A DNA stretch of 64,000 bases from Gemmata palustris. GTDB lineage: Bacteria > Planctomycetota > Planctomycetia > Gemmatales > Gemmataceae. The first letter of the stretch is position 1; the number at the start of each line of letters is the position of its first letter. Position numbers and translations under genes: made by a program. Where the stretch lies: NCBI RefSeq assembly GCF_017939745.1, contig NZ_JAGKQQ010000001.1, forward strand, positions 682,001 to 746,000, in the 5' to 3' direction. The notes beneath the pieces were generated by a model. That model saw only the letters and a program-made list of their open reading frames with translations. It did no database searches and was not told the origin of the DNA. Shown piece after piece: positions 1 to 64,000 of this stretch.

Positions 1-1
1 T

Positions 2-271
2 ACCGATTCGGACACGGAAACGCGCAGTGCCGCGGTGTCCGCGCTGGCCCGGTTGGGCGAGCGCTCCGCGCTCGCGGAAGTCACGGCCGGCTTGAGCAGC
101 GAGGAACCCGCGATCCGCCAAGGCGCTGCGGGGCGAATCGCGACGGAAGAACTGTCATGGGCGTGGCCGGACCTGGAAACTGCGGCCGAATCGACCGACC
201 CGGACACCGCGCTCGCCGCGGCCGAGGCGCTCGAGTGCCTCCGCGAACGGCTGTTCGGGTTCGCGCGGTAG
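2..271 (+). CDS. HEAT-repeat protein, C-terminal fragment (cut by window edge)
   Basis: The reading frame is open to the left edge, so only the last 89 residues are visible. They form two to three helical hairpins of HEAT/PBS-lyase type: alternating Ala/Leu-rich helices with the repeated pattern SxDxxTRxAAxxALxRLG and DPDTALAAAEALECL. Such repeats are protein-binding scaffolds and are very common in planctomycetes. The parent protein's length and function cannot be judged. A GTG at 35 exists but lies inside a repeat and is unlikely to be the true start. Confidence 0.7.
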   Translation, partial: TDSDTETRSAAVSALARLGERSALAEVTAGLSSEEPAIRQGAAGRIATEELSWAWPDLETAAESTDPDTALAAAEALECLRERLFGFAR

Positions 272-430
272 CGCGGAGCCTTCGCGGTGGGGAGCGTATC
301 CGCCTTCGACCCGGCGGGTACATTTTTGAGGAGGGGGTAGTTGACTGCGACGACCGAGTGTGGATGATCGCTGGCGGATCATTTCAACAGACAGCGATTG
401 ACTCGGGTCACGGCCCCGAAGGGAGTGGGT

Positions 431-994
431 GTGAGAATCCGCTACGAGAACACCATCGACGATTTCGTTGCGCTGGCCCGCTTTCACAACGATCACTCGC
501 CTGCGGCCCGTCGGGTACGTGTGCGCGCGACGTGGCTGTTTGCCGTCGGTGTTTCGGCGATCACCGCCGGGGTTACCTTCAAGATGTGGGAGGCCCGGCA
601 CGCGCGCGGAGAGGGGACCGAGGCATGGGTCGCCCCTTTAATATTTGCATCGATTATTTTGATTTCCCTCATCATATCCCTCCTCCGTATGCCGGGCGGA
701 TTTCGGCGCCAGGCCGAGCGCCAGGCCCGCCGGATGTACGCGGAAGCAACGAATAAGAGTGTGCTCGGGACTCGCGAACTTGAACTGATCGGGAGCGAGT
801 TGATCTCCCGATCCTCCTACGCCGAGTCGCGGTTGCGGATAGAGGCGGTCGAGCGCGTGGTCACGTATGACGGCTACACACTCATCTTCATCAGCGCCAC
901 GACGGCACACATTATTCCCCACGATGCGGTGTCGGAGGGCGACCCCGAGAGATTCGCCGAGGCGATCAATAGCCGAATCCCTCCGGCACTTTAG
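431..994 (+). CDS. YcxB-like membrane protein
   Basis: Encodes a 187-residue protein. It opens with the pattern typical of YcxB-family proteins (RIRYENTIDDFVALARFH), followed by two hydrophobic helices (about residues 35-52 and 65-85) and a soluble C-terminal part with a short beta-rich region (TRELELIGSELISRSSY). I chose the GTG at 431 because GGGAG at 421-425 sits 5 nt upstream and the family pattern begins at once; an in-frame upstream start at 398 would add residues foreign to the family. The role of YcxB proteins is not established. It appears monocistronic. Confidence 0.7.
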   Translation: MRIRYENTIDDFVALARFHNDHSPAARRVRVRATWLFAVGVSAITAGVTFKMWEARHARGEGTEAWVAPLIFASIILISLIISLLRMPGGFRRQAERQARRMYAEATNKSVLGTRELELIGSELISRSSYAESRLRIEAVERVVTYDGYTLIFISATTAHIIPHDAVSEGDPERFAEAINSRIPPAL

Positions 995-1136
995 TGAATT
1001 GAGTTCCTCCCCACATAACCGGCGGTTGTCGTGTCGTAAGCGTCTGCCCCGGGGCGCCGCGAAGCGAGTTACGGGACGCGGTTAGGCGACATCCCGAGAT
1101 GTGATTCGCGCCACAGTGAGTGCGCGCCTCGTGTCC

Positions 1137-1385
1137 TCAGTTCATTTTTGTCATCAGGTCCGCCACAATGACTCCTTGCCGCACAAGAATGTAACCCTCG
1201 CGCCCCATCGTCTTCTGCCAATCGGCTTCGTTCGAGTCGTAAAAATACACGGTGTCACCCGGCAGCAGGCTGTCGACGAACTCGTCGCGCAGCTTTCGGA
1301 AGATACCCGTTGACGACTTCCCAGGAACATCCTCGGCGAGAACGGGCGTGATCGACATCATTTTGGCGAAGTCTTCAAGTGTCAT
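1137..1385 (-). CDS. Small hypothetical protein
   Basis: An 82-residue protein starting with ATG at 1385. It has a balanced, soluble composition (SLLPGDTVYFYDSNEADWQ; REGYILVRQGVIVADL) and reads like a real small protein rather than a shadow: no low-complexity Arg runs and no competing frame opposite. I recognise no domain. It could be a single-subunit regulator or one half of a small two-gene module, but no partner is evident. Confidence 0.5.
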   Translation of the reverse strand: MTLEDFAKMMSITPVLAEDVPGKSSTGIFRKLRDEFVDSLLPGDTVYFYDSNEADWQKTMGREGYILVRQGVIVADLMTKMN

Positions 1386-1633
1386 TGCGCCGTACCCGCT
1401 TCGCTAAAGGACAGTCCGTTCTCTATGAACCCGTACCGCGCCAGCCTACTAGCCCCAGCGCCGTTTACGTCGGCGTGCTCGGGGGCGAGCGCGCCAAGAC
1501 CTACCTGCAGTAGCGCGACACGTGGAACGTTTTGGTCTTCCGAAGCACAGAGGGGAAGCCCGGTGCTTTCTTTCTCAACTCCCCTAACCCCGCGCGCCGA
1601 TAAAGAAGGGCGGTCCACTGGGCGGGGTGCTGA

Positions 1634-1849
1634 ATGCGATTCGCGGTACGCCTCGCGATGCTCTGCGCCGGTCTCTCACTCGTCGGGTGCGGGTTCGCCC
1701 ACAAACCCTACGCGGGCGACCCGCTCTTGCGCCGGGGGCGGGCCGTGTGGCTCTCGCGCGACCCCGTGTCCCCGCCCGCGCCGTTCCTGCCGTCCGTGAT
1801 CGAACCGCCGCAACCGCCCGTTGAACCCGTCACTTCCCAATTGGAGTGA
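1634..1849 (+). CDS. Small predicted lipoprotein
   Basis: A 71-residue protein with a short positively charged N-terminus, a hydrophobic core and a lipobox ending in Cys (LVGC, residues 17-20), then a proline-rich tail. This is the layout of a small lipoprotein. No domain is recognised. Its last 20 nt overlap tail to tail with the convergent WD40 gene. It is short, so gene status is likely rather than certain. Confidence 0.45.
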   Translation: MRFAVRLAMLCAGLSLVGCGFAHKPYAGDPLLRRGRAVWLSRDPVSPPAPFLPSVIEPPQPPVEPVTSQLE

Positions 1850-2789
1850 CCGCGACCGTTCCGTTGTCGTGGCCGGTCACGACGAACGTCCCGTCGGCCG
1901 CGAACGCCACGCAGTAGCCCGGGTTCTTGATCGCTTTCGTGAACTTCGGCTTGTCCGCGTCGAGCGCCCACACCGTAATCAGCCCCGAGTAGCCGCACAC
2001 CGCGGCCGTCTTCGCCTTCTCGGACCACGCGAGCGCGTAGGGGTCGTCGGTGGTCGGGCCGAGCTTCTTAGTTTCCTTCGCGTCGACCACGTTCCATACA
2101 CGAATGGTCCGGTCCATCGACGCGGACACCAGCACCTTGTCGTCGCCCGTGAATGCGATGGACGTGACCGGCTGCTCGTGCCCCTTGAGTTGCTTCAGCT
2201 CCTTCAGGTCTTTCACGCTCCACAGCTTGATGAGGTTGTCTTTCCCCGCGCCCGCGGACGCGAGTGTCTTCCCGTCCGGGCTGAACGCGACGACGTACAC
2301 GGACCCGTCGTGCGCGCCGAGGTTCTTGACCTCCTTGCCGTCGGCCGGGTTCCACAGGCGCACCGACTTGTCCGCGCCGGCGGTGGCGAGCGACTTCCCG
2401 TCCGGGCTGAACGCGATCGCGTCCACGATGTCGGTGTGGCCCTTGAGCTCGAACTTGGTCTTACCGTCGGTGACGTCCCAGATCCGCGCGGTCTTGTCCT
2501 GGCTGGCGGTGGCGACGAGTTTCGCGTCGGTGGGGTGGAACGCGACCGCGTACACGGGGCCGGTGTGCCCGGTGAGCGCCTTTTTCTCTTTGAGCGCCCC
2601 GTCCGGCGCGAGATCCCAGAGTTTCACCACGTTATCGAACCCGGCGGTCGCCAGGGTCTTGCCGTCCGGCGATACCGCGACCGAGTGAACGAGCGCGCCG
2701 TGGGCTTTAAGAGGGGTCGGTTGGGCGCCGACCGCGGGCGTGACGGAGATGATGCCGAGGAGGAAGAGTGCGGAGCGGAGGCGGGTCAT
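1830..2789 (-). CDS. Exported WD40-repeat beta-propeller protein
   Basis: A 319-residue protein with a signal peptide (MTRLRSALFLLGI..., predicted cleavage after VGA near residue 21) followed by seven WD40 repeats. Most blades show the SPDGKTLATAG ... VKLWD pattern (AFSPDGKSLATAGADKSVRLW is one example, split by the usual turn). Seven blades would close one propeller filling the whole mature protein. I use ATG 2789, which begins the signal peptide; upstream in-frame codons would bury it. WD40 propellers are scaffolds; no catalytic domain is present. Likely periplasmic. Confidence 0.85.
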   Translation of the reverse strand: MTRLRSALFLLGIISVTPAVGAQPTPLKAHGALVHSVAVSPDGKTLATAGFDNVVKLWDLAPDGALKEKKALTGHTGPVYAVAFHPTDAKLVATASQDKTARIWDVTDGKTKFELKGHTDIVDAIAFSPDGKSLATAGADKSVRLWNPADGKEVKNLGAHDGSVYVVAFSPDGKTLASAGAGKDNLIKLWSVKDLKELKQLKGHEQPVTSIAFTGDDKVLVSASMDRTIRVWNVVDAKETKKLGPTTDDPYALAWSEKAKTAAVCGYSGLITVWALDADKPKFTKAIKNPGYCVAFAADGTFVVTGHDNGTVAVTPIGK

Positions 2790-3260
2790 GGGAGGAGTCT
2801 CGGAAGTATTTCGGGCAGGACCGACATTGTGGGCGCCGGCCCCGCGGAAGACAACTCCCAAATCAGCCGGCACCCGCGCGCGTGAAATTACTTGTGTTCT
2901 TGTGTCCACTTGCTTAGAATTGGCTGTATGGAGTCAGTGCAGATGTCGTCACGCGATGCTGGTTGAGTGATTGCGGAAGCCGGGTTTTGAATGTGATTGT
3001 TAGTCGAATTGGGGGAATGCTGGTCGAGATGTTAGCCAGGAATCGCGGATTCTGGTTGAGTTGTAGCGAATGTTAGCCGCGCCCGACCCGCAACGACGGG
3101 CGGCAAAGAGGGAAGAGTGGCGAACAGACTTGAAATACCAGCATTTCGGCATCATTCGCCCTGCAATACAATCGACCGGCCGCCCGCACGGGCCAAAATG
3201 TTAGCAATTGTTAGCCCGGAACGGTTCGCCCCCCCTGTGTCGCGTGGTCCAACTCGGAGG
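2790..3260. other. Intergenic spacer with repeated AATGTTAGC motif
   Basis: No credible gene. The stretch is more AT-rich than its surroundings and carries four copies or close variants of ATGTTAGC on the plus strand (3029-3036, 3069-3077, 3197-3205, 3206-3215). The same motif recurs near 34.4 and 51.3 kb. Confidence 0.5.
3029..3215 (+). repeat. AATGTTAGC motif cluster 1
   Basis: Exact AATGTTAGC at 3069-3077 and 3197-3205, ATGTTAGC at 3029-3036 and AATTGTTAGC at 3206-3215. The 15-mer GGCCAAAATGTTAGC at 3191-3205 recurs exactly at 51257-51271. The cluster ends 45 nt before the next gene, so a regulatory role is possible, but it may be a remnant of something else. Confidence 0.5.
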
Positions 3261-3593
3261 ATGAGCGTGCCCGAACCACCGTATTACGCGGTCCTCTTCA
3301 CCTCGCGGCGCCGGGCCGAACCCGGTGGCGGGTACGGCGCGACCGCGGACCGCATGGAAGAACTCGCGGCTCAACAGCCCGGTTTCTTGGGCGTCGAATC
3401 CGCCCGCGGCGCGGACGGTTTGGGGATCACGGTTTCGTACTGGGCCACGCTCGAGGACGTGCGCGCGTGGGGCCGGAACGCCGAACACTTACTGGCACAG
3501 AAGTTCGGGCGCGAGAAGTGGTACCAGTGGTTCGCACTTCGGATCTGTCGCGTCGAACGCGCGACCGAATTCACCCATGTGGACGAAGCGTAA
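3261..3593 (+). CDS. ABM-family (antibiotic biosynthesis monooxygenase-like) protein
   Basis: A 110-residue ferredoxin-fold protein of the antibiotic biosynthesis monooxygenase type: YYAVLFTSRR strand, helix with MEELAAQQPGFLGVES, ISYW-like strand (ITVSYWATLEDVRAW), helix and closing strand WYQWFALRICRVER. Members are small dimeric oxygenases or haem/quinone-acting enzymes; the substrate cannot be told from sequence. The start is ATG 3261 or, more plausibly by spacing, GTG 3267: GGAGG at 3256-3260 directly abuts the ATG but lies 6 nt before the GTG. Confidence 0.75.
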   Translation: MSVPEPPYYAVLFTSRRRAEPGGGYGATADRMEELAAQQPGFLGVESARGADGLGITVSYWATLEDVRAWGRNAEHLLAQKFGREKWYQWFALRICRVERATEFTHVDEA

Positions 3594-3604
3594 CCAAACG
3601 AACA

Positions 3605-3626
3605 ACGGCCGGGTTTCCCCGGCCGT
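3605..3626. terminator. Bidirectional hairpin terminator
   Basis: Perfect 9-bp stem ACGGCCGGG/CCCGGCCGT with loop TTTC. It lies between two convergent genes ending at 3593 (+) and 3656 (-). Confidence 0.7.
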
Positions 3627-3655
3627 CGCGTGCGAACGAATCGCGGTCACTCAGA

Positions 3656-5050
3656 TCAGTACCGAAGGATGACGTCCATCGCCGCGGTGAACAGGTTCGA
3701 GCTACCATCGAACGGCCGGCTCGAGTTGTTGTGGTCGTACCGCACGGTGGGGCGGAACATCAGCGACCGCGTGGGCGAGTACGCGAGCCCGTAGGTCACT
3801 TCGGTGTACAGGCCCTTCGACCCGGTGCGGAACCCCTTGGTGTCCTCGAACAGTTCCACGCGGAAGTTGCTCGTCACCTGGTCCGTGTGCTTGTAAAGGA
3901 GGTAGTTCGCGGCCCCGTACCACGTCGCCGAGCCGGACGCCCCGCCCTCGCTCGGGAGCGGCGCCCCGTCGATGTGCGAGAACGAGGAGTCGAAGACGTA
4001 GGTCAGCTTGTCGGTGAAGTTGTGCGACACCTGGAAGTTGTACACGTTGTAGAACGGGTACGAGCCACTGGTCGAGAACCGCGGGTCGGTCGCCATCACG
4101 TTCAACAACGCGGTGGTCTTCCCCTCCTTCGGCGCCCACTTCAACTGGCCGATGTAGGTGGGCTGCGCGACGCCGAAGAAGTTATCCGCCCCCATCACGA
4201 GCCCGTTGCTCACGGTCCAGGTGTCGTTGAGCGGGGTAATCGCCCACGCACCGGTGTGAGTAAAGGGGTTGTACTGGAACAGGTAAGCGCGTTGCAGGAA
4301 CGGCGTTTCGGCACCTTGAACGAGTTCGTACCCGATGTGCGTGGCGAACTTACCGACACGGAGGGTGGTACCCTTCGGCCCGACGTTCGGCAGGAACGCA
4401 TCGACATAGGCCTGGAACAGGTCGACCGGGTAGGCGTCCTTCGCGCCCGGAGCACCGACCCCGTTCTGGTTCGAGAGCAGGCCGCGGGAGATCGAGTACC
4501 GGGCGTCGGTACCGGGCAGAATCCAGTCCGTGCGGAAGCCCAACTGGAACTCGCTCTTGCTCGTGTCAACGGTCTTCTCGATCTTGAGGTAGTTCTGGTT
4601 GAACTGCCAGAAGTCGGAGCGGTCGTTGAACGTCACCGGCTGGTTGCTCCGGTGCGCGGTGCTGGTCGAGTAGTTCCCCTGCAACCAACCGGAGATCGTG
4701 ATCCCGCTCTCCTCGAGCCGCGGGCCGAACCGGGTGGTCGAGAGGATGCGCATCAGAGCGTAGGGCTCCGGGGGCGGCGGTTGGTCGTCTTCCTTCTTTT
4801 CTTCTTCCTTTTTCTCACCGTTGCCGTTCCCGTTCGCGGGGGGCATCCCGGCGGGCGGCATACCCGCAGGAGGCATTCCGGCGGGGGGCATCGGTTTCAC
4901 AGGCACCGGCTGTGCGGCCGGCTGTTGTGCTCCGACAAAGCGGCCCGGGGCTCCCACTTGCGGGACCGGGGGAAGGTAAACACCAGCGGGCGGGGGCGTA
5001 TCCGGGAGCTGGCCGGTGGCGAGGGCGGTAAACAGGATGAGCGAATTCAT
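3656..5050 (-). CDS. Outer-membrane beta-barrel porin (OmpL/BBP2-like)
   Basis: A 464-residue protein: a short hydrophobic N-terminus, a proline-rich linker with four tandem MPPAG units (about residues 54-72), an acidic/Lys-rich stretch (EKKEEEKKEDD), then a beta-barrel of alternating aromatic strands (GITISGWLQGNYST ... TRSLMFRPTVRYDHNN) that ends in an aromatic residue (ILRY), as outer-membrane barrels do. The layout matches the 'putative beta-barrel porin-2' family. A Shine-Dalgarno GGAAGG precedes ATG 5050. It is divergent from amt-glnB, so a role in taking up nitrogen compounds across the outer membrane is a reasonable inference, not proven. Confidence 0.8.
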   Translation of the reverse strand: MNSLILFTALATGQLPDTPPPAGVYLPPVPQVGAPGRFVGAQQPAAQPVPVKPMPPAGMPPAGMPPAGMPPANGNGNGEKKEEEKKEDDQPPPPEPYALMRILSTTRFGPRLEESGITISGWLQGNYSTSTAHRSNQPVTFNDRSDFWQFNQNYLKIEKTVDTSKSEFQLGFRTDWILPGTDARYSISRGLLSNQNGVGAPGAKDAYPVDLFQAYVDAFLPNVGPKGTTLRVGKFATHIGYELVQGAETPFLQRAYLFQYNPFTHTGAWAITPLNDTWTVSNGLVMGADNFFGVAQPTYIGQLKWAPKEGKTTALLNVMATDPRFSTSGSYPFYNVYNFQVSHNFTDKLTYVFDSSFSHIDGAPLPSEGGASGSATWYGAANYLLYKHTDQVTSNFRVELFEDTKGFRTGSKGLYTEVTYGLAYSPTRSLMFRPTVRYDHNNSSRPFDGSSNLFTAAMDVILRY

Positions 5051-5327
5051 GGAATCCTTCCTTGAAGCCGCTGGAGTAGCGGGATTAAGCCGTGTGGATT
5101 CCCCCCCGATTCGTCCGTGAACCGGAAGGAACGTTTAGTGTGACTCCAGCGAGAGTACGGATCGGCACCACTGGAACGGAAGTAGGAGGGGAATCAATAA
5201 TCTCAGTGCAAATTGACCGCTGAAAGTACCGGTTATTCCGGCTATGCCGAGGAAGAGTTCTCAATTGCACGAAAGGCACTTCAAGTGGCCCGTCACTGGT
5301 AAGGCACAGATGCACATGAATTAAGCA

Positions 5328-5344
5328 TGCAAAGAGGTTGTGCA
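5328..5344 (+). promoter_or_regulatory. NtrC-like enhancer palindrome
   Basis: TGCA-N9-TGCA (TGCAAAGAGGTTGTGCA) fits the spacing of the enterobacterial NtrC consensus TGCAC-N7-GTGCA. The right half is exact (GTGCA) and the left half is TGCAA. It lies about 80 nt upstream of the sigma-54 -24 element, where enhancer sites normally sit. Confidence 0.4.
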
Positions 5345-5422
5345 TTTCGTGTCTACATCAATCTCACGACGGAAGATTATGATTCTACAGGAGTTAAAAT
5401 TATTTCGGCACTTTGCAGAACG

Positions 5423-5438
5423 TGGCACCCGTCCTGCT
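5423..5438 (+). promoter_or_regulatory. Sigma-54 (RpoN) promoter upstream of amt
   Basis: TGGCACCCGTCCTGCT matches the -24/-12 consensus TGGCACG-N4-TTGCW at the critical positions: GG, ten bases, GC. Transcription would start near 5449, leaving a leader of about 84 nt before amt. Confidence 0.6.
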
Positions 5439-5532
5439 TGCTCGCACCAGATGTATCGCCGAACTTATCGTTCGTGAGTTGTGCTGAAGAATTGGCTTTC
5501 TCCCGCCTAAATGTGCGTAACCAAGGTGCGTA

Positions 5533-8046
5533 ATGCAAGTTCGTCGCCTCTTGTTGGCCCTCCTCCTCTTCACGGGCTGCAGTATGATGCCCGGTCTGTG
5601 GGCACCATTGGGAGGGATCGCCTCCGCCCAAGACGAGAAGAAATCTGCAGCCAAGCCCGACTTGGAGGCAGCCGAGAAAGCGATCGCGGATCTGAAGAAG
5701 GCGTTTGAAGCCACACAGAAGGAACTCGCTGAGACGAAGAAAGCCCTCGGCGATCTGAAGACCAGTTCGACCGCCGACACGAAGGCCGCGACCGCGAAGG
5801 TCGATGCGCTCAAGAAGGAAATCGATGCGGCAACGAAATCCGCGACGACCACGAAGGACGAGCTGGCTGCACTCACGGTGAAGGCCAACGCGCTCACCAA
5901 GGAGCTCGAAACCGTCAAAGCCGCTGGGGGTGACCCGAAGGCTGCCGCGGAAAAGCTCGCGGCGATCGAAAAGGGTGCAGAAGAGAGCAAGAAAGCCGCG
6001 GAAGAGATCAAGAAGGCGGCCGAGAAGGGCGTGGCCGATGCCGGCGCTGCTGCAACAACGGGCAAAGAGCGCGGCGACACCGCCTGGATGCTGACCTCCA
6101 GTGCGTTCGTGCTGTTCATGGTGCCGGGTCTGGCGCTCTTCTACGGCGGTATGGTGCGGCGCAAGAACGTGCTGGCCACGATGATGCACAGCATGGCTGC
6201 CCTCGCAGTGGTCGGTGTTTACTGGGTCGCGATTGGGTACGCGATCGCGTTCGGCCCCTCGGTCATCAAAATCGACGTGGCTGGTGTCACGGACGGTGGA
6301 CTGTTCGGGTGGAGCTGGGATCTGTTGTTCCTGAAGGGCATCGAGCCGGGCGCGAAGCTCGGTGGCTACGACATCCCGGTTTACGTTCACGTCATGTTCC
6401 AGGGCATGTTCGCCATCATCACCCCGGCCCTGATTAGTGGGGCGATCGCGGAACGCATTCGGTTCTGGCCGTTCTGCCTCTTCATGGTGCTGTGGGTCAC
6501 GTTCGTGTACTGCCCGCTGGCTCACATGGTTTGGGCGTTCGACTGGTTCGACAACGGTATCCCTCTGGCCAAGCGCGGCGGTGCGGCGATCGGACTCCTC
6601 GGGAAAATGGGCGCGCTCGACTTCGCTGGTGGTACCGTCGTTCACATTGCCGCGGGTATGGCGGGTTTGGCGTGCTGCCTGGTTCTCGGGAAGCGGGCCG
6701 GGTACCCGAAGCAGATCGCGCACCCGAACAGCATGGTGCTGACGCTCTTGGGTGCGGGCCTGCTGTGGTTCGGGTGGTTCGGGTTCAACGGCGGTAGCTC
6801 GGTTCGGGGTGACAGCTTGGCCGGGTCCGCGTTCGCCGCGACCCAAGCTGCTGCTGCTGCCGCCGGGTTGGGCTGGATGTTGGTCGAATGGCTCCACAAG
6901 GGCAAGCCGACCGCGCTGGGCTTGGCGTCCGGTATCGTCGCGGGGCTGGTCGCTGTCACGCCCGCGAGCGGGTTCGTGTACATGTGGGGCGCGGTCCTGA
7001 TCGGGTTGGCCGCGGCCGTTCTCTGTTATCTCGCGGTCGCACTGAAAAACGTGCTCGGGTACGACGACTCGCTCGACGCTTTCGGCGTCCACGGGGTCGG
7101 CGGGTTCGTCGGGGCCATCCTGACCGGGGTGTTCTGCTCCACGCTCGTCAACTCTGCCGGCACCGACGGCCCGTTCGCGTTTTCCGCGCACCGCAGCCGG
7201 TTGGAAGCGCTGAAGAAGGACGAGGGCAAGATGATTAAGGACGCGAAGGCCGAGGCGGACAAGGCCGCTGCCGACGCGAAAGCCAAAGAAACCGAGTCCG
7301 CGACGCAGATCGAAGCGCTGACCAAGGCCAAGGACGAAGCCGAGAAGAAGTTCACCGAAGCGACGATCGGAAAGCGCGAAGCCGAAGCCAAGGCGCTCAC
7401 CGAAGCCAAAGAGAAGCTGAAGGAAGCGACCGACCCGCTGGACAAGCTCAAGGACGAGGCCACGCTGAAGGCCGACGCAGCAAAGAAGATGGAAGACGAT
7501 CAAACCGCGCTGCAAGCGACTGCCGACAAGCAGGACGTCGACGGCAAGTCCGGGCTCTCGCAACTGTTCATCCAGATCAAGGCCGCGGTGTTCTCGGTCG
7601 TGTTCGCGTTCGTGCTGAGTTTGGGTCTGGTGCTCCTCACGCAAGCGATTACGCTCGGGAACTTTAAGACCGATGCGAAGTCGGAGGCCGAGGGCCTGGA
7701 CCGGACGGAGCACGGCGAAGTCGGGTTCGACTTCAGCGGTGCTACGGAATCGGCCACGGTCGTTTCCACCGAACCGCGGGCCGCGAGCGCCCCGCGCGGG
7801 AACGGCCGCTTCGACGTGCAAATCGCCGGCGCCGACTCGAAGGAACTCATGGCGATCTGGTCCGAACTGTGCAAGCCGACCGATGGGGCGCCGGACAAGG
7901 ACTTCATCGCGGTGTACCCGCACGTGACCACGATCCGCGGGACCACGTTCCGGTGCCGTGACGGTGACCCGGCCGCGATCACGAAGCGCCTGGCGTCGCT
8001 GTTCACCCGCCTCGCGAAGAAGCCCGTGACGGCCACGAAAGTGTGA
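5533..8046 (+). CDS. amt: Ammonium transporter (Amt) with two periplasmic coiled-coil regions and a C-terminal extension
   Basis: An 837-residue inner-membrane ammonium channel; a bare Amt core is about 400-430 residues. The order is: signal peptide (cleavage likely after ASA, residue 32); a Lys/Glu/Ala coiled coil, residues 36-180; the Amt core from about residue 185; a second Lys/Glu-rich helical region, about 557-676, inserted between the segments matching TM10 and TM11; TM11 (about 682-705); the conserved GLDRTEHGE cytosolic tail; and an extra domain of about 80 residues with no recognised family. Core signatures are intact: LDFAGGTVVH (His371) and FGVHGVGG (His520), the twin pore histidines. 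By AmtB topology both coiled coils face the periplasm. It probably forms an operon with glnB 119 nt downstream. Confidence 0.92.
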   Translation: MQVRRLLLALLLFTGCSMMPGLWAPLGGIASAQDEKKSAAKPDLEAAEKAIADLKKAFEATQKELAETKKALGDLKTSSTADTKAATAKVDALKKEIDAATKSATTTKDELAALTVKANALTKELETVKAAGGDPKAAAEKLAAIEKGAEESKKAAEEIKKAAEKGVADAGAAATTGKERGDTAWMLTSSAFVLFMVPGLALFYGGMVRRKNVLATMMHSMAALAVVGVYWVAIGYAIAFGPSVIKIDVAGVTDGGLFGWSWDLLFLKGIEPGAKLGGYDIPVYVHVMFQGMFAIITPALISGAIAERIRFWPFCLFMVLWVTFVYCPLAHMVWAFDWFDNGIPLAKRGGAAIGLLGKMGALDFAGGTVVHIAAGMAGLACCLVLGKRAGYPKQIAHPNSMVLTLLGAGLLWFGWFGFNGGSSVRGDSLAGSAFAATQAAAAAAGLGWMLVEWLHKGKPTALGLASGIVAGLVAVTPASGFVYMWGAVLIGLAAAVLCYLAVALKNVLGYDDSLDAFGVHGVGGFVGAILTGVFCSTLVNSAGTDGPFAFSAHRSRLEALKKDEGKMIKDAKAEADKAAADAKAKETESATQIEALTKAKDEAEKKFTEATIGKREAEAKALTEAKEKLKEATDPLDKLKDEATLKADAAKKMEDDQTALQATADKQDVDGKSGLSQLFIQIKAAVFSVVFAFVLSLGLVLLTQAITLGNFKTDAKSEAEGLDRTEHGEVGFDFSGATESATVVSTEPRAASAPRGNGRFDVQIAGADSKELMAIWSELCKPTDGAPDKDFIAVYPHVTTIRGTTFRCRDGDPAAITKRLASLFTRLAKKPVTATKV

Positions 8047-8165
8047 GTGCGGGCACGCGCGTGAGTGGGAGCGAAGGGCCGCTCGAGGAGCTCTTCGCCT
8101 TCCGCTCACCCGCGCGCTTCTCACGCTCGTTCCTTCCCCACAAACTCACACTACCATTCACTCCC

Positions 8166-8519
8166 ATGAAACTCATTGTTGCGATCATTCGTCCAGAAAA
8201 GCTCGAAGATGTACAGAAGGCGCTCGCGGAGCGCGACGTCTACCTGATGACGGTGAGCGACGTCCGCGGGTGCGGGCGCCAGCGCGGCTACACCGAAGTG
8301 TACCGCACCACGGAAGTGCAAATTCGGCTCATTCCGAAGCTGAAACTGGAGATCGCCGTCAACGAGGCGTTCGTCGAAGCGACGGTCGAAGCCATCATCC
8401 ACGCGGCGCGCACCGGCGATACGGGCACCATCGGCGACGGGAAGATTTTCGTGCTCTCGCTCGAAGATTGCGTTCGCATCCGTACCGGCGAGCGCGGGTC
8501 CGAAGCGATCGGGCCGTGA
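8166..8519 (+). CDS. glnB: PII nitrogen-regulatory protein (GlnB/GlnK type)
   Basis: A 117-residue PII protein that should bind 2-oxoglutarate and ATP/ADP and gate the adjacent Amt. It begins MKLIVAIIRPEKLEDVQ, keeps the T-loop region (GRQRGYTEVYRTTEV) and the C-terminal IGDGKIFV and RIRTGE motifs. Two departures are visible. The position of the uridylylated Tyr51 of E. coli GlnB is Val (RTTEV instead of RGAEY), and the B-loop carries about three extra residues (TGDTGTIGDGK versus TGKIGDGK). Start ATG 8166; the longer frame upstream lacks homology. Genetic linkage to amt is the classic amtB-glnK pairing. Confidence 0.93.
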   Translation: MKLIVAIIRPEKLEDVQKALAERDVYLMTVSDVRGCGRQRGYTEVYRTTEVQIRLIPKLKLEIAVNEAFVEATVEAIIHAARTGDTGTIGDGKIFVLSLEDCVRIRTGERGSEAIGP

Positions 8520-8528
8520 TCCCAGGTT

Positions 8529-8557
8529 CGCGCCGGTCCCTTCGGCGGATCGGCGCG
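8529..8557 (+). terminator. Hairpin terminator after glnB
   Basis: CGCGCCG and CGGCGCG arms extended by TCC/GGA with a C/T-rich loop, 10 nt past the glnB stop. No long T-tract follows, so efficiency is uncertain. Confidence 0.45.
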
Positions 8558-8706
8558 GTGTGATTGTAGGGCCGCTTCGCGCGGCAAAGTGCAAGTCATT
8601 AAATCCCATCTGCTTGCATAGTTATCCCAAGTTACCAAGAATACCGGTACTTCCCCTCGGCACGAAAATTTCGTGCCGAAGGGCCATTTTCCGTCCGCGA
8701 CGCGCC

Positions 8707-10908
8707 GTGAATGACATCATCCGCGAGTTCCTGGTCGAAAGCCACGAGAGCCTCGCGCAGCTCGACCTCGACCTCGTCACCCTCGAAAAAGAGCCGGGGG
8801 AACGGGAGACGCTGGCGCGGGTATTCCGCGTCATTCACACGGTAAAGGGCACGGCCGGGTTCCTCGGGCTGGCGAAGCTCCAGGCCGTCGGTCACGCCGG
8901 TGAAACGCTCCTGAGTAAGGTTCGCTCTGGCGTACTCACGTTTAACGCCGACATCGCGACCGCACTGTTGGGTGTGGTGGATGCCGTTCGGAAAATCCTC
9001 GCCGCGCTCGAAGCGAACGAGACCGAGGGCGACGGCGATTATTCCTCAGTCATTCAAGCTCTCGAACGACTCATCCCTGCCACTGCCGCGCGCTCGCTCG
9101 CACATTCGCCGCCCGTAGTCCGAGAGGCTCCAGTAACTCCGCCGCCTTCGCCCCCACCGCCGGGGGGCGTGCCTCCGCCTCCACCCCCTCCGGCCGCACA
9201 AGCGCCGAGTGGGTTGGAAATGCCCCCGCCAGCCCTCAAGCCGAAACTGCCCGCACCAGAATCCGGCGAGGGCCGGGGGCCGGCCGTGTCCGACTCCAGC
9301 ATCCGCGTAGACGTTGGCTTACTCGACAAACTTATGACGCTCGTGGGCGAACTGGTCCTCGCGCGCAACCAGATCGTGCAATACAGCGGGACGCAGGAAG
9401 ATTCCGGGTTTCTGGGAGCGGTTCAGCGGTTGAACGGGCTCACGACGGAACTACAAGCCGGCGTGATGAAAACGCGCATGCAGCCCATCGGGAACGTGTG
9501 GGCGAAGTTCCCGCGGGTCGTGCGCGACCTGGCCATTGCGTGCGGTAAACAGGTTCGACTCGAGATGGACGGTCAGGAAACGGAACTCGATCGCACCATT
9601 ATCGAAGCCATCCGCGACCCGCTCACGCACATCGTCCGCAACGCGATTGACCACGGGATCGAGTTCCCGCGCGCCCGCACCGAGAGCGGGAAGCCGCCCG
9701 AGGGCCGACTGCTGCTCCACGCTTATCACGAGAGCGGCAAGGTCGTCATCGAGATCGGTGACGACGGCGGCGGGATCGACCCGCAACGGGTACGCGACAA
9801 GGCGGTTTCGGCCAAGATCGTTACGCCCGAAGGCGCCGCCCGCATGACCGAAGTGGAGTTATTGAACCTGATCTTCCTGCCGGGGTTCTCGACCACCGAC
9901 CGTGTGACCCACTTCTCCGGGCGCGGCGTGGGCATGGACGTGGTGCGAACCAACGTCGAGAAGATCGGCGGTGTGGTGGACGTGCAGAGCCGACTCGGGC
10001 GCGGCACCACCATCAAAATGAAGATCCCGCTCACGCTCGCGATCGTCCCGGCGCTCACCGTCGTCACCGGCGGGGATCGGTACGCGATCCCACAAGTGAA
10101 CCTGCTCGAACTGGTGAGACTCGAAGCCGATCAGGTTCGCAGTGCGATCGAGTTCGTCCACGGTGCGCCGGTGTACCGGCTCCGCGGGAGCCTGCTTCCA
10201 CTGGTCTACCTCGCACGCGAGCTGCGGGTCGAGTCCCTTCAGCCCCCCGACAGTGAAGTGAACATCGTCATCCTCCAGGCCGACGATCGGCGCTTCGGGC
10301 TGGTCGTTGACGAGATCCGCGACTCCGTCGAGATCGTGGTCAAGCCGCTGCAGAAGCTGCTTAAAGGCGCCGCGGTGTTCGCGGGCGCGACCATCATGGA
10401 CGACGGGCGGGTCGCACTGATCCTCGATGTTGTGGGGCTGGCGCAACGGGCGAACGTGGTTCGCGGGGCGCGCGAACGGGCGCTCGGTAACAGGGGCGCC
10501 GCCACCGGCCCCGAGGCGCGTCAGCTGCTCCTCCTGTTTGCGACCCCGGGCGACGGGCGCGTGGCCGTGCCATTGGACCAAGTTGCGCGCCTCGAGGAGT
10601 TCGACCGTGGTGCCATCGAAACGGTCGGCGGCGCGATCATGGTGCAGTACCGGGGCACGATTTTGCCGCTGCTTCACGCAACCGACGCGGTCCCCCGCGA
10701 TGCGGGCGCCCCGGTTCAGGTCGTGGTGTTCACGGGAGCGGGCGCGCACTTCGGGCTGGTGGTCGAGCGCGTCCTCGACATCGTTGAAAGCCCGGCCGTG
10801 AACCGGTCGAAGGCGGCGCGCCCCGGGGTGCTGTTTAACGCGGTGGTCCACGACCGCATCACCGAGTTCCTCGACGTGGACGCGCTCGTTCAGCAGGCCC
10901 GGGGATGA
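8707..10908 (+). CDS. cheA: Chemotaxis histidine kinase CheA with two CheW-like domains
   Basis: A 733-residue kinase of a chemosensory array. Domains in order: HPt with phospho-accepting His44 (VIHTVKGTAG); a proline-rich linker (about residues 130-180) where the P2 CheY/CheB-binding domain would be expected, but none is visible; a dimerisation segment starting VDVGLLDKLMTLVGELV; an ATPase domain with the N-box HIVRNAIDHGIE and G-boxes (GDDGGGID, GRGVGMDVV); and two consecutive CheW-type domains (about 450-585 and 600-730). GTG 8707 is chosen because it begins the HPt helix directly. First gene of the che operon; cheW follows 49 nt later. Confidence 0.93.
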   Translation: MNDIIREFLVESHESLAQLDLDLVTLEKEPGERETLARVFRVIHTVKGTAGFLGLAKLQAVGHAGETLLSKVRSGVLTFNADIATALLGVVDAVRKILAALEANETEGDGDYSSVIQALERLIPATAARSLAHSPPVVREAPVTPPPSPPPPGGVPPPPPPPAAQAPSGLEMPPPALKPKLPAPESGEGRGPAVSDSSIRVDVGLLDKLMTLVGELVLARNQIVQYSGTQEDSGFLGAVQRLNGLTTELQAGVMKTRMQPIGNVWAKFPRVVRDLAIACGKQVRLEMDGQETELDRTIIEAIRDPLTHIVRNAIDHGIEFPRARTESGKPPEGRLLLHAYHESGKVVIEIGDDGGGIDPQRVRDKAVSAKIVTPEGAARMTEVELLNLIFLPGFSTTDRVTHFSGRGVGMDVVRTNVEKIGGVVDVQSRLGRGTTIKMKIPLTLAIVPALTVVTGGDRYAIPQVNLLELVRLEADQVRSAIEFVHGAPVYRLRGSLLPLVYLARELRVESLQPPDSEVNIVILQADDRRFGLVVDEIRDSVEIVVKPLQKLLKGAAVFAGATIMDDGRVALILDVVGLAQRANVVRGARERALGNRGAATGPEARQLLLLFATPGDGRVAVPLDQVARLEEFDRGAIETVGGAIMVQYRGTILPLLHATDAVPRDAGAPVQVVVFTGAGAHFGLVVERVLDIVESPAVNRSKAARPGVLFNAVVHDRITEFLDVDALVQQARG

Positions 10909-10957
10909 TCGCGCTTTTCCCACAGGGACCGACCGGCGCGAGCGCCCGGAGGACACC

Positions 10958-11389
10958 GTGACCGAGTCGCGCCAGGTTTGCACGTTCTACCTCGACGGGC
11001 ATTATTTCGGCATCGACGTACTGAAGGTGCAAGAGGTGCTCCGCCCCCAGGAAATGACGCGGGTGCCGCTCGCGCCCGCCGCGGTGCGCGGGCTGATTAA
11101 CTTGCGCGGGCGGATCGTGACCGCGATCGACTTGCGGCGCCGACTGGAACTGCCCGACCGCCCGGCGGACCGGCCCCCGGTGAACGTCGTTGTACCGACC
11201 GACGACGGCGCGGTGAGCCTGCTCGTGGACGAGGTCGGGGACGTTCTGGACGTCACGGGGGCCGTTCTCGAACCGGTGCCCGAAACGCTGGTGGGTGCGG
11301 TCCGCGAGCTGATCCGCGGCGCGTACCCGCTCGACGGGCGCTTGCTCCTGGTTCTCGACCCCGCCCGCGTCACCGCCGAGCCGAACTGA
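10958..11389 (+). CDS. cheW: Chemotaxis coupling protein CheW
   Basis: A 143-residue single CheW domain that would bridge the MCP to CheA. Typical elements are [23 protein letters not shown] at the start, [18 protein letters not shown] in the middle, and [14 protein letters not shown]. The start is GTG 10958, with GGAGG about 6 nt upstream. It lies between cheA and the MCP gene (22 nt gap), so the three core array components are encoded together. Confidence 0.93.
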
Positions 11390-11411
11390 GACCCGAACAC
11401 ACGAGTCCGCC

Positions 11412-13394
11412 ATGACCCGCTCCGCTCTCGCGCTACTCACGAACGTTCCGATCGGTCCCCGACTCGTCGGCGGGTTCGTTCTCATTGCCCTGGTCTGTGC
11501 GCTCGTTGGCTACTGGGGCGTTCGCTCGATTAACAAGGTCAACGTGCTGATGACGAACTCCAGCACCAACCTCGTCCCGTCCCTCTACGCGCTCGCGAAG
11601 GTGAGGAGCGGGGTGCTCGCCGCACAGCGGGCCGAGCGCACTAATCTGATGGCGCTGCGGGCCAAAGACGAACCGGTGCGGGCCACGACCGTTTTGGTTA
11701 AAGAGAACGCTTGGCGGTACATCCGCGAGGGGACGGCCGAGTACGAATCCCTACCGATGACCGACCGCGAGAAGCACTTGTGGGCTCAGTTCTTGCCCCG
11801 GTTCGACGAGTGGAAGCGGGATTTTGAGGCCGGGGAGACCGCGGTCCGGGCCGGCGAGTTGGACCGGGCCGAGCGGATCATTTATTCCGCGATCCCGAAC
11901 GCGGGCCGGCTGAACGAGCTGCTCAACGAGCTGATCGAGAACCAGAACGAACAAGCGAAAGTACAGCAAGAACAGGCCGTTGCTTTACACGCGGAGGCAC
12001 GGGCCACTCTTTGGGGCATCAGTGCGGTCGGGGTACTCAGTGCGATTGCGCTGGGCGTGGTACTCACCGTATCGGTGACCCGCCCCCTCAGTCGGGCAAT
12101 GACGGTCCTCGAAGCCGTCGCTAAGGGCGACCTGACTCAACGGGCCGAGATCCGGTCGCGCGACGAGGTCGGCCGCGTCGGTGAGGCACTGGACACCGCC
12201 ATCGGCACGCTCCAGGCGGCGCGCGAGCGGGACGCATATTACGCGGGCCAGATCACGGCCTTCAGCCGGGTCCAGGCGGTGGTCGAATTCGAGTTGGACG
12301 GCACCATCGTGAGCGCCAACCCGAACTTCCTTCACATGATGGGCTACTCTTTGGAAGAGGTCCGCGGGCACCACCACGGCATGTTTGTAGCGGAGGCCGA
12401 GCGCAACAGCCCGGCGTACCGAGATCTCTGGGCGCGCCTGGTCCGCGGGGAATATCAGACGGGCGAGTTCCGGCAGCTCGGCAAGGGCGGCAAGGAAGTC
12501 TGGACCCGGGGGGCGTACTTCCCCATCATCGACTTGAACGGCAAGCCGTACAAGGTTGTCAAGTACGCGACCGACGTAACGCACCTCAAAAAGATCGAAG
12601 CGACCCTGGAACAAACTGTGGAATCGTTGGCCGGTTCTGCCCGCGAGCTGACGGCCGTGAGCCAACAAATGGCGGCGAACGCCGAGGAGACCGCGACCCA
12701 GGCGAACGTCGCGTCCGGTGCCGCCGAGGACGTGAGCGAGCACATCGGCACCGTCGCCGCGGGTACCGAGGAAATGGGCGCCAGTATTAAGGAGATCGCG
12801 AAGAACGCGACCGATGCCGCGAAGGTCGCGACGGCCGCGGTTAAAGTCGCGGAGAGGACCAATATCATGATCGCGAAACTCGGGGAGAGCAGTACGGAAA
12901 TCGGTAACGTGGTGAAGGTCATCACCTCGATCGCCCAACAGACGAACCTCTTGGCACTGAACGCGACCATTGAGGCCGCTCGAGCCGGTGAAGCGGGCAA
13001 GGGGTTCGCGGTCGTCGCCAACGAGGTCAAGGAACTCGCCAAGCAAACCGCCCGCGCGACCGAAGACATTAGCCGTAAGATCGAGGCCATTCAGACCGAC
13101 ACCCGAGGGGCGGTCGAGGCCATTGGCCAGATCGGTAAGATCATTAATCAGATTAACGACATCCAGAACAGCATCGCGTCCGCGGTCGAACAACAAACGG
13201 CCACGACGGGTGAGATGAGCCGCAACGTGGCTGAAGCCGCACACGGGAGTGGGGAAATCGCGCTGAACATCACGGGCGTGGCTCAAGCCGCCCGGAGCAC
13301 GACCGAAGGGGCCAACGACACCAAACTCGCGGCCGACGAACTGGCTCGTATGGCCGTTGGGCTCCAACAGCTCGTTGCGCAGCTCAAGATGTAG
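11412..13394 (+). CDS. Methyl-accepting chemotaxis protein with HAMP and PAS domains
   Basis: A 660-residue transmembrane chemoreceptor. Order: TM1 (about 14-36); an extracytoplasmic helical sensor region (about 40-195, four-helix-bundle type, with the pattern [20 protein letters not shown]); TM2 (about 198-222); HAMP (about 223-275); PAS (about 283-395, with [17 protein letters not shown]); and a long signalling coiled coil with the hairpin tip [18 protein letters not shown]. The PAS domain suggests sensing of redox, oxygen or a small ligand in addition to the periplasmic input, but there is no visible cofactor-specific residue. Its place inside the che operon makes it the likely main receptor of this array. 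Confidence 0.92.
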
Positions 13395-13716
13395 TGGTGC
13401 CGCTGGTTCGTCGGAGCGAGTAGAAGGTACGCACGGCGCTTTTGGAGCGCCTCTGCGGCGCGAAATTTATCACGAGGGCACAGGGCCAGTTCTCTCGTGG
13501 TGGGCGTTTGGACCCTTCCGTTCGCGCCGGCGTACAGCACCCGGAATCGCGTCCTAGTAATCTGAAGCCGCACCCGCGCGGTGATCGGTCCCTGTTCACG
13601 CAACGAACCCGTTCCAAACTGAGTAATTCGGTGCGATGGTTGCAAGATCGTCTGCCCGGTCAGATGGGCAACCGGGACGAGCCACCCACCGGACTTGGTT
13701 TACGGGAGAGTGACGA
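13395..13716. other. Intergenic spacer between MCP and cheY
   Basis: 322 nt with no credible gene. A small stem GGCGC/GCGCC (13436-13452) might act as a weak terminator or mRNA-stability element. The gap suggests cheY-cheB-cheR-cheX may have their own promoter. Confidence 0.4.
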
Positions 13717-14091
13717 ATGCGCGCGATGGTTCTCGACGACTCCCGAACGGTCCGCCTCATTATTGGCAAGATCCTCACGGAAATGGGGATCGAGGTGATC
13801 GAGGCCGGGAACGGGCGCGAGGGCTTGGACCGGATGCGCGCGAACCCCGATCTGGGGCTCGTTCTCGTGGACTGGAACATGCCCGAACTGAACGGGCTCG
13901 AGTTCATCAAGGCCGTGCGCGCGACCCGCGCCTATGACCCGGTCCGGCTCGTGATGGTGACCACGGAGACCGAGCAGGAGCAGGTCGTCCGGGCGCTCGA
14001 TGCGGGGGCCAACGAGTACGTGATGAAGCCCTTCACCAAAGAGATCCTGGTCGCCAAACTGAGCCTCCTCGACGTCTTCGGGGAGTCGTGA
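13717..14091 (+). CDS. cheY: CheY-type single-domain response regulator
   Basis: A 124-residue receiver domain and nothing else. It has the acidic pair LDD (residues 6-8), phospho-acceptor Asp52 (VLVDWNMPELNG), the Thr of VTTET near 82-83 and the conserved Lys104 (VMKPF). Phosphorylated by the CheA encoded upstream, it would carry the output signal. GGGAG lies about 8-10 nt before the ATG. The last 4 nt overlap the start of cheB, implying translational coupling. Confidence 0.92.
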   Translation: MRAMVLDDSRTVRLIIGKILTEMGIEVIEAGNGREGLDRMRANPDLGLVLVDWNMPELNGLEFIKAVRATRAYDPVRLVMVTTETEQEQVVRALDAGANEYVMKPFTKEILVAKLSLLDVFGES

Positions 14092-15197
14092 GCGTGTCCA
14101 AGATCCGCGTCCTCGTCGTGGACGATTCCGCCCTGTTCCGGCGCATGGTCACGGAGGAGCTCTCCGCGGACCCGGCACTGGAAGTCGTGGGCACCGCGGC
14201 CAACGGCAAAATCGCGCTCACCAAACTCTCACAGGTGAAACCCGACGTCGTGCTCCTGGACGTCGAGATGCCGGAACTCGACGGCCTCGCCACCCTCCGC
14301 GAGATCCGCAAGAAAGATCCGCGGCTCCCGGTCATCATGTTCAGCGCGCTCACCGAGCGCGGCGCGACCGAGACCCTCGAGGCGCTCTCGCTGGGCGCGA
14401 CAGAGTACTTCACGAAGCCCGCCGCGACGGGCGGTTTGGGCGACTCGCTCCGCATCATCCGTGACGAACTGATTCCCGAAATTAAAGCGATTTGCGGCTC
14501 CCGGGTGCAACTCGCGCCGCCGGGCCTGCACCGGTCCGCGGGCCTGACACCGCCGAGCACCAGGCGCCCCGGGGCCGGCCCTTCTGGGGCATTCGCGGCG
14601 CTGCCGGCGCGCGTCGATGTCGTCGCGGTCGCGGCCTCGACCGGTGGCCCGAGCGCTCTCACCACTCTGTTCGCGGGCCTCCCAGCGGACCTCGCCGTTC
14701 CAGTGCTTATCGTCCAACACATGCCCCCGGTGTTCACCGGACTGCTGGCCCAACGGCTCTCCGCGCAGAACCCACTGCCGATCGCAGAAGGGCTGGCGGA
14801 CGAACCGCTCGCTCCCGGGCGGGCGTGGCTCGCCCCCGGTGATTATCACATGGGTGTGGAGCGCAACGCGACCGGTGTAAAACTCGTCATCGAGCGCAGC
14901 GCGCAGGAGAACTCGTGCCGCCCGGCCGCCGACGTGCTGTTCCGCTCGGTCGCACGGGTCTACGGGCCGAACGTGCTCGCGGTGGTGCTCACGGGAATGG
15001 GCCAGGACGGGCTGCGCGGGTGCGAAGCGGTGAAGGCGGCCGGCGGGCAGGTCGTCGTACAGGACGAAGCCACATCGGTCGTTTGGGGGATGCCGGGGTT
15101 CGTGGCGCGCGCGGGGCTGGCCGACAAAGTTCTCCCCCTCGCGCTGATCGCGCCCGAGATCGTGCGCCGGCTCCGCGCCGGTCGGGAGGCGCGATGA
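14088..15197 (+). CDS. cheB: Chemotaxis response regulator/methylesterase CheB
   Basis: A 369-residue protein with a receiver domain (VVDDS; phospho-acceptor Asp58 in LLDVEMPELDG), a Pro/Gly-rich linker (about 140-180) and a methylesterase domain. The catalytic triad motifs are intact: Ser in AASTGGP, His in VQHMPP and Asp in LTGMGQDGL. It removes methyl groups from the MCP and is the counterpart of CheR, encoded next. Start is GTG 14088, overlapping the cheY stop by 4 nt; the 3' end overlaps cheR by 4 nt (ATGA). Confidence 0.93.
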   Translation: MSVSKIRVLVVDDSALFRRMVTEELSADPALEVVGTAANGKIALTKLSQVKPDVVLLDVEMPELDGLATLREIRKKDPRLPVIMFSALTERGATETLEALSLGATEYFTKPAATGGLGDSLRIIRDELIPEIKAICGSRVQLAPPGLHRSAGLTPPSTRRPGAGPSGAFAALPARVDVVAVAASTGGPSALTTLFAGLPADLAVPVLIVQHMPPVFTGLLAQRLSAQNPLPIAEGLADEPLAPGRAWLAPGDYHMGVERNATGVKLVIERSAQENSCRPAADVLFRSVARVYGPNVLAVVLTGMGQDGLRGCEAVKAAGGQVVVQDEATSVVWGMPGFVARAGLADKVLPLALIAPEIVRRLRAGREAR

Positions 15198-16021
15198 CCC
15201 CCGGAGAATACGAGTTCGTGTGCAAGTTCGTGCGCGAGCGCAGCTCGATCGTCCTCGATTCGGGCAAGGAGTACCTCGTTGATACCCGGCTCGCGCCGGT
15301 CGCGCGGCAGTTCCAACTCGAGTCCGTGAGCGCGCTGATCGCGAAGCTGCGTGCGACGCGCGACGCGGACCTCCAGACCCGCGTCGTCGAGGCGATGGTC
15401 ACGACCGAGACGCTGTTCTTCCGCGACCGCGACCCGTTCGAGAGCCTGCGAACCACGGTGCTCCCGGACCTGATCCGGCGCCGCGCGGGCGAGCGCCAGT
15501 TGAACGTGTGGTCGGCGGCGTGTTCGACGGGGCAGGAGGCGTACAGTTTCGTGATGCTGGTCCGCCAGCACTTCCCGGAACTGGCCGACTGGAACGTAAG
15601 TGTACTGGCGACCGATTTGTCCGAGGAAGTGCTCGCGAAGGCCCGAGCGGGGCGGTACAACCAGGTCGAGATCAACCGCGGGCTGCCGGCCGCTCTGATG
15701 GTGCGCTATTTCAAACAGACCGGGACCACCTGGCAACTGGCCGATGACGTGCGCCGGGCGGTCGAGTTCCGCGCACTCAATCTGACCAAGCCCTGGCCCG
15801 CGTTGCCGAGAATGGATCTCGTGTTCTTGCGGAACGTGATGATCTACTTCGATGTGGACACGAAAAAGGCCGTCCTCCAGCGCGCGGCTCGCGTACTGTG
15901 CCCGGACGGTTACTTACTGTTGGGCGGGGCCGAAACGACTCTCAATCTCGATACCCCGTTCCAGCGCGTCGAGAACATTAAGGGCGGGTTCCATCAACTC
16001 GCGAAGCAGGTGACCCGGTGA
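15194..16021 (+). CDS. cheR: Chemotaxis protein methyltransferase CheR
   Basis: A 275-residue SAM-dependent methyltransferase that methylates receptor glutamates. It has the N-terminal helical domain (TPGEYEFVCKFVRERSSIVL), a TTETLFFRD segment, the SAM loop VWSAACSTGQEAYS and the FLRNVMIYFD motif. Full length for the family. Starts at the ATG that overlaps the cheB stop (ATGA), and its own stop overlaps the next start (GTGA). A longer upstream frame exists but lies inside cheB. Confidence 0.93.
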   Translation: MTPGEYEFVCKFVRERSSIVLDSGKEYLVDTRLAPVARQFQLESVSALIAKLRATRDADLQTRVVEAMVTTETLFFRDRDPFESLRTTVLPDLIRRRAGERQLNVWSAACSTGQEAYSFVMLVRQHFPELADWNVSVLATDLSEEVLAKARAGRYNQVEINRGLPAALMVRYFKQTGTTWQLADDVRRAVEFRALNLTKPWPALPRMDLVFLRNVMIYFDVDTKKAVLQRAARVLCPDGYLLLGGAETTLNLDTPFQRVENIKGGFHQLAKQVTR

Positions 16022-16479
16022 CCACGTCGGACGAACTGGTCGCGACGCTCGACGAGGCCGTTACGGGCGCGTTGCGCGCGCTGGTCGGCGTCGAGTCCGC
16101 GGTGCGCACCGCGGGAGCCGCGTCCGCACTCGAAGGGTTCGCGGACGTTTCCGCGGTTCTGGTCGTGACGACGCGGGCCGGGGAAGGGTACTTCGTGCTG
16201 AGTTTCACCGGGGCCGTTGGGACCGCGCTCGCGAAGTTGATTTTGGCCGACGTCACCGCCGCGCCGGACCCGGAGATGATGCGCGACTGCCTCGGTGAGG
16301 TCGTCAACGTCATCGCGGGTCAGGCGAAAACGCTCCTCGTCGGCACACCGCTTCACTTCGTGCTCGGTACCCCGACCGTCGCGACCGGCCCGCCCGCGCT
16401 CGCGGTTCTATCGCGCGTACTCGTCGCGTTCACCAGCGACATCGGCGAATTCACTCTTCACGTCCGCTTACCGGCCTGA
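16018..16479 (+). CDS. cheX: CheX-like CheY-P phosphatase
   Basis: A 153-residue protein resembling the CheC/CheX/FliY phosphatase fold. It contains the E-x2-N signature (Glu94 and Asn97 in LGEVVNVIAGQAK), placed on a helix as in CheX, followed by the beta-hairpin ending in FTLHVRLP. It would accelerate dephosphorylation of CheY. No CheZ or CheD is encoded here, which fits the use of a CheX-type phosphatase. It starts with GTG in a GTGA overlap with cheR. Confidence 0.75.
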   Translation: MTTSDELVATLDEAVTGALRALVGVESAVRTAGAASALEGFADVSAVLVVTTRAGEGYFVLSFTGAVGTALAKLILADVTAAPDPEMMRDCLGEVVNVIAGQAKTLLVGTPLHFVLGTPTVATGPPALAVLSRVLVAFTSDIGEFTLHVRLPA

Positions 16480-16770
16480 CCGAGCCATTCGCGTGAGGCG
16501 GCTCGTGGGGCACATTCCGTTCTGGGGCCGGGTACCGGCTCGGTCGGCCACATTGTACAATTCCTTGAGCCGCGTGTAAGCGCAGGCGCGCAGCACGGTA
16601 CGGTCGAGAAGCCCGTCGGGAATGAACCTTCCTGTTTTCACCACAACACGGTCTCATTCGTACCTTATTACCCCACTGAGGACGCGAACGCTCTGAGACC
16701 GCGTCTCCTCGTCCGGCGCCGTGCCAAAGGCGACACGAGGACCAGTACCCGCCACCCGTGAGGAGTATCT
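16480..16770. other. Spacer after the che operon
   Basis: 291 nt without a supportable gene. It separates the che operon from the exported propeller gene and must hold the latter's promoter; AGGAG at 16761-16765 is that gene's ribosome-binding site. Confidence 0.4.
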
Positions 16771-19089
16771 ATGTCCCTCTCGCGAACCCTCCCCTTCCTC
16801 TTGCTCTCGCTCGCGTTCGTTACAGACGGGTCTTCGGCTCGCGCCGCGGACTGGATCCACTGGCGCGGGCCGGAGCAGAACGGGTTCTCGCGCGAGAAGA
16901 ATCTGCCCGCCGAGTTCAACCCGGCGACGGGCGCCAAGGGCAACGTGATCTGGTCCGCCCCCTACGGCGGCCGGTGCGCGCCGCTGGTGATGGGCGGCCG
17001 CGTGTACGTGCTCCAGGGGACCGGCACCGGCCTCGAAGAATCTGAACAAATGGTCTGCGTGGACGAGAAGACGGGGAAATTGCTCTGGACCTACCGGGTC
17101 AACGTGTTCCACACGGACATCGTGTCCACCCGGCTCGCGTGGGCGCCGCTCACCGGCGACCCGGCCACCGGGTACGTCTACGCGCAGACGACCGGCGGGC
17201 TGATGCTCTGCGTCGACAAGGACGGCAAACTCGTTTGGCAACACAGCCTCACCGAAGAGTACGGCCGGGCGAGCGGGTACGGCGGGCGCATCCCGTCCCC
17301 GATCTTCGACAGCGGCCTGGTCATCGTCGGGATGATTAGTTCGAGCTGGGGGGACTTCGCCCGCGGGACCAACCGGTTCGTTGCGTTCGACGGCAAGACC
17401 GGGCAAGTGGTGTGGTGGTTCGACGCGGGGTTCCCGAGCAAGGAGACCTACTGCTCGCACCCGATCGTGGCCGTGTTGAACGGTCAGCGCGTCCTCGTAA
17501 CCGGGGGCGGGGACGGTTACCTGCACGCGGTCAAGGTGCGAACCGGCGAGCGCGTGTGGAGTTATCAATACTGTGCGGGGGCGGCGAACCCGGCCCCGAT
17601 CGCGGACGGCAACCTCATTTACGCCGTCCACGGCGACGAGAACCCGGAGGGCGGCCCATACGGGCGCATCATCTGCCTGGACACCTCGAAGCTCGACAAG
17701 GACGGGAAGCCGACGCTCGTGTGGGAGTTCAAGAAGTCGGTGCGGTTCGGGCTCGCGTCCCCCGCGCTGGCGGAGGGTCGGCTGTACGCCCCGGACGACG
17801 TCGGTGACTTGCACTGTTTCAACGCGAAAACCGGTAAGCCTCTGTGGAAGTACCGCTACGCGAACGAGGTCCGCGGGTCGCCGCTCATCGCCGACGGCAA
17901 GGTCTACATCAACGACGTTCAGCGCCGGATGCTCATCCTCACGCTGAAGGGCAACGAGAAGCCCGACGAGCTGGACACGTTCGAGTACCGGTTCAAGGAG
18001 CCGAAGGGGATTTACTCCGAGACCAACGGTACCCCCATCGCCGTGAACGGGCACGTCTATTTTGTCTCGGCGGCGAGCCTCTGGTGCCTGGGTTCACCAG
18101 ACACGAAGCCCGAAACCGCCAAGTACCCCGCGCCGCCCGCCGAGACCCCGTTCCAGGAGAGCGCCATCGCCGGGGCGCGCCTGTTCCCGGCGGACGTGGT
18201 GCTGAAGCCCGGCGAGAAGGTCCAGTTCCAGGTAGTGTTCGTGGACGCGAACGGCCGCGAAGTGAAAGACAACCGCCCGTCGCCCGCGGCAGTGTGGTCG
18301 CTCCCGCTCCCGGCCAAGACGCCCACCGGCGCCCAACCGCCCGCGCTGCAGGGCACCGTCGCGAACGGGGAACTGACTGTTGCTCCGATCCCCTCGCAAC
18401 AGGGGTACGTCGAGTTCGATAGCGGCGGCATCAAGGCCCGGGCTCGGGTCCGGGTTGCTGCACTGGTCCCCTGGAAGCAGGACTTCGAGAAAACCCCGGC
18501 GGGTTCGTCCCCGAGCGGGTGGGTGAACGCCAACGGTAAATTCTCCGTTGTGAAGCTCCCGGACGGGAACCAGGTGCTGATGAAGAGCAACAACGACCCG
18601 CGCCCGCCGCTGGCCAAGGCGAACGCCTTTATCACCCTGCCGGACGCCGCGAACTACACGATCCAGGCGGACCTCATGGGCACGCAGATCCGCGGCGGCA
18701 TGGGCGACTTCGGTCTCATTAACTCGCGCTACACGCTCGTTCTCGACGGCAAGACCGACCCGGATAGCAAGAAGCGCCAGCTCCGATTGGTGTCCTGGGA
18801 GGCCCGCCCGCGGATCACGCGGGTCGAGGACTTCGACTGGCAGCCCGGCGTGTGGTACACGGCCAAACTCGCCATCGAGCACAAGGAGAAGACGGCGATC
18901 GTTCGCGGGAAGGTGTGGAAGAAGGGCGACCCGGAACCGGAGGCGTGGACCGTCGAACTCGAAGACCCCAGCCCGAACCGTGTGGGCGCTGCCGGCTTGT
19001 ACGGGTACGTGACCAACAGCACCGCCGTCGAGACCGGGGCGAACTGTTACTACGACAACATCACGATTACCCCCAACGCCAAGAAGTGA
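16771..19089 (+). CDS. Exported PQQ-type beta-propeller protein with C-terminal Ig-like and laminin-G-like regions
   Basis: A 772-residue protein. Signal peptide (cleavage after ARA, about residue 26), then PQQ-like propeller blades recognisable by repeated DEKTGKLLWTY, DGKTGQVVWWF, KVRTGERVWSY and NAKTGKPLWKY (residues about 30-440). A region of about 100 residues follows that looks Ig-like (RLFPADVVLKPGEKVQFQV), then a C-terminal beta-sandwich (about 570-770; DFEKTPAGSSPSGW ... CYYDNITI) resembling LamG/DUF1080 glycan-binding folds. No dehydrogenase cofactor motif is evident, so this may be a binding scaffold rather than a quinoprotein enzyme. AGGAG lies 5 nt before the ATG. Confidence 0.85.
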   Translation: MSLSRTLPFLLLSLAFVTDGSSARAADWIHWRGPEQNGFSREKNLPAEFNPATGAKGNVIWSAPYGGRCAPLVMGGRVYVLQGTGTGLEESEQMVCVDEKTGKLLWTYRVNVFHTDIVSTRLAWAPLTGDPATGYVYAQTTGGLMLCVDKDGKLVWQHSLTEEYGRASGYGGRIPSPIFDSGLVIVGMISSSWGDFARGTNRFVAFDGKTGQVVWWFDAGFPSKETYCSHPIVAVLNGQRVLVTGGGDGYLHAVKVRTGERVWSYQYCAGAANPAPIADGNLIYAVHGDENPEGGPYGRIICLDTSKLDKDGKPTLVWEFKKSVRFGLASPALAEGRLYAPDDVGDLHCFNAKTGKPLWKYRYANEVRGSPLIADGKVYINDVQRRMLILTLKGNEKPDELDTFEYRFKEPKGIYSETNGTPIAVNGHVYFVSAASLWCLGSPDTKPETAKYPAPPAETPFQESAIAGARLFPADVVLKPGEKVQFQVVFVDANGREVKDNRPSPAAVWSLPLPAKTPTGAQPPALQGTVANGELTVAPIPSQQGYVEFDSGGIKARARVRVAALVPWKQDFEKTPAGSSPSGWVNANGKFSVVKLPDGNQVLMKSNNDPRPPLAKANAFITLPDAANYTIQADLMGTQIRGGMGDFGLINSRYTLVLDGKTDPDSKKRQLRLVSWEARPRITRVEDFDWQPGVWYTAKLAIEHKEKTAIVRGKVWKKGDPEPEAWTVELEDPSPNRVGAAGLYGYVTNSTAVETGANCYYDNITITPNAKK

Positions 19090-19122
19090 CGCCGACTCGC
19101 GTGGGTTCGTTTCGGTAAGCGG

Positions 19123-19143
19123 CCGGCCCGTGCGACGGGCCGG
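19123..19143 (+). terminator. Hairpin between the two propeller genes
   Basis: CCGGCCCGT/ACGGGCCGG, 9-bp perfect stem with GCG loop, 33 nt after the upstream stop. Confidence 0.6.
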
Positions 19144-19208
19144 TTGCTGAAATCAATCAACACGACTCGGATGACTCGATCAAACTCACCCTCCGATCCA
19201 AGGAGCGA

Positions 19209-20990
19209 ATGATGATGCACCAACTCCGATCGCGGCCGACCCGGTTCGTCGCCCTCGTCGCGCTGGCCGCGGGGGCACTGTTCTTGGCCGCTGGGGGCTC
19301 AGAGGGCGCGTGTCCTCCGGCGGGCGCGCGCTACGTGGTCTCCGGGGGCTCCGCACTGGTGGCGGTCGATCCGCCCCCGGGCCAGCCCAAGAACGACAAG
19401 GGCGGCAGCGCCATGTTCGGCGGGACCGTGGCCCGCAACATGGTGAACCTGACCGACAAGAACATTCCCGGCAAGTTCGAGCCCGAGGACAAGGAAGTTC
19501 TGTTGTGGAAGGCCGACCTCGGGTCGAAGGCCTATGGCGGGCCGACCGTGGCCGGCGGGCGCATCTACGTCGGGACCAACAACCAGCGCCCGCGCAACGA
19601 CCGCGACATCCACCGCACCAAGGACGGCATGGTCGAGCCGCTCGACAAGGGCGTGCTGATGTGCTTCGACGAAAAGACGGGGAAGTTCCTCTGGCAAGCG
19701 GTCCACGATAAACTGGAATCCGGGCGCGTGAACGACTGGCCCGAAGAGGGCGTGTGCGCCACGCCGACGGTCGAGGGCGACCGGGTGTATTACGTCAGCA
19801 ACCGCTGCACCGTGATGTGCCTGGACGCCAACGGGTTCGCGGACGGCAACCAGGGGTTCCAGGGCGAGAAGTACAAGGAGAAGACCGACGCCGACGTCGT
19901 CTGGCAGTACGACATGATGAAGGAACTCAACGTGTTCCCGCACAACATGTCGGCCGGGTGCCCGCTCATTGTCGGCGACATCCTCTTCGTTCACACAGCC
20001 AACGGCGTGGACGACGGGCACTTGAACCTGCCCAGTCCGAACGCCCCGAGTTTCATCGCGCTCGATAAGAAGACCGGCAAGCTCCTGTGGAAGAACAGTC
20101 TGCCCGGCAAAAACATCATGCACGGTCAGTGGTCGAACCCGACCTACGCCGAGATCGACGGCGTCAAACAGGTGATCTTCCCCGGCGGCGACGGGTGGGT
20201 CTACAGCTTCGTCCCCGAGACGGGCGAGCTCATCTGGAAGTTCGACGGGAACCCGAAGGACTCCGTGTACGAACTGGGCGGCACCGGCACCCGGAGCGAC
20301 TACATCGGCACCCCGGTCATCTACGACAACAAGATCTACATCGGGCTCGGCCAGGACCCGGAGCACAGCACCGGGATCTCGCACTTCTTCTGCATCGCCC
20401 CGAAGAAGGACAAGAAGGGCGACATCTCGGGGGTGCTGGAGGTGAAGACCAAGGGCGCGGACGGCAAGGACGTGATCGGCGAGAAGCCGAACCCGAACTC
20501 GTGCGTCGTTTGGCACTTCGGCGGGGAGGAGGCGCGCAAGTTCGCGCTGCGGGACTTCAAGTTCGGGCGCACGATGTCCACCGCGTGCATCGTGGACGAC
20601 ATCCTGTACATCTCCGAACTGGCCGGGCAGATCCACTGCATGAACGCGAAGACCGGGGAGCACTACTGGAAGTACGACACGAAGGCGTCGATCTGGGGAT
20701 CGGCCTACTTCGTCGACGGCAAGGTGTACCTCGCGACCGACTCCGGCGACCTGTTCGTGTTCAAACACGAGAAGACACCGGCGAAGATCGACGAATTGGA
20801 GGGTATCACCGCGACCGAACTGAAGGAGGCGCGGAAGCAGATCAAGGCGCGGCAGAAAGAGGTGGCCGACAAGTACCTGATCGCCAAGATCGAACTCGAC
20901 GCCCCCATCCGCTCGACCGCGCACGTGACCAACGGCGTGCTGTACGTGATGACCGAGAAAACGCTGTACGCCTTCAAGGGAAAGAAGTGA
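19209..20990 (+). CDS. Exported PQQ-type beta-propeller protein
   Basis: A 593-residue protein with an N-terminal signal peptide and PQQ-like blades throughout: DEKTGKFLWQA, DKKTGKLLWKN, VPETGELIWKF, NAKTGEHYWKY. A short charged helical segment near the C-terminus (TATELKEARKQIKARQKEV) interrupts the last blade. The overall layout is the outer-membrane-assembly (BamB)-like/quinoprotein propeller common in Planctomycetes. No catalytic acid typical of methanol dehydrogenases could be assigned. AGGAG at 19201-19205 serves one of three consecutive ATG codons (19209, 19212, 19215). It is probably functionally related to the preceding propeller gene, but a terminator separates them. Confidence 0.85.
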   Translation: MMMHQLRSRPTRFVALVALAAGALFLAAGGSEGACPPAGARYVVSGGSALVAVDPPPGQPKNDKGGSAMFGGTVARNMVNLTDKNIPGKFEPEDKEVLLWKADLGSKAYGGPTVAGGRIYVGTNNQRPRNDRDIHRTKDGMVEPLDKGVLMCFDEKTGKFLWQAVHDKLESGRVNDWPEEGVCATPTVEGDRVYYVSNRCTVMCLDANGFADGNQGFQGEKYKEKTDADVVWQYDMMKELNVFPHNMSAGCPLIVGDILFVHTANGVDDGHLNLPSPNAPSFIALDKKTGKLLWKNSLPGKNIMHGQWSNPTYAEIDGVKQVIFPGGDGWVYSFVPETGELIWKFDGNPKDSVYELGGTGTRSDYIGTPVIYDNKIYIGLGQDPEHSTGISHFFCIAPKKDKKGDISGVLEVKTKGADGKDVIGEKPNPNSCVVWHFGGEEARKFALRDFKFGRTMSTACIVDDILYISELAGQIHCMNAKTGEHYWKYDTKASIWGSAYFVDGKVYLATDSGDLFVFKHEKTPAKIDELEGITATELKEARKQIKARQKEVADKYLIAKIELDAPIRSTAHVTNGVLYVMTEKTLYAFKGKK

Positions 20991-20998
20991 CAATCACC

Positions 20999-21021
20999 GG
21001 GGCCGGCCAAGTGCCGGCCCC
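20999..21021 (+). terminator. Hairpin after second propeller gene
   Basis: GGGGCCGGC/GCCGGCCCC stem with CAAGT loop, 8 nt after the stop. Confidence 0.65.
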
Positions 21022-21333
21022 AGTGCTTACTGCCCGACACATCTCGCGGGTGTAGGTCGATAAGGCCACGGTAAACTGCCGATGGCTTCGGACTACCTCC
21101 GTGCTTCACACCACCGCATTCTGCAGCTGGGAGCCGGGCGTCGGTGCACTACTCGGCGCCCTCAGTTGCACCTCGATTTGTTCCGGCCGAATTCAGCTTC
21201 GGCACGACCCCCGACCGCTGTTGCAGCTTGATCTTGGTCGTCGCGTGCTCGTCGAATTTCTGGGCAAGCGGATCGAACTGGAACTGCACGGGAAGGAAAC
21301 GGAACTCGACAAACAGGTGGCAGAGGCCCCAGC

Positions 21334-22218
21334 TTATGGCTTTCCGGGCGCGGGTGGGGCCGGGGGCGGAGTAGCGGGCGCGGGCGGTGCAACTGCCGGC
21401 AGATCCTGCGCCGGAGCCGGGTTAGCCGGCAGCACTATTCCCGGGACACCGATGCCGGGCAACGGAACCGGACCGCCGGGGCCACCGGCGGGGAAGGGGA
21501 ACACGGGGTTACCCGGCGCGGGCTGCGTCGGCCCGTCGGCGTTCGGCCGCAACTTTTCCGCGCGCTCCGTTGTGGTGACGAACAGCACGTTACTCATCCG
21601 CACCGCGCCCAAGTCCGCGACCTCGGCCAGGAGCCGGATGGCCGTTTCCAGCGGTACGTCGTCCAATTTCAGCGTGACGGCGGCGTTGACCTTGTCCTTC
21701 AGGCGCGGGTCGAGCACGATGTTCGCGCCGCAATCGGCCGAGAGCTGCTTCACGGCCGCGCCGAACGCGGTGCCCTCGCAGTTCACGCTCACGCGCTGGC
21801 GGAACTGTTTGGTAACCAGCCCCTCTTCGGTAGAGATGTACAACCCGTCCTTCGTCAGCCCGCACTTCAAATTGAAGGGGGCCAGGGCCTGCTGGAGCCC
21901 GTCCTTCAACTTGACCTGTTTCAGCACGACCGTGACATTCGGCTGGTTCGGGTCGAGCCCGAACTGGTACACGGCCGGGTCGATGGTCACGCTGACCTTG
22001 GCCCTCTCCTTGAGGTCGCCCATCACCTCGTTGAGAGACTTGCCCTGGTAGTTCATGTCCCCGACCTCGTCGAGCGCTTTGCGCGCGGCGTCCATCGGGG
22101 AAGTGGTCTTGGCGGTGGCCGCCGGCGCGGGGGCGGCCCCGCGCGCGAGCGACGGAGTCACCACCGGGGTCGCGGTGAACACGGCGACCGCGAACATCCG
22201 ACACAGGGTCGAGCGCAT
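21334..22218 (-). CDS. Exported protein with two STN/secretin-N-like domains
   Basis: A 294-residue protein. Signal peptide (residues 1-27), then two short alpha/beta modules of the kind found at the N-terminus of secretins and TonB receptors. The first is about residues 50-130 (VTIDPAVYQFG ... NVTVVLKQVKLKDGLQQAL); the second is about 135-215 (IVLDPRLKDKVNAAVTLKL, VPLETAIRLLAEVADL, SNVLFVTT). A Pro/Gly/Ala-rich tail of about 80 residues ends the protein. It lacks a barrel domain. Start ATG 22218; a GTG 15 nt upstream is possible. It lies downstream of a stand-alone secretin domain gene on the same strand, suggesting joint function. Confidence 0.7.
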   Translation of the reverse strand: MRSTLCRMFAVAVFTATPVVTPSLARGAAPAPAATAKTTSPMDAARKALDEVGDMNYQGKSLNEVMGDLKERAKVSVTIDPAVYQFGLDPNQPNVTVVLKQVKLKDGLQQALAPFNLKCGLTKDGLYISTEEGLVTKQFRQRVSVNCEGTAFGAAVKQLSADCGANIVLDPRLKDKVNAAVTLKLDDVPLETAIRLLAEVADLGAVRMSNVLFVTTTERAEKLRPNADGPTQPAPGNPVFPFPAGGPGGPVPLPGIGVPGIVLPANPAPAQDLPAVAPPAPATPPPAPPAPGKP

Positions 22219-22509
22219 TGAACACGGCTCCACAGATGTGACGACCCCGGCGTGCGCGCCGGGGCCGGAACGAACTCACGCACCCTACCAGACGCGACAC
22301 CCCGCGAACAAGATTGGACCGCTTTAATAAAAAGTCGGTCCGGCGTCGGTGCGGTGTCGCGTGTGAAGGGCCGTCCCTTGCTCCAAGAGCTTTGAGTTCT
22401 GGTATCTGTGTAGCTCCGCTCGTTCACGTTACTTCGATGTGGACGGGAACGGCACGGCGGTTCGACCCCGCTCGTGCCCCCGCTTTCCCACTTATCGGCG
22501 CGCCGGTTC

Positions 22510-23331
22510 CTAGGGCACGTGGAGCACGAGCGGCGAGACGATCAGGTACGTCCGCACGGTCGTCCGCGTGACGCCCACGTTCTTGTACATCCGGTTGATG
22601 TACGGGATCTTCGATAGAACCGGCGGGCCGAACTCATAGCGATCCTCCTGCGTCCGGGTCGGCCCGGCGACGATCACGTGTCCGCCGGACGGGACGGTTA
22701 AATCCCGCTTCTCGACGGTCAGGGTCTCGACCTTCGGCGCCTGGAGGTACTGTGTGAACGGGATCGGCTTGCCCTGGGAGCCGCCCTCGAAGACGGGGGT
22801 GATCTGGGTCGTAACCGGGATCAGTTCGACCGGCCCCTCGACCCGCGCGTCCTTGTAGCCCACCCGCATGGTGACGGTTTTTCGGTCCGCGGACGCCCGA
22901 CCGCACAGGGTCAGAGTGGTACCGGTCTCAATCGGGGTGTTCTTCGGGACCAGGACGGTCTTCCCTTTGACCAGTGTCACCTCTACCCCGGTGACGAAGA
23001 GCTGTTGCTGCGTGGCCCGAACGACGGCCTCCTGGCCGTCAAACGTGGTGACTTTCGGGGTCTGGCTCACATTGGAGAGCCGGTCGCCCTGGGCCGCTTC
23101 CAACAGCGAGCGGAGTTGCGCGTCGGAAAGCGAATCTGTCGGTTTGAAATCGAGCCCCAGGCGCTCGAAGAGGTCGTCTCGCACGGTCAGTACCCGGACC
23201 TGACAGGCGATTTGTGTCTCGGTGTCCGGGGCGGGGGGAGTGGTGACGCGGTACTCGCGCGCCGGCGGTTCGGCAGAAGAGACGGCGGCGAGAACGAGCA
23301 CGACCAAGAAGGCGGGGAAACGAGACGACAT
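22510..23331 (-). CDS. Stand-alone secretin beta-domain protein (type II/III secretion system secretin family)
   Basis: A 273-residue protein: signal peptide (MSSRFPAFLVVLVLAAVSSA) followed almost directly by the secretin homology region. Recognisable parts are the QVRVLTVRDDLFERLGLDF opening, LSNVSQTPKVTTFDGQEA, and the C-terminal PVLSKIPYINRMYKNVG that matches the 'G-x-IPxLGxLF' secretin signature, then TYLIVSP. Full secretins usually carry N0-N3 domains and exceed 450 residues; these are absent here. Neighbouring genes on the same strand encode separate STN-like domains. Start ATG 23331 chosen for the signal peptide. Possibly an outer-membrane ring component; could also be a non-channel remnant. 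Confidence 0.75.
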   Translation of the reverse strand: MSSRFPAFLVVLVLAAVSSAEPPAREYRVTTPPAPDTETQIACQVRVLTVRDDLFERLGLDFKPTDSLSDAQLRSLLEAAQGDRLSNVSQTPKVTTFDGQEAVVRATQQQLFVTGVEVTLVKGKTVLVPKNTPIETGTTLTLCGRASADRKTVTMRVGYKDARVEGPVELIPVTTQITPVFEGGSQGKPIPFTQYLQAPKVETLTVEKRDLTVPSGGHVIVAGPTRTQEDRYEFGPPVLSKIPYINRMYKNVGVTRTTVRTYLIVSPLVLHVP

Positions 23332-23445
23332 AAGTGTCCTCCGCGGTAAGGGGGTACCGGCGGGCGGGACTATAGCGTGGGCCTCGGATCGGACAAGCAA
23401 AAACTTGAGGATTTGTGACGCGATATGATGTGCTCTTGTTTTGAG

Positions 23446-23487
23446 TGTCTCCTGCAGCCGACCTCGAACAGTCGGCTACAGGAGACA
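23446..23487. terminator. Long hairpin with TGTAGCCG-type core
   Basis: 17-nt arms (one mismatch) and an 8-nt loop between the STN gene ending at 23530 and the secretin gene starting at 23331. The arm core CTG(C/T)AGCCGACC recurs at 30.34 kb, so this is also a member of a dispersed repeat. Confidence 0.65.
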
Positions 23488-23529
23488 CGTCATCCCCAAC
23501 GTGTTTCACGGCGCGTGCGCGCCGGTCCG

Positions 23530-24579
23530 CTAGTTACCGTCTTCTCGGGTGAGCAGGAACGTGGTACCCTTTCGCACGACTTGAAGATCATATTGAAGTG
23601 CAATTACCTCGATCGCCTTGTCCGCGGGCACGTTCAACAGGCGGATCGTTGCGGGTTTCACGTCCCCGTTGCAGGCTCGGGGCAGGATAACAATGTTCAG
23701 ATCGAAATCCTTGGCGAGCTTGGTAACAACCTCTTTCAGTGGCTTATCCTTCACGATTACCGACACGAGGGGCTCGTTCAGGCGCACGCGCACTTCGGTG
23801 ATTTTGGTGGTGGTGGATTTGGTGACTTCGGCCGCGAACGCGGTGGGTACGATTTCGATCCCGCTCTGCTTCACCAGGAACGTCGAGCCCAGGCTGTCGA
23901 GCACCGCCGTGAGAAACTGGTAGAGCGATACCCCACGGAATTGCGTTGCCGTGAGTTTCGGTTTCTCCTCTTTGAAGTTCGGGCTGCCAACCTCTTTGAA
24001 CCGCTCCTCGTTAATGACGAAGCTCAAATCGTGTTGCTTCGAGAGGAACGAGAGCAGCTCGAAGATCGGGATTTCGTTGATGTTCTTCTCGCCCAGGTCG
24101 ATCTCCCGGGTGAGTAGGGTGTTGAGATCTCTCTCGGCCTGATCTCTCTCGACCGTCTTCGCCGCGTCGTTGTTCACGCGACTGATTGGGACGATCTCGA
24201 CGTAATCGGGAGCCACGTTGTAGGTCGCACCGAGGGTCGTCAGCCACACGTTGAGGAACTGGGAAACGGACAAGTCTTTTGTGTCCAGCGTCTTGAGAAA
24301 CGATTTCTTGTCCTTGATATCAGTCACTTTCTGGGCTTTGAACTCTTCTTCCAGAACGACGAACGAGACGGTGTGTTGTTTCGAGAGTTGCTTGAGACCG
24401 TCGACCAGCGTCAGGTCGCCGATCTTCGTGCCGTCGATCTCGACCTTTTGCTTTTGCAGCGCGGCACGAAGTGTTTCGGCCGTGCTCGCCTTACTCGCGG
24501 GCTTGGTGTCCGCGGCGAACAGTGGAGTGGGCGCCAGTGCTAACCCACAGACGGCCACGAGCCACGCGATTCGGGACAT
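23530..24579 (-). CDS. Exported STN-domain protein, three modules (tandem paralogue B)
   Basis: A 349-residue protein with a signal peptide identical in its first 24 residues to that of the next gene upstream. It has three STN-like modules: about 45-135 (LVDGLKQLSKQHTVSFVVLEEEF), 155-255 (IPIFELLSFLSKQHDLSFVI, SLYQFLTAVLDSLGSTFLV) and 265-345 (KPLKEVVTKLAKDFDLNIVI, LNVPADKAIEVIALQYDLQVV). These modules resemble secretin N-domains and planctomycete exported proteins of unknown role. Compared with its paralogue it has one extra N-terminal module and lacks the proline-rich tail. Start ATG 24579 begins the signal peptide. Confidence 0.75.
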   Translation of the reverse strand: MSRIAWLVAVCGLALAPTPLFAADTKPASKASTAETLRAALQKQKVEIDGTKIGDLTLVDGLKQLSKQHTVSFVVLEEEFKAQKVTDIKDKKSFLKTLDTKDLSVSQFLNVWLTTLGATYNVAPDYVEIVPISRVNNDAAKTVERDQAERDLNTLLTREIDLGEKNINEIPIFELLSFLSKQHDLSFVINEERFKEVGSPNFKEEKPKLTATQFRGVSLYQFLTAVLDSLGSTFLVKQSGIEIVPTAFAAEVTKSTTTKITEVRVRLNEPLVSVIVKDKPLKEVVTKLAKDFDLNIVILPRACNGDVKPATIRLLNVPADKAIEVIALQYDLQVVRKGTTFLLTREDGN

Positions 24580-24672
24580 GGGGAGCCTCGACTTTGAGGG
24601 ACGCGACACTTAATAGGGGCGGGCGCGGCCCCGGTGCAGCCCTAACGGAAACGGCACCGGCGCCGTTGGTGG
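24580..24672 (-). repeat. Duplicated leader, copy B
   Basis: This 93-nt leader upstream of paralogue B aligns over its whole length with 25552-25644 upstream of paralogue A: shared AGCCTCGACTTT, GAGGGACGCGACA, GGGGCGGGCG, GCAGCCCTAACGGAA and CACCGGCGCCGTTGG. It therefore moved with the gene and probably carries the promoter or regulatory leader. Confidence 0.7.
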
Positions 24673-24707
24673 TTCGGGGCCAAAAATCCGACGCGCCAAC
24701 GACACCG
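24655..24707 (-). terminator. Diverged copy of the GGCGCCGTTGG hairpin
   Basis: CCGGCGCCGTTGGTG pairs with CGCCAACGACACCGG (12 of 15) across a loop of about 20 nt, downstream of paralogue A. It corresponds to the better-preserved hairpin at 25632-25680. Confidence 0.45.
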
Positions 24708-24723
24708 GGGCTTACGTCGCACC

Positions 24724-25551
24724 TTAATTTGGGACCGGCTTTTCCGACGGTTTCTCCGGGGGAGCGGGCGGCGCGGGGGACTTGGCGGGCGCTTCGCGCA
24801 ACTTCTCGACCTCGATCTTTTGCCGCTCCTTGTCCAACTTCTCGTTGAACAATTCGTTCGCCTGGTCCTTGCTCGTGATGAGGAACGCGGCGCCCCTTCG
24901 GACCACGCGGAGGTCGCACTGCACCGCGAGCAGTTCGAGCGCTTTGTTGGCGGGCACGTTCAGGAGCCGGGCCGTAACGAAACCGGTCTTGGCGTCGCCC
25001 GCTTGGGGTGAGACGATTACCGTCAGGTCGTACTGCTCGGCGATCTTCGCAACCGCTTCGTTCAGCGGCTTCTCTTTCACGATCGCGCTTACCAGTGGCT
25101 CGTCGAGCCGCGGGTTGCCTGCGCCGTCGCTCACGGGCGCCTTTGTGACGCGCGCCGCGTACTCGACCGGCACGATTTCGATCCCGCTCTGTTTGATCAG
25201 GAACGTCGCGTCTGCGCTGTCGAGTACCACCGTGAGGAACTGGTAGAGTGATACCCCTTTGAGCCGCGTCGCCGCGAGCTTCGGCTTCTCTTCTTTGATG
25301 TACGGGCGGCCGATTTCTTTGAACCGTTCTTCGCTAATGACGAAGCTCAGATCGTGTTGCTTTGAGAGTAACGAGAGCAGCTCGAAGATCGGGATTTCGC
25401 TGACGTTCTTGTCACCCAGGTCGACTTTCTGGTCCAGGAGAATACCCAGGCTTTTCTCGACTTGGTCCCGGGGCTTGTTGTCCGCGGCGAACAGTGGAGT
25501 GGGTGCGAGTGCCAACCCGCATACGGCCACGAGCCACGCGATTCGGGACAT
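24724..25551 (-). CDS. Exported STN-domain protein, two modules (tandem paralogue A)
   Basis: A 275-residue protein, clearly a duplicate of the gene immediately downstream: same signal peptide (MSRIAWLVAVCGLALAPTP...) and near-identical modules (EIPIFELLSLLSKQHDLSFVI; VSLYQFLTVVLDS; LLNVPANKALELLAVQCDL). It contains two STN-like modules (about 45-145 and 155-235) and a C-terminal charged/proline-rich tail (KLREAPAKSPAPPAPPEK). Likely periplasmic. Function unknown; binding in a secretin-like assembly is an inference from fold and neighbours only. Confidence 0.75.
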   Translation of the reverse strand: MSRIAWLVAVCGLALAPTPLFAADNKPRDQVEKSLGILLDQKVDLGDKNVSEIPIFELLSLLSKQHDLSFVISEERFKEIGRPYIKEEKPKLAATRLKGVSLYQFLTVVLDSADATFLIKQSGIEIVPVEYAARVTKAPVSDGAGNPRLDEPLVSAIVKEKPLNEAVAKIAEQYDLTVIVSPQAGDAKTGFVTARLLNVPANKALELLAVQCDLRVVRRGAAFLITSKDQANELFNEKLDKERQKIEVEKLREAPAKSPAPPAPPEKPSEKPVPN

Positions 25552-25644
25552 GAGGAGCCTCGACTTTTGAGGGACGCGACAGTTTGAAGGGGCGGGCGAT
25601 GCCCCGGCGCAGCCCTAACGGAATGAACACCGGCGCCGTTGGCG
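25552..25644 (-). repeat. Duplicated leader, copy A
   Basis: Partner of the 24580-24672 leader. The two copies are the same length and end in the left arm of a conserved hairpin, which places the duplication boundary upstream of that hairpin. Confidence 0.7.
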
Positions 25645-25680
25645 ACCCGGGTCCGAAAACCCGGAATCACCAACGGCGCC
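25632..25680 (-). terminator. Two-tier hairpin terminator of the TPR gene
   Basis: Outer stem GGCGCCGTTGG/CCAACGGCGCC (11 bp, perfect) enclosing an inner CCGGGT/ACCCGG stem. It begins 23 nt past the TPR gene stop on the minus strand. Confidence 0.7.
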
Positions 25681-25702
25681 CGATCAGTGCCCGATTCGCG
25701 AA

Positions 25703-28700
25703 TTACGGGCGCGGGGGCATCTTCTCCAGGAACAGTTTCCCACCGGACGCCTTGTACGCATTCAGGAGGGGCGGGTTAGCCTTGATGAACTCGAAGTACC
25801 GGTTTTGCACTTCCGGCTGCCAGTCGGCCGCGACGATCTGCTTTTCCATCTCCGTGAGCCGTTTGCCCACGTCGTCGTAGGTCTTCTGGAGCTTGTCCGG
25901 CTGGCTCTTCTGGAGCTGCTGGTTCGCGGTCACGGTGCAACGCTGGACGTCGAAAAACGCATCCGCGAATGCGTTGCGGAACTGTGCCAGTTGATCGGGC
26001 GTCGCGTCCTTCGGCGGGTTGGAGAGCCGGTTGCGCTGCATCCCGACCTGGGCGCCCCACTCGCGGACGGCCTGCCCCCACTCGGCGTTCGCCTTTTTCG
26101 GGTCCGGTTCGGCCGCGCCTTTGGCCTCGAACAGCTCGGCCAGCGCCTTGCGGAAGTAGAGCCGGTTCGCCCCCCAACCGGGTTTGTCGGGCGTGCCGAC
26201 GACCCCCTTCAGCAACTTTTCGGCCTCGGCGAACTGCTTCAACTCGATCTGCGCTTTCGCGATGGAGTGCTGGGCGAGCGCGTGGTCGCGGACCTGGTTG
26301 AGCACCTTTCCGCGGTCCGCTTCCGGGAACTCTTCGGGCTTCTTCTTGTCCCAATCCGGGTAGGTCGGGGCGGGTACCTTTTTGAGCGTCTCGAGGGCCT
26401 CGGCGTTCTTGCCGATGGACTGGAGCGTCTGGCCGACGAATAGGAGCGACGGTACGGGAAGGGTTTTCACCGCGCGAATCTTCTCGAGCAGCACGCCGAG
26501 GCCCGCACCGAGGTTCTTGGCTTCTTCGGCCTTGCCCTCCTTCTGGCGGGTCACCATGAGGGCCGCCAGTTCGCGGCCGACGGGCTCGAGGAGCGGGAGG
26601 CTCTCGTCCACGGTACCGCCGGCACGCACCATGAGGTCGAGGAGCTTGGAGGCCTCGGCCGCCTTCCCCTGCCGCACCTGAACGCGGAACGCGGCCAGGA
26701 TCACGTCCACGCGGTTCTTATCGATGTTCGCCGCGAGCTGAGCGCTCCGGGCCTTCGACTTGGCCTCCGGTTCCGGGTTCCCGGCGCCCGCGGCCCACGT
26801 TTTCATCTCGCCGGTGAACAGCGGTCCGCCGGCCTGCACCTGATCGAGTACGGGCTTGACCAGGGCCAGTGCCCCCTCGAACTGGTTGTTGGCGGTCATC
26901 GCCCGGGCGCGGAGGTAGAGCGCGCGGGTGTAAGTATCGAGGGCGAGGAGGTGCATCTCTTGGCCGTCGAGATTGAGTTTCTTCTCTTCGCCGACCATGC
27001 ACTCGAACGCGGGCACCTCGGCGAGAATTTTCCCGGCGAGGTCGAGCGCCTGGTTGAACCCGGCGTTGGTCCGCTCCGTTTCCCCGTCGGCGCGGTCCTG
27101 GGCGAGCATCATTGCCGCGAGCCGGCACCGGGCCGACAGGTAGCTGCGCACCTCGTCGACGGTCGCGACGGGCGCGGGTTGAGGGATCTTCGCGAGGTCG
27201 CTTGTGGCCCGGCGGAACAGGCGCGCCTTGTCGTCCTTTGACAACTTCGAGTCGAGGGGCACAACGAGTTGCGACACCACGAAGCCCTCGAGCAACCGGG
27301 CGTTGGTGAGTTGCGCGTAGCTGGGGCGCACCTTCACCAGAACGTCGAACGCCTCCATGTACTTCTTGTCGTCGGTCAAGAGCCCGGCGAGCTGGTGGCG
27401 CGCGGAGTCCGTGGCGGTGTCGTTGGGGAATTTTTCGTCCAGGAACCGGGCCAGTGCAACAGCGCGGTCGCGGTCGCACTGGCGCGCGGCGGCGAGGGCG
27501 TCGCGCTCCTCGGCCTTGATGACCCGGCTCGCGGTGAGGTAGCCGTTGAGCCCGAGGAGCCCGGCGAGGGCCGACTTGCCGCCCGTGGTCTTCACCGTGC
27601 GGGCCACGAAATCGCCGAGCACCGCGGCCTGGTAGAACTGCTCGTTCTGCTGGTAGAAGTAGATCAGCCGCAGTTGCACGTCGGTGACGTCGGCGAGGCT
27701 GTCCTGCGGGGTCGCCAGTTCGCGGGCGCGTTCCAGTAGGGCGATGACCCGGTGGCGCGCGGACCGGGCTTCGGACTTGGCCTCTTCGACCTTCTTCGGG
27801 TCCGCTTTCGGATCGGCGCCGAGTTTGGCCTCTTTAGATTCGGCCGAGACCAAGTTGCTCAACTGGATGAGCGAGGCCATTTGCGCCTTCTCGAACGACT
27901 CGTAGCTGAGCGGGTTCTGGTCCGCGGTGCCCAGCAGTTTGCGCACGACGGCGGTGCGGTAGCGGGCGGCGCGGGCGGTGTACTCGTGGTCGGTTTGGGC
28001 CAGCCCGCGGTAGAGTTTTTCGGCCTCTTCCAACTGCTTGCGGGCCGCCGCCCCGATCGCGAGGACCGCGGGTGGCTTGGGCTGGGGCGTCGCGACGTCG
28101 GCCTGGAAGTGGAGCGAGCGGGCGAGGTAGTAGCGGACCGCGTACACCTCGGGCGTGGGCTTCTGCGCGCGCCCGAACTCCGTCAACCACCGGCGCATTT
28201 CGTTCTCGCTGGTGGTGATTTTCGCCGCCACGCGCTCGGCGAGTGCGGCCCGCACGTTGCGGCGGAGCTGGAAGAACCGGGCGAGCCGCTTACCGTCCTC
28301 GGCCTCGGGCGCCGTCGCCCTCAGAATGTTTCCGACCTTGGTGGTGGCGGTGCCGAAGTCGTTCTGCTCGTAAATGACCTCCGCGACCCAGGCGCGGGCG
28401 ACCCAGACGGACCGGCTCGTGGGCGGGCCCTGGTCCAGTTTGTCGAATTTGCTCCGCGCTTGTTCGAGGAACTTGTTCCGCTGCTCCTTTTGGGGGCCGT
28501 CCAGGATCTCTTCGGGCATGAACGTTTCGGCGATGCTGAACTGGTTGATGCCGCTGGCGAGTTCCGCCTCGAACGCCTCGTTCTCTAGGCCCTTCTTGGC
28601 GCCCGGGTCGAGTGCCGGGTCGTCCAGTCGGGCCTTCAGTTTCGCGGAGGCGCTCGCGAACCGGCTCGACGCGAGCTGGAACAGCGGGCGCGCTTTCTCG

Positions 28701-29191
28701 GCTTCCTTGGCCTGTTTATGTTGGGCCTGTTCGCGCGCCTGGCGCTCGTCCGCGTCGTCGCTGGGCGGCGGGACGTCCATCTTCCGCGCCCGGCTCAGGA
28801 TCTCTTTCGCGTCGAGCGACGTGAGCTTGGCAACGGAGAGTAACCCCTCCACCGCGCGGGGGTGGTCCGGGTAGTCCTGCACGAACGTGTTCAGCCCCTC
28901 CTTCGCTTCGGCGATCATGCCCAGGCGGGTGCCCTCGTCCGGTTCGTACTCGGACACCTCGAGCAGGCACTTGGCGCGCTCCAATAGGAACGCGCCTTTG
29001 TCGGCACCGGCGAGCGGTTTGCCCTCGAACTGCTTGAGGTACTCCATCGCGAGATCGACTTGCCCGTTCTCGCGCAACCCGCGCACCAGGTCGAGCGGGG
29101 AGGGCGGTTGGGCCGCGCCCTGCGCGACGGACAATCCCGCTATCACGACGGCCCAGAGCCACGGGTTGAAGGATCGTCCGCGAAACAACAT
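25703..29191 (-). CDS. Large exported tetratricopeptide-repeat protein
   Basis: A 1162-residue protein with an N-terminal signal peptide (cleavage about residue 28, AQGAAQ) and helical repeats throughout. TPR-like pairs are visible at the N-terminus (GQVDLAMEYLKQFEGKPLAGADKGAFLLERAKCLLEV is split over two helices), around residues 360-410 and 560-700, and near the C-terminus (KAQIELKQFAEAEKLLKGVV). No enzymatic motif. The composition is Lys/Ala/Glu-rich with long helices. It likely organises a periplasmic or cell-surface complex. Neighbouring STN genes lie downstream on the same strand beyond a strong terminator, so co-transcription is doubtful. Confidence 0.8.
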   Translation of the reverse strand: MLFRGRSFNPWLWAVVIAGLSVAQGAAQPPSPLDLVRGLRENGQVDLAMEYLKQFEGKPLAGADKGAFLLERAKCLLEVSEYEPDEGTRLGMIAEAKEGLNTFVQDYPDHPRAVEGLLSVAKLTSLDAKEILSRARKMDVPPPSDDADERQAREQAQHKQAKEAEKARPLFQLASSRFASASAKLKARLDDPALDPGAKKGLENEAFEAELASGINQFSIAETFMPEEILDGPQKEQRNKFLEQARSKFDKLDQGPPTSRSVWVARAWVAEVIYEQNDFGTATTKVGNILRATAPEAEDGKRLARFFQLRRNVRAALAERVAAKITTSENEMRRWLTEFGRAQKPTPEVYAVRYYLARSLHFQADVATPQPKPPAVLAIGAAARKQLEEAEKLYRGLAQTDHEYTARAARYRTAVVRKLLGTADQNPLSYESFEKAQMASLIQLSNLVSAESKEAKLGADPKADPKKVEEAKSEARSARHRVIALLERARELATPQDSLADVTDVQLRLIYFYQQNEQFYQAAVLGDFVARTVKTTGGKSALAGLLGLNGYLTASRVIKAEERDALAAARQCDRDRAVALARFLDEKFPNDTATDSARHQLAGLLTDDKKYMEAFDVLVKVRPSYAQLTNARLLEGFVVSQLVVPLDSKLSKDDKARLFRRATSDLAKIPQPAPVATVDEVRSYLSARCRLAAMMLAQDRADGETERTNAGFNQALDLAGKILAEVPAFECMVGEEKKLNLDGQEMHLLALDTYTRALYLRARAMTANNQFEGALALVKPVLDQVQAGGPLFTGEMKTWAAGAGNPEPEAKSKARSAQLAANIDKNRVDVILAAFRVQVRQGKAAEASKLLDLMVRAGGTVDESLPLLEPVGRELAALMVTRQKEGKAEEAKNLGAGLGVLLEKIRAVKTLPVPSLLFVGQTLQSIGKNAEALETLKKVPAPTYPDWDKKKPEEFPEADRGKVLNQVRDHALAQHSIAKAQIELKQFAEAEKLLKGVVGTPDKPGWGANRLYFRKALAELFEAKGAAEPDPKKANAEWGQAVREWGAQVGMQRNRLSNPPKDATPDQLAQFRNAFADAFFDVQRCTVTANQQLQKSQPDKLQKTYDDVGKRLTEMEKQIVAADWQPEVQNRYFEFIKANPPLLNAYKASGGKLFLEKMPPRP

Positions 29192-29353
29192 GAGGGCTCC
29201 CAGTTCACCAAATGCGAGTGCCAGCGGTGTGGACCTACCGGTTCGGACGGGCGGGCGGGCGGTTTAGTTCCCCTGGATGAATTCTGGCCGGTGCGCGTGT
29301 TATTCGCAAGTACCTCGTGTGCCGCAAGTAGCGCGTGCGGGGGTAAAAAGCAC

Positions 29354-29385
29354 GGAACCCGCTGCGATCGATCGCAGCGGGTTCC
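29354..29385 (-). terminator. Perfect palindromic terminator
   Basis: A 32-nt perfect palindrome (arms GGAACCCGCTGCGATC) downstream of the minus-strand gene ending at 29416. On the minus strand it is followed by GTGCTTTTT, giving a standard intrinsic terminator. Confidence 0.8.
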
Positions 29386-29415
29386 GATTCCCACCTCAAA
29401 CTTGTCGCCGGTGCG

Positions 29416-30297
29416 CTACTTCTTCTTCACGAATTTGTTGATCTGGTAGCTCTTACCGGGGCCGTCGAGCCACTTAACGAACGCTTCCTTGGTCTTGTCG
29501 GTGAAGTCCTCGCCGGGCTTCACCATCGGGTACTTCCAGCCGTCCTGGTCGTCGTTCAGCCCGAGCATGCCGAACGCCTGGTAGAAGTTGATGGCATCCT
29601 TCGCGTTCGGGTCGGGCTTCCAGTCGCCCGCGGCGATGGCCTTCAGAACGAGTTGGCTCTCCTCTGCGGGGACCTTCGCGTCTTCGACCTCACCTCCGCC
29701 CTCCGGGTACGCGCGGTACTTGTTGACGAGCACGTGCGCGGCAAAGGCCCGATCGTCGGCCTTCTCGCTCTTGAGCGCCTTCACCGGGTCGGCGAGGACC
29801 GCGAGCCCCTTCTTGACCTGCTCGACTTGCGCCTTGTAATCTTCGGCCTTGGCGTCGGTGGGGGGCATCATCGGGCTGATCGTGTAGAAGTCGCCCGAGT
29901 GGTGCTTGGTGAGGTAGAACAGCCCCTCTTGCCCCTCGGTGAGATTGATCGGCGGCAGCCCGCCGCGAATGGGGCGGCCCGGCGGGGCGCCGGCTGCGGC
30001 CGGCGCAGCCGGTGGGGGCGGCAGGAACCCGACCTTGATGTGGGTGGCGTTCGCGGCCCCGTGGAGGCCGGATTCGATCTTGATGACCGCGACCTTGTAC
30101 GAGAGCTTATCGGGCGCGTCCGGTACCGGGGTCGCGTTCACGAGCTCTTTTTCGATCGCGGACACTTTACCGATCACGACCGCGTCCGCGCGGACGAGTT
30201 TCTCGGTCGGCGAGAAGTTGCGAGCGATGCGCTTGGCTTCGACCGGTGCCACCAAAACGAGCGCGGCCACGGTCGCAACGAGCAGTTTGCGAGTCAT
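29416..30297 (-). CDS. Exported protein of a tandem Gemmata-type family (member 1)
   Basis: A 293-residue exported protein. Signal peptide, then a conserved beta-rich first half with A(D/P)xVVIGKVxxIEKE, YKVAVIKIESGL, THIKVGFLPP and EGQEGLFYLTKH, and a helical second half with AHVLVNKYRAYP, VPAEESQLVLKAIAAGDW and FVKWLDGPGKSYQINKFV. The IGKVxxIE and FYLTKH patterns suggest a small beta-barrel of OB or SH3 type, but I cannot assign a family. Start ATG 30297 chosen for the signal peptide. Two paralogues lie directly upstream on the same strand. Confidence 0.75.
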   Translation of the reverse strand: MTRKLLVATVAALVLVAPVEAKRIARNFSPTEKLVRADAVVIGKVSAIEKELVNATPVPDAPDKLSYKVAVIKIESGLHGAANATHIKVGFLPPPPAAPAAAGAPPGRPIRGGLPPINLTEGQEGLFYLTKHHSGDFYTISPMMPPTDAKAEDYKAQVEQVKKGLAVLADPVKALKSEKADDRAFAAHVLVNKYRAYPEGGGEVEDAKVPAEESQLVLKAIAAGDWKPDPNAKDAINFYQAFGMLGLNDDQDGWKYPMVKPGEDFTDKTKEAFVKWLDGPGKSYQINKFVKKK

Positions 30298-30339
30298 GAA
30301 AACCTTTCGAGTAACACTCAACTGTGGGTGAATGGTTTT

Positions 30340-30411
30340 CTGTAGCCGGCCTCTGCGAGGCCGGGCCACCCTTTGGTAGTGGCTCCCCGGTCTCTACGAG
30401 GTCGGCTACAG
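30340..30411. repeat. Inverted repeat with TGTAGCCG core (possible terminator)
   Basis: Arms of 25 nt (about 20 matches) starting CTGTAGCCG(G/A)CCTC, facing each other across 22 nt, between paralogues 2 and 1. The left arm also folds on itself (GGCCTC/GAGGCC). Shares its core with the hairpin at 23446-23487. Confidence 0.6.
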
Positions 30412-30476
30412 CCAGAAATCAACTCGAGACGATATCAGACGGTGTCCTGCGCAAAGCCTTGACCCACCTAACAAAA

Positions 30477-31316
30477 TCACTTCTTGGGTACGATCTTCTT
30501 GATTCGGTAGTCCTTGCCGGCGCCGTCGAGCCATTTGGCGAAGACCTCGCGGGTTTGCTCGGTGAACTCCTGGCCGGGTTGCGGTTCGGGCGGTTTCCAG
30601 CCGTCGGCTTCTTCCAGTCCGAGCATCGAGAACACGCTGAACCCGTTGAACGCTTGCGACGCGATCTCGGCCTTCCACTTCCCTTCGGCCAGAGCCTTGA
30701 GAATCGGGCGGCTCTCCTCGGCCGTGAGCGGAACGTTCTCGATCTCACCGCGCGTGCCTTCGGGCACGGAGCGGAGATTGTAGACGACCGCGACGGCCGC
30801 GTTGTACCGGTCCTCGGCCTTTTCCGCTTTCATGGCCTTGGCTGGGTCCGCGATGGCGGCGAGCGCCTTCTTTATGCTCTCGACCTGGGCCTTGTAGTCG
30901 GCGGCCTTCGACTCCACCGGCGGCGTCAGGTACGGGATCGCGTAGAACCCGCCGTCCGCGTGCTTGGTGACGAAGAACAGCCACTCCTGGCCCTCTTTGA
31001 GTTCCGGGTTGTCCGGGCCGCGCCGCAACCCGGCCGCGGGGGGGACGAAACCGATCTTGAGGTGCGTGAGGTTCGCGGCACCTGCGAGACCGGTCTCGAC
31101 CTTCACGACCGCGATCTTGTGCGCGACCTTGTTCGTAGCGCCGGGGTACAGCGGGGCGTCTACGACGTCCTTCTCGACGGACGTCACCTTACCGATGACG
31201 ACGACCGGTGAGCGCAGCGCGCGCTGAACGGGGGACGCGATCGGTGCGACCCGATCGGCACGGACGGGGGCGGCGAATGCGAATACTGCGAGCGCGACGA
31301 GCGCAGTGCGGATCAC
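30477..31316 (-). CDS. Exported protein of a tandem Gemmata-type family (member 2)
   Basis: A 279-residue paralogue of the genes on either side. Signal peptide (cleavage near APVRA, residue 20), then VVVIGKVTSVEKD, HKIAVVKVETGLAGAANLTH, LKIGFVPP, EGQEWLFFVTKHADGGFYAI, and the C-terminal FAKWLDGAGKDYRIKKIV shared by all three. It lacks the proline-rich insert seen in members 1 and 3 after the IGFxPP motif. No catalytic residues could be recognised. Each copy has its own signal peptide and intergenic hairpin, so the genes may be separately controlled. Confidence 0.75.
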   Translation of the reverse strand: MIRTALVALAVFAFAAPVRADRVAPIASPVQRALRSPVVVIGKVTSVEKDVVDAPLYPGATNKVAHKIAVVKVETGLAGAANLTHLKIGFVPPAAGLRRGPDNPELKEGQEWLFFVTKHADGGFYAIPYLTPPVESKAADYKAQVESIKKALAAIADPAKAMKAEKAEDRYNAAVAVVYNLRSVPEGTRGEIENVPLTAEESRPILKALAEGKWKAEIASQAFNGFSVFSMLGLEEADGWKPPEPQPGQEFTEQTREVFAKWLDGAGKDYRIKKIVPKK

Positions 31317-31437
31317 GGGGCACCCGGTGTAAAAGGTCGGGATCAGTGCCAGAGGAGTCGATTTTTAAGGAGCAGGGTCGGGAAACGGGCCAATCAAGTG
31401 CCCCGCTCCTCGACCCCAGTTGTCCGCGTCTGGTCCC

Positions 31438-32367
31438 TTACTTCTCGGTCGTCTTCGGCACGACCTTCTTGATCTGGTAGTCCTTGCCGGCACCGGCGAG
31501 CCACTTGACGAAGGCGTCCTTCGTGATGGCGCCGAAATCGATCGGCGGTTGGCCCGGCTGTTGTTGAGGGAACATCGGCTCCGTCCAGCCGTCCTTGTCG
31601 GTGAGTCCGAGTTGGTAGAAGGCATTCAGCGCGTTCGGGGTGAACGCGGCGCCGGGGCGCGGCTTGTTCGTCCAGTCGCCTTCCGCGATGCCTTTGAGGA
31701 TGAGCTTGCTCTCCTCGGCCGGGATCGCGACCTCATTGACGTCGCCACCGGTGAGCGGGTAGGCGCGGTACTTCGTCACCATAATCATGGCGGTTTCGGT
31801 GCGCACGTTGGCCTTGTCGCTCTTCAGGCCCTTCATCGGGTCGGCGAGCACGGCCGTGGCCTTCTTGACCTCTTCCAGTGCCTTCTTGCCGGCATCCGTG
31901 GTGATATCCACCGGGTGGTACATACCGGGCATGACGTAGAAGTCGGCGGTCGGGTGCTTCGTGAGGAAGAACGCCATCTGTTGGCCTTCCTTCAGCTCCG
32001 GCGCCTGAAACACGGGGCGCCCGATCCCGGGCCGGCCGCCACCGACGGGCGGCTTCACGTTCGGGTCCGCTTTGGCGGGCGGGATGAAGCCGATCTTGAT
32101 GTGCGTGAGGTTGTTCGCGCCCACGAGAGCGCTGTCGATCTTCACCACCGCGACCTTGTACGCGACCTTGTCGTTCGCTCCGGCGTAGGGCGAGGTGCCG
32201 TCAACGGTGTCTTTCTCGATGGCCGTGATTTTGCCGGTCACGACGACGGGCGCGGTGAGTGCCATTTGTGCGGGCGGCGGCGGCGCTGCGATCCGCAGGG
32301 CAAAGGCCGAACTCGTTGAAACCGCGAGCGCGAGGGCGGCGACGACCGCCGTCATCAGGTGACGCAT
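31438..32367 (-). CDS. Exported protein of a tandem Gemmata-type family (member 3)
   Basis: A 309-residue paralogue. Signal peptide (MRHLMTAVVAALALAVST), then APVVVTGKITAIEKDTV, YKVAVVKIDSALVGANNLTH, IKIGFIPPAK, a Pro/Gly-rich insert, EGQQMAFFLTKHPTADFYV, TKYRAYPLTGGDV, PAEESKLILKGIAEGDW and FVKWLAGAGKDYQIKKVVP. First gene of the three in transcription order. The strict conservation of the WL(D/A)GxGKxYxIxK C-terminus across the copies marks it as the functional core of the family. Confidence 0.75.
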   Translation of the reverse strand: MRHLMTAVVAALALAVSTSSAFALRIAAPPPPAQMALTAPVVVTGKITAIEKDTVDGTSPYAGANDKVAYKVAVVKIDSALVGANNLTHIKIGFIPPAKADPNVKPPVGGGRPGIGRPVFQAPELKEGQQMAFFLTKHPTADFYVMPGMYHPVDITTDAGKKALEEVKKATAVLADPMKGLKSDKANVRTETAMIMVTKYRAYPLTGGDVNEVAIPAEESKLILKGIAEGDWTNKPRPGAAFTPNALNAFYQLGLTDKDGWTEPMFPQQQPGQPPIDFGAITKDAFVKWLAGAGKDYQIKKVVPKTTEK

Positions 32368-32589
32368 GCGAGATTGCTCCAGGAAATGGTGGCAGGCGAC
32401 GCGGGGTGCCCCGGTTCAGTCAAGACGAGGCGTCTTAACAAATAGTTGTGCCGCGCGCGAATTTTCTTACCGCGTTAGACGTGTGTCGAGTCGCACCGGC
32501 CGAAAAATGCTCCTTGCCCATTGAACCAGGAGCGTAATACGTTTACGTTAATACTAAGATCGTACCCCAGCGTGGGTCCGATCTCCCGG

Positions 32590-32621
32590 CCGCCCGGTGG
32601 TGTCCCCGCACCTCCGGGCGG
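32590..32621. terminator. Hairpin in spacer
   Basis: CCGCCCGGTGGTG pairs with CACCTCCGGGCGG (12 of 13) around a 6-nt loop. It may end transcription from the minus-strand lipoprotein gene 230 nt away. Confidence 0.45.
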
Positions 32622-32710
32622 TACTATTTGGGCGATGGTCAGTGAGCGCAACAAGGCGAACACTGCTCACCAGGGCGGTGGTATTCGAGAGCGCGGGCCG
32701 CTTGCAGTGA

Positions 32711-32786
32711 TGGTGGCTGTGACCCACCGCCCTGGCGGGCGGGTTCACCCAAAAACACCGGCCGGCTGACACCGGCCGTTCGCCTA
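32711..32786. repeat. Dispersed GC-rich repeat, copy 1
   Basis: Two parts. TGGCTGTGACCCACCGCCCT followed by GGCGGGCGGGTTCACC (32714-32749) is matched near 34601-34637. CACCGGCCGGCTGACACCGG with its continuation CCGTTCGCC (32756-32784) matches 61198-61226 with one difference. Confidence 0.65.
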
Positions 32787-32849
32787 CTCAGGTGAGAAAT
32801 TGGGGCCGGCCTACGGCCCCGAAGGGCTTCATCTCGATTGGCCCGATCA

Positions 32850-33059
32850 TTAATCGCTGCTCTTGTCCCCCGGTCCCCTCGTCTTGTCACCCGCCTTCTT
32901 TGGGAGGCCGCCGTTAGGCGGAGTGGTCGGCTGCGGGGAGAACTGCGCGGGCGTTTCTGATTTGTTCCCGTTACCGCATCCGGCGGCGGCGATCGCGGCC
33001 AGGAAGCCGGCGACGAGCCAGCCGGTCGGACGGAACTTCTTCTTGAGTGCGTATGTCAT
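32850..33059 (-). CDS. Small predicted lipoprotein
   Basis: A 69-residue protein: charged N-terminus, a hydrophobic helix and the lipobox AAGC (LAAIAAAGCG, residues about 21-29), then a Pro/Lys/Gly-rich tail (GLPKKAGDKTRGPGDK). It lies 41 nt downstream of the DUF1559 gene on the same strand and is probably co-transcribed. Pairing of DUF1559 proteins with a small lipoprotein occurs again at 52 kb, in the opposite gene order. ATG 33059 chosen because the signal sequence begins there. Confidence 0.6.
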   Translation of the reverse strand: MTYALKKKFRPTGWLVAGFLAAIAAAGCGNGNKSETPAQFSPQPTTPPNGGLPKKAGDKTRGPGDKSSD

Positions 33060-33100
33060 TGGAACCTCTTGGGTTTGGTATGAATCGGTCGCGTCGCGGG

Positions 33101-34150
33101 TCAACCCCCGAATGAGTTGTCGAGAACCTCTCCGTCCGCCGTGCCCGCCAGACGCATGAGTACCCACCAGTCGCTTGAGGCCGGGGTACCGGCGACCGTC
33201 CCGTTCGTGGTGGTCGCCCCAGGCCGTATGCCACGGACCGACCCGTCACCCAGGGCGAACTGAACGATTCCCGTGTGTCGGCTGGCGAAGCGGAACTGGG
33301 CGCTCGCGGCGTTCGGATCGTTGCTGAGGCCCGCCGTAGTGGGGATGGCGGTCACGTTGTACCAGTGCCACATGAAATTGCCGTTACCAGTGGCGGTGCC
33401 TTCGCCGAACGCGAGCGTGTTGCTCGTGCCGTCCGTGATGCCCTGGAGCGTGGTCTTGGAACGGTTGCCATAGGTGGCGGCGTACTTGCGGAGGTTGGCC
33501 CCGGGGCCGAACCGGGAACTGGTGCTGCCGTTCTGACCGTAACCGCCGCCGACCGGGGCGTAGTTCGACTTGGCCAAGTTCTGGTCGCTGGTCCAGTAGG
33601 AGAACCCCACCGAGTCGGCACCGAGGTTCGCGGTCAGGCTCGTGTAGTACCAGTACGCCATCGTGTACTTGGCCCGCACGTCGGAGTCGGACGGGCAAAG
33701 GTAGGTTTTGATCTTAACTTGGGCCATGTTCCAGGTGTTGGCGTCCGTCTCCCAGTACCCCGGCAGAGTCGTGGCGGGAAAATTAGAATCGGTGAACATC
33801 AGCGGGTTGATCTGCTTGTAGATGTTGTCCTGCTCGATGTAGGGCAACAGTACGGGCAGGGTGCCGGTCCCGGTGAGCATTGCGCTCGAGTACCCGGTGT
33901 CGTTGACGTTGAGGTTGCCCGGGTTACCGCCGTAGTACCCCGGCGGCAGTCGTTCGTAGGACGCATGGTAGTTATGGGCTGCGAGTCCGATTTGCTTGAG
34001 ATTGTTGGCACAGGTCATCCGGGCGGCCGCCTCACGGACCTTTTGCACGGCCGGCAGCAATAATCCGATCAAGATCGCGATGATCGCGATGACGACGAGT
34101 AATTCGATGAGCGTAAATGCTCTCCGTAAATCATTAATGTGGCGATACAT
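33101..34150 (-). CDS. DUF1559 pseudopilin-like protein
   Basis: A 349-residue protein with a type IV pilin-like leader: [19 protein letters not shown], cut by prepilin peptidase before Phe12, followed by [15 protein letters not shown] and [16 protein letters not shown], the DUF1559 hallmark. The C-terminal part has the typical [13 protein letters not shown] and ALGDGSVRGI elements. This family is greatly expanded in Planctomycetes, and its function in surface or secretion structures is not established. Translation starts at ATG 34150; the small lipoprotein gene follows. Confidence 0.93.
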   Translation of the reverse strand: MYRHINDLRRAFTLIELLVVIAIIAILIGLLLPAVQKVREAAARMTCANNLKQIGLAAHNYHASYERLPPGYYGGNPGNLNVNDTGYSSAMLTGTGTLPVLLPYIEQDNIYKQINPLMFTDSNFPATTLPGYWETDANTWNMAQVKIKTYLCPSDSDVRAKYTMAYWYYTSLTANLGADSVGFSYWTSDQNLAKSNYAPVGGGYGQNGSTSSRFGPGANLRKYAATYGNRSKTTLQGITDGTSNTLAFGEGTATGNGNFMWHWYNVTAIPTTAGLSNDPNAASAQFRFASRHTGIVQFALGDGSVRGIRPGATTTNGTVAGTPASSDWWVLMRLAGTADGEVLDNSFGG

Positions 34151-34700
34151 ACGATCCTCTGCATGGCGTGGGCAAGAAATTGGAGAGGTCGACGTAGTAG
34201 CTCAGTCAACTTCGCGTCAGCGACAACCGCTGGCCAAGTCTCGGAGCGGTCGGAAGGTGGGAACAAACACTACTATGTCGATGGCTATTGTCGTCGATAA
34301 TCGATTTGAAGACAAGATCGAGAGGCGGAAGTTGAGGCTGACGACTACCTACTTTGTCAGCTCAACTGCACACCGACCGAATCGCACGTCAACATAAAAG
34401 CGTTTCGAGGGACGGAGGTGATTAGGAAGTGAAGTGTTGGCGAATGTTAGCCAATGACAGGTCGGCAGAAATATCCCTCGGCGCCACCGGGATTGGGGCG
34501 CTGGACGAACGCGAGGCCGATGTGGTGATCGCAGACAAGGGGACGATAGCAACGTGTTGGTGACTGCGGCCCGCGGCACACAGTTGCGGCTTGCCGCACA
34601 TGGCTGCGACCCACCGCCCTTGCGGGCGGGGTTCACCTCTCGTGACTACTTGCTGTGACTCGCATTGTGGGCGGGAGCGCCCAAAAGACCGGCCGTTCGC
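34151..34700. other. Intergenic spacer with repeat copy and AATGTTAGC motif
   Basis: 550 nt without a supportable gene. The right half holds AATGTTAGC at 34443-34451 and the second copy of the dispersed repeat; the left half must contain the promoter of the DUF1559 gene. Confidence 0.5.
34601..34700. repeat. Dispersed GC-rich repeat, copy 2 (partial)
   Basis: TGGCTGCGACCCACCGCCCT and the following GCGGGCGGGGTTCACC match copy 1; the tail GACCGGCCGTTCGC (34687-34700) matches the end of copy 1, but the middle is unrelated. The two copies flank the DUF1559-lipoprotein pair in the same orientation. Confidence 0.55.
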
Positions 34701-36236
34701 TTAATCCGCTCCCGGTCCGGTCATCTTCTCCGGGCGCACGATCTGGTCGAACTTCTCGGCGGTGAGGGGACCGCTTCCGTCCTTGAGCGGAGGGGCGAGG
34801 TTGATCGCCTCTTCGCGGAGCGTGGTGCCATTGTGGTGCGCGGTCTTCGCGATCTTCGCGGCCGCGTCGTACCCGATGTGCCGGTTCAGCGCGGTGACGA
34901 GCATCAGCGAGTTGTTCAGGTACGCCGCGATCTGCTTGCGCTCCGCGTCGATGCCCTTGCGCGTCTTCCCGCCGGTCTTCGGCTTGAGTTTGGACTGGTC
35001 CACTTCCACCATGCCGCTGTCCTTGCCGACGCCGTACTCGAGCGCCTCGTAGTCCGTTTCGGGCATGTCGGCCGCGCAGTGCTCGCGGAAGCTACGGCAC
35101 GCATCCGTGAGCAACCGGACCGAGTGCAGGAAGTTGTGGATCAGCACCGGCTTGAACACGTTCAGCTCGAAGTTGCCCTGCGACGCCGCGATGCCCACCG
35201 CGACGTCGTTCGCCATCACCTGTACGCACACCATCGTCATCGCTTCGGACTGCGTCGGGTTCACTTTGCCCGGCATGATCGAGGAACCGGGCTCGTTCTC
35301 GGGAATCGTGAGCTCGCCCAGCCCGCACCGGGGGCCGCTCGCGAGCCAGCGCACGTCGTTGGCGATCTTCATGAGCCCCGCGGCGAGCGCCTTGAGCGCC
35401 CCGCTCGCGAACGCCAGCGGCTCGTGGCCCGCGAGCGCCTGGAACTTGTTCGGCGCGGTGACGAACGGTTGGCCGGTGAGGTCCGCGATCTGCTTCGCCA
35501 CTTTGACCGCGAACTCCGGGTGCGCGTTCAGGCCCGTACCCACGGCCGTGCCGCCGAGCGCGAGTTCGTACAGCATCGGCAGTGTCGCCTTGAGCGCGGT
35601 GATGCCGTAATCGAGCTGCGCGACGTAGCCGCCGAACTCCTGGCCGAGCGTGAGCGGCACCGCGTCCATCAGGTGCGTGCGCCCGATCTTCACGATGTCC
35701 GCGAACTCTTTGGCTTTCGCGGCGAACGTGTCGCGCAGTTGCTGAACGCTGGGCACGAGTTGGTGAACGATCTCTTCCGCGGCGGCGATGTGCATCGCGG
35801 TCGGGAACGTGTCGTTGGACGACTGTGACATGTTCACGTCGTCGTTGGGGTGGACCGGCTTCTTCGACCCCATCGCGCCGCCGGCGATCTGGATCGCGCG
35901 GTTCGAGATCACCTCGTTCACGTTCATGTTGGTCTGCGTGCCGCTCCCGGTCTGCCACACGCGGAGCGGGAAGTGATCGTCCAGGTGCCCGGCGATGACT
36001 TCGTCCGCGGCCTTGCACACGAGGTCGCACTTGTCTGCGGACATGAGCCCGAGCGATTTGTTGGTGAGCGCTGCGGCCTTCTTGAGCGTGCCGAACGCGC
36101 GGATCACGGCGCGCGGCATGGTGTCCGCGCCGATCGCGAAGTGCGTGAGCGACCGGGCCGTCTGCGCGCCGTAGTAGCGATCCGCCGGTACGCGGATCGG
36201 CCCCATGCTGTCGGTTTCTGTGCGGTATTCGGGCAT
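34701..36236 (-). CDS. fumC: Class II fumarase with an internal insertion
   Basis: A 511-residue fumarate hydratase (fumarate + water to malate, TCA cycle, homotetramer). Family motifs are intact: [41 protein letters not shown], and the signature [16 protein letters not shown]. Relative to E. coli FumC (467 residues) about 39 extra residues lie at about 391-430, between the FREHCA and [11 protein letters not shown] segments; the insert is acidic then Lys/Gly-rich ([11 protein letters not shown]). ATG 36236 chosen; the longer upstream frame has no homology. Confidence 0.95.
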
Positions 36237-36388
36237 CGGTAACCGTTCCTGCAACGGAGAGGGGAGGGAAGTGCGGGTATTGTAAGGTGAGGTGCGCGAA
36301 AGCCCACGGTCGGGGGCATCGACTGAGGGCGCAGAGCCGGCGTGAGCGAATTGCACGGGGAAGGGCGGGGCGCTCGGAACAAGGGATC

Positions 36389-36427
36389 AGCGCGTCCGAG
36401 CACCCGCGCTCGGTGGTCGGACGCGCT
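36389..36427 (-). terminator. Hairpin between PilZ and fumC genes
   Basis: AGCGCGTCCGA/TCGGACGCGCT, 11-bp perfect stem with a 17-nt loop, 19 nt past the PilZ gene stop on the minus strand. Confidence 0.6.
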
Positions 36428-36445
36428 CGTTGTAATTAATCGCGT

Positions 36446-36820
36446 TCACTCTTCGGCGATGAACGGCTTCATGTCGTCCGCGGCGATCGGGTTCTCGAAG
36501 TGCGCGCCGATGAAGTAGTCGCCCGTGTCCAGTGGCTTGACGTGGACCACTTTCATCGCGATCCGCAGCATCGCGTCGCTGACCATCGACTCCAGGTAGC
36601 CCGCGAGCACGGTGCCCGCGGGCTGTGGGGCGTTCAACAGCATGCTAATGCCGGACTGAGAGATGTTCCAAACCAGGGCCAGCGCGGACGGTCCGCCGTC
36701 GGGCGAGTCGAGCCGGCACACAGTGCCCATCGCGGGCTGGCGGCGCGGGGCTACGCGGCGCTCGCTGGACGGGTTGGGGGCTACGGCGGGAGTGGGCGCG
36801 CTACTCATGGAGACCCTCAT
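36446..36820 (-). CDS. PilZ-domain protein
   Basis: A 124-residue protein consisting of a PilZ domain: ERRVAPRRQ (the RxxxR motif) near the N-terminus and NISQSGISMLL, matching the (D/N)xSxxG element that binds c-di-GMP. The rest is a beta-barrel ending VKPLDTGDYFIGAHFENP. It would act as a c-di-GMP effector, though small stand-alone PilZ proteins may not bind the nucleotide. ATG 36820 is preceded by GGAGG with 8-nt spacing, which decides the start over ATG 36808 and 36835. Confidence 0.8.
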   Translation of the reverse strand: MRVSMSSAPTPAVAPNPSSERRVAPRRQPAMGTVCRLDSPDGGPSALALVWNISQSGISMLLNAPQPAGTVLAGYLESMVSDAMLRIAMKVVHVKPLDTGDYFIGAHFENPIAADDMKPFIAEE

Positions 36821-36869
36821 AATAGTAACCTCCATTATCCCGTTGCACCGGGCCGTGGTCTAGTGCCGA

Positions 36870-38030
36870 TTATGCCGCCTTGCGCACTTCTGTGGGCGAA
36901 CCTCGCAGAATTGCAGTGAGGTACGAAAACAACTCCTGCTCGAACCGGTCCTTGCGGAAAAGCGCCGCCTGGCGCCGGGCCGCGCGCGGATCGAAGCGAT
37001 CAATCGCGCGTTCAAAGCGCTCGACCGCTTCGCACACCGCGTCGACCGTTTGCTCAGCAAAAAACGCGCCCGTCGGCTCGCTCGCTTCGCCCAGTGGTCG
37101 AACCGTTTCCGCCAACCCGCCGCGCGCGAACCCGATGACCGGGCACCCGCACGCTTGCGCTTCGAGCGGTACGATGCCGAAATCCTCTTCGCCCGGGAAC
37201 AACAGGCCTTTCGCGCGGCGCAAGTGGGCGCGAATCACCTCGTCGGACTGCCAACCCAAAAAACTTACGTTCGGCCCGGCAGTTGCTTTCAGTTTGGCCG
37301 CGTGCTGACCACTGCCGATCACGACGAGCTTCTTCCCGAGGCGCGCGCAGGCGTCGATCGCGAGATCGAACCGCTTGTAGGGCGCGAGCGCGGACACCAC
37401 GAGGTAGAAGTCCTCGCGCGGTTCACCCGAGGGCGTGTAGAAGTCCGTGTCCACGGGCGGGTAGATCACGGTCGCGTCGCGGTCGTAGCAGTCGCGGATG
37501 CGGTCGCGCACGGTGTTACTGATCGCCACGAAGTGCGTCACCCGGCTCGCGGTCCGGCGGTCCCACTCGCGAATGCGCCCGAGGAGTGTATCGACGGCTT
37601 TGGCCTTGAGTTTGCCAACGAAACCCGTTTCTCGGAAGTACGAGTCCTGCATGTGCCAGGCGTACCGCATCGGTGTGAAGCAGTAGCAGACGTGCGGAAC
37701 GCCCTTCGGCGGCCGGGCCGACTTCGCCACCGCGTGACTCAGGCTCACGACGAGGTCCGCGTCGGTGACGGCCCAGCCCGCGGCGAACGGCATCAGCGGC
37801 AGGAGGTAGCGGTAGTATTTCTCGACCTTTGGCAGCGCGTTCAGAAAACTGGGGTGAATGCGGGTGCCTTCGATGGTGGCGGGGACGCTGCCGCGTTTAT
37901 GAAGGAGCGTGAGCAGTTTCGCGTCCGGCCAGCGGCGGCACAGGGGTTCGAGGCACTTTTCGCCGCCCCGCGTACCGGTCAGCCAGTCGTGAACCAGAAC
38001 CACACGTTCGCGTCGCGGGGCGGCATCCAT
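36870..38030 (-). CDS. GT4-family glycosyltransferase
   Basis: A 386-residue GT-B fold enzyme. The N-domain starts VVLVHDWLTGTRGGEKCLE; the C-domain has VVSALAPYKRFDLAIDA and the E-x7-E region GEEDFGIVPLEAQACGCPV, which binds the nucleotide-sugar phosphates. It resembles mannosyltransferases of the WbaZ type; the acceptor and sugar cannot be told. ATG 38030 begins the Rossmann strand; the upstream extension looks like shadow sequence. It stands apart from the polysaccharide locus at 54 kb and is divergent from the PP2C gene. Confidence 0.85.
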   Translation of the reverse strand: MDAAPRRERVVLVHDWLTGTRGGEKCLEPLCRRWPDAKLLTLLHKRGSVPATIEGTRIHPSFLNALPKVEKYYRYLLPLMPFAAGWAVTDADLVVSLSHAVAKSARPPKGVPHVCYCFTPMRYAWHMQDSYFRETGFVGKLKAKAVDTLLGRIREWDRRTASRVTHFVAISNTVRDRIRDCYDRDATVIYPPVDTDFYTPSGEPREDFYLVVSALAPYKRFDLAIDACARLGKKLVVIGSGQHAAKLKATAGPNVSFLGWQSDEVIRAHLRRAKGLLFPGEEDFGIVPLEAQACGCPVIGFARGGLAETVRPLGEASEPTGAFFAEQTVDAVCEAVERFERAIDRFDPRAARRQAALFRKDRFEQELFSYLTAILRGSPTEVRKAA

Positions 38031-38374
38031 GCGCGGCCTCAATGTCTTTGCCCGTCCGGGCGGCCCGTTTGAAAGATTCAAGGGTGGTAGAGTGTAGCGT
38101 GAGGTGCGGACCCGCGGAAGGCGGCCTGGTGTGCCGATCGTGTGGGGCCGGGAGTGGCGCGGGGAGCCGGTTTCGGCCGACGGAACCGGTGATAGCGGCG
38201 CGGGTTGTGCGTTTCGTTGGAAAACGCCGAATCGCACCTCCCGCGTTGCGTCACGTGTGGTAGCGTTGTAAGTTGAAGACAGTCCGTCGCGGGATTTGGG
38301 GCGGTTTACCAATCCCAACGGACACGCACAGGGCGGCGGAAGGCTCCGACCGGTACCTGTCTGGGAGGCGTCAG
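38031..38374. other. Divergent promoter region
   Basis: 344 nt between the GT4 gene (minus) and the PP2C gene (plus). No gene is supported. GGGAGG at 38363-38368 is the PP2C ribosome-binding site. Confidence 0.45.
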
Positions 38375-39130
38375 ATGGCTTTTACACTGAACATCGGTAA
38401 GTGCAGCTTGCTGGGCAATTACCGCGAAAACAACGAAGACTCCATCGACGTCAAGATTTTCCCGGACCTGACGGTCAATATCGTGGCCGACGGGATGGGC
38501 GGGCAGGCGGCGGGCGAGATCGCGAGTCGCAAGGCCGTGGACATCATTCCGCGCGAACTGCGGAAGAACCTCACCCCGCACCTGAACACCGAAGGGGTGA
38601 AGACCACGATCCGCCGGGCCATCGTGCAGGCCAACGAAGAAATCATGGCGATGGGTGCCCTCGACAAAGACATGAAGAACATGGGCACGACGGTGGTGAT
38701 GGCGGTGTGGCGGAAGGGTGGCGAGATGTTCGTCGCGGGGGTTGGTGACAGCCGGTGCTATTTGGTTCGCAACAAGCGCATTTCCCAACTCACCGTCGAC
38801 CATTCCCTCGCCCAAGCCCTCGTGGAAGCCAAGACGATCAGCCCGGCCGAGGCGAAGGACCACCGGTTCCGCAACGTGCTCTGGAAGTACCTCGGCAGCA
38901 AGGAAGTGGGCGAGGGGCCGGAAGTGGCGGTCGTACAGCTCCAGGCCAACGACCGGTTTCTGCTCTGCACCGATGGCCTCACCGGGGTCGTCACCGACGA
39001 CGACCTTGCCGCGTTCGTTACCGCCGCGACCGACATGCAGCAGTGTGCGGAAGGGCTCGGACAACTCGCGCTCGACCAGAATTCGCGCGACAACGTGTCC
39101 TGCGTCGTGATCGAAGTCGTCGAAGGTTAA
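38375..39130 (+). CDS. PP2C-type serine/threonine protein phosphatase
   Basis: A 251-residue metal-dependent phosphatase of the Stp1/PrpC type. The metal-binding and catalytic motifs are present: NNEDS near residue 20, VADGMGGQAAGE, GTTVVMAVW, GVGDSRCYLVR, LLCTDGLTGVV and SRDNVSCVVIE. It would reverse phosphorylation by Hanks-type kinases, which planctomycetes have in large numbers; no kinase gene is adjacent. ATG 38375 follows GGGAGG by 6 nt. Confidence 0.92.
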   Translation: MAFTLNIGKCSLLGNYRENNEDSIDVKIFPDLTVNIVADGMGGQAAGEIASRKAVDIIPRELRKNLTPHLNTEGVKTTIRRAIVQANEEIMAMGALDKDMKNMGTTVVMAVWRKGGEMFVAGVGDSRCYLVRNKRISQLTVDHSLAQALVEAKTISPAEAKDHRFRNVLWKYLGSKEVGEGPEVAVVQLQANDRFLLCTDGLTGVVTDDDLAAFVTAATDMQQCAEGLGQLALDQNSRDNVSCVVIEVVEG

Positions 39131-39152
39131 GTTTTCAGCCTCTCAAAGCGAA

Positions 39153-39197
39153 CCGCGGCCGCAAGGGGAACGCCAATCGTTCCCCTTGCAGTCGCGG
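39153..39197. terminator. Hairpin between convergent genes
   Basis: GCAAGGGGAACG/CGTTCCCCTTGC stem with loop CCAAT, extended by CCGCG/CGCGG outer pairs, between genes ending at 39130 (+) and 39217 (-). Confidence 0.75.
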
Positions 39198-39216
39198 TGA
39201 CAGCATCAAATCGCGA

Positions 39217-40839
39217 TTACTTCCCCTTCAGCGTACCCAGCGCCGCGCCCGCGCGAATCGCCTTCCCCTTCACCTTGAACTTCACCGTCAGTTGGCTCCC
39301 GCCCTCCACGCTGAAGGTGGCCGTGTCCTTGCCGCTCGTCGAGCCGTCGCCGAATGCGTCCTTGAGCAGCGCCTTCAGTTCGTCCGCCTTCAGGTCCGGT
39401 TGCGCCAGCGGCAGGAGCTTGGCGAGTGCGGATTCGCTCGACACGACCGCTACGGGAACCGCCTTCGCCTTCAGACCCTTGCGGATCGCGGCACCGTCCG
39501 CCTCGATGCTCACGGCAATGGTCTTGTCCGAGGTGGCGAGCCAAATCGTCTTCGTGCCGAACAGTTTTTCGAGCTTGTCGTCCACCTGCTTCAAGTTGAT
39601 CTGGTGGAGCGCGAAGTCGCCGATCTTCTCCACGTCGAACTTGAACTCGACGAAGTCGCCGATGAACGCCCCGTAGTCCTCGACGACCTTCTTCACGAAC
39701 TTCTCGATCTCCTTGCCGTCCTTCACCGCGCCCGCGCCGATGAGCTGATACGTGCCCTTGGCGTTCGGGCCGATCAGCGATACGGCGGCGTCGAGTTCGC
39801 CGGCCTTCAGCGTCGGCCCGACGGCCGCGATGAGCGCCTTCACAACGTCCTTTTGGTCTTCCGGGGCGTTCTTCAGCCCGTCCGCGAGCAGTGCATCAAC
39901 GGCCGCAGCGAACTCTTTCTTGGAGCCATCCGTCACCCCGACCTTCACGTTCCCGCGAGCGGCGGCGTCCGCGGAGGCGACGATCCCGGCGGGCAGGCTG
40001 GTCTTGCTGCCGAGCGCGGTGAAGTTCTTTGCCATCGCCGAACCGCCCTTCGCAGTCAGCGTGACCTCGGCGCTAATGTCGTCCGTCTTCGCGTCGGCGA
40101 ACAGCCGCACGCTCAGACGCTCGCCGTCTTCGGTGAGCCCCTTCACGCCGGACAGGATCGAGTCGAAGAGGAGGTTCTTGAGCTGCTTCTCCGCGGCGGT
40201 TTCGTTGTCCGCGTTCTTCTTGCGCTCCTCGTTGACCCCGAGCTCGAACTGGCCGAACAGGAACGTCCGCAGGTCCGCGGGGATGCGATCGATGTGGACG
40301 ATCACCGACGCGACCGACCCATCATCCTTCGCGAAGTAGGCCTTGGGCGAAACGAGCCCCTTCGGATCGAGGTCTTTGGCCTTCTGCGAAACGAAGAGGT
40401 ACCCGTTGGCGAACCGGAGGTGCAGTTCGTTGATGAGTGGCACGGCAACCTTCAGGGTGCCGTCGTCACCCTTTTCCGGCGTCACATCGAGCCGGGTCTT
40501 CAGCGCCTTCAGGAACTGGTCCTGATCGGCGATGGGGAGCAGGAGGACGAACGGGCTGGTCGCAACGTCCTTTTCGAGCGCGGCATACGCTCCGATCGGC
40601 TGCTTCGGATCGATGCCCTCGATCCCCTTTCCGTCGGCGCTGAGCGCCTTAATCAGCTCGCGCCCCTGTTTCGCGGCGTCCTCTTTACCGGCCAGGCCCG
40701 CGAGGTACTCGAACTTGTCCACCAGATCGTTCACGGAGCGGAGCCGGATCTCGACCGTGGGTTCGGTGGCCTTTTGTGCGGACGCGAGACCGGACGAGAA
40801 CAGTGCGGCCGCGAACGCGGCCAACCAGCGAAATCGCAT
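39217..40839 (-). CDS. Exported protein of unknown function
   Basis: A 540-residue protein with a clear signal peptide (MRFRWLAAFAAALFSSGLASA, cleavage near residue 21). The mature part is alpha/beta with repeated patterns such as PFVLLLPIADQDQFLKALKT, GYLFVSQKAK and TIWLATSDKTIAVSIEADG, which suggest a duplicated domain of about 200 residues similar in layout to DUF3352-like proteins. I do not recognise the family firmly. High Lys and Asp content; likely periplasmic. Monocistronic, convergent with the PP2C gene and divergent from argH. Confidence 0.7.
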   Translation of the reverse strand: MRFRWLAAFAAALFSSGLASAQKATEPTVEIRLRSVNDLVDKFEYLAGLAGKEDAAKQGRELIKALSADGKGIEGIDPKQPIGAYAALEKDVATSPFVLLLPIADQDQFLKALKTRLDVTPEKGDDGTLKVAVPLINELHLRFANGYLFVSQKAKDLDPKGLVSPKAYFAKDDGSVASVIVHIDRIPADLRTFLFGQFELGVNEERKKNADNETAAEKQLKNLLFDSILSGVKGLTEDGERLSVRLFADAKTDDISAEVTLTAKGGSAMAKNFTALGSKTSLPAGIVASADAAARGNVKVGVTDGSKKEFAAAVDALLADGLKNAPEDQKDVVKALIAAVGPTLKAGELDAAVSLIGPNAKGTYQLIGAGAVKDGKEIEKFVKKVVEDYGAFIGDFVEFKFDVEKIGDFALHQINLKQVDDKLEKLFGTKTIWLATSDKTIAVSIEADGAAIRKGLKAKAVPVAVVSSESALAKLLPLAQPDLKADELKALLKDAFGDGSTSGKDTATFSVEGGSQLTVKFKVKGKAIRAGAALGTLKGK

Positions 40840-40990
40840 TGGGAAATCTCCTTCGAGTAACTGGCGAGTGACTGTACCTTACCGGGCGCCCGAAAGTGTC
40901 AGCGGAGTTGGGAAATCCTAAAACCACTTCGTCGCGCCGATTCGCGGAGCCGGTATCGGCACAGCGAGGTGCGTTATCATAGGAACCGAC

Positions 40991-42370
40991 ATGAGCCAGA
41001 AGACATGGGGCGGGCGATTTACGGGCAGCACCGACTCCCGCGTGGAAGCGTTCACGGAGTCGATTAACATCGATCAGCGCCTGTTCCGACATGACATTGT
41101 GGGCAGTCAGGCCCACGCCCGCATGTTGGCAGAAGTCGGGCTGATTACCGCGGACGAAGCGGATCAAATCGTTACGTCGCTGGACGAAATCGGCCAAGAG
41201 ATCGTAGACGGCAAGATGGAATTCACCATCTCGCTCGAAGACATTCACACGCACATCGAAAAGGCCCTGATCGCGAAACTCGGGGACACCGGTCGTAAGT
41301 TGCACACGGGCCGAAGCCGTAACGATCAGGTGATTACGGACTTGAAGCTGTGGACCCGCGACGCGATCGACCAACTCGACGGCTTGCTACTCGATCTCCA
41401 GAGAGCGTTCGTCGAGTCGGCCGAGCGCGAGCACAACGTCATCATCCCCGGCTACACGCACTTGCAGCGCGCGCAACCGGTACTCGCAGCGCACTACTTC
41501 CTGGCCTACGTCGAAAAATTCCAGCGCGACCGCGAGCGACTACGCGATTGCCGCGCGCGATTGAATGTCCTTCCGCTGGGGGCCGCGGCACTCGCGGGGA
41601 CGTCCCTGCCGATCGATCGCGAATCCGTCCGCGCGAAACTCGGCTTCGATTCGGTCGCGCGCAACAGTTTGGACGTGTCCAGTGACCGCGACTTCGCGCT
41701 GGAGTTCGTGTTCTGTCTCTCAGTGATCGCCACGCACCTGAGCGGGTGGGCAGAAGAATGGGTCATCTGGAGCACCACCGAGTTCAATTTCCTCGACTTG
41801 CCGGATGCGTTCTGCACCGGGTCGAGCATCATGCCGCACAAGAAGAACCCGGATGTACTGGAACTCACGCGCGGGAAGTCCGGGCGCGTGATCGGCGCGC
41901 TCCAGCACCTCTTCGTGCTGGTGAAGGGGCTCCCGCTGGCGTACAACCGCGACCTTCAGGAAGACAAAACCGCGATCTTCGACGCGATGGACACCGTGGG
42001 CGGGTGCCTCGCGGTCGCGGCCCCGCTCGTGCGCCAGACCAAGCTCCGGCGCGAAGTCATTGCGTCGCGCCTGGACGCGGGGTTCCTCGACGCGACCACG
42101 CTCATGGAAGCGCTCATCGCTCGGGGCGTACCGATGCGCTCCGCCCACGAAGCGGTCGGCAATCTGGTCCGCGCGTGCGAGCAGCGCAAGTGCCGGCTCA
42201 AAGACTTGCCCGACTCGATGTTCGAGAACGTGGCGCCCGCGCACGGTACCGCGGTCAAAGCATCACTGGGAGTGGAGAACGCACTGGAGGCGTTCAAGAG
42301 CTACGGATCGACGGCACCGACCGAGGTGGCTAAACGACTCGACGAGTGGAAGCAAAAGCTCGAACTGTAG
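40991..42370 (+). CDS. argH: Argininosuccinate lyase
   Basis: A 459-residue enzyme cleaving argininosuccinate to arginine and fumarate, the last step of arginine synthesis. Starts [14 protein letters not shown]; has [10 protein letters not shown], the catalytic region [12 protein letters not shown] and the fumarate-lyase signature [12 protein letters not shown]. Full family length. AGGA lies just before ATG 40991. The other fumarate-lyase superfamily member in the window, fumC, is nearby but on the other strand. Confidence 0.97.
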
Positions 42371-42391
42371 CCCGGCTATTCGAGGCGCCTT

Positions 42392-42742
42392 ATGGAAGCC
42401 TGGATCGCGATTCTCGCGTGTTTCCTCCCGCCGGTTGTGCTCGCATTATTCCCACCGCGCACCCCGAACTGGCGCCGGGCGCGCAAGCCGTTCTGGGTCA
42501 CGTTCGTGCTCGCGGCCGCAATTGGGGCGGCGAGCGTCGCGTTCATCGACCCCGCAGGGCCGGCGGTCCTGGTTTTCGGTGCCCTGGTCGTGTTCGCGAC
42601 AGTTGCGACGCTCTGGTGCTACGCGGTCGCGATCATGCGCACCGAATGGAGCGAGTGGCGCGCCCAACGCAACCCGTCACCTCCACCCGAACCGGTCGCG
42701 AGCGAGCCGCAACGCGATCCGACGAAGCCCTGGCTCAAGTGA
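42392..42742 (+). CDS. Small integral membrane protein
   Basis: A 116-residue protein with three hydrophobic helices (about 5-20, 35-52 and 58-80) and a Pro-rich cytosolic tail ending TKPWLK. It lies 21 nt downstream of argH and is probably co-transcribed. No family recognised. Confidence 0.6.
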   Translation: MEAWIAILACFLPPVVLALFPPRTPNWRRARKPFWVTFVLAAAIGAASVAFIDPAGPAVLVFGALVVFATVATLWCYAVAIMRTEWSEWRAQRNPSPPPEPVASEPQRDPTKPWLK

Positions 42743-42830
42743 GCGATCAAACTGCACCGAGGACAAGCAGCCGTTGCGAGTGCGGCTGAAGCGGTTATCG
42801 TAGGTGTGTACAGACTCACGAGGCCGAACC

Positions 42831-43181
42831 ATGATCCGTGCCCTTCAGCCCACGCCGCTCGTAATCGAGTTCCCGGAAGTTTCGGACGAGGAGCGCGCCG
42901 CCGGGATCGCCGCGAACGAAGAGTTCAAAAAGAACGTCGCGTGGTGGAACGCGCACGTGAAGGAGATCCGCGACGCCCACACGGGTAAGTTCGTGTGCGT
43001 CGCGGGTCAAGAATTGTTTGTCGGGGACGACTCCATCGAAGTCATGGCACGAGCAACGGCCGCGCACCCGTACCCGGGTTACGGTTTCGTAAGTTTGCGT
43101 CTCTCGACTCACCGGGGGCCAAAGATTGTATCGCCTCGCCGTGAATGGCGCACGACCAACGAAACGTGCAGCAAACATTGA
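42831..43181 (+). CDS. Planctomycete-type small hypothetical, possibly frameshifted at its 3' end
   Basis: A 116-residue soluble protein. Its core (NAHVKEIRDAHTGKFVCVAGQ, ELFVGDDSIEVMARATAAHP) resembles a small family I recall from Gemmata genomes, whose members usually end soon after a PRIY-type motif. Here the expected end (THRGPKI then YRLAVNG) is split: this frame goes to VSPRREW, while the +1 frame continues as YRLAVNG. The last 20 residues may therefore be out of frame. ATG 42831 is chosen as the start. Confidence 0.55.
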   Translation: MIRALQPTPLVIEFPEVSDEERAAGIAANEEFKKNVAWWNAHVKEIRDAHTGKFVCVAGQELFVGDDSIEVMARATAAHPYPGYGFVSLRLSTHRGPKIVSPRREWRTTNETCSKH

Positions 43182-43335
43182 GGGCGCGTACTCTGCGTTT
43201 CAGGTCGAACACGCGATAGAAATTTCTGTTCTCGGCTACGACGTTCTCCACCTGTTCTCGCTGATCGTGGACCGCCCCGGTAATACGATCTGCCTCATCT
43301 GCCCTCCGCACCGCTATACCATTCAGAGCAGCTAA
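43126..43335 (+). CDS. Small ORF overlapping the previous gene (continuation or separate gene)
   Basis: A 69-residue frame opening at TTG 43126, or GTG 43141. It overlaps the preceding gene by 56 nt in another frame. Its protein reads naturally (EHAIEISVLGYDVLHLFSLIV, NTICLICPPHRYTI) and has coding-like codon use, so this is either the displaced C-terminus of the preceding gene or an independent coupled gene. I cannot decide between them from sequence alone. Confidence 0.4.
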   Translation: MYRLAVNGARPTKRAANIEGAYSAFQVEHAIEISVLGYDVLHLFSLIVDRPGNTICLICPPHRYTIQSS

Positions 43336-43359
43336 TTCGCACCGTTACAGAGGTAGTCC

Positions 43360-43692
43360 GTGTTTCAAACTCCGGTCGGGCGGGTCCGCGCCGCGGGCCT
43401 CGTTGAAGGCGTCTCGGCACTGATCCTGTTTTTCATCGCGATGCCGCTGAAGTACCTCTCCGGGATGCCGGAGTTGGGCAAAGAAGTGGTGTTCTGGGTG
43501 GGCGCGATCCACGGCGGGCTGTTCGTCGCCTACGCGCTTATCACGTTCACCGCGTGGGGGCAGGGCGCGCTGCGGGCGAAGCACGTCGGGATGGCCGCGG
43601 TCGCGTCGATCGTCCCGTTCGGGCCGTTCGTCATCGACCGCAAACTGAAGGCGTTTGAAGACGCCAACGCCCCCACCGCGCCGGTGACGTAA
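43360..43692 (+). CDS. DUF3817 integral membrane protein
   Basis: A 110-residue protein with the DUF3817 layout: GRVRAAGLVEGVSALILFF at the start, LKYLSGMPE, VFWVGAIHGGLFVAYAL, and the C-terminal SIVPFGPFVIDRKLK. Three hydrophobic segments are visible. It starts at GTG 43360 with AGAGG 7 nt upstream. Function of the family is unknown. The gene is read entirely antisense to the run-on tail of the frameshifted gene on the other strand. Confidence 0.85.
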   Translation: MFQTPVGRVRAAGLVEGVSALILFFIAMPLKYLSGMPELGKEVVFWVGAIHGGLFVAYALITFTAWGQGALRAKHVGMAAVASIVPFGPFVIDRKLKAFEDANAPTAPVT

Positions 43693-43702
43693 CGACACGC
43701 GG

Positions 43703-44547
43703 TCACTTTTTCGGCAGCGGGCGGGCGTAAACCGCGAGGTGGCTCGCCGCGACCCGCTCCGTTCCGTTCCGGGTTTGTTCGCGTGGATCGGGCGGTTCAC
43801 GACAGTCGGCACCCCGTCCGCGCCTTCCACCACGAGCGCGGTCGTCCCGCCGCCGTCGAGGTTGATTCCCTCCGTGCAGCCGAGCGCCTTGAGCCATTCG
43901 CCGACCTCGCTCGTCATCGCGCCGTCGCTGAACTCTTTCTGGCGCCCGTCGATCACGAGGAAGATGAGTGTTTTGCCGTCCGCGGTAACGCCCGCGGCGG
44001 TGCGCGGGTGGATCGATTTGTCGCCCGTAATTACTTCACCCTTCTTTAGAACGATGTGGAACCCGCCGACCGCGTTCTCGATCCCTTCAAAGTTGAACGG
44101 CGGGGCCGCGATCGTTGCCTTGTTGTCCTTCGTGAGCAACAGGGCGGGCAATTTCTGCTGACCGGGCGAAACCAACTTCCCGCGGCTGACCTGAACTCCG
44201 ACCACGTCCTGTTCCTTCTCCTCGTCCTTGTGGATCGGCGCGAACGGCGCGGCGTTGATCGCGAGTTGCAGCTTGTGCCGCTTCAGGAACGTGCTGGTCT
44301 TCAGCCCATCTGTTTCGCCGGGCCGGTCCCCGTTGCCGGGCGTGGCCAGAAACTCGATCCCGGGCGCGGTGAGATCGATGCGGACCGCGTGCCCCTTCAT
44401 CAGCCGGGGCTTTTCGGCGGCCAAATCGGTCTGCTCGACTCCAACGAAGAGCGGCTTCCACGAAGGCGGGTTCGCGAACGGCTCGTCGGCGCCCGCAGAA
44501 AAGCCGGCAGCGCCAATTAGAAACGCCGCCAAAAGGACGGATCGCAT
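43703..44547 (-). pseudogene. Phosphodiester glycosidase (NAGPA-like) gene, frameshifted near its 3' end
   Basis: An exported protein of about 280 residues of the phosphodiester-glycosidase family (PF09992 type). It has a signal peptide at ATG 44547 (MRSVLLAAFLIGAAGFSA), AINAAPF, VSRGKLVSPG, HPRTAAGVTADGKTLIFLV and the family signature INLDGGGTTALVVEG ... NRPIH. After NKPGTER the original frame runs on without homology to 43345, while the neighbouring frame gives VAASHLAVYARPLPKK, a typical family ending at 43703. The switch coincides with a tandem GTTCC duplication at 43761-43770: removing one 5-nt copy restores the reading frame exactly. Confidence 0.75.
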
Positions 44548-44657
44548 TTCTCGGTCTCGTGTGCTCAAGACGTAACAGGGTTCGACGGTTATGATACCTT
44601 CCCCGTTCCTTTTGAAACGAACTCAGAGGGAACTCACAGAGCCTTCACGGACCCGTC

Positions 44658-45971
44658 ATGGACCACTTCGATTACCGCGACCGCACGCTGTTCTGCGAGG
44701 ACGTTCCCGTTCCCGAGTTGGCCGAGAAGTACGGCACGCCGCTGTACGTGTACTCACAGGCCACACTCCTCGACCGCTTGAAAGAAGTGCAGACCGCGTT
44801 CGCGGAAGCCGCCCCGGTCATCTGTTACAGCGTGAAGGCCAACGGGAACCTTAGTATCGGCCGGCTCATGGGCCAGAACGGGGCCGGGTTCGATGTCACG
44901 TCCCAGGGCGAGTTCCAGCGCGCCCTCAAAGCGGGACCGGCCGGGTCGAAGATCGTGTTCGCGGGCGTGGGGAAGTCCGACGCCGAGATCGAGTTCGCCC
45001 TGAAGAACAACGTGTTCCTCTTCGACGTGGAGAGCGAGCAGGAACTGCACACCATTGGTGCGGTCGCTCAGAAGCTCGGCGTGAAGGCCCCCGTCGCGCT
45101 CCGCGTGAACCCCGACCTGCCGCCGAAGACGCACGTTAAAACCGACACGTCCGTCAAGGGCGTCAAGTTCGGCCTCGACATCGAAACCATCGTGGACGTC
45201 GCGAAGGGCGTGGTCGGGCACCCGGGGCTCGCCGTGGTCGGGCTGCACATGCACCTCGGCTCGCCCATTCTGAAGGCCGAGCCGTACCGCATGGGCGCCG
45301 AGAAGGGCGTGGCGCTCATCAAGCAGTTCCGCGCTCAGGGTCACGACATCAAGTACCTGAACATGGGCGGCGGGTTCGGGATCAATTACCGCAAGGACGA
45401 GGCCAAGCCCGCCAGCGCGTTCGCCGAGGTCATCATCCCCGCGGTGAAGGAATCGGGGTGCCAGCTCATCCTCGAACCGGGCCGCTTCATCGCCGGCAAC
45501 GCGGCGATCCTGCTCAGCCGGGTGGTGTTCACCAAGTCCACCGGCGGGAAGCACTACATCATTCAGGACGCGGCGATGAACGACCTCATCCGCCCCACGC
45601 TGTACGGCTCGTTCCACCGCGTGTGGCCGGTGAACCCGGCGACCGATGTCCCCGTGCGGCCCGATGTGAACGGCGACCCGGACGACCCGAACCCGTTCCG
45701 CTCCATGTCCGGCTGCTTCACGCAGGACGTGGTCGGGCCGGTGTGCGAGAGCGGAGACTACCTCGCGAAGGACCGGCCGCTACCGACCATGAAGCGCGGC
45801 GATCTGCTCGCGGTCTTCTCGGCCGGCGCTTACGGCATGGCGATGGCCTCGAACTACAATTCGCGCGTTCGGGCGGCCGAAGTCCTCGTTACAGGCCGCA
45901 CACATCGACTGATCCGCCGCCGCGAGACGTTCGCGGACCTCGTCGCGTGTGAAGAGGATTGCTTAACGTGA
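44658..45971 (+). CDS. lysA: Diaminopimelate decarboxylase
   Basis: A 437-residue PLP enzyme converting meso-diaminopimelate to lysine. It has the Schiff-base lysine in CYSVKANGN (Lys59), the HMHLGSPI loop, the glycine-rich NMGGGFGINY, EPGRFIAGNA for phosphate binding and the active-site GPVCESGD motif contributed across the dimer. Length is normal for the family. Likely transcribed alone; a strong hairpin follows at 46125. Confidence 0.96.
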   Translation: MDHFDYRDRTLFCEDVPVPELAEKYGTPLYVYSQATLLDRLKEVQTAFAEAAPVICYSVKANGNLSIGRLMGQNGAGFDVTSQGEFQRALKAGPAGSKIVFAGVGKSDAEIEFALKNNVFLFDVESEQELHTIGAVAQKLGVKAPVALRVNPDLPPKTHVKTDTSVKGVKFGLDIETIVDVAKGVVGHPGLAVVGLHMHLGSPILKAEPYRMGAEKGVALIKQFRAQGHDIKYLNMGGGFGINYRKDEAKPASAFAEVIIPAVKESGCQLILEPGRFIAGNAAILLSRVVFTKSTGGKHYIIQDAAMNDLIRPTLYGSFHRVWPVNPATDVPVRPDVNGDPDDPNPFRSMSGCFTQDVVGPVCESGDYLAKDRPLPTMKRGDLLAVFSAGAYGMAMASNYNSRVRAAEVLVTGRTHRLIRRRETFADLVACEEDCLT

Positions 45972-46124
45972 CGGGCGCTTCCAGAATGCACATCAGATGA
46001 TCCCGGTCTGCGCAGGCGCGGTGATTCGGACGTGTGTTGGCCCTCTCACGTGAACAGCGTGTGGCGGTGTAACCGGTCCGAAAGCTCGTGAATTGTGCCC
46101 CGCCGACCGAGGTTACCCACTTTA

Positions 46125-46160
46125 CCACACCTTTTACGCCGGTTAGCGTGAAAGGTGTGG
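46125..46160 (+). terminator. Intrinsic terminator after lysA
   Basis: CCACACCTTTTACGC/GCGTGAAAGGTGTGG (14 of 15 paired) with a 6-nt loop, followed by TTCTGTTGTT. Confidence 0.75.
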
Positions 46161-46214
46161 TTCTGTTGTTGCCATCAGTTCTTACTCGCGCCCGACCGCT
46201 TGAGGAGACACCCG

Positions 46215-49154
46215 GTGAGAACCGCTTCGTTCCTCGCACTCGCCTTGGTTCTCGCGCTGGTGCTCGACGGGCGCGCGGTCGCGCAGCCCAAAGGCCCAGT
46301 GCTCAAACCGCTCGAACTCTACGAGCGGTTCCGCACCACGATGGACGAAGGGAAGTTCGACGTCGCGGGGATTTTCCTCGACGAGTTTCTCAAGAGCAAC
46401 CCGACCGACGCGGACCTCCTCGAAATCGAGCGCAAGTACGGGACGACCGTGTTCCAGACGCTCCGAACCGTGCCCAAATACTCCGACGACCCCGCGACCG
46501 AGAAGAAGATCCGGGCCAACATCGAAGAACTGAACAAGCGCGGGCAGGCGGTCGCCACCAAGCAGCTCTACTCTAAAGAGCGCGTCTTCAAGTACATCAA
46601 CAACCTGGGCAAGACTTACGAAGAGAAGGTGTTCGCCCAGCAAGAGTTGAAGCGCACGGGCGACTACGCGATCCCGTTCCTGGTGGACGCGATCCGCACC
46701 AACCCCGGTCCGGACCTGTACACCGGCATCCTCGAGACCATTCCGGTCCTCGAGGGTGCAACGATGGCCGGATGGGTCGCGGCCCTCGACGGGCTCGCCC
46801 CGGACCGGCAGTACGGCGTGCTCACCGAAATGGCCAAGCGCCGCGACGTGCTGAGCCTGCTCCAGGTCGCGCAAACGGACTTCACGCCGCACCTGTGGCG
46901 CATCCTGTCGCGGCCCCGGTCCGCGAACCCGACGCTGTACGATCTCGCGGAACAACTCGTCAACAAGATCGTCCCGGGCACCAAAGCGGACACGAAGCGC
47001 CCGGAAGCGGAACTCACCGCGCTCGCCCGCAAGTTCTACGACCACAAGGCGCGCTACTCGGGCGCGCGAACGAACTCCGATGGCACCCCGGCGCGGGTGC
47101 CACTTTGGGTGATCGTTCAGCGCGGCGCGGTGCCGGAACTCACCAAGTTGCCGGAAGTCCCCATCGGCCAAGCGGAAGAGTATTTCGGGCTGCGGTACGC
47201 GCGCTGGGCGCTGGACGCGAAGCCCGACTACGCCCCCGCTCAGGGGTTGGTACTGGCGCTCGCGTCCGAACGCGCCGTGGAACGGGCGAAGGGGGGCAAC
47301 CTCGCGGTCGCGGAACCGGCCGCGTACAAACTGCTCGCCGATGCCCCCTCACAGGTACTCATTGAACTGCTCTCGAACGGGCTGACCGAGAAGCGCACGG
47401 CACTCGTGCTCGCGATGGTTCAGGTGCTGGGCGACCGGGCCGACCGCGAGGCCGCGACCGCGCCCGCCGGGGCCGGGAACAAGCCCTCGCTCCTCGTCCG
47501 TGCATTGGGCTACCCGGACCACGCGGTCCAGTTCGCGGCGGCCACCGCGCTGCTCCGTTCGCCGGTTCCAGTCCCGGCCGCGACGAAACCCGCCATTGTT
47601 GAAGCACTGCGACGTGCGGCCGCGACCGACCCAGGGAAAGTGGGCGAGTCGAAGGGCACCGTGCTGATGGCCGATTCCAGCAAGTTCCGGGCTGATGCTA
47701 ATACTGTCCTCCTGCGAGGCTTGGGCTACGAGGTGGAACACTTCACCACCGGGCGCGACCTGATCCGGCGGATCGCCCGCGCCTCGGACTTCGACCTGAT
47801 CTTCATCGACCACCACACGCCGAACCCGGAACTGATCGATCTAGTGTCGCAGCTCGCGACCGACACCCGCACCGCCGCGCGGCCGACGTTCGTGATCGCG
47901 TCCGCGGACAAGCCGAAAGTGCCGACGTTCGACCAACTCCTGCTCCGCACCTCGGCCCTCATCGCCGCGACCGAGAACGACATCATCGCGATGCCGGCGC
48001 CGTTCGTGGTCGACCCGCGGTACACCGCGATCGAACAAGCCGACATGCGAAAGAAGAGCCAGGAGTCCCGTGACAAAGTGTTCCGCAGTGCCGCGGCCGT
48101 CCGCACGTCCCGCCTCCAGCGCGTCACGGACACGCTCCCGCTCACACTCACCGAGAGCCAGAAGCGGCTGATGGACCTCCGCATTCAGCTCATGACCTAC
48201 GCGATCCTGGCGGCCGAGTTCCCGATCTCGCCCGAATCCACACCGGAAACGGTCGCGGAACTCGAACGCATCCGCAAGCAGATCGACCTCCAACCGCCGT
48301 CCGCGGCGTATGGGACCACCCTGGCGACGCGGGATCTCATGAAGCTGATCGAGCGGTTCGAGTTGGACGTCGCGAAATCCAAGATCGCGCAGGAGCGCTA
48401 CGACTTCTTCCGCTCGCGGGTCGATTCCGAGGACGTCGGCATCACCTTTGAAACGTTCCGCGACCCGGCGATCGAGGCCCGCCTCGCGCGCACACTGAAG
48501 AGCTACCCCGCGGTGAAGATCATCCCGGAACCGTACTCGCGGCTCGCGCTCGAAGCGGAATTCAAAACGCTCTTCGCCGACCCGATGATGGTCCCGCGCG
48601 ACGCCGCCGTGAAAAAGGCCGATGCGCGGACCGCGATCGACTTCATCCGGCAAATGGCAGTCGGCGACCTGCCCGGCTACGAAATCAAAACGGTCGAAGG
48701 GGAACTCCGAGACGCGGTGGTCCTCAACCCCGACCCGGACCTCGCTTCCGCCGCGATCGATGCCCTGGAGCGCTTCAAATCGGCCACCGCGCAGCAGGCG
48801 CTGCTCCAACTCGCGACCAAGAAAATCGGTACCACCCCGATCGCTCTGCGCCGGAAAGCCGCCGACGCAGTGATTCGCCACGTTCGCACGAACGGCAACG
48901 CCGCGACGCCCGAACTGATCGCCGAGGTGACCGATCAGTCGAACGCGGACATCACCCCGGACGCCGAGCTTCGTGCCAAATTCTTGACGCTGAAGGGTAT
49001 GATCGCGTTTAAGGGTGAGGACTTCACCAACCAATTGAAGGGCTACAACCCGCCGATCGTCCCCGCGGAGCCGAAAAAGGAGCCCGAGAAGAAAGAACAG
49101 GAGCAAAAGGAACCTGAAAAGAAAGACCCCGACCAGAACCCACCCCCACAGTGA
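46215..49154 (+). CDS. Large exported helical-repeat protein with receiver-like segment
   Basis: A 979-residue protein. Signal peptide (VRTASFLALALVLALVLDG, cleavage near AVA), helical HEAT-like repeats through residues about 40-470 (ERTGDY-type pairs; ALGYPDHAVQFAAATALLRS), a segment at about 481-600 that follows the receiver-domain pattern (TVLMADSSKFRADANTVLLR, GYEVEHFTTGRDLIRRIA, DLIFIDHHTPNPELIDLVSQL, FVIASADKP; candidate Asp532), more helices, and a charged Pro/Lys/Glu tail. GTG 46215 follows GAGGAG by about 8 nt and begins the signal peptide. No catalytic domain recognised. Confidence 0.75.
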   Translation: MRTASFLALALVLALVLDGRAVAQPKGPVLKPLELYERFRTTMDEGKFDVAGIFLDEFLKSNPTDADLLEIERKYGTTVFQTLRTVPKYSDDPATEKKIRANIEELNKRGQAVATKQLYSKERVFKYINNLGKTYEEKVFAQQELKRTGDYAIPFLVDAIRTNPGPDLYTGILETIPVLEGATMAGWVAALDGLAPDRQYGVLTEMAKRRDVLSLLQVAQTDFTPHLWRILSRPRSANPTLYDLAEQLVNKIVPGTKADTKRPEAELTALARKFYDHKARYSGARTNSDGTPARVPLWVIVQRGAVPELTKLPEVPIGQAEEYFGLRYARWALDAKPDYAPAQGLVLALASERAVERAKGGNLAVAEPAAYKLLADAPSQVLIELLSNGLTEKRTALVLAMVQVLGDRADREAATAPAGAGNKPSLLVRALGYPDHAVQFAAATALLRSPVPVPAATKPAIVEALRRAAATDPGKVGESKGTVLMADSSKFRADANTVLLRGLGYEVEHFTTGRDLIRRIARASDFDLIFIDHHTPNPELIDLVSQLATDTRTAARPTFVIASADKPKVPTFDQLLLRTSALIAATENDIIAMPAPFVVDPRYTAIEQADMRKKSQESRDKVFRSAAAVRTSRLQRVTDTLPLTLTESQKRLMDLRIQLMTYAILAAEFPISPESTPETVAELERIRKQIDLQPPSAAYGTTLATRDLMKLIERFELDVAKSKIAQERYDFFRSRVDSEDVGITFETFRDPAIEARLARTLKSYPAVKIIPEPYSRLALEAEFKTLFADPMMVPRDAAVKKADARTAIDFIRQMAVGDLPGYEIKTVEGELRDAVVLNPDPDLASAAIDALERFKSATAQQALLQLATKKIGTTPIALRRKAADAVIRHVRTNGNAATPELIAEVTDQSNADITPDAELRAKFLTLKGMIAFKGEDFTNQLKGYNPPIVPAEPKKEPEKKEQEQKEPEKKDPDQNPPPQ

Positions 49155-49583
49155 CAAAAGAACACAGGCGGGAGCGCACAGGGCTTCCGCCCTGTGCTAC
49201 GAAAGTCGGCCCCTCCGGGGCGAAAACTAAAGCCGCCTTCGCCGCGGAGCCGGTGCTTTACACCAGGCCGCCAAACTCTCCTGGAACGAAGGCCAATACT
49301 CTCAATGCGTTTCCGCCCCGGAGGGGCCGACTTTTGTAGCACAGGGTGGAAGCCCTGTGCATCTTTGTGCGTCCTTTCTGCATAATGCAAATTACCCAGC
49401 TTCCCTATCCGGTCGCGAACACGTCACGCTCAAATTCTTTGAAAGCCTCTGCCCACTCCGGCGGGATATACTTTATTTGGCCGATCCCCGTGAATATTCT
49501 GGGGTCACTGCGCAAGCCCCACAGAACTCGGCGTTCGAGCAGTGAACCCGGCGGGACAGACCGGGACCGTGAGGAGTGAAACC
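49155..49583. other. Intergenic spacer holding a long inverted repeat
   Basis: 429 nt without a supportable gene. The left part is filled by the inverted repeat 49176-49360; the right part must contain the promoter of the TPR-like gene. Confidence 0.5.
49176..49360. repeat. 47-nt near-perfect inverted repeat
   Basis: Arms 49176-49222 and 49314-49360 are reverse complements with 45 of 47 matches, separated by 91 nt. Each arm starts with its own small hairpin (GCACAGGGC/GCCCTGTGC around TTCC). The size, symmetry and intergenic position suit a MITE-like element or a processed RNA structure; no target-site duplication is obvious. Confidence 0.75.
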
Positions 49584-50345
49584 ATGCCCCGCTCGACCGC
49601 CAGCAACCCGTCGAATCAACCGACCATCGAAGCCCTGATGATGCGCTTTCTCGCCAACCGCTCAGACGCCGCTTCTTCGGCAGTCGAGACGGGGGAGAGC
49701 GAGGTTGAACCGCACGAGGTCGCGGCCGGGTTCCGAGTAGACCCGCGGGCAGCATGGCTCGACGCAACTTCGCCGCTCACAATGGGGGGGAACGCCCCCG
49801 CCCCCGCGGGCCAGCTCCCGAACGAATGGGCCGCGCTCGTCGGCCAGCCGTCGTCCGCGTTCGCTCTGCCGATGGCGGCCGGGCACTTCCCGCAGCGGGT
49901 GAAAGACCTGCAACCGCTGCTCACGAAGTTCAGTCCGGCCGAACTGCGGCCGACCGGCACCCAGGGCGCGTCGCCCGCGTTTGCGGGGCTAAGGACCTGG
50001 ATCGCCAAGAACGGCCCGACGAACCCGCTCGTGGCCGCGGGCCTCGCACGAACGCTGGGCGATTTCGATATCGCCGCGAAGCTCCTCGCCGGTGCGACCG
50101 GCGCCGAGAACGAGAAGGCCGCGCTGCTGTGGCAGCGGGGCAAGTGTGCGGAAGCCCTCGCCGCGTGGGACGCGCTGCCGGAATCGGCCGCGGTGCTGTT
50201 CAACCGTGGGATGGGTCGGTTGTTCCTGGGCCAGATCGCCGACGCCCGCCTGCTGCTGCAAAAAGCGGTGGACGCGATCCCTGAAACGAGCGGCTGGCAC
50301 ACCCTCGCCCGGCTGTACCTCGCGGTCGCCGAGATCCACGGCTAA
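49584..50345 (+). CDS. TPR-like cytosolic protein
   Basis: A 253-residue protein without signal peptide. The C-terminal half carries TPR-like helix pairs (LARTLGDFDIAAKLLAGA; LLWQRGKCAEALAAWDAL; LFNRGMGRLFLGQIADARL; LQKAVDAIPETSGWHTLAR). The N-terminal half is Pro/Ala-rich and likely less ordered. GAGGAG lies about 8 nt before ATG 49584. Function unknown; presumably a protein-binding adaptor. Confidence 0.7.
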   Translation: MPRSTASNPSNQPTIEALMMRFLANRSDAASSAVETGESEVEPHEVAAGFRVDPRAAWLDATSPLTMGGNAPAPAGQLPNEWAALVGQPSSAFALPMAAGHFPQRVKDLQPLLTKFSPAELRPTGTQGASPAFAGLRTWIAKNGPTNPLVAAGLARTLGDFDIAAKLLAGATGAENEKAALLWQRGKCAEALAAWDALPESAAVLFNRGMGRLFLGQIADARLLLQKAVDAIPETSGWHTLARLYLAVAEIHG

Positions 50346-50369
50346 ATCACCGATAACGTCCGAAACACG

Positions 50370-50403
50370 CGCCCCGCGGCCGGAAGCTTCCGGCCGCGGG
50401 GCG
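50370..50403 (+). terminator. Perfect 34-nt palindrome terminator
   Basis: Arms CGCCCCGCGGCCGGAAG and its complement, 24 nt after the TPR-like gene. There is no T-tract directly after it. Confidence 0.6.
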
Positions 50404-50499
50404 TTGCGCGTTTAACTGCACACCGCGGAAGTTCCACGGCCGTTTCGCGCTATCCGAGAACCCGGCATCATCGCGGTGACACAAAATCGGGGGTAAGTG

Positions 50500-51105
50500 A
50501 TGACCGAAGAGGAATGGCTTGTTGCGACGAATGATCCGACGCCGATGCTAGACTTCCTGCGAGGTAAGTCGAGCGACCGGAAGTTGCGGCTGTTCGCCTG
50601 CGAGTGTGTTCGGAAGTATCGGGAAATCATGGGTCCAGGTCTGGACTTCCCTCTAGAGCGGATCGAACTCTGCGAGCGCTATGCGGACGGACTGGCGACC
50701 CACGAAGAATGGTGGACGGTGACACGGGAACAGGACCATTTCTATCCCTGGAAGGAGAACGACGCCTGGCTCGAAGCGACGAGAGCGGTCGAGGTAGCGG
50801 CATGGGCTACGGACGACAACGGCAGGCCGAGCGCCGACGCTAAACCGAAGATGATCTCCTTCGTTCGAGACATCTTCGGCAACCCCTTCTGTCCAGTCGC
50901 CGTTGATCCCTCTTGGCTCACGTCCGATGTCATCGCCCTTGCCACAGGAATTTACGTCGAACGCGCCTTTGACCGCCTTCCCATCCTGGCGGACGCCCTT
51001 CAGGACGCCGGGTGCGATAACGACGACATCCTGAATCACCTGCGAGGCGACGGGCCGCACGTCAAAGGGTGCTGGGCGTTGGACTTGGTGCTGGGCAAAT
51101 CGTAA
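50500..51105 (+). CDS. Planctomycete-type hypothetical protein
   Basis: A 201-residue soluble protein with the opening MTEEEWLVATNDPTPMLDFL and RGKSSDRKLRLFACECVRK, then ERAFDRLPILADALQDAGC and a C-terminal GPHVKGCWALDLVLGK. I recall this pattern as a multi-copy family of Gemmata genomes (memory, not a search result). The function is unknown; the conserved Cys pair in FACECVRK and the late HVKGCW motif are its hallmarks. Start ATG 50500 (a GTG precedes it directly). No strong ribosome-binding site. Confidence 0.75.
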   Translation: MTEEEWLVATNDPTPMLDFLRGKSSDRKLRLFACECVRKYREIMGPGLDFPLERIELCERYADGLATHEEWWTVTREQDHFYPWKENDAWLEATRAVEVAAWATDDNGRPSADAKPKMISFVRDIFGNPFCPVAVDPSWLTSDVIALATGIYVERAFDRLPILADALQDAGCDNDDILNHLRGDGPHVKGCWALDLVLGKS

Positions 51106-52043
51106 TGCAGGACGCAAAGTAGTGTTCGATGTGTACAAATTGTAATAAATTATACTTAGTTCACTATCTGAAGCGATATAATTCAGGTGGCGTCACCTGC
51201 GCATTTACGGGCGTCGGAACCGCGAGAGCACGCTCCGCCGGGGCAAAACCGGGTGGGGCCAAAATGTTAGCTGCGCTTCGAGGGAGAACGAGAATATCCA
51301 GTGATTTACTGTGCGCGGAGCGAGTCGGCACTCGCTGAGAATCGCACCCACGCGACGCTTCCGGGCTGAAATTGTTAGCGAATGTTAGCCCAAATGCCCG
51401 AGTGCGGGACGCGAACAGATGGCGCCTGGAGTGAACCCTGGAGTTCCAGACGTTCGGCAAGGCCTCATTCGTGGCTGTATAGATGTGGCATTATTAACGA
51501 GATTAATTTAGCACGAAATTGTACGATTGTAGTGACTGTGAGGTATCTTCGGTTTCATCGGACACCCCGACGGGACTGGCGACCTGGCCGAAGTGCGGGC
51601 TCCGTCGGTGCGAACCAACAGCTAAGGGCCAGTGCCGACGCGCACGGAGCCGGGTCTGGTTCACGGCCCGGTGCCGGACTAATGGCAACCTTGGAATCGA
51701 TTTTCTCGACCGGCTCGGACTAGTGTGGATATTCTAGTGAATCGACGTCATTTTTTGTTAATCTGCTTCGTGCAATAGGGATTCAAGAAGGCAATTCCCT
51801 TTATCCTTATTTTCTCACCGCCCGCGTCGTACAATGCTAATTCGCTCGGGAAGTGAGGCGCGACGAGCGCGCGGCGTCCGGCGCGCACCCGTGTCCACAC
51901 GTGATCGAATTCCACGCCCAGGTGATGACAGGCTCCGTCTCCCCCCGAAATCACCTTAAAAACGGCCCCATCCAGGGGTTTTGTCAGAAGCCGCAAGCGG
52001 TCTCTGTTACCCCGTGCCACCGACTCGTTCTTCTGAGAGTCCC
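51106..52043. other. Long AT-richer intergenic region with AATGTTAGC motifs
   Basis: 938 nt without a supportable gene; the short frames here are poorly coding-like. It includes AATGTTAGC at 51263-51271 and 51381-51389, ATTGTTAGC at 51371-51379, and AT-rich stretches near 51130-51180, 51480-51530 and 51735-51780. It may be a decayed gene or integration scar, but no recognisable remnant is left. Confidence 0.5.
51257..51389 (+). repeat. AATGTTAGC motif cluster 2
   Basis: Three plus-strand copies (two exact, one ATTGTTAGC). The 15-mer GGCCAAAATGTTAGC (51257-51271) is identical to 3191-3205. Confidence 0.5.
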
Positions 52044-52493
52044 ATGCAGCACCGTTATTTCGTCGGTCCCCTCCTCCTCGGCCTGTCCGTGTTCGTCGGG
52101 TGTTCCGGCAACGACAAGACTTCCGGGAGGGTGTCCATTACCGGAAGCGTCTCGCTCAAGGGTACTCCTCTTGCGGAAGGAGTGATCCAATTCGAGCCGT
52201 TGGAGAAGCAAAACACCTCCGCCTCGGTGGTCCTGGTCGGCGGTAATTACTCCATCAGCGCCGCGAACGGCCTCCAGCCGGGGATGTACTTGGTGCGCGT
52301 CTCGACCAACGAAGGGCAAAGCAAGCCGCTCGATCCGAACACCCCGCTCACGCCCAGCGGCAACAACCTCCCCGGCAGCCACAAGACCGAAGTGAAGAAA
52401 CCGACCATTCCCGCGGAATGGGGCGAAAAGTCGAAGCAACAGGTCGAAGTGAAGGCCGCAGGAACAAACAAGTTCGACTTTGAAATCAAGTGA
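52044..52493 (+). CDS. Small lipoprotein with carboxypeptidase-regulatory-like domain
   Basis: A 149-residue protein with a lipobox (VFVGC, Cys near residue 20), then a beta-sandwich of about 90 residues (ITGSVSLKGTPLAEGVIQFEP; ANGLQPGMYLVRVS) resembling the transthyretin-like regulatory domain of carboxypeptidases, a family very common in planctomycete lipoproteins. It lies 99 nt upstream of a DUF1559 gene on the same strand and is probably in one operon with it. Start ATG 52044. Confidence 0.8.
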   Translation: MQHRYFVGPLLLGLSVFVGCSGNDKTSGRVSITGSVSLKGTPLAEGVIQFEPLEKQNTSASVVLVGGNYSISAANGLQPGMYLVRVSTNEGQSKPLDPNTPLTPSGNNLPGSHKTEVKKPTIPAEWGEKSKQQVEVKAAGTNKFDFEIK

Positions 52494-52592
52494 TTCGTTC
52501 ACCGGCTCCCGGCCGGCCGCCGGGACGCGCGGCAAAGTGCGCCCACTCCCTTCCTCTCGCCTTCGTTTTCCCATTTTCCCCTGAGGTCCCCG

Positions 52593-53576
52593 ATGCGTTC
52601 TCATCGAAGTGCGTTCACGCTGATCGAACTGCTCGTGGTCATCGCCATCATCGCCATCCTGATCGGGCTGCTTCTGCCGGCCGTGCAGAAGGTCCGCGAG
52701 GCCGCCGCCCGCATGAGTTGCCAGAACAACCTCAAGCAGATCGGACTGGCGAACATGAACTACGAAAGCGCCAACCAGAAGTTCCTACCCGGAGTCAGCC
52801 AGGCCGGTGGGTGTTGCGCCGGCACTTGGATCATCCCGATACTGCCGTACCTCGAACAGCAGAGCCTGTTCAGCATCGCGCCCACTTTTGGGGCCGCCAA
52901 CTACGGGTCCAATCCCACTGTCATTGCCACCCGCCTCAAAATGATGACCTGCCCCAGCGACACCGCCACCACCTGGAACGGCGGGTCCGGTGTCCTGCAC
53001 AATTACGTTCTCAATGCCGGTAACACGAGCCTGTACCAGCAGAACATCCCCTACAACTGCACCGGCGGCACCACCATCGGCTCCGGAAGTTGCGTCAGCT
53101 TCGGTGGCGCGCCCTTCGGTTTCTATGGCGACGCCTCCAACGTCACCAATGACAACGACGCCGGCTATGCCAAAACCGGGCAGCAATACACCATCGCCAG
53201 CATCTCCGACGGTACCAGCAACACGCTCGCGGTGGCCGAAATTCTGCAAGCACCGACCCAAGGGGCGGACATCCGTGGTTACGTCTGGTGGGGCGGCTCT
53301 GCGGGCTTCACCACGTTTCAACTGCCGAACAGCAGCAGTTCCACCGACGTCGTCGCCGGCGGCGCCTGCGGCAGCAACAACACGGCCCTCTACCCTTGCA
53401 CCACGACGAGCTCCGGCACGCTCCCCCGGCAACTCGTCGCCCGCTCGCGGCACACGGGCGGCGTAAACGTGGCACTCTGCGACGGCAGCGTGCGCATGGT
53501 GAGCAACAGCATTGACCTGCCGACCTGGCGCGCCGCCGGAACTTCGCAAGGGGGCGAAACGCTGCCGTTGCAGTAA
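52593..53576 (+). CDS. DUF1559 pseudopilin-like protein
   Basis: A 327-residue protein with the prepilin-type leader [18 protein letters not shown] (cleavage before Phe8), the [17 protein letters not shown] segment, and C-terminal [13 protein letters not shown] and [10 protein letters not shown] elements. Same architecture as the gene at 33.1-34.2 kb, with which it shares the first 50 residues almost exactly. It follows a lipoprotein gene and ends before a perfect hairpin at 53596. Confidence 0.93.
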
Positions 53577-54077
53577 GTGGAATGTTTGGTGGGATGGCGC
53601 CGTGCCCCACGGCGCCTCCTTTGGGCTGAGAGCTTTCCAGGGCTTCGCCCCAATGAAGTGCCCCGGATTGGGGATCGATCTTTTCGCAGGCCGAAAGCCT
53701 GCGGTTCCAGCCGTCAGCGGTGGCAGACCGGCGTTCGTCCCGAGACCGGGTGGCGCGGGCCGGTGCAGTAGGGATTCTCTCTTCAGGTGCCACGACCGAG
53801 CCACCCGGACGCGGCCGAGCCATTTCGTGTGACGCGCCTGCGTGAAGAATCGAATTGGACCGGACGGGCGTGACGACCGGCAACGACGTGACGGTGCTGG
53901 GCAAAGGGGCCTCGCGACGAGTGGGCTTGATTCGCGACGATTCGGCCCATTACACTTCCCACCCAACACTCGGGTCGCGACACAACCGCCAACAGGGGAC
54001 CGGCGGACGGACCGGTTCGCGGCGCGGAGCGTTCGACTGGAACTCTTTTGTTCCGCGAAACTTCAGGAGACTGCATC
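53577..54077. other. Intergenic spacer before the polysaccharide operon
   Basis: 501 nt with no supportable gene. Contains a terminator for the DUF1559 gene, a second small hairpin at 53685-53703 (CGCAGGC/GCCTGCG around CGAAA), and the promoter region of the downstream six-gene operon. Confidence 0.5.
53596..53616 (+). terminator. Terminator after DUF1559 gene
   Basis: GGCGCCGTG/CACGGCGCC 9-bp perfect stem with loop CCC, followed by TCCTTT. Confidence 0.7.
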
Positions 54078-55022
54078 GTGCCGCAGCGCGTTCTCGTAAC
54101 CGGCGGACTCGGCTACCTCGGCAGTGTCGCGTGCGAACACTTCCTCGCGGCCGGGTACGAGGTGACCGCCCTCGATAACCTCATGTACGGAGCGGGGCAG
54201 GGGTTGTTTCACCTCTGCGCCAACCCCGCGTTCGATTTCATCAAGGGCGACGTCCGCGACGAGAGCGTGATGCGCAACGCCATTAAAGGCGTGGACGCGA
54301 TCGTTCACCTGGCGGGGATCGTGGGCGCTTCGGCGTGCGACCGCGATCCGGCATTGGCCAAGTCCGTGAACCTGGAATCGGTGCGGCTCCTGAACCGCCT
54401 CCGCAGCCCGAACCAGCTCGTCGTGTTCCCCAACACGAACAGCGGGTACGGCGCCACCACCGGGTCCGCGCTCTGCACCGAAGACACACCGCTCGAACCG
54501 ATCTCGCTGTACGGCCGAACGAAGTGTGAGGCCGAACGCACGCTGCTCGACAGCCCGAACGCCGTGACGTTCCGGCTCGCGACCGTTTTCGGGCTCTCGC
54601 CGCGCATGCGGCTCGATCTGCTCGTCAACCACTTCGTGTATTCGGCCGTCAAGGATGGCTACATCGTCCTCTTCGAGAAGGACTTCAAGCGCAACTTCGT
54701 TCACGTCCGGGACGTGGCTGACTGCTTCCTGCACGCACTGGTGAACGGCTCGAAAATGTCCGGCCGACCCTACAACCTCGGGCTGGACTCCGCGAACCTC
54801 TCGAAAGAGCAACTCGCACTTGCCGTGAAGAAGCAGGTGCCCAAGTTCTACATCCACTTCGCGGCGATCGGCGAAGACCCGGACAAGCGCAACTACATCG
54901 TGTCGAGCGCGCGGCTCAAGGAGGCCGGGTTCGAGGCCAAGCGCTCGCTGGAAGACGGCATTCGCGAACTGATTAAGGGCTACCGGATGATGGGCCGGGG
55001 GCCGTACCAGAACGCCGGGTGA
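54078..55022 (+). CDS. NAD-dependent sugar epimerase/dehydratase
   Basis: A 314-residue short-chain dehydrogenase of the extended (SDR) type. It has the NAD-binding LVTGGLGYLGSVA, VDAIVHLAGIVG, and the catalytic Y-x3-K in SLYGRTKCEAE, with the Ser/Thr loop FPNTNSGYGAT before it. It likely interconverts or dehydrates a nucleotide-sugar for the glycan made by the genes that follow. GTG 54078 is chosen because AGGAG lies 8 nt upstream. First gene of the operon, 13 nt before the next. Confidence 0.85.
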   Translation: MPQRVLVTGGLGYLGSVACEHFLAAGYEVTALDNLMYGAGQGLFHLCANPAFDFIKGDVRDESVMRNAIKGVDAIVHLAGIVGASACDRDPALAKSVNLESVRLLNRLRSPNQLVVFPNTNSGYGATTGSALCTEDTPLEPISLYGRTKCEAERTLLDSPNAVTFRLATVFGLSPRMRLDLLVNHFVYSAVKDGYIVLFEKDFKRNFVHVRDVADCFLHALVNGSKMSGRPYNLGLDSANLSKEQLALAVKKQVPKFYIHFAAIGEDPDKRNYIVSSARLKEAGFEAKRSLEDGIRELIKGYRMMGRGPYQNAG

Positions 55023-55035
55023 AGGAGCACGACCG

Positions 55036-56007
55036 ATGCACGATCGCGTATCCCGTCGGCGGCGCCGGCGGCGGAACCCGTATGCCGGGCTGATCCACCT
55101 GCTGAACAAGCGGTACCACGACGAGTGGCAGCGCGCGGAACTCCTTCAGAACGACCTGAACGGGTTGCAGGGGTCCAAGTTCGCGAAGGCCGCGGAGTGG
55201 CTCCGCGTGCAACTGCGGCGGTTCATCCCGCACCCCGCGATCGTTCCGAAGTTCATCACCGAGAAGGCCGAGCCGTACCGCGGGCCGGAAACGACGGTGC
55301 CGGACGCCCGGGTGAGCCTCATCATCCCGTTCCGCGATCGCCCCGAATTGCTGCGGAACTGCTTGCGGAGCCTGCGCCGGAGCACGTTCCGCAACACCGA
55401 GATCGTGCTCGTCGATAACGGGAGCGAAAGCCCGCGGACCGGGCGCTTGCTGGCCAGCATCGGGGCGCGCCAGAACGTGCGCCTCGTGAGCTGTCCCGGG
55501 CCGTTCAACTTCTCGCTCCTGTGTAACGCGGGTGTCGCGCGGGCGACCGGCGATCACCTCCTGTTCCTCAACAACGACACCGAGGTGTTCACGCGCGACT
55601 GGATCGAGCGCCTCCTGCTGTTGGCGGCCGATCCCGCGGTGGGCGCTGTGGGTGCGACGCTGCTGTATCCGGACCGCACCATTCAGCACGCGGGCCTGTT
55701 CCCACGCAGCGACGGCACCTGGGTTCACCCCTACCGTGGCCACCCGGAAGATGAACCCGGTGCGGACGGCGAACTGCGGATCGTGCGGACCGTTCCCGCG
55801 GTGACGGCTGCCTGTATGCTCGTGCGCCGAGATGTGTTCGAGGACGTGGGCGGGTTCGACGAGAACCTCCCGCTCTCGCTCAACGACGCGGACCTGTGCC
55901 GCCGGATTCGCGCGAAGGGGCGGTCGATTGTTGTGACCCCGCACGTGCGGATGTTCCACTACGAGGGGCTGAGCCGCGGGTTCACCGTCGACCCGACGAT
56001 GGCCTGA
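55036..56007 (+). CDS. GT2-family glycosyltransferase with N-terminal extension
   Basis: A 323-residue enzyme. The first 90 residues are a basic helical extension (RRRRRRRNPYAGLIHLLNK); the GT2 domain begins at ARVSLIIPFRDRPELLRN. The acidic metal-binding motif is NNDTEVFTRDW and the late ED-like motif is SLNDADLCRRIRAKG. It resembles rhamnosyltransferase-like GT2 enzymes of surface-polysaccharide loci. Part of a tight operon with short spacings (13 and 24 nt). Confidence 0.85.
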   Translation: MHDRVSRRRRRRRNPYAGLIHLLNKRYHDEWQRAELLQNDLNGLQGSKFAKAAEWLRVQLRRFIPHPAIVPKFITEKAEPYRGPETTVPDARVSLIIPFRDRPELLRNCLRSLRRSTFRNTEIVLVDNGSESPRTGRLLASIGARQNVRLVSCPGPFNFSLLCNAGVARATGDHLLFLNNDTEVFTRDWIERLLLLAADPAVGAVGATLLYPDRTIQHAGLFPRSDGTWVHPYRGHPEDEPGADGELRIVRTVPAVTAACMLVRRDVFEDVGGFDENLPLSLNDADLCRRIRAKGRSIVVTPHVRMFHYEGLSRGFTVDPTMA

Positions 56008-56031
56008 CGAGAACTGCGTAACGGGAACCGC

Positions 56032-56973
56032 ATGCGACCGAGTTTCTCACTCATCGTCCCGACCCGCGGGCGCGGCGAAAAGCTTCGCCGGTTCCTCGAC
56101 AGCGTGGCGCGGACCGCGTACCACCCGGAGCGGATCGAAGTCGTGCTCGTGGTGGACGCGGACGACCCGGCGAGCCTCGTTGAGCATCCTAAACTGAGCG
56201 TGCGCCCCGTCGTTGTGCCACCGGGCTTAACGATGGGCGCGCTGAACAGTGCCGGGTTCGAGGCGACCACCGGCGACTATGTGATGCTGCTCAACGACGA
56301 CGTGATTGTGCGGACCCCCGGATGGGACGCGATCGCGTTGAACTGTTTCCACCGGTTCCCCGATCCGTTCGTGTTGGTCCACGTCAACGATACGCTGATG
56401 CGGGACCACCTTTGCACGTTCCCGCTCACCTCGCGTGCATTTTGCGAACTGGTCGGGGGGATTTGCCCGCCCGAGTACGCGCGTTACCGGATCGACGACC
56501 ATATTGAAGATGTGTTCAACCTGTTGGCCGTGCTCGGTACCCAGCGCGTCGTGTATTTGCCGGACGTGGTGTTCGAGCACGACAACGCGGTTCACCACCC
56601 CGAAGCCGGTTTGGTGTACATGTCCGATCCCGTGATTCTGGCTCTGGACGCGCCGCGGTTCGATACGCTGCTTCCGAAGCGTAAAGAACTCGCGCTTCGC
56701 GTGCGTGCGGCGATTGAAGCGCGGACCGATCCCGAGAGTGAACGGGTGCGACGCGCGACACTCGAGGCCGTGACGTTGTCGTTCGATATTCGCACCCCCG
56801 GCCGGCAACTCGTCGTGCGAACCCCTTGGTGGATGGCATCTTGGGAAGCTGTGCGAAACGCTTTGGCCGCGCTCGGACGCGCCCGACACAAGAGCGCACG
56901 AGGAATCATTCAGGCGCTCCGGAAGCGACTCCCCGGCCGGCCGATCTTGACACCGCGCGAACAACCGGGCTAG
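56032..56973 (+). CDS. GT2-like glycosyltransferase
   Basis: A 313-residue protein with a GT-A nucleotide-diphospho-sugar fold: FSLIVPTRGRGEKLRRFLDS, then VVDADDP, and the DxD-like LLNDDVIV. A possible acceptor-binding region is ICPPEYARYRIDDHIEDVFN. The C-terminal part is helical and basic. It would transfer one sugar to the growing glycan; donor and linkage are unknown. Confidence 0.8.
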   Translation: MRPSFSLIVPTRGRGEKLRRFLDSVARTAYHPERIEVVLVVDADDPASLVEHPKLSVRPVVVPPGLTMGALNSAGFEATTGDYVMLLNDDVIVRTPGWDAIALNCFHRFPDPFVLVHVNDTLMRDHLCTFPLTSRAFCELVGGICPPEYARYRIDDHIEDVFNLLAVLGTQRVVYLPDVVFEHDNAVHHPEAGLVYMSDPVILALDAPRFDTLLPKRKELALRVRAAIEARTDPESERVRRATLEAVTLSFDIRTPGRQLVVRTPWWMASWEAVRNALAALGRARHKSARGIIQALRKRLPGRPILTPREQPG

Positions 56974-57034
56974 GCTCTCCGTCCCGAGTGATTCAATCAT
57001 CGTGATGGGCACCCCGCGCGGGAGAAGGAACTCC

Positions 57035-58444
57035 GTGAGCGCCACCTCGCACAAGTCCGTGCCCCCGCCGCCGGAAGAAACAATCGACTCCGTTCGTGCG
57101 ACGCGAGCCGCCACACCGGTCGAGTTTCTCGGGTGGCTGCCGGTCTTCAAGCGGTTCGGGAATTGCGGAACGCATCCACTCTTCGGACACACAGAGGCTC
57201 CCCCAGCAGGCTACAAGTTCGTTCATTCCGGTCGCGCCACAGCCGACGACGAGACACTACCGCTAACTCGCGGTCAGCGAATCACGCGGACGTTCTCTAC
57301 TCTCGGCATGTCGGTGACCGTGTTCGCACAGACGGCATTCCGGTTCGGGGCGATTCGCAGTCTCGTTACGCTGTTTTGGTGCGTGCGGCTGATTGTCGGG
57401 CTGATTCGCCAAACGGGTCGCGTGATGCCGGCGGTGCGGTTCGCGCACTCCCGGAACTTCCAGTCACAGGTCATGGCGCCGCGGCGGGCGGAACTCGCCT
57501 TTCTGACGAGCGTGCCCTTCACCTATGGTCAGAACCCGTGGGTGATCGAAATCGAGGACGCGACGACGCTGTTCTACCCGTTCATTCAGAACGGCCAGAC
57601 GGCCGGGCTGGATGTCCAGCGATCGCCGTACTTCGCTACCGTCAAGGCGCTGCTCGAAGCAGAGAACTGCCGCGGGATCGTGACGCACATGCGGTCCACG
57701 GCGGACATGATTCCCGCGCTGTTCCGTAGCGAAACGATCGCCCGGAAGGTGACGTATGCTCCGCTCGGCGTCCAACTGCCGGACGAGTGGCAAACGCACG
57801 ACGAAGACGGCACGGTGAACCTACTGTTCACCAATTCCTGGCACCAGAATCGTGACAGCTTCTTCCTTCGCGGTGGGTTGGATGTGCTGGAAGCGTTCGA
57901 CGTGCTTCGCAGACGCTACCCGCAACTTCGGCTCACGATCCGTTCCGGCCTTCCGCGGCTCGACGAGCGCTACTACCGCATTCTGGAATCGGGCTGGGTT
58001 CGAGTGATCGACCGGTTCCTCCCCGTCGAGCGGATGACAGAGCTTCAGCGCGAATCGCACATCTATTTGCTCCCGGCCGCGCGCATTCACATCGTGTCGG
58101 TTCTCCAAGCAATGTCTTACGGGCAGGCGGTGGTGGTTTCCGACGGATGGGGAATGGACGAGTACGTCGAGCACGGGCGCACGGGGCTGATCGTTCCCGG
58201 TCGATACGGGCAGGTATCGTGGGCCGACCACGAGGCCGGTGTGCTCCGCGAGAACTACGGTCCGATGTACACAGCGGACAAGAAAGTGGTCGACGGGTTG
58301 ATCGAATCGGTGTCGCTGTTGATCGAGCAGCGCGCGGTACGCCGGCGGCTCGGACACGCGGCCCGCGCGGACGTGCAGACGCGATTCACCCCCCATCAGT
58401 GGAACACCGCTCTCAAAAACGCCTTCGATAAGGCCCGCGGGTGA
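57035..58444 (+). CDS. Glycosyltransferase, GT4-like
   Basis: A 469-residue protein. The C-terminal half is GT-B-like: VNLLFTNSWHQN, GGLDVLEAFDVLRRRYPQLRL, then SVLQAMSYGQAVVVSDGWGMDEYVEHG, which occupies the donor-binding site. A hydrophobic stretch at about 105-130 (RSLVTLFWCVRLIVGLI) suggests membrane association. GTG 57035 is preferred because AAGGA lies 5-6 nt upstream; ATG 57005 is an alternative. Located between the GT2 genes and UDP-galactopyranose mutase. Confidence 0.75.
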   Translation: MSATSHKSVPPPPEETIDSVRATRAATPVEFLGWLPVFKRFGNCGTHPLFGHTEAPPAGYKFVHSGRATADDETLPLTRGQRITRTFSTLGMSVTVFAQTAFRFGAIRSLVTLFWCVRLIVGLIRQTGRVMPAVRFAHSRNFQSQVMAPRRAELAFLTSVPFTYGQNPWVIEIEDATTLFYPFIQNGQTAGLDVQRSPYFATVKALLEAENCRGIVTHMRSTADMIPALFRSETIARKVTYAPLGVQLPDEWQTHDEDGTVNLLFTNSWHQNRDSFFLRGGLDVLEAFDVLRRRYPQLRLTIRSGLPRLDERYYRILESGWVRVIDRFLPVERMTELQRESHIYLLPAARIHIVSVLQAMSYGQAVVVSDGWGMDEYVEHGRTGLIVPGRYGQVSWADHEAGVLRENYGPMYTADKKVVDGLIESVSLLIEQRAVRRRLGHAARADVQTRFTPHQWNTALKNAFDKARG

Positions 58445-58457
58445 ACGAGGGATCGCT

Positions 58458-59612
58458 GTGCTCGATGATGTGGACCTTCTGGTGTGCGGGGCGGGGCCGG
58501 TCGGGTGCGTGATCGCGGAGCGCGCGGCCACGGTGCTCGGCTGGAAGGTGCTCGTCGTGGATCGGCGCGCGCACATTGCGGGAAACTGCCACGATTCACC
58601 GGCGTCCAACGGGGTTCTCGTTCACAATTACGGCCCGCACTACTTCCGCACGAACGACGAAGAACTGCTCCGCTACCTATCCCGGTTCACGGAGTTCATC
58701 CCCGCGAATTACGAGGTGCGCTCACACGTTCGCGGGGAATCATTCCCGTTTCCGATCAACCTCACCACGCTGGAGCAGTTCTTCGGTCAGCCGCTCGATG
58801 CGGAAGCCGCGGAGCAACTCCTGGCCGCCCGGCGCGTGCCGATCGCGAACCCGGCGAACTCCGAAGAATTCGTACTGAGTCGCGTCGGTCGCGAGTTGTA
58901 CGAAGCGTTCTACCTGAACTACACGCTGAAACAGTGGGGCGTTCACCCGCGCGACCTCGACCCGCAAGTGTGCGGGCGCGTCCCGGTGCGCCTGGACCGC
59001 GACGCCCGATACGTTGGGCACCGGTTCCAGATGATGCCAAAGGGTGGGTTCACCGCACTGTTCGCGCGCATGTTGCGGCACCGCAAAATCCGCACGCTGT
59101 TGAACTGTGATTTCACCGAAGTGCGTGACCTGATCCGCCCGCGGTGCGCGACCGTGTATTGCGGTCCCGTCGACGAATACTTCGGGAACCGGCTCGGCAA
59201 GTTGCCGTACCGCTCGCTCCGGTTCGAGTTCGTGCCGCACGCCACCGAATGGCGGCAGCCCTGTGTGCAGATCAACTACCCGAACGACTTCGATTACACG
59301 CGGTCGGTGGAAATTAAACACGTTACCGGTCAGCGGCATTCGGAAACGGTAGTGAGTTATGAAACGTCCGCGTCGACGGGCGAGCCGTTCTACCCCGTTC
59401 CGCGCCGCGAGAGTGCGGCCCTGTACGCCCGGTATCGCGAACTGGCGGAAGCGGAAACGGCGCGGAACGGCGTGTATTTCTGCGGGCGGCTCGCGCAGTA
59501 CCGATACTTCAACACCGACGAGGTGATTCAGGAGTCTCTGGCGTGTTTCCAAACGATTCGCCGCCGGTTCGCGGGCGCGCCTGCCTCGTCGTCGACGACC
59601 CGAGCGGCCTGA
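58458..59612 (+). CDS. glf: UDP-galactopyranose mutase
   Basis: A 384-residue flavoenzyme making UDP-galactofuranose from UDP-galactopyranose. It has the FAD-binding DLLVCGAGPVGCVIAERAA, DRRAHIAGNCHD, the substrate loop YGPHYFRTNDEEL, LKQWGVHPRDLDP, and the late FAD-binding FCGRLAQYRYFNTDEVI. Full length for the family. Its presence implies galactofuranose in the surface glycan. Starts at GTG 58458; its last 70 nt overlap the next gene in another frame. Confidence 0.92.
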   Translation: MLDDVDLLVCGAGPVGCVIAERAATVLGWKVLVVDRRAHIAGNCHDSPASNGVLVHNYGPHYFRTNDEELLRYLSRFTEFIPANYEVRSHVRGESFPFPINLTTLEQFFGQPLDAEAAEQLLAARRVPIANPANSEEFVLSRVGRELYEAFYLNYTLKQWGVHPRDLDPQVCGRVPVRLDRDARYVGHRFQMMPKGGFTALFARMLRHRKIRTLLNCDFTEVRDLIRPRCATVYCGPVDEYFGNRLGKLPYRSLRFEFVPHATEWRQPCVQINYPNDFDYTRSVEIKHVTGQRHSETVVSYETSASTGEPFYPVPRRESAALYARYRELAEAETARNGVYFCGRLAQYRYFNTDEVIQESLACFQTIRRRFAGAPASSSTTRAA

Positions 59613-61072
59613 TTACCGACGCCCCGGCTCTGCGCGATTTGCTTCAAAACGGTTGGACTGTTCACGTCCTCGCGTGTGCGGGAACTGAAGCTGGTGTTGC
59701 AACGCGCCTGCGCGCGGCTGGTATCGGCTACACCGACCTCACCGCGATCGAGCCACCGGCTGATTTTCGTGTACACGAACTTCACGGCGACGGACCCGCG
59801 GAGCGCTCGGAGTTGGCGCGCCACGCGGTCGAAGGGCTGCATCGCGAACACAACTTCGATGTCATCGAGTTCAGCGCTCGCGGTGGATTGGGCGCGAGAG
59901 CGGTTCAGGCGAAGTGTGCGGGGCTGGCGCTCACGGACGTGGCGCTGGCCGTGCGGCTCGACGGGAGCACACAACGCGATCGCGAAAGTCGTCAGCGTTG
60001 GCCCTCGGACTTCGCTGCGGTGGAGGGCGATTATCTCGAACGATTCGCCTTCGAGGGTGCCGATATTCAGTGCGTGCCGGACGATGCACTGGCTGCGTTT
60101 GTGCGACGGAACGGGTGGGCCATTCGACCAGATGCCGTGACTTCTGCGGTTGGGTACAGCCGGTCGCCCGCGGTTGCTAATCCCAACGCGAGCGCCTTAC
60201 CGCTCGTGACGATCGCGATCGCGCACCACAACCTCGGTCGCTACTTTCCGGACACGCTCGCCACGCTTGCGGCTCAAACGTACCCGAACATCGAAGTCAT
60301 CGCCATCGACGACGGTTCGACGGACGTGGCTTCGGTCGAAGTGTTCGAGTCGATGCGGGCGCGGTACCCGGCGTACCGGTTCCTCCGCCAAGAGAATGCC
60401 GGCATCGGAGCAACTCGGAACCGGTGCCTCGAACTCGCCACCGGCGAATTCTTCGTACCCGTCGACGCAGACAATCTCGCGCGCCCAGACATGATCGCGC
60501 GGTTCGTCACCGGGATGCAGCGCAATCCGGGGCTGTCAGCGATGACGTGTTACTTCCTCGCGTTCGATGTCGACGCACCCAACCTGCACCCCGAACGTTA
60601 CCTCTACGCGCACCGACCGGTGGGCGGGCCGCACGCTCTGGCCGGTATCCGCAACGTGTACGGCGACGCGAACGCGATCTTCCGTACCGCTGCGTTGAAG
60701 GCTGTGGGCGGGTACGAAACCGATCGCGGAACGTCGTGCGAGGACTGGGAAGCGTTCGTGAAACTGGTCCACGCGGGGCACAAGATCGGCGTTGTGCCGG
60801 AGCATCTGTTCTACTACCGGCACCGCCCGGGCGGGTTCTCGCGCAGCACGAACTGGTTCGCGAACCACCAGCGGGTGCTGCGTCAGTTCGCGAACCCGGG
60901 CACACTTCCTCCTGCCGATGCGCTCGCGCTGTGGACGGCGCTCCTTGGGTTTCACCAGCAGCTCGAGTACATGCAGAACGCACAGCCTCCGCGCCGCCAT
61001 AAGCTCGCCGATCGCGCGTACTCGGTGCTGGGCAAACCGCTCAAATGGGTGCGCCGAATCGGACGGAGATGA
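59543..61072 (+). CDS. Chimeric glycosyltransferase: GT-B-like N-domain plus GT2 domain
   Basis: A 509-residue protein. Residues about 10-205 look like the N-terminal Rossmann half of a GT-B enzyme (LLQNGWTVHVLACAGTE; HNFDVIEFSARGGLG), but no GT-B donor domain follows. Residues about 215-430 are a complete GT2 domain (LVTIAIAHHNLGRYFPDTL, VIAIDDGSTD, DxD-like VPVDADNLARPD, GGYETDRGTSCEDWE). GTG 59543 is the start, overlapping glf by 70 nt, an unusually long overlap. The last gene of the operon, convergent with the radical SAM gene. Confidence 0.8.
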   Translation: MFPNDSPPVRGRACLVVDDPSGLITDAPALRDLLQNGWTVHVLACAGTEAGVATRLRAAGIGYTDLTAIEPPADFRVHELHGDGPAERSELARHAVEGLHREHNFDVIEFSARGGLGARAVQAKCAGLALTDVALAVRLDGSTQRDRESRQRWPSDFAAVEGDYLERFAFEGADIQCVPDDALAAFVRRNGWAIRPDAVTSAVGYSRSPAVANPNASALPLVTIAIAHHNLGRYFPDTLATLAAQTYPNIEVIAIDDGSTDVASVEVFESMRARYPAYRFLRQENAGIGATRNRCLELATGEFFVPVDADNLARPDMIARFVTGMQRNPGLSAMTCYFLAFDVDAPNLHPERYLYAHRPVGGPHALAGIRNVYGDANAIFRTAALKAVGGYETDRGTSCEDWEAFVKLVHAGHKIGVVPEHLFYYRHRPGGFSRSTNWFANHQRVLRQFANPGTLPPADALALWTALLGFHQQLEYMQNAQPPRRHKLADRAYSVLGKPLKWVRRIGRR

Positions 61073-61078
61073 GTCCGG

Positions 61079-61224
61079 GTGAACGGCCGGCGTGAGCCGG
61101 CTGGTGAGAGCCGCGAAGAGTTTTTGACAGGATCGACACGATCAAGATCTGAAAGTACCGCCCGCTCGTTAACACTCGCGGGTGGGTTGGCGTCCTCACC
61201 GGCCGGCTTACACCGGCCGTTCGC
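61079..61224. repeat. Dispersed GC-rich palindrome, inverted pair
   Basis: Arms 61079-61108 and 61195-61224 are reverse complements with 26 of 30 matches, between two convergent genes. The right arm matches the 32.76 kb repeat over 29 nt with one difference. It could act as a bidirectional terminator. Confidence 0.7.
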
Positions 61225-61245
61225 CCAGTGCCGGTCCGAACGAGC

Positions 61246-62841
61246 CTAGCGCCGGGTGAGTTGGAGCACTTCAGGTGCGGGAGCACTGACCGTGTTGTCT
61301 GCCGGGAGGAGCGTCGGCGGAACGTCGAGCGCACCGGTGAGCAGGTCGCGTTCGAGCCGGTGGGCCGTCATGCGGCGAATGTCCTCCACCGACTTCGTAC
61401 CGAACCGGTTCTCGATCAACTGCAAGTACCCCGGGTCCGTGTAGTGCTTCAAGAAAGCCGCGTCGCGGAACTTGAGCACCTCGCGCGCCGGCAGGTATCG
61501 TGTCGGGAGGGGCAGGCAGTCGCGCGAGTGCTGCGAGTAGCCGGTCCACCGTTGCGGCAGCGGCACCCCGCGCCGCAGCGCGAGCGCGTACAGCGGCGAA
61601 CCGGGGTACGCCATCGCCGAGTAGAAATTGGCGAACTCGCACTTCAGATCGAGCGCGAGATCGAGCGTCGCCCGCATGGTCGCGTGGTCGTCTTCCGGCA
61701 AGCCGAAGATGTAGTTCCCGATGACGCTGATTCCGGCCGATTGGATCTGGCGCACGATCCCGTACACCTGCTCTTGCGTGAACGCCTTATCCACATCGGT
61801 GCGCACCCGGTCGGCCCCGGCCTCGATGCCGACCGCGAGCCAGTTGAACCCGGCCGCCTTCAGCTTGTCGAGCATCCCGTCCTTGATCGTGTCCACACGG
61901 GTGTACGCCCAGATGTTCAGATCGTAGCCGCGGGCGATGATGCCGTCGCAGATGCCGACGACGTGTCGCTTGTTCAGCACGAACATCTCGTCGGCGATCT
62001 TGATGTTCCGCACGCCGTGCTTGTTCACGAGTGTGTCGATCTGCGCCAGGACGTGGTCGACGCTCCAGAAGCGGTAGCTGTTCGGCGGCTGTTTTTCACC
62101 GGGCGCGCCGACCTCGCCGTTCTTGAACGGCGCCTGGATGCAGCAGAACGAGCACTGGTAGGGGCAACCCAGAGTGGTGTAGATCGCCGCGTAGGGCTGG
62201 CGTTCTTGTCCGCCGAGGCAGTGCCAGTTGTGCGCGCGGTACCGGCTCATCGGGAGCAAGTCCCACGCGATGCCCGGCATCTCCGCATCGAGCCGAGTGA
62301 GCAGCGGGGCTTGCGCGGTCTTGCAGAGGCGCGTGCCGTCGCGGTACCAAAGTCCGGGGACCGCACTCAAATCGGGCGCGGGGGACTTCAGTGATTCCAC
62401 GAGCCCGACGAGCGTGTAAAGCCCCTCGCCGGCCGCGACGAAGTCGGCTTCCTCTTCTCGGAGCGTTCGTTCGGGCAGGGCCGCGACGTGGCCGCCCAAC
62501 AGCAACACCGGCTGGTCCGGTGCGGTCACTTTGATCGCGGAGCAGGCGCGGCCCACCGCGGTCATGATCTGCGTGGAAGCCGACGGCTGGTGCCCGTAGG
62601 CCACCACCGCCGCGAGTACCGGCTTGAGGTACGCGACGCGGTCCGCGACTTCCGACGCGGACAGGCACTCGGCTTCCGCGTCGATGATTTCGACCGACAG
62701 CCCGCGCTGGCGGCAGAACGTCGCCATCAGCCCGGCCCACACCGGGTTCTCCACGGCCGCGAGGTCGGTGCCGAGCGACTGGTACACCTGCGTTCGGCTG
62801 CTCGGGTTGATCAGAACGATATCGAGTCGGTTCGCCGTCAT
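61246..62841 (-). CDS. B12-binding-domain radical SAM enzyme
   Basis: A 531-residue protein. The N-terminal cobalamin-binding-like domain (about 5-140; DIVLINPSSR, LLLGGHVAALPE) precedes a radical SAM domain with the iron-sulfur cluster motif CPYQCSFC (CxxxCxxC) in TTLGCPYQCSFCCIQAP, then GIEAGADRVR and GNYIFGLPEDD. Such enzymes methylate or rearrange unreactive carbons. Its place 23 nt downstream of the dehydratase in a polysaccharide locus suggests action on a sugar or lipid precursor. ATG 62841 chosen because the B12 domain begins there. Confidence 0.85.
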   Translation of the reverse strand: MTANRLDIVLINPSSRTQVYQSLGTDLAAVENPVWAGLMATFCRQRGLSVEIIDAEAECLSASEVADRVAYLKPVLAAVVAYGHQPSASTQIMTAVGRACSAIKVTAPDQPVLLLGGHVAALPERTLREEEADFVAAGEGLYTLVGLVESLKSPAPDLSAVPGLWYRDGTRLCKTAQAPLLTRLDAEMPGIAWDLLPMSRYRAHNWHCLGGQERQPYAAIYTTLGCPYQCSFCCIQAPFKNGEVGAPGEKQPPNSYRFWSVDHVLAQIDTLVNKHGVRNIKIADEMFVLNKRHVVGICDGIIARGYDLNIWAYTRVDTIKDGMLDKLKAAGFNWLAVGIEAGADRVRTDVDKAFTQEQVYGIVRQIQSAGISVIGNYIFGLPEDDHATMRATLDLALDLKCEFANFYSAMAYPGSPLYALALRRGVPLPQRWTGYSQHSRDCLPLPTRYLPAREVLKFRDAAFLKHYTDPGYLQLIENRFGTKSVEDIRRMTAHRLERDLLTGALDVPPTLLPADNTVSAPAPEVLQLTRR

Positions 62842-62864
62842 GGTGGTTCCGCGTTTGAGGGTGT

Positions 62865-64000
62865 TCAGCGCGCGAGGCCGTTCAGCAGGTCGCACAGCCG
62901 GAGGATGCGGTCCGCTTCCAGGGTCGGGTAGTTGCCGATGTAGAAGCCGAAGAAGTGAACGTGGTCCGCCAGGGGGCACTGCTTCCAGGCGTCGTCACCC
63001 AGGAGCCGGCGCAGGTACGGCTGGCGGAGCTGGTTACCGCCCCCGGCCGTGCCGCGCCGGAACTCCACGCCGCTCGCGCGGAGCGCGGTCGTCACCCGGT
63101 CGCACAGGGCTTGGTCCGGTTCCCTAAGAACGAGCGTGAAGGCGTAGTTGCTGCTCCCCTCGGTGCGGAAGTCGGTGCGGTACAGCGTGGGGTCGAGGTT
63201 CCGCAGGAACAGCATGAAGTTCGCGGTGCGGCGCTGGTTGTTGTCGTCGAGCCGGCGCAACTGCGAGCGCCCGATGACCGCGTTGACTTCGGTGCTGCGA
63301 ACGTTATACGCGGGGAACGCGAAGATGAAGTCCGGGTTCAGGTCCGGGAACTGCTCCACAAAGTCCCGCTTCCGGCTGTCGCTGCTCAGCTCGCGGACCA
63401 TTCCGTGACCCCGGAACATCCGCACCGCTTCGTACAGGTTCTCGTCGTCCGTACAGACCATCCCGCCTTCGATGGTGCTGAGGTGGTGCGCGTAGTAGAA
63501 GGAGAAGTTGGACGCCCACCCGAAGGTGCCGAGCTTCTGGTCCTCGAACGTCGCCCCGTGCGACTCGCACACGTCTTCGATGAGCGGGACGCCGCGGGTC
63601 TTCAGTTGGTCCAGGAGCGGGCGCGTCAGCGCGTTGTACCCGAGCACGTGTGTGAGGAACACGGCCCGCGTGCGCGAGGTGATTTTTGCCAGGATCTGGT
63701 CGGGGTCCATGCCCAGGGTGCGGGGGTCAATGTCCGCGAACACCGGCGTGAACCCGCAGTGCAACACGGCCGCGATGTCCGACACCCAGGTAATCGCGGG
63801 GACGATCACCTCGCCCCCCTCGGGGTGAAGCTCTTTCAGCGCCGCGATCGTGACGAGGTTCGCCGACGACCCGGAGTTCACGAAGACGCTGTGCTTCACT
63901 CCGAGCCACTGGGACCACTCTTCCTCGAAGGCCCGCACGTTTTTCGATTGCGTGAGGATCGGATCGTCCTGCTGGAGCAGGTCGATGACCGCGTTCAGGT
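62865..64000 (-). CDS. DegT/DnrJ/EryC1-type PLP enzyme, ColD-like 3-dehydratase (5' end beyond window)
   Basis: At least 378 residues; the frame is open to the right edge, and the visible N-terminus (VIDLLQQDDPILTQSKNVRAF) is still inside the family alignment, so the start lies outside. The fold is that of sugar aminotransferases (SVFVNSGSSANLVTIAALKE; EVIVPAITWVSD). At the position of the usual Schiff-base lysine it has His: FYYAHHLSTIEGG. This is the hallmark of PMP-dependent 3-dehydratases such as ColD and CDP-sugar E1. It should remove the 3-hydroxyl of a 4-keto-6-deoxysugar. Pairs with the radical SAM gene. Confidence 0.85.
   Translation of the reverse strand, partial: LNAVIDLLQQDDPILTQSKNVRAFEEEWSQWLGVKHSVFVNSGSSANLVTIAALKELHPEGGEVIVPAITWVSDIAAVLHCGFTPVFADIDPRTLGMDPDQILAKITSRTRAVFLTHVLGYNALTRPLLDQLKTRGVPLIEDVCESHGATFEDQKLGTFGWASNFSFYYAHHLSTIEGGMVCTDDENLYEAVRMFRGHGMVRELSSDSRKRDFVEQFPDLNPDFIFAFPAYNVRSTEVNAVIGRSQLRRLDDNNQRRTANFMLFLRNLDPTLYRTDFRTEGSSNYAFTLVLREPDQALCDRVTTALRASGVEFRRGTAGGGNQLRQPYLRRLLGDDAWKQCPLADHVHFFGFYIGNYPTLEADRILRLCDLLNGLAR

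Follow-up and report, generated by a model that had tools for sequence, protein, structure and literature searches.

Predicted periplasmic coiled-coil inserts and an added C-terminal domain in the ammonium channel of a Gemmata genome

The ammonium transporter (Amt) encoded in the window analysed here (64,000 nucleotides of a Gemmata palustris contig) carries, additionally to its channel core, two long inserts with coiled-coil character (one before the first transmembrane helix, TM1, and one between TM10 and TM11) and a new domain at its C-terminus. Few membrane proteins are as uniform as the Amt channels, and we found no published account of such inserts in the open-access literature. The conserved periplasmic rod and the new inner-face domain represent an elaboration of this well-known channel that could lock the trimer or cross the envelope. 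The reading that we favour, and to which we give a probability of about one half, is that the N-terminal coil and the TM10-TM11 hairpin would together form a periplasmic coiled-coil crown clasping the Amt trimer.

The amt reading frame extends from an ATG at 5533 to a stop codon at 8046 and encodes 837 amino acids, in which the parts in common with E. coli AmtB are the following:

5533-5628, + strand: signal peptide (residues 1-32), a hydrophobic stretch followed by an AxA motif, with likely cleavage between ASA and Q
6067-7143, + strand: channel core TM1-TM10 (residues 179-537), placed by Pfam and NCBIfam matches, the AmtB alignment, invariant columns and a fold match
7558-7650, + strand: TM11 (residues 676-706), placed by the AlphaFold2 model and the second HMMER stretch against AmtB
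7651-7734, + strand: canonical Amt C-terminal region (residues 707-734, EGLDRTEHGEVGFDF), placed by alignment, whose counterpart in AmtB is the P-II contact element

Two stretches of the protein match the Pfam family PF00909 (Ammonium_transp), the main one covering residues 184-545 (E 2.7e-106), and the score of 356 bits against a cut-off of 23.2 places it in the Amt family; the TIGR00836 (amt) score is 391 bits against a cut-off of 343. In the alignment with E. coli AmtB (E about 1e-75, with a second HMMER stretch at residues 676-740), the Phe gate (F107 and F215) corresponds to F293 and F418, the twin histidines (H168 and H318) to H371 and H520, and W148, D160 and S219 to W334, D363 and S422, and these key channel residues are invariant or almost so in 66 relatives. 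The AlphaFold2 model of the full-length monomer (built from 66 aligned sequences; mean pLDDT 86.9, pTM 0.73) has the 11-TM fold of AmtB and Amt-1, on which the predicted core superposes with target TM-scores as high as 0.93-0.94, the aligned region running across the hairpin and on through TM11. Since the core matches these structures up to and including TM11, the AmtB topology, and with it the periplasmic side of both inserts, is well supported; the Amt core and the periplasmic placement, both put forward in the preliminary description, are thus borne out by the family matches, the retained AmtB channel residues, the signal peptide and the superposition. Judged from its sequence, the reading frame is a genuine Amt and the sole predicted ammonium channel of the genome, given that no second Amt was found in this 9.2-Mb Gemmata-type genome (3 contigs).

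At the N-terminus, the model shows a helix at residues 2-17, in the signal peptide, and nearly every Amt relative has a signal-like start. The signal peptide contains a cysteine (Cys16, 5578-5580) in a lipobox-like FTGC, which is common, if not strict, in Gemmata relatives. Lipidation of this cysteine is disfavoured, because it is missing in some relatives (e.g. L040 and L042) and the residue preceding it varies to Val or Thr (as judged by eye), and the sequence makes cleavage by signal peptidase I after ASA the likelier outcome.

The two inserts map as follows:

5629-6066, + strand: N-terminal periplasmic coiled-coil extension (residues 33-178), from the coil scan, shuffles, AlphaFold2, dN/dS and the lengths in relatives
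7171-7359, + strand: ascending arm of the TM10-TM11 hairpin (residues 547-609), from AlphaFold2 (pLDDT 95-98), the coil scan and paired indels
7360-7377, + strand: hairpin tip ATIGKR (residues 610-615), from the Pro/Gly breaker at the tip in relatives and AlphaFold2
7366-7542, + strand: descending arm of the hairpin (residues 612-670), from AlphaFold2 and paired indels

The first adds about 146 residues between the signal peptide and TM1, and the second lengthens the TM10-TM11 loop to 139 residues (compared with 7-21 in outgroups), that is, by about 120, in good agreement with the roughly 150 and 120 residues of Lys/Glu/Ala heptad-like sequence originally reported. A COILS-type scan, whose matrix gave the right result for GCN4, tropomyosin and myoglobin, calls coil at residues 30-78, 84-131, 137-174 and 551-656, that is, in both inserts, although such a scan cannot tell coiled coils from single charged helices (a myosin-10 control scored high too). 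The heptad signal exceeds that of composition-matched shuffles in the N-terminal part (z 6.3) and in the loop (z 4.0), with neither value reached by any of the 300 shuffles.

Both inserts are present and in frame in close relatives (66-86% protein identity), and their recurrence, with the frame intact, in dozens of independent genomes rules out an assembly artefact. No tandem DNA repeats were found within the sequence of either insert, and repeat slippage was rejected as their origin. Pairwise dN/dS values are 0.06-0.37 for the hairpin and 0.11-0.51 for the N-terminal extension (in the pairs where they could be computed, distant pairs being affected by synonymous saturation), indicating that the inserts evolve under purifying selection across dozens of Gemmataceae genomes. 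Together, the dN/dS values and the lack of tandem repeats argue against junk expansion or assembly error.

Particularly clear is the architecture of the hairpin in the model, where the TM10-TM11 insert folds into one helix at 547-609 and another at 612-670, joined by a turn at 610-611, with a pLDDT of 95-98, a value to be read with the inclination of AlphaFold2 to render Lys/Glu/Ala-rich stretches as confident helices. The same arrangement emerges from the relatives, in a loop alignment built without structural input: between loops of 139 to 147 residues and one of 113, the gap splits into 16-18 residues in the first arm and 14 in the second, flanking the tip. Across 28 relatives (with tips chosen by eye), the lengths of the two arms are correlated (r 0.82), and the tip keeps a Pro/Gly breaker (e.g. 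APVGKR, AEPGKR, GTPGKR or AKPEGK). The antiparallel helices, turn and heptads of a coiled-coil hairpin are therefore all present at the level of prediction. The preliminary description had proposed that the loop folds back as a helical hairpin, to be abandoned in the event of disorder, a cytosolic position or absence from relatives, and for the hairpin none of these was encountered.

A sceptical reading of these data is that a low-complexity Lys/Glu/Ala helix has expanded almost neutrally because the loop tolerates it, serving no particular purpose other than solubility. The simple composition of the inserts, their faster divergence compared with the core and the spread of loop lengths in the clade (48 to 203 residues) would fit such an expansion, but dN/dS values well below 1, a heptad order exceeding what composition gives, paired changes in the arms, a conserved tip and ends, and the maintenance of the insert throughout the clade all go against it, and we consider it unlikely. 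Another proposal, that the charged rods work as an electrostatic funnel concentrating ammonium at the pore mouth, has a precedent in the recruitment by charge proposed for the periplasmic surfaces of marine Amts (PMC9277239). The net charges are, nevertheless, +1 for the N-terminal extension and -4 for the loop (-6 to +4 for hairpins across the family), and this near-neutrality makes a funnel very improbable.

The N-terminal extension is less uniformly defined. AlphaFold2 predicts helices at residues 44-74, 82-102, 108-130 and from 135 onward into TM1, with breaks at 75-81, 103-107 and 131-134. The long N-terminal stalk originally envisaged is thus partly retained: residues 135-194 are modelled as a single helix continuous with TM1, so that its inner part (135-178) stands, whereas the outer helices (44-130) reach a pLDDT of only 51-72.

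For the history of these elements we extracted 83 distinct Amt proteins, in which N-terminal lengths are approximate, owing to uncertain start codons in some relatives. The TM10-TM11 loop has at least 80 residues in 32 of the 83, and 23 of these 32 also have at least 120 residues before TM1. The long loops all group together in a core-based tree, in a single clade that also holds a subgroup with loops of 48-50 residues, compared with 12-33 residues in the remaining Gemmataceae. The hairpin has, therefore, a single-clade origin, and the N-terminal coil mostly accompanies it: the numbers of N-terminal and loop coil residues are correlated across the family (Spearman 0.69), and independent contrasts give r 0.31 (sign-flip p 0.016). 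Several relatives (L052, L047, L049 and L073) combine a long hairpin with a short N-terminus, which indicates that the hairpin does not require the coil.

It is on these grounds, and on the comparison with the fungal transporter Mep2, that we favour the crown. In the Mep2 structures, adjacent subunits touch through the N-terminus of one and the TM10-TM11 loop (ECL5) of the other, an arrangement that enlarges the vestibule (PMC4852598); the elements making this cross-subunit contact are precisely the two that are enlarged here. In the proposed mechanism, the TM10-TM11 loop would form an antiparallel two-helix rod of about 9 nm (a rise of 0.15 nm for each of some 60 residues in an arm), while the N-terminus would form a coiled coil, continuous through its last helix with TM1, that most likely packs on the hairpin of the neighbouring subunit, as in Mep2. 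The trimer so clasped would carry a tower over its three pore mouths, which may stabilise the channel and set its spacing in a periplasm as wide as that of planctomycetes, and might possibly serve as a docking site. Counting against the crown are the low confidence of the outer N-terminal helices, the long hairpins that occur with a short N-terminus, and the normal growth of yeast with a Mep2 lacking its N-terminus (PMC4852598).

On the inner face, the tail after TM11 has 132 residues (25-31 in outgroups), which amounts to about 105 extra residues past the usual C-terminal region, and most of these belong to a separate domain:

7801-8043, + strand: cytoplasmic C-terminal domain (residues 757-837), with a ferredoxin-like order of strands and helices and no Pfam family

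Predicted alone, this domain has the order strand-helix-helix-strand-strand-helix-strand, with a pLDDT of 78-89 in its folded part (89-97 in the full AlphaFold2 model). Its description as novel holds, since neither Pfam nor a sequence search of the PDB gave a significant match and the structural matches are to a generic ferredoxin-like fold: Foldseek returned weak ferredoxin-like matches, none with E below 0.001 (among them PII-like proteins and Cas2), and the best VIA-align match (Z 6.0, to AcrB subdomains) lies under the trustworthy level. A fused P-II was rejected, given a profile comparison probability of 0.1 and matches to the generic fold only. The domain is present in 72 of the 83 Amts, where 131-143 residues follow TM11 (in one more sequence the region is N-masked), and is common to every Gemmataceae Amt sampled, whether rods are present or not, indicating that it was gained first and the hairpin later within the family. 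Outside the family it was seen in one other genome only, among 392 drawn from the phylum. In that genome (G615, from another class of the phylum), the Amt (L077:49-1749) has the C-terminal domain and no inserts, and is followed by a P-II gene that lacks Tyr51; the domain may there be either an ancestral trait or the product of a transfer.

The direct connection of the rods to TM1 and TM11, and of TM11 through the C-terminal region to the new domain, raises the possibility of a sensor or transceptor, in which the rods bind a ligand or partner and shift TM1 and TM11, and the C-terminal domain then signals nitrogen status. Amt-based sensors with added cytoplasmic domains are described, one of them in the planctomycete Kuenenia (PMC5764959). 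However, the presence of the domain in Amts with and without rods means that the two are not functionally tied, the family search found no signalling domain (neither a kinase nor another output domain is matched after TM11), and all transport residues are conserved in a genome that has no second Amt to take over transport, so that a sensory role appears doubtful. Because the domain follows directly on the region that contacts P-II, a tuning of P-II docking is the most plausible role for it.

The genes and the promoter around amt also bear on these readings:

3656-5050, - strand: gene for a BBP2 outer-membrane porin (Pfam PF07642), divergent neighbour of amt
5423-5438, + strand: sigma-54-type promoter, TGGCACCCGTCCTGCT, upstream of amt, the best-conserved intergenic block in 12 relatives
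8166-8519, + strand: gene for a P-II protein (GlnB/GlnK-type), directly 3' of amt, identified by Pfam PF00543, alignment and its presence as a neighbour in relatives

A P-II gene lies 3' of amt in nearly all relatives with sufficient sequence. The pairing with amt and the retained Arg47 in the T-loop are those of a GlnK-type P-II, whereas position 51, the tyrosine target of uridylylation, is Val here and non-Tyr in most Gemmataceae copies, and GlnD has only a sub-cut-off match in the genome (24 of 519 bits); control by uridylylation is, therefore, unlikely. The same two observations are a reason to suppose that the ferredoxin-like domain, older than the rods and placed after the P-II-binding region, probably modulates the docking of P-II from the cytoplasmic side. 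In the 480-base gap upstream of amt, conservation among 12 relatives peaks at 5424-5437, where GGCAC-N6-TGC shows the spacing of the -24 and -12 elements of a sigma-54 promoter; the pattern by itself is no rarer in the window than expected by chance, and the assignment is based on its conservation in the 12 relatives. The genome encodes RpoN, and we picture a P-II-linked Amt that would be transcribed from this sigma-54 promoter of the nitrogen-limitation type. The amt-P-II pair is followed by a chemotaxis cluster (8560-15197, with CheA, CheW, an MCP with PAS, a CheY-like protein and CheB), and a gene for a WD40-repeat protein is found at 1830-2909 on the minus strand.

The porin gene is relevant to the longest-reaching reading, in which an N-terminal trimeric stalk acts as a tether, extending from Amt as far as the outer membrane or the peptidoglycan and coupling the channel to BBP2, so that ammonium would pass from porin to channel. 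Some 140 residues of helix could reach about 20 nm if fully extended, the BBP2 gene in the window is the only copy in the genome, and its divergent arrangement with amt recurs in 12 genomes of the genus (when other genera are included, the two genes are divergent and within a few kb of each other in 20 genomes, and co-directional in 2). Ammonium limitation strongly induces a BBP2 porin in Kuenenia, another planctomycete (PMC7438415). Yet BBP2 is equally a neighbour of amt in six of the counted genomes, all with a short hairpin (G029, G030, G060, G062, G066 and G074), and is missing beside several Amts with long inserts (L041, L042, L047, L048 and L051). The porin thus tracks ammonium uptake in general and not the rods, and its linkage was dropped as proof of a stalk; BBP2 at 3656-5050 is likely a nitrogen-uptake porin. 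Considering also that the N-terminal helices are modelled in four pieces with low confidence and that no anchor motif or outer-membrane domain was seen in Amt, we regard the tether as unlikely, and its strongest form, a coiled-coil tower physically joining Amt to the divergently encoded porin as a trans-envelope conduit for ammonium, as more improbable still. Ideas of longer reach, such as porin coupling and the stalk that, in the preliminary description, could extend to partner proteins or the outer membrane, are conceivable but found no specific support here; the crown on the trimer is the reading that we retain.

Comparison with known systems helps to place this channel. E. coli AmtB-GlnK shares with it the 11-TM core, the Phe gate, the twin His, the C-terminal region, the adjoining P-II gene and the signal peptide, but in AmtB the N-terminal coil is missing, the TM10-TM11 loop is short and no domain follows the C-terminal region, and GlnK differs in that the P-II found here lacks Tyr51, with GlnD present only as a match under the cut-off. 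The paired porin gene and the P-II without its uridylylation site point to a nitrogen-uptake module unlike the E. coli textbook case. Extra cytoplasmic C-terminal parts on an Amt core are also found in Ks-Amt5 and Sd-Amt1 (PMC5764959; PDB 6eu6 and 8qj3); the addition in Ks-Amt5 is a histidine kinase, unlike the 80-residue ferredoxin-like domain described here, which bears no enzyme signature. Among planctomycetes, the Kuenenia Amt/Rh protein is enlarged at its N-terminus by a sizeable part that is expected to lie on the outer face, but this is a lectin-like, globular domain and the protein is of the Rh type, with no coiled coil or loop hairpin described. A coiled-coil Amt may also show how transporters of the inner membrane operate where the periplasm is unusually wide, as in Gemmata-type cells. 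The closest parallel is fungal Mep2, with an elaborated N-terminus and an extended ECL5 that are in cross-subunit contact (PMC4852598); the additions in Mep2 amount to 20-25 residues and include no coiled coil, compared with about 146 and 120 helical residues in the Gemmata protein, and a clade that enlarges these very contact elements offers a natural test of their role.
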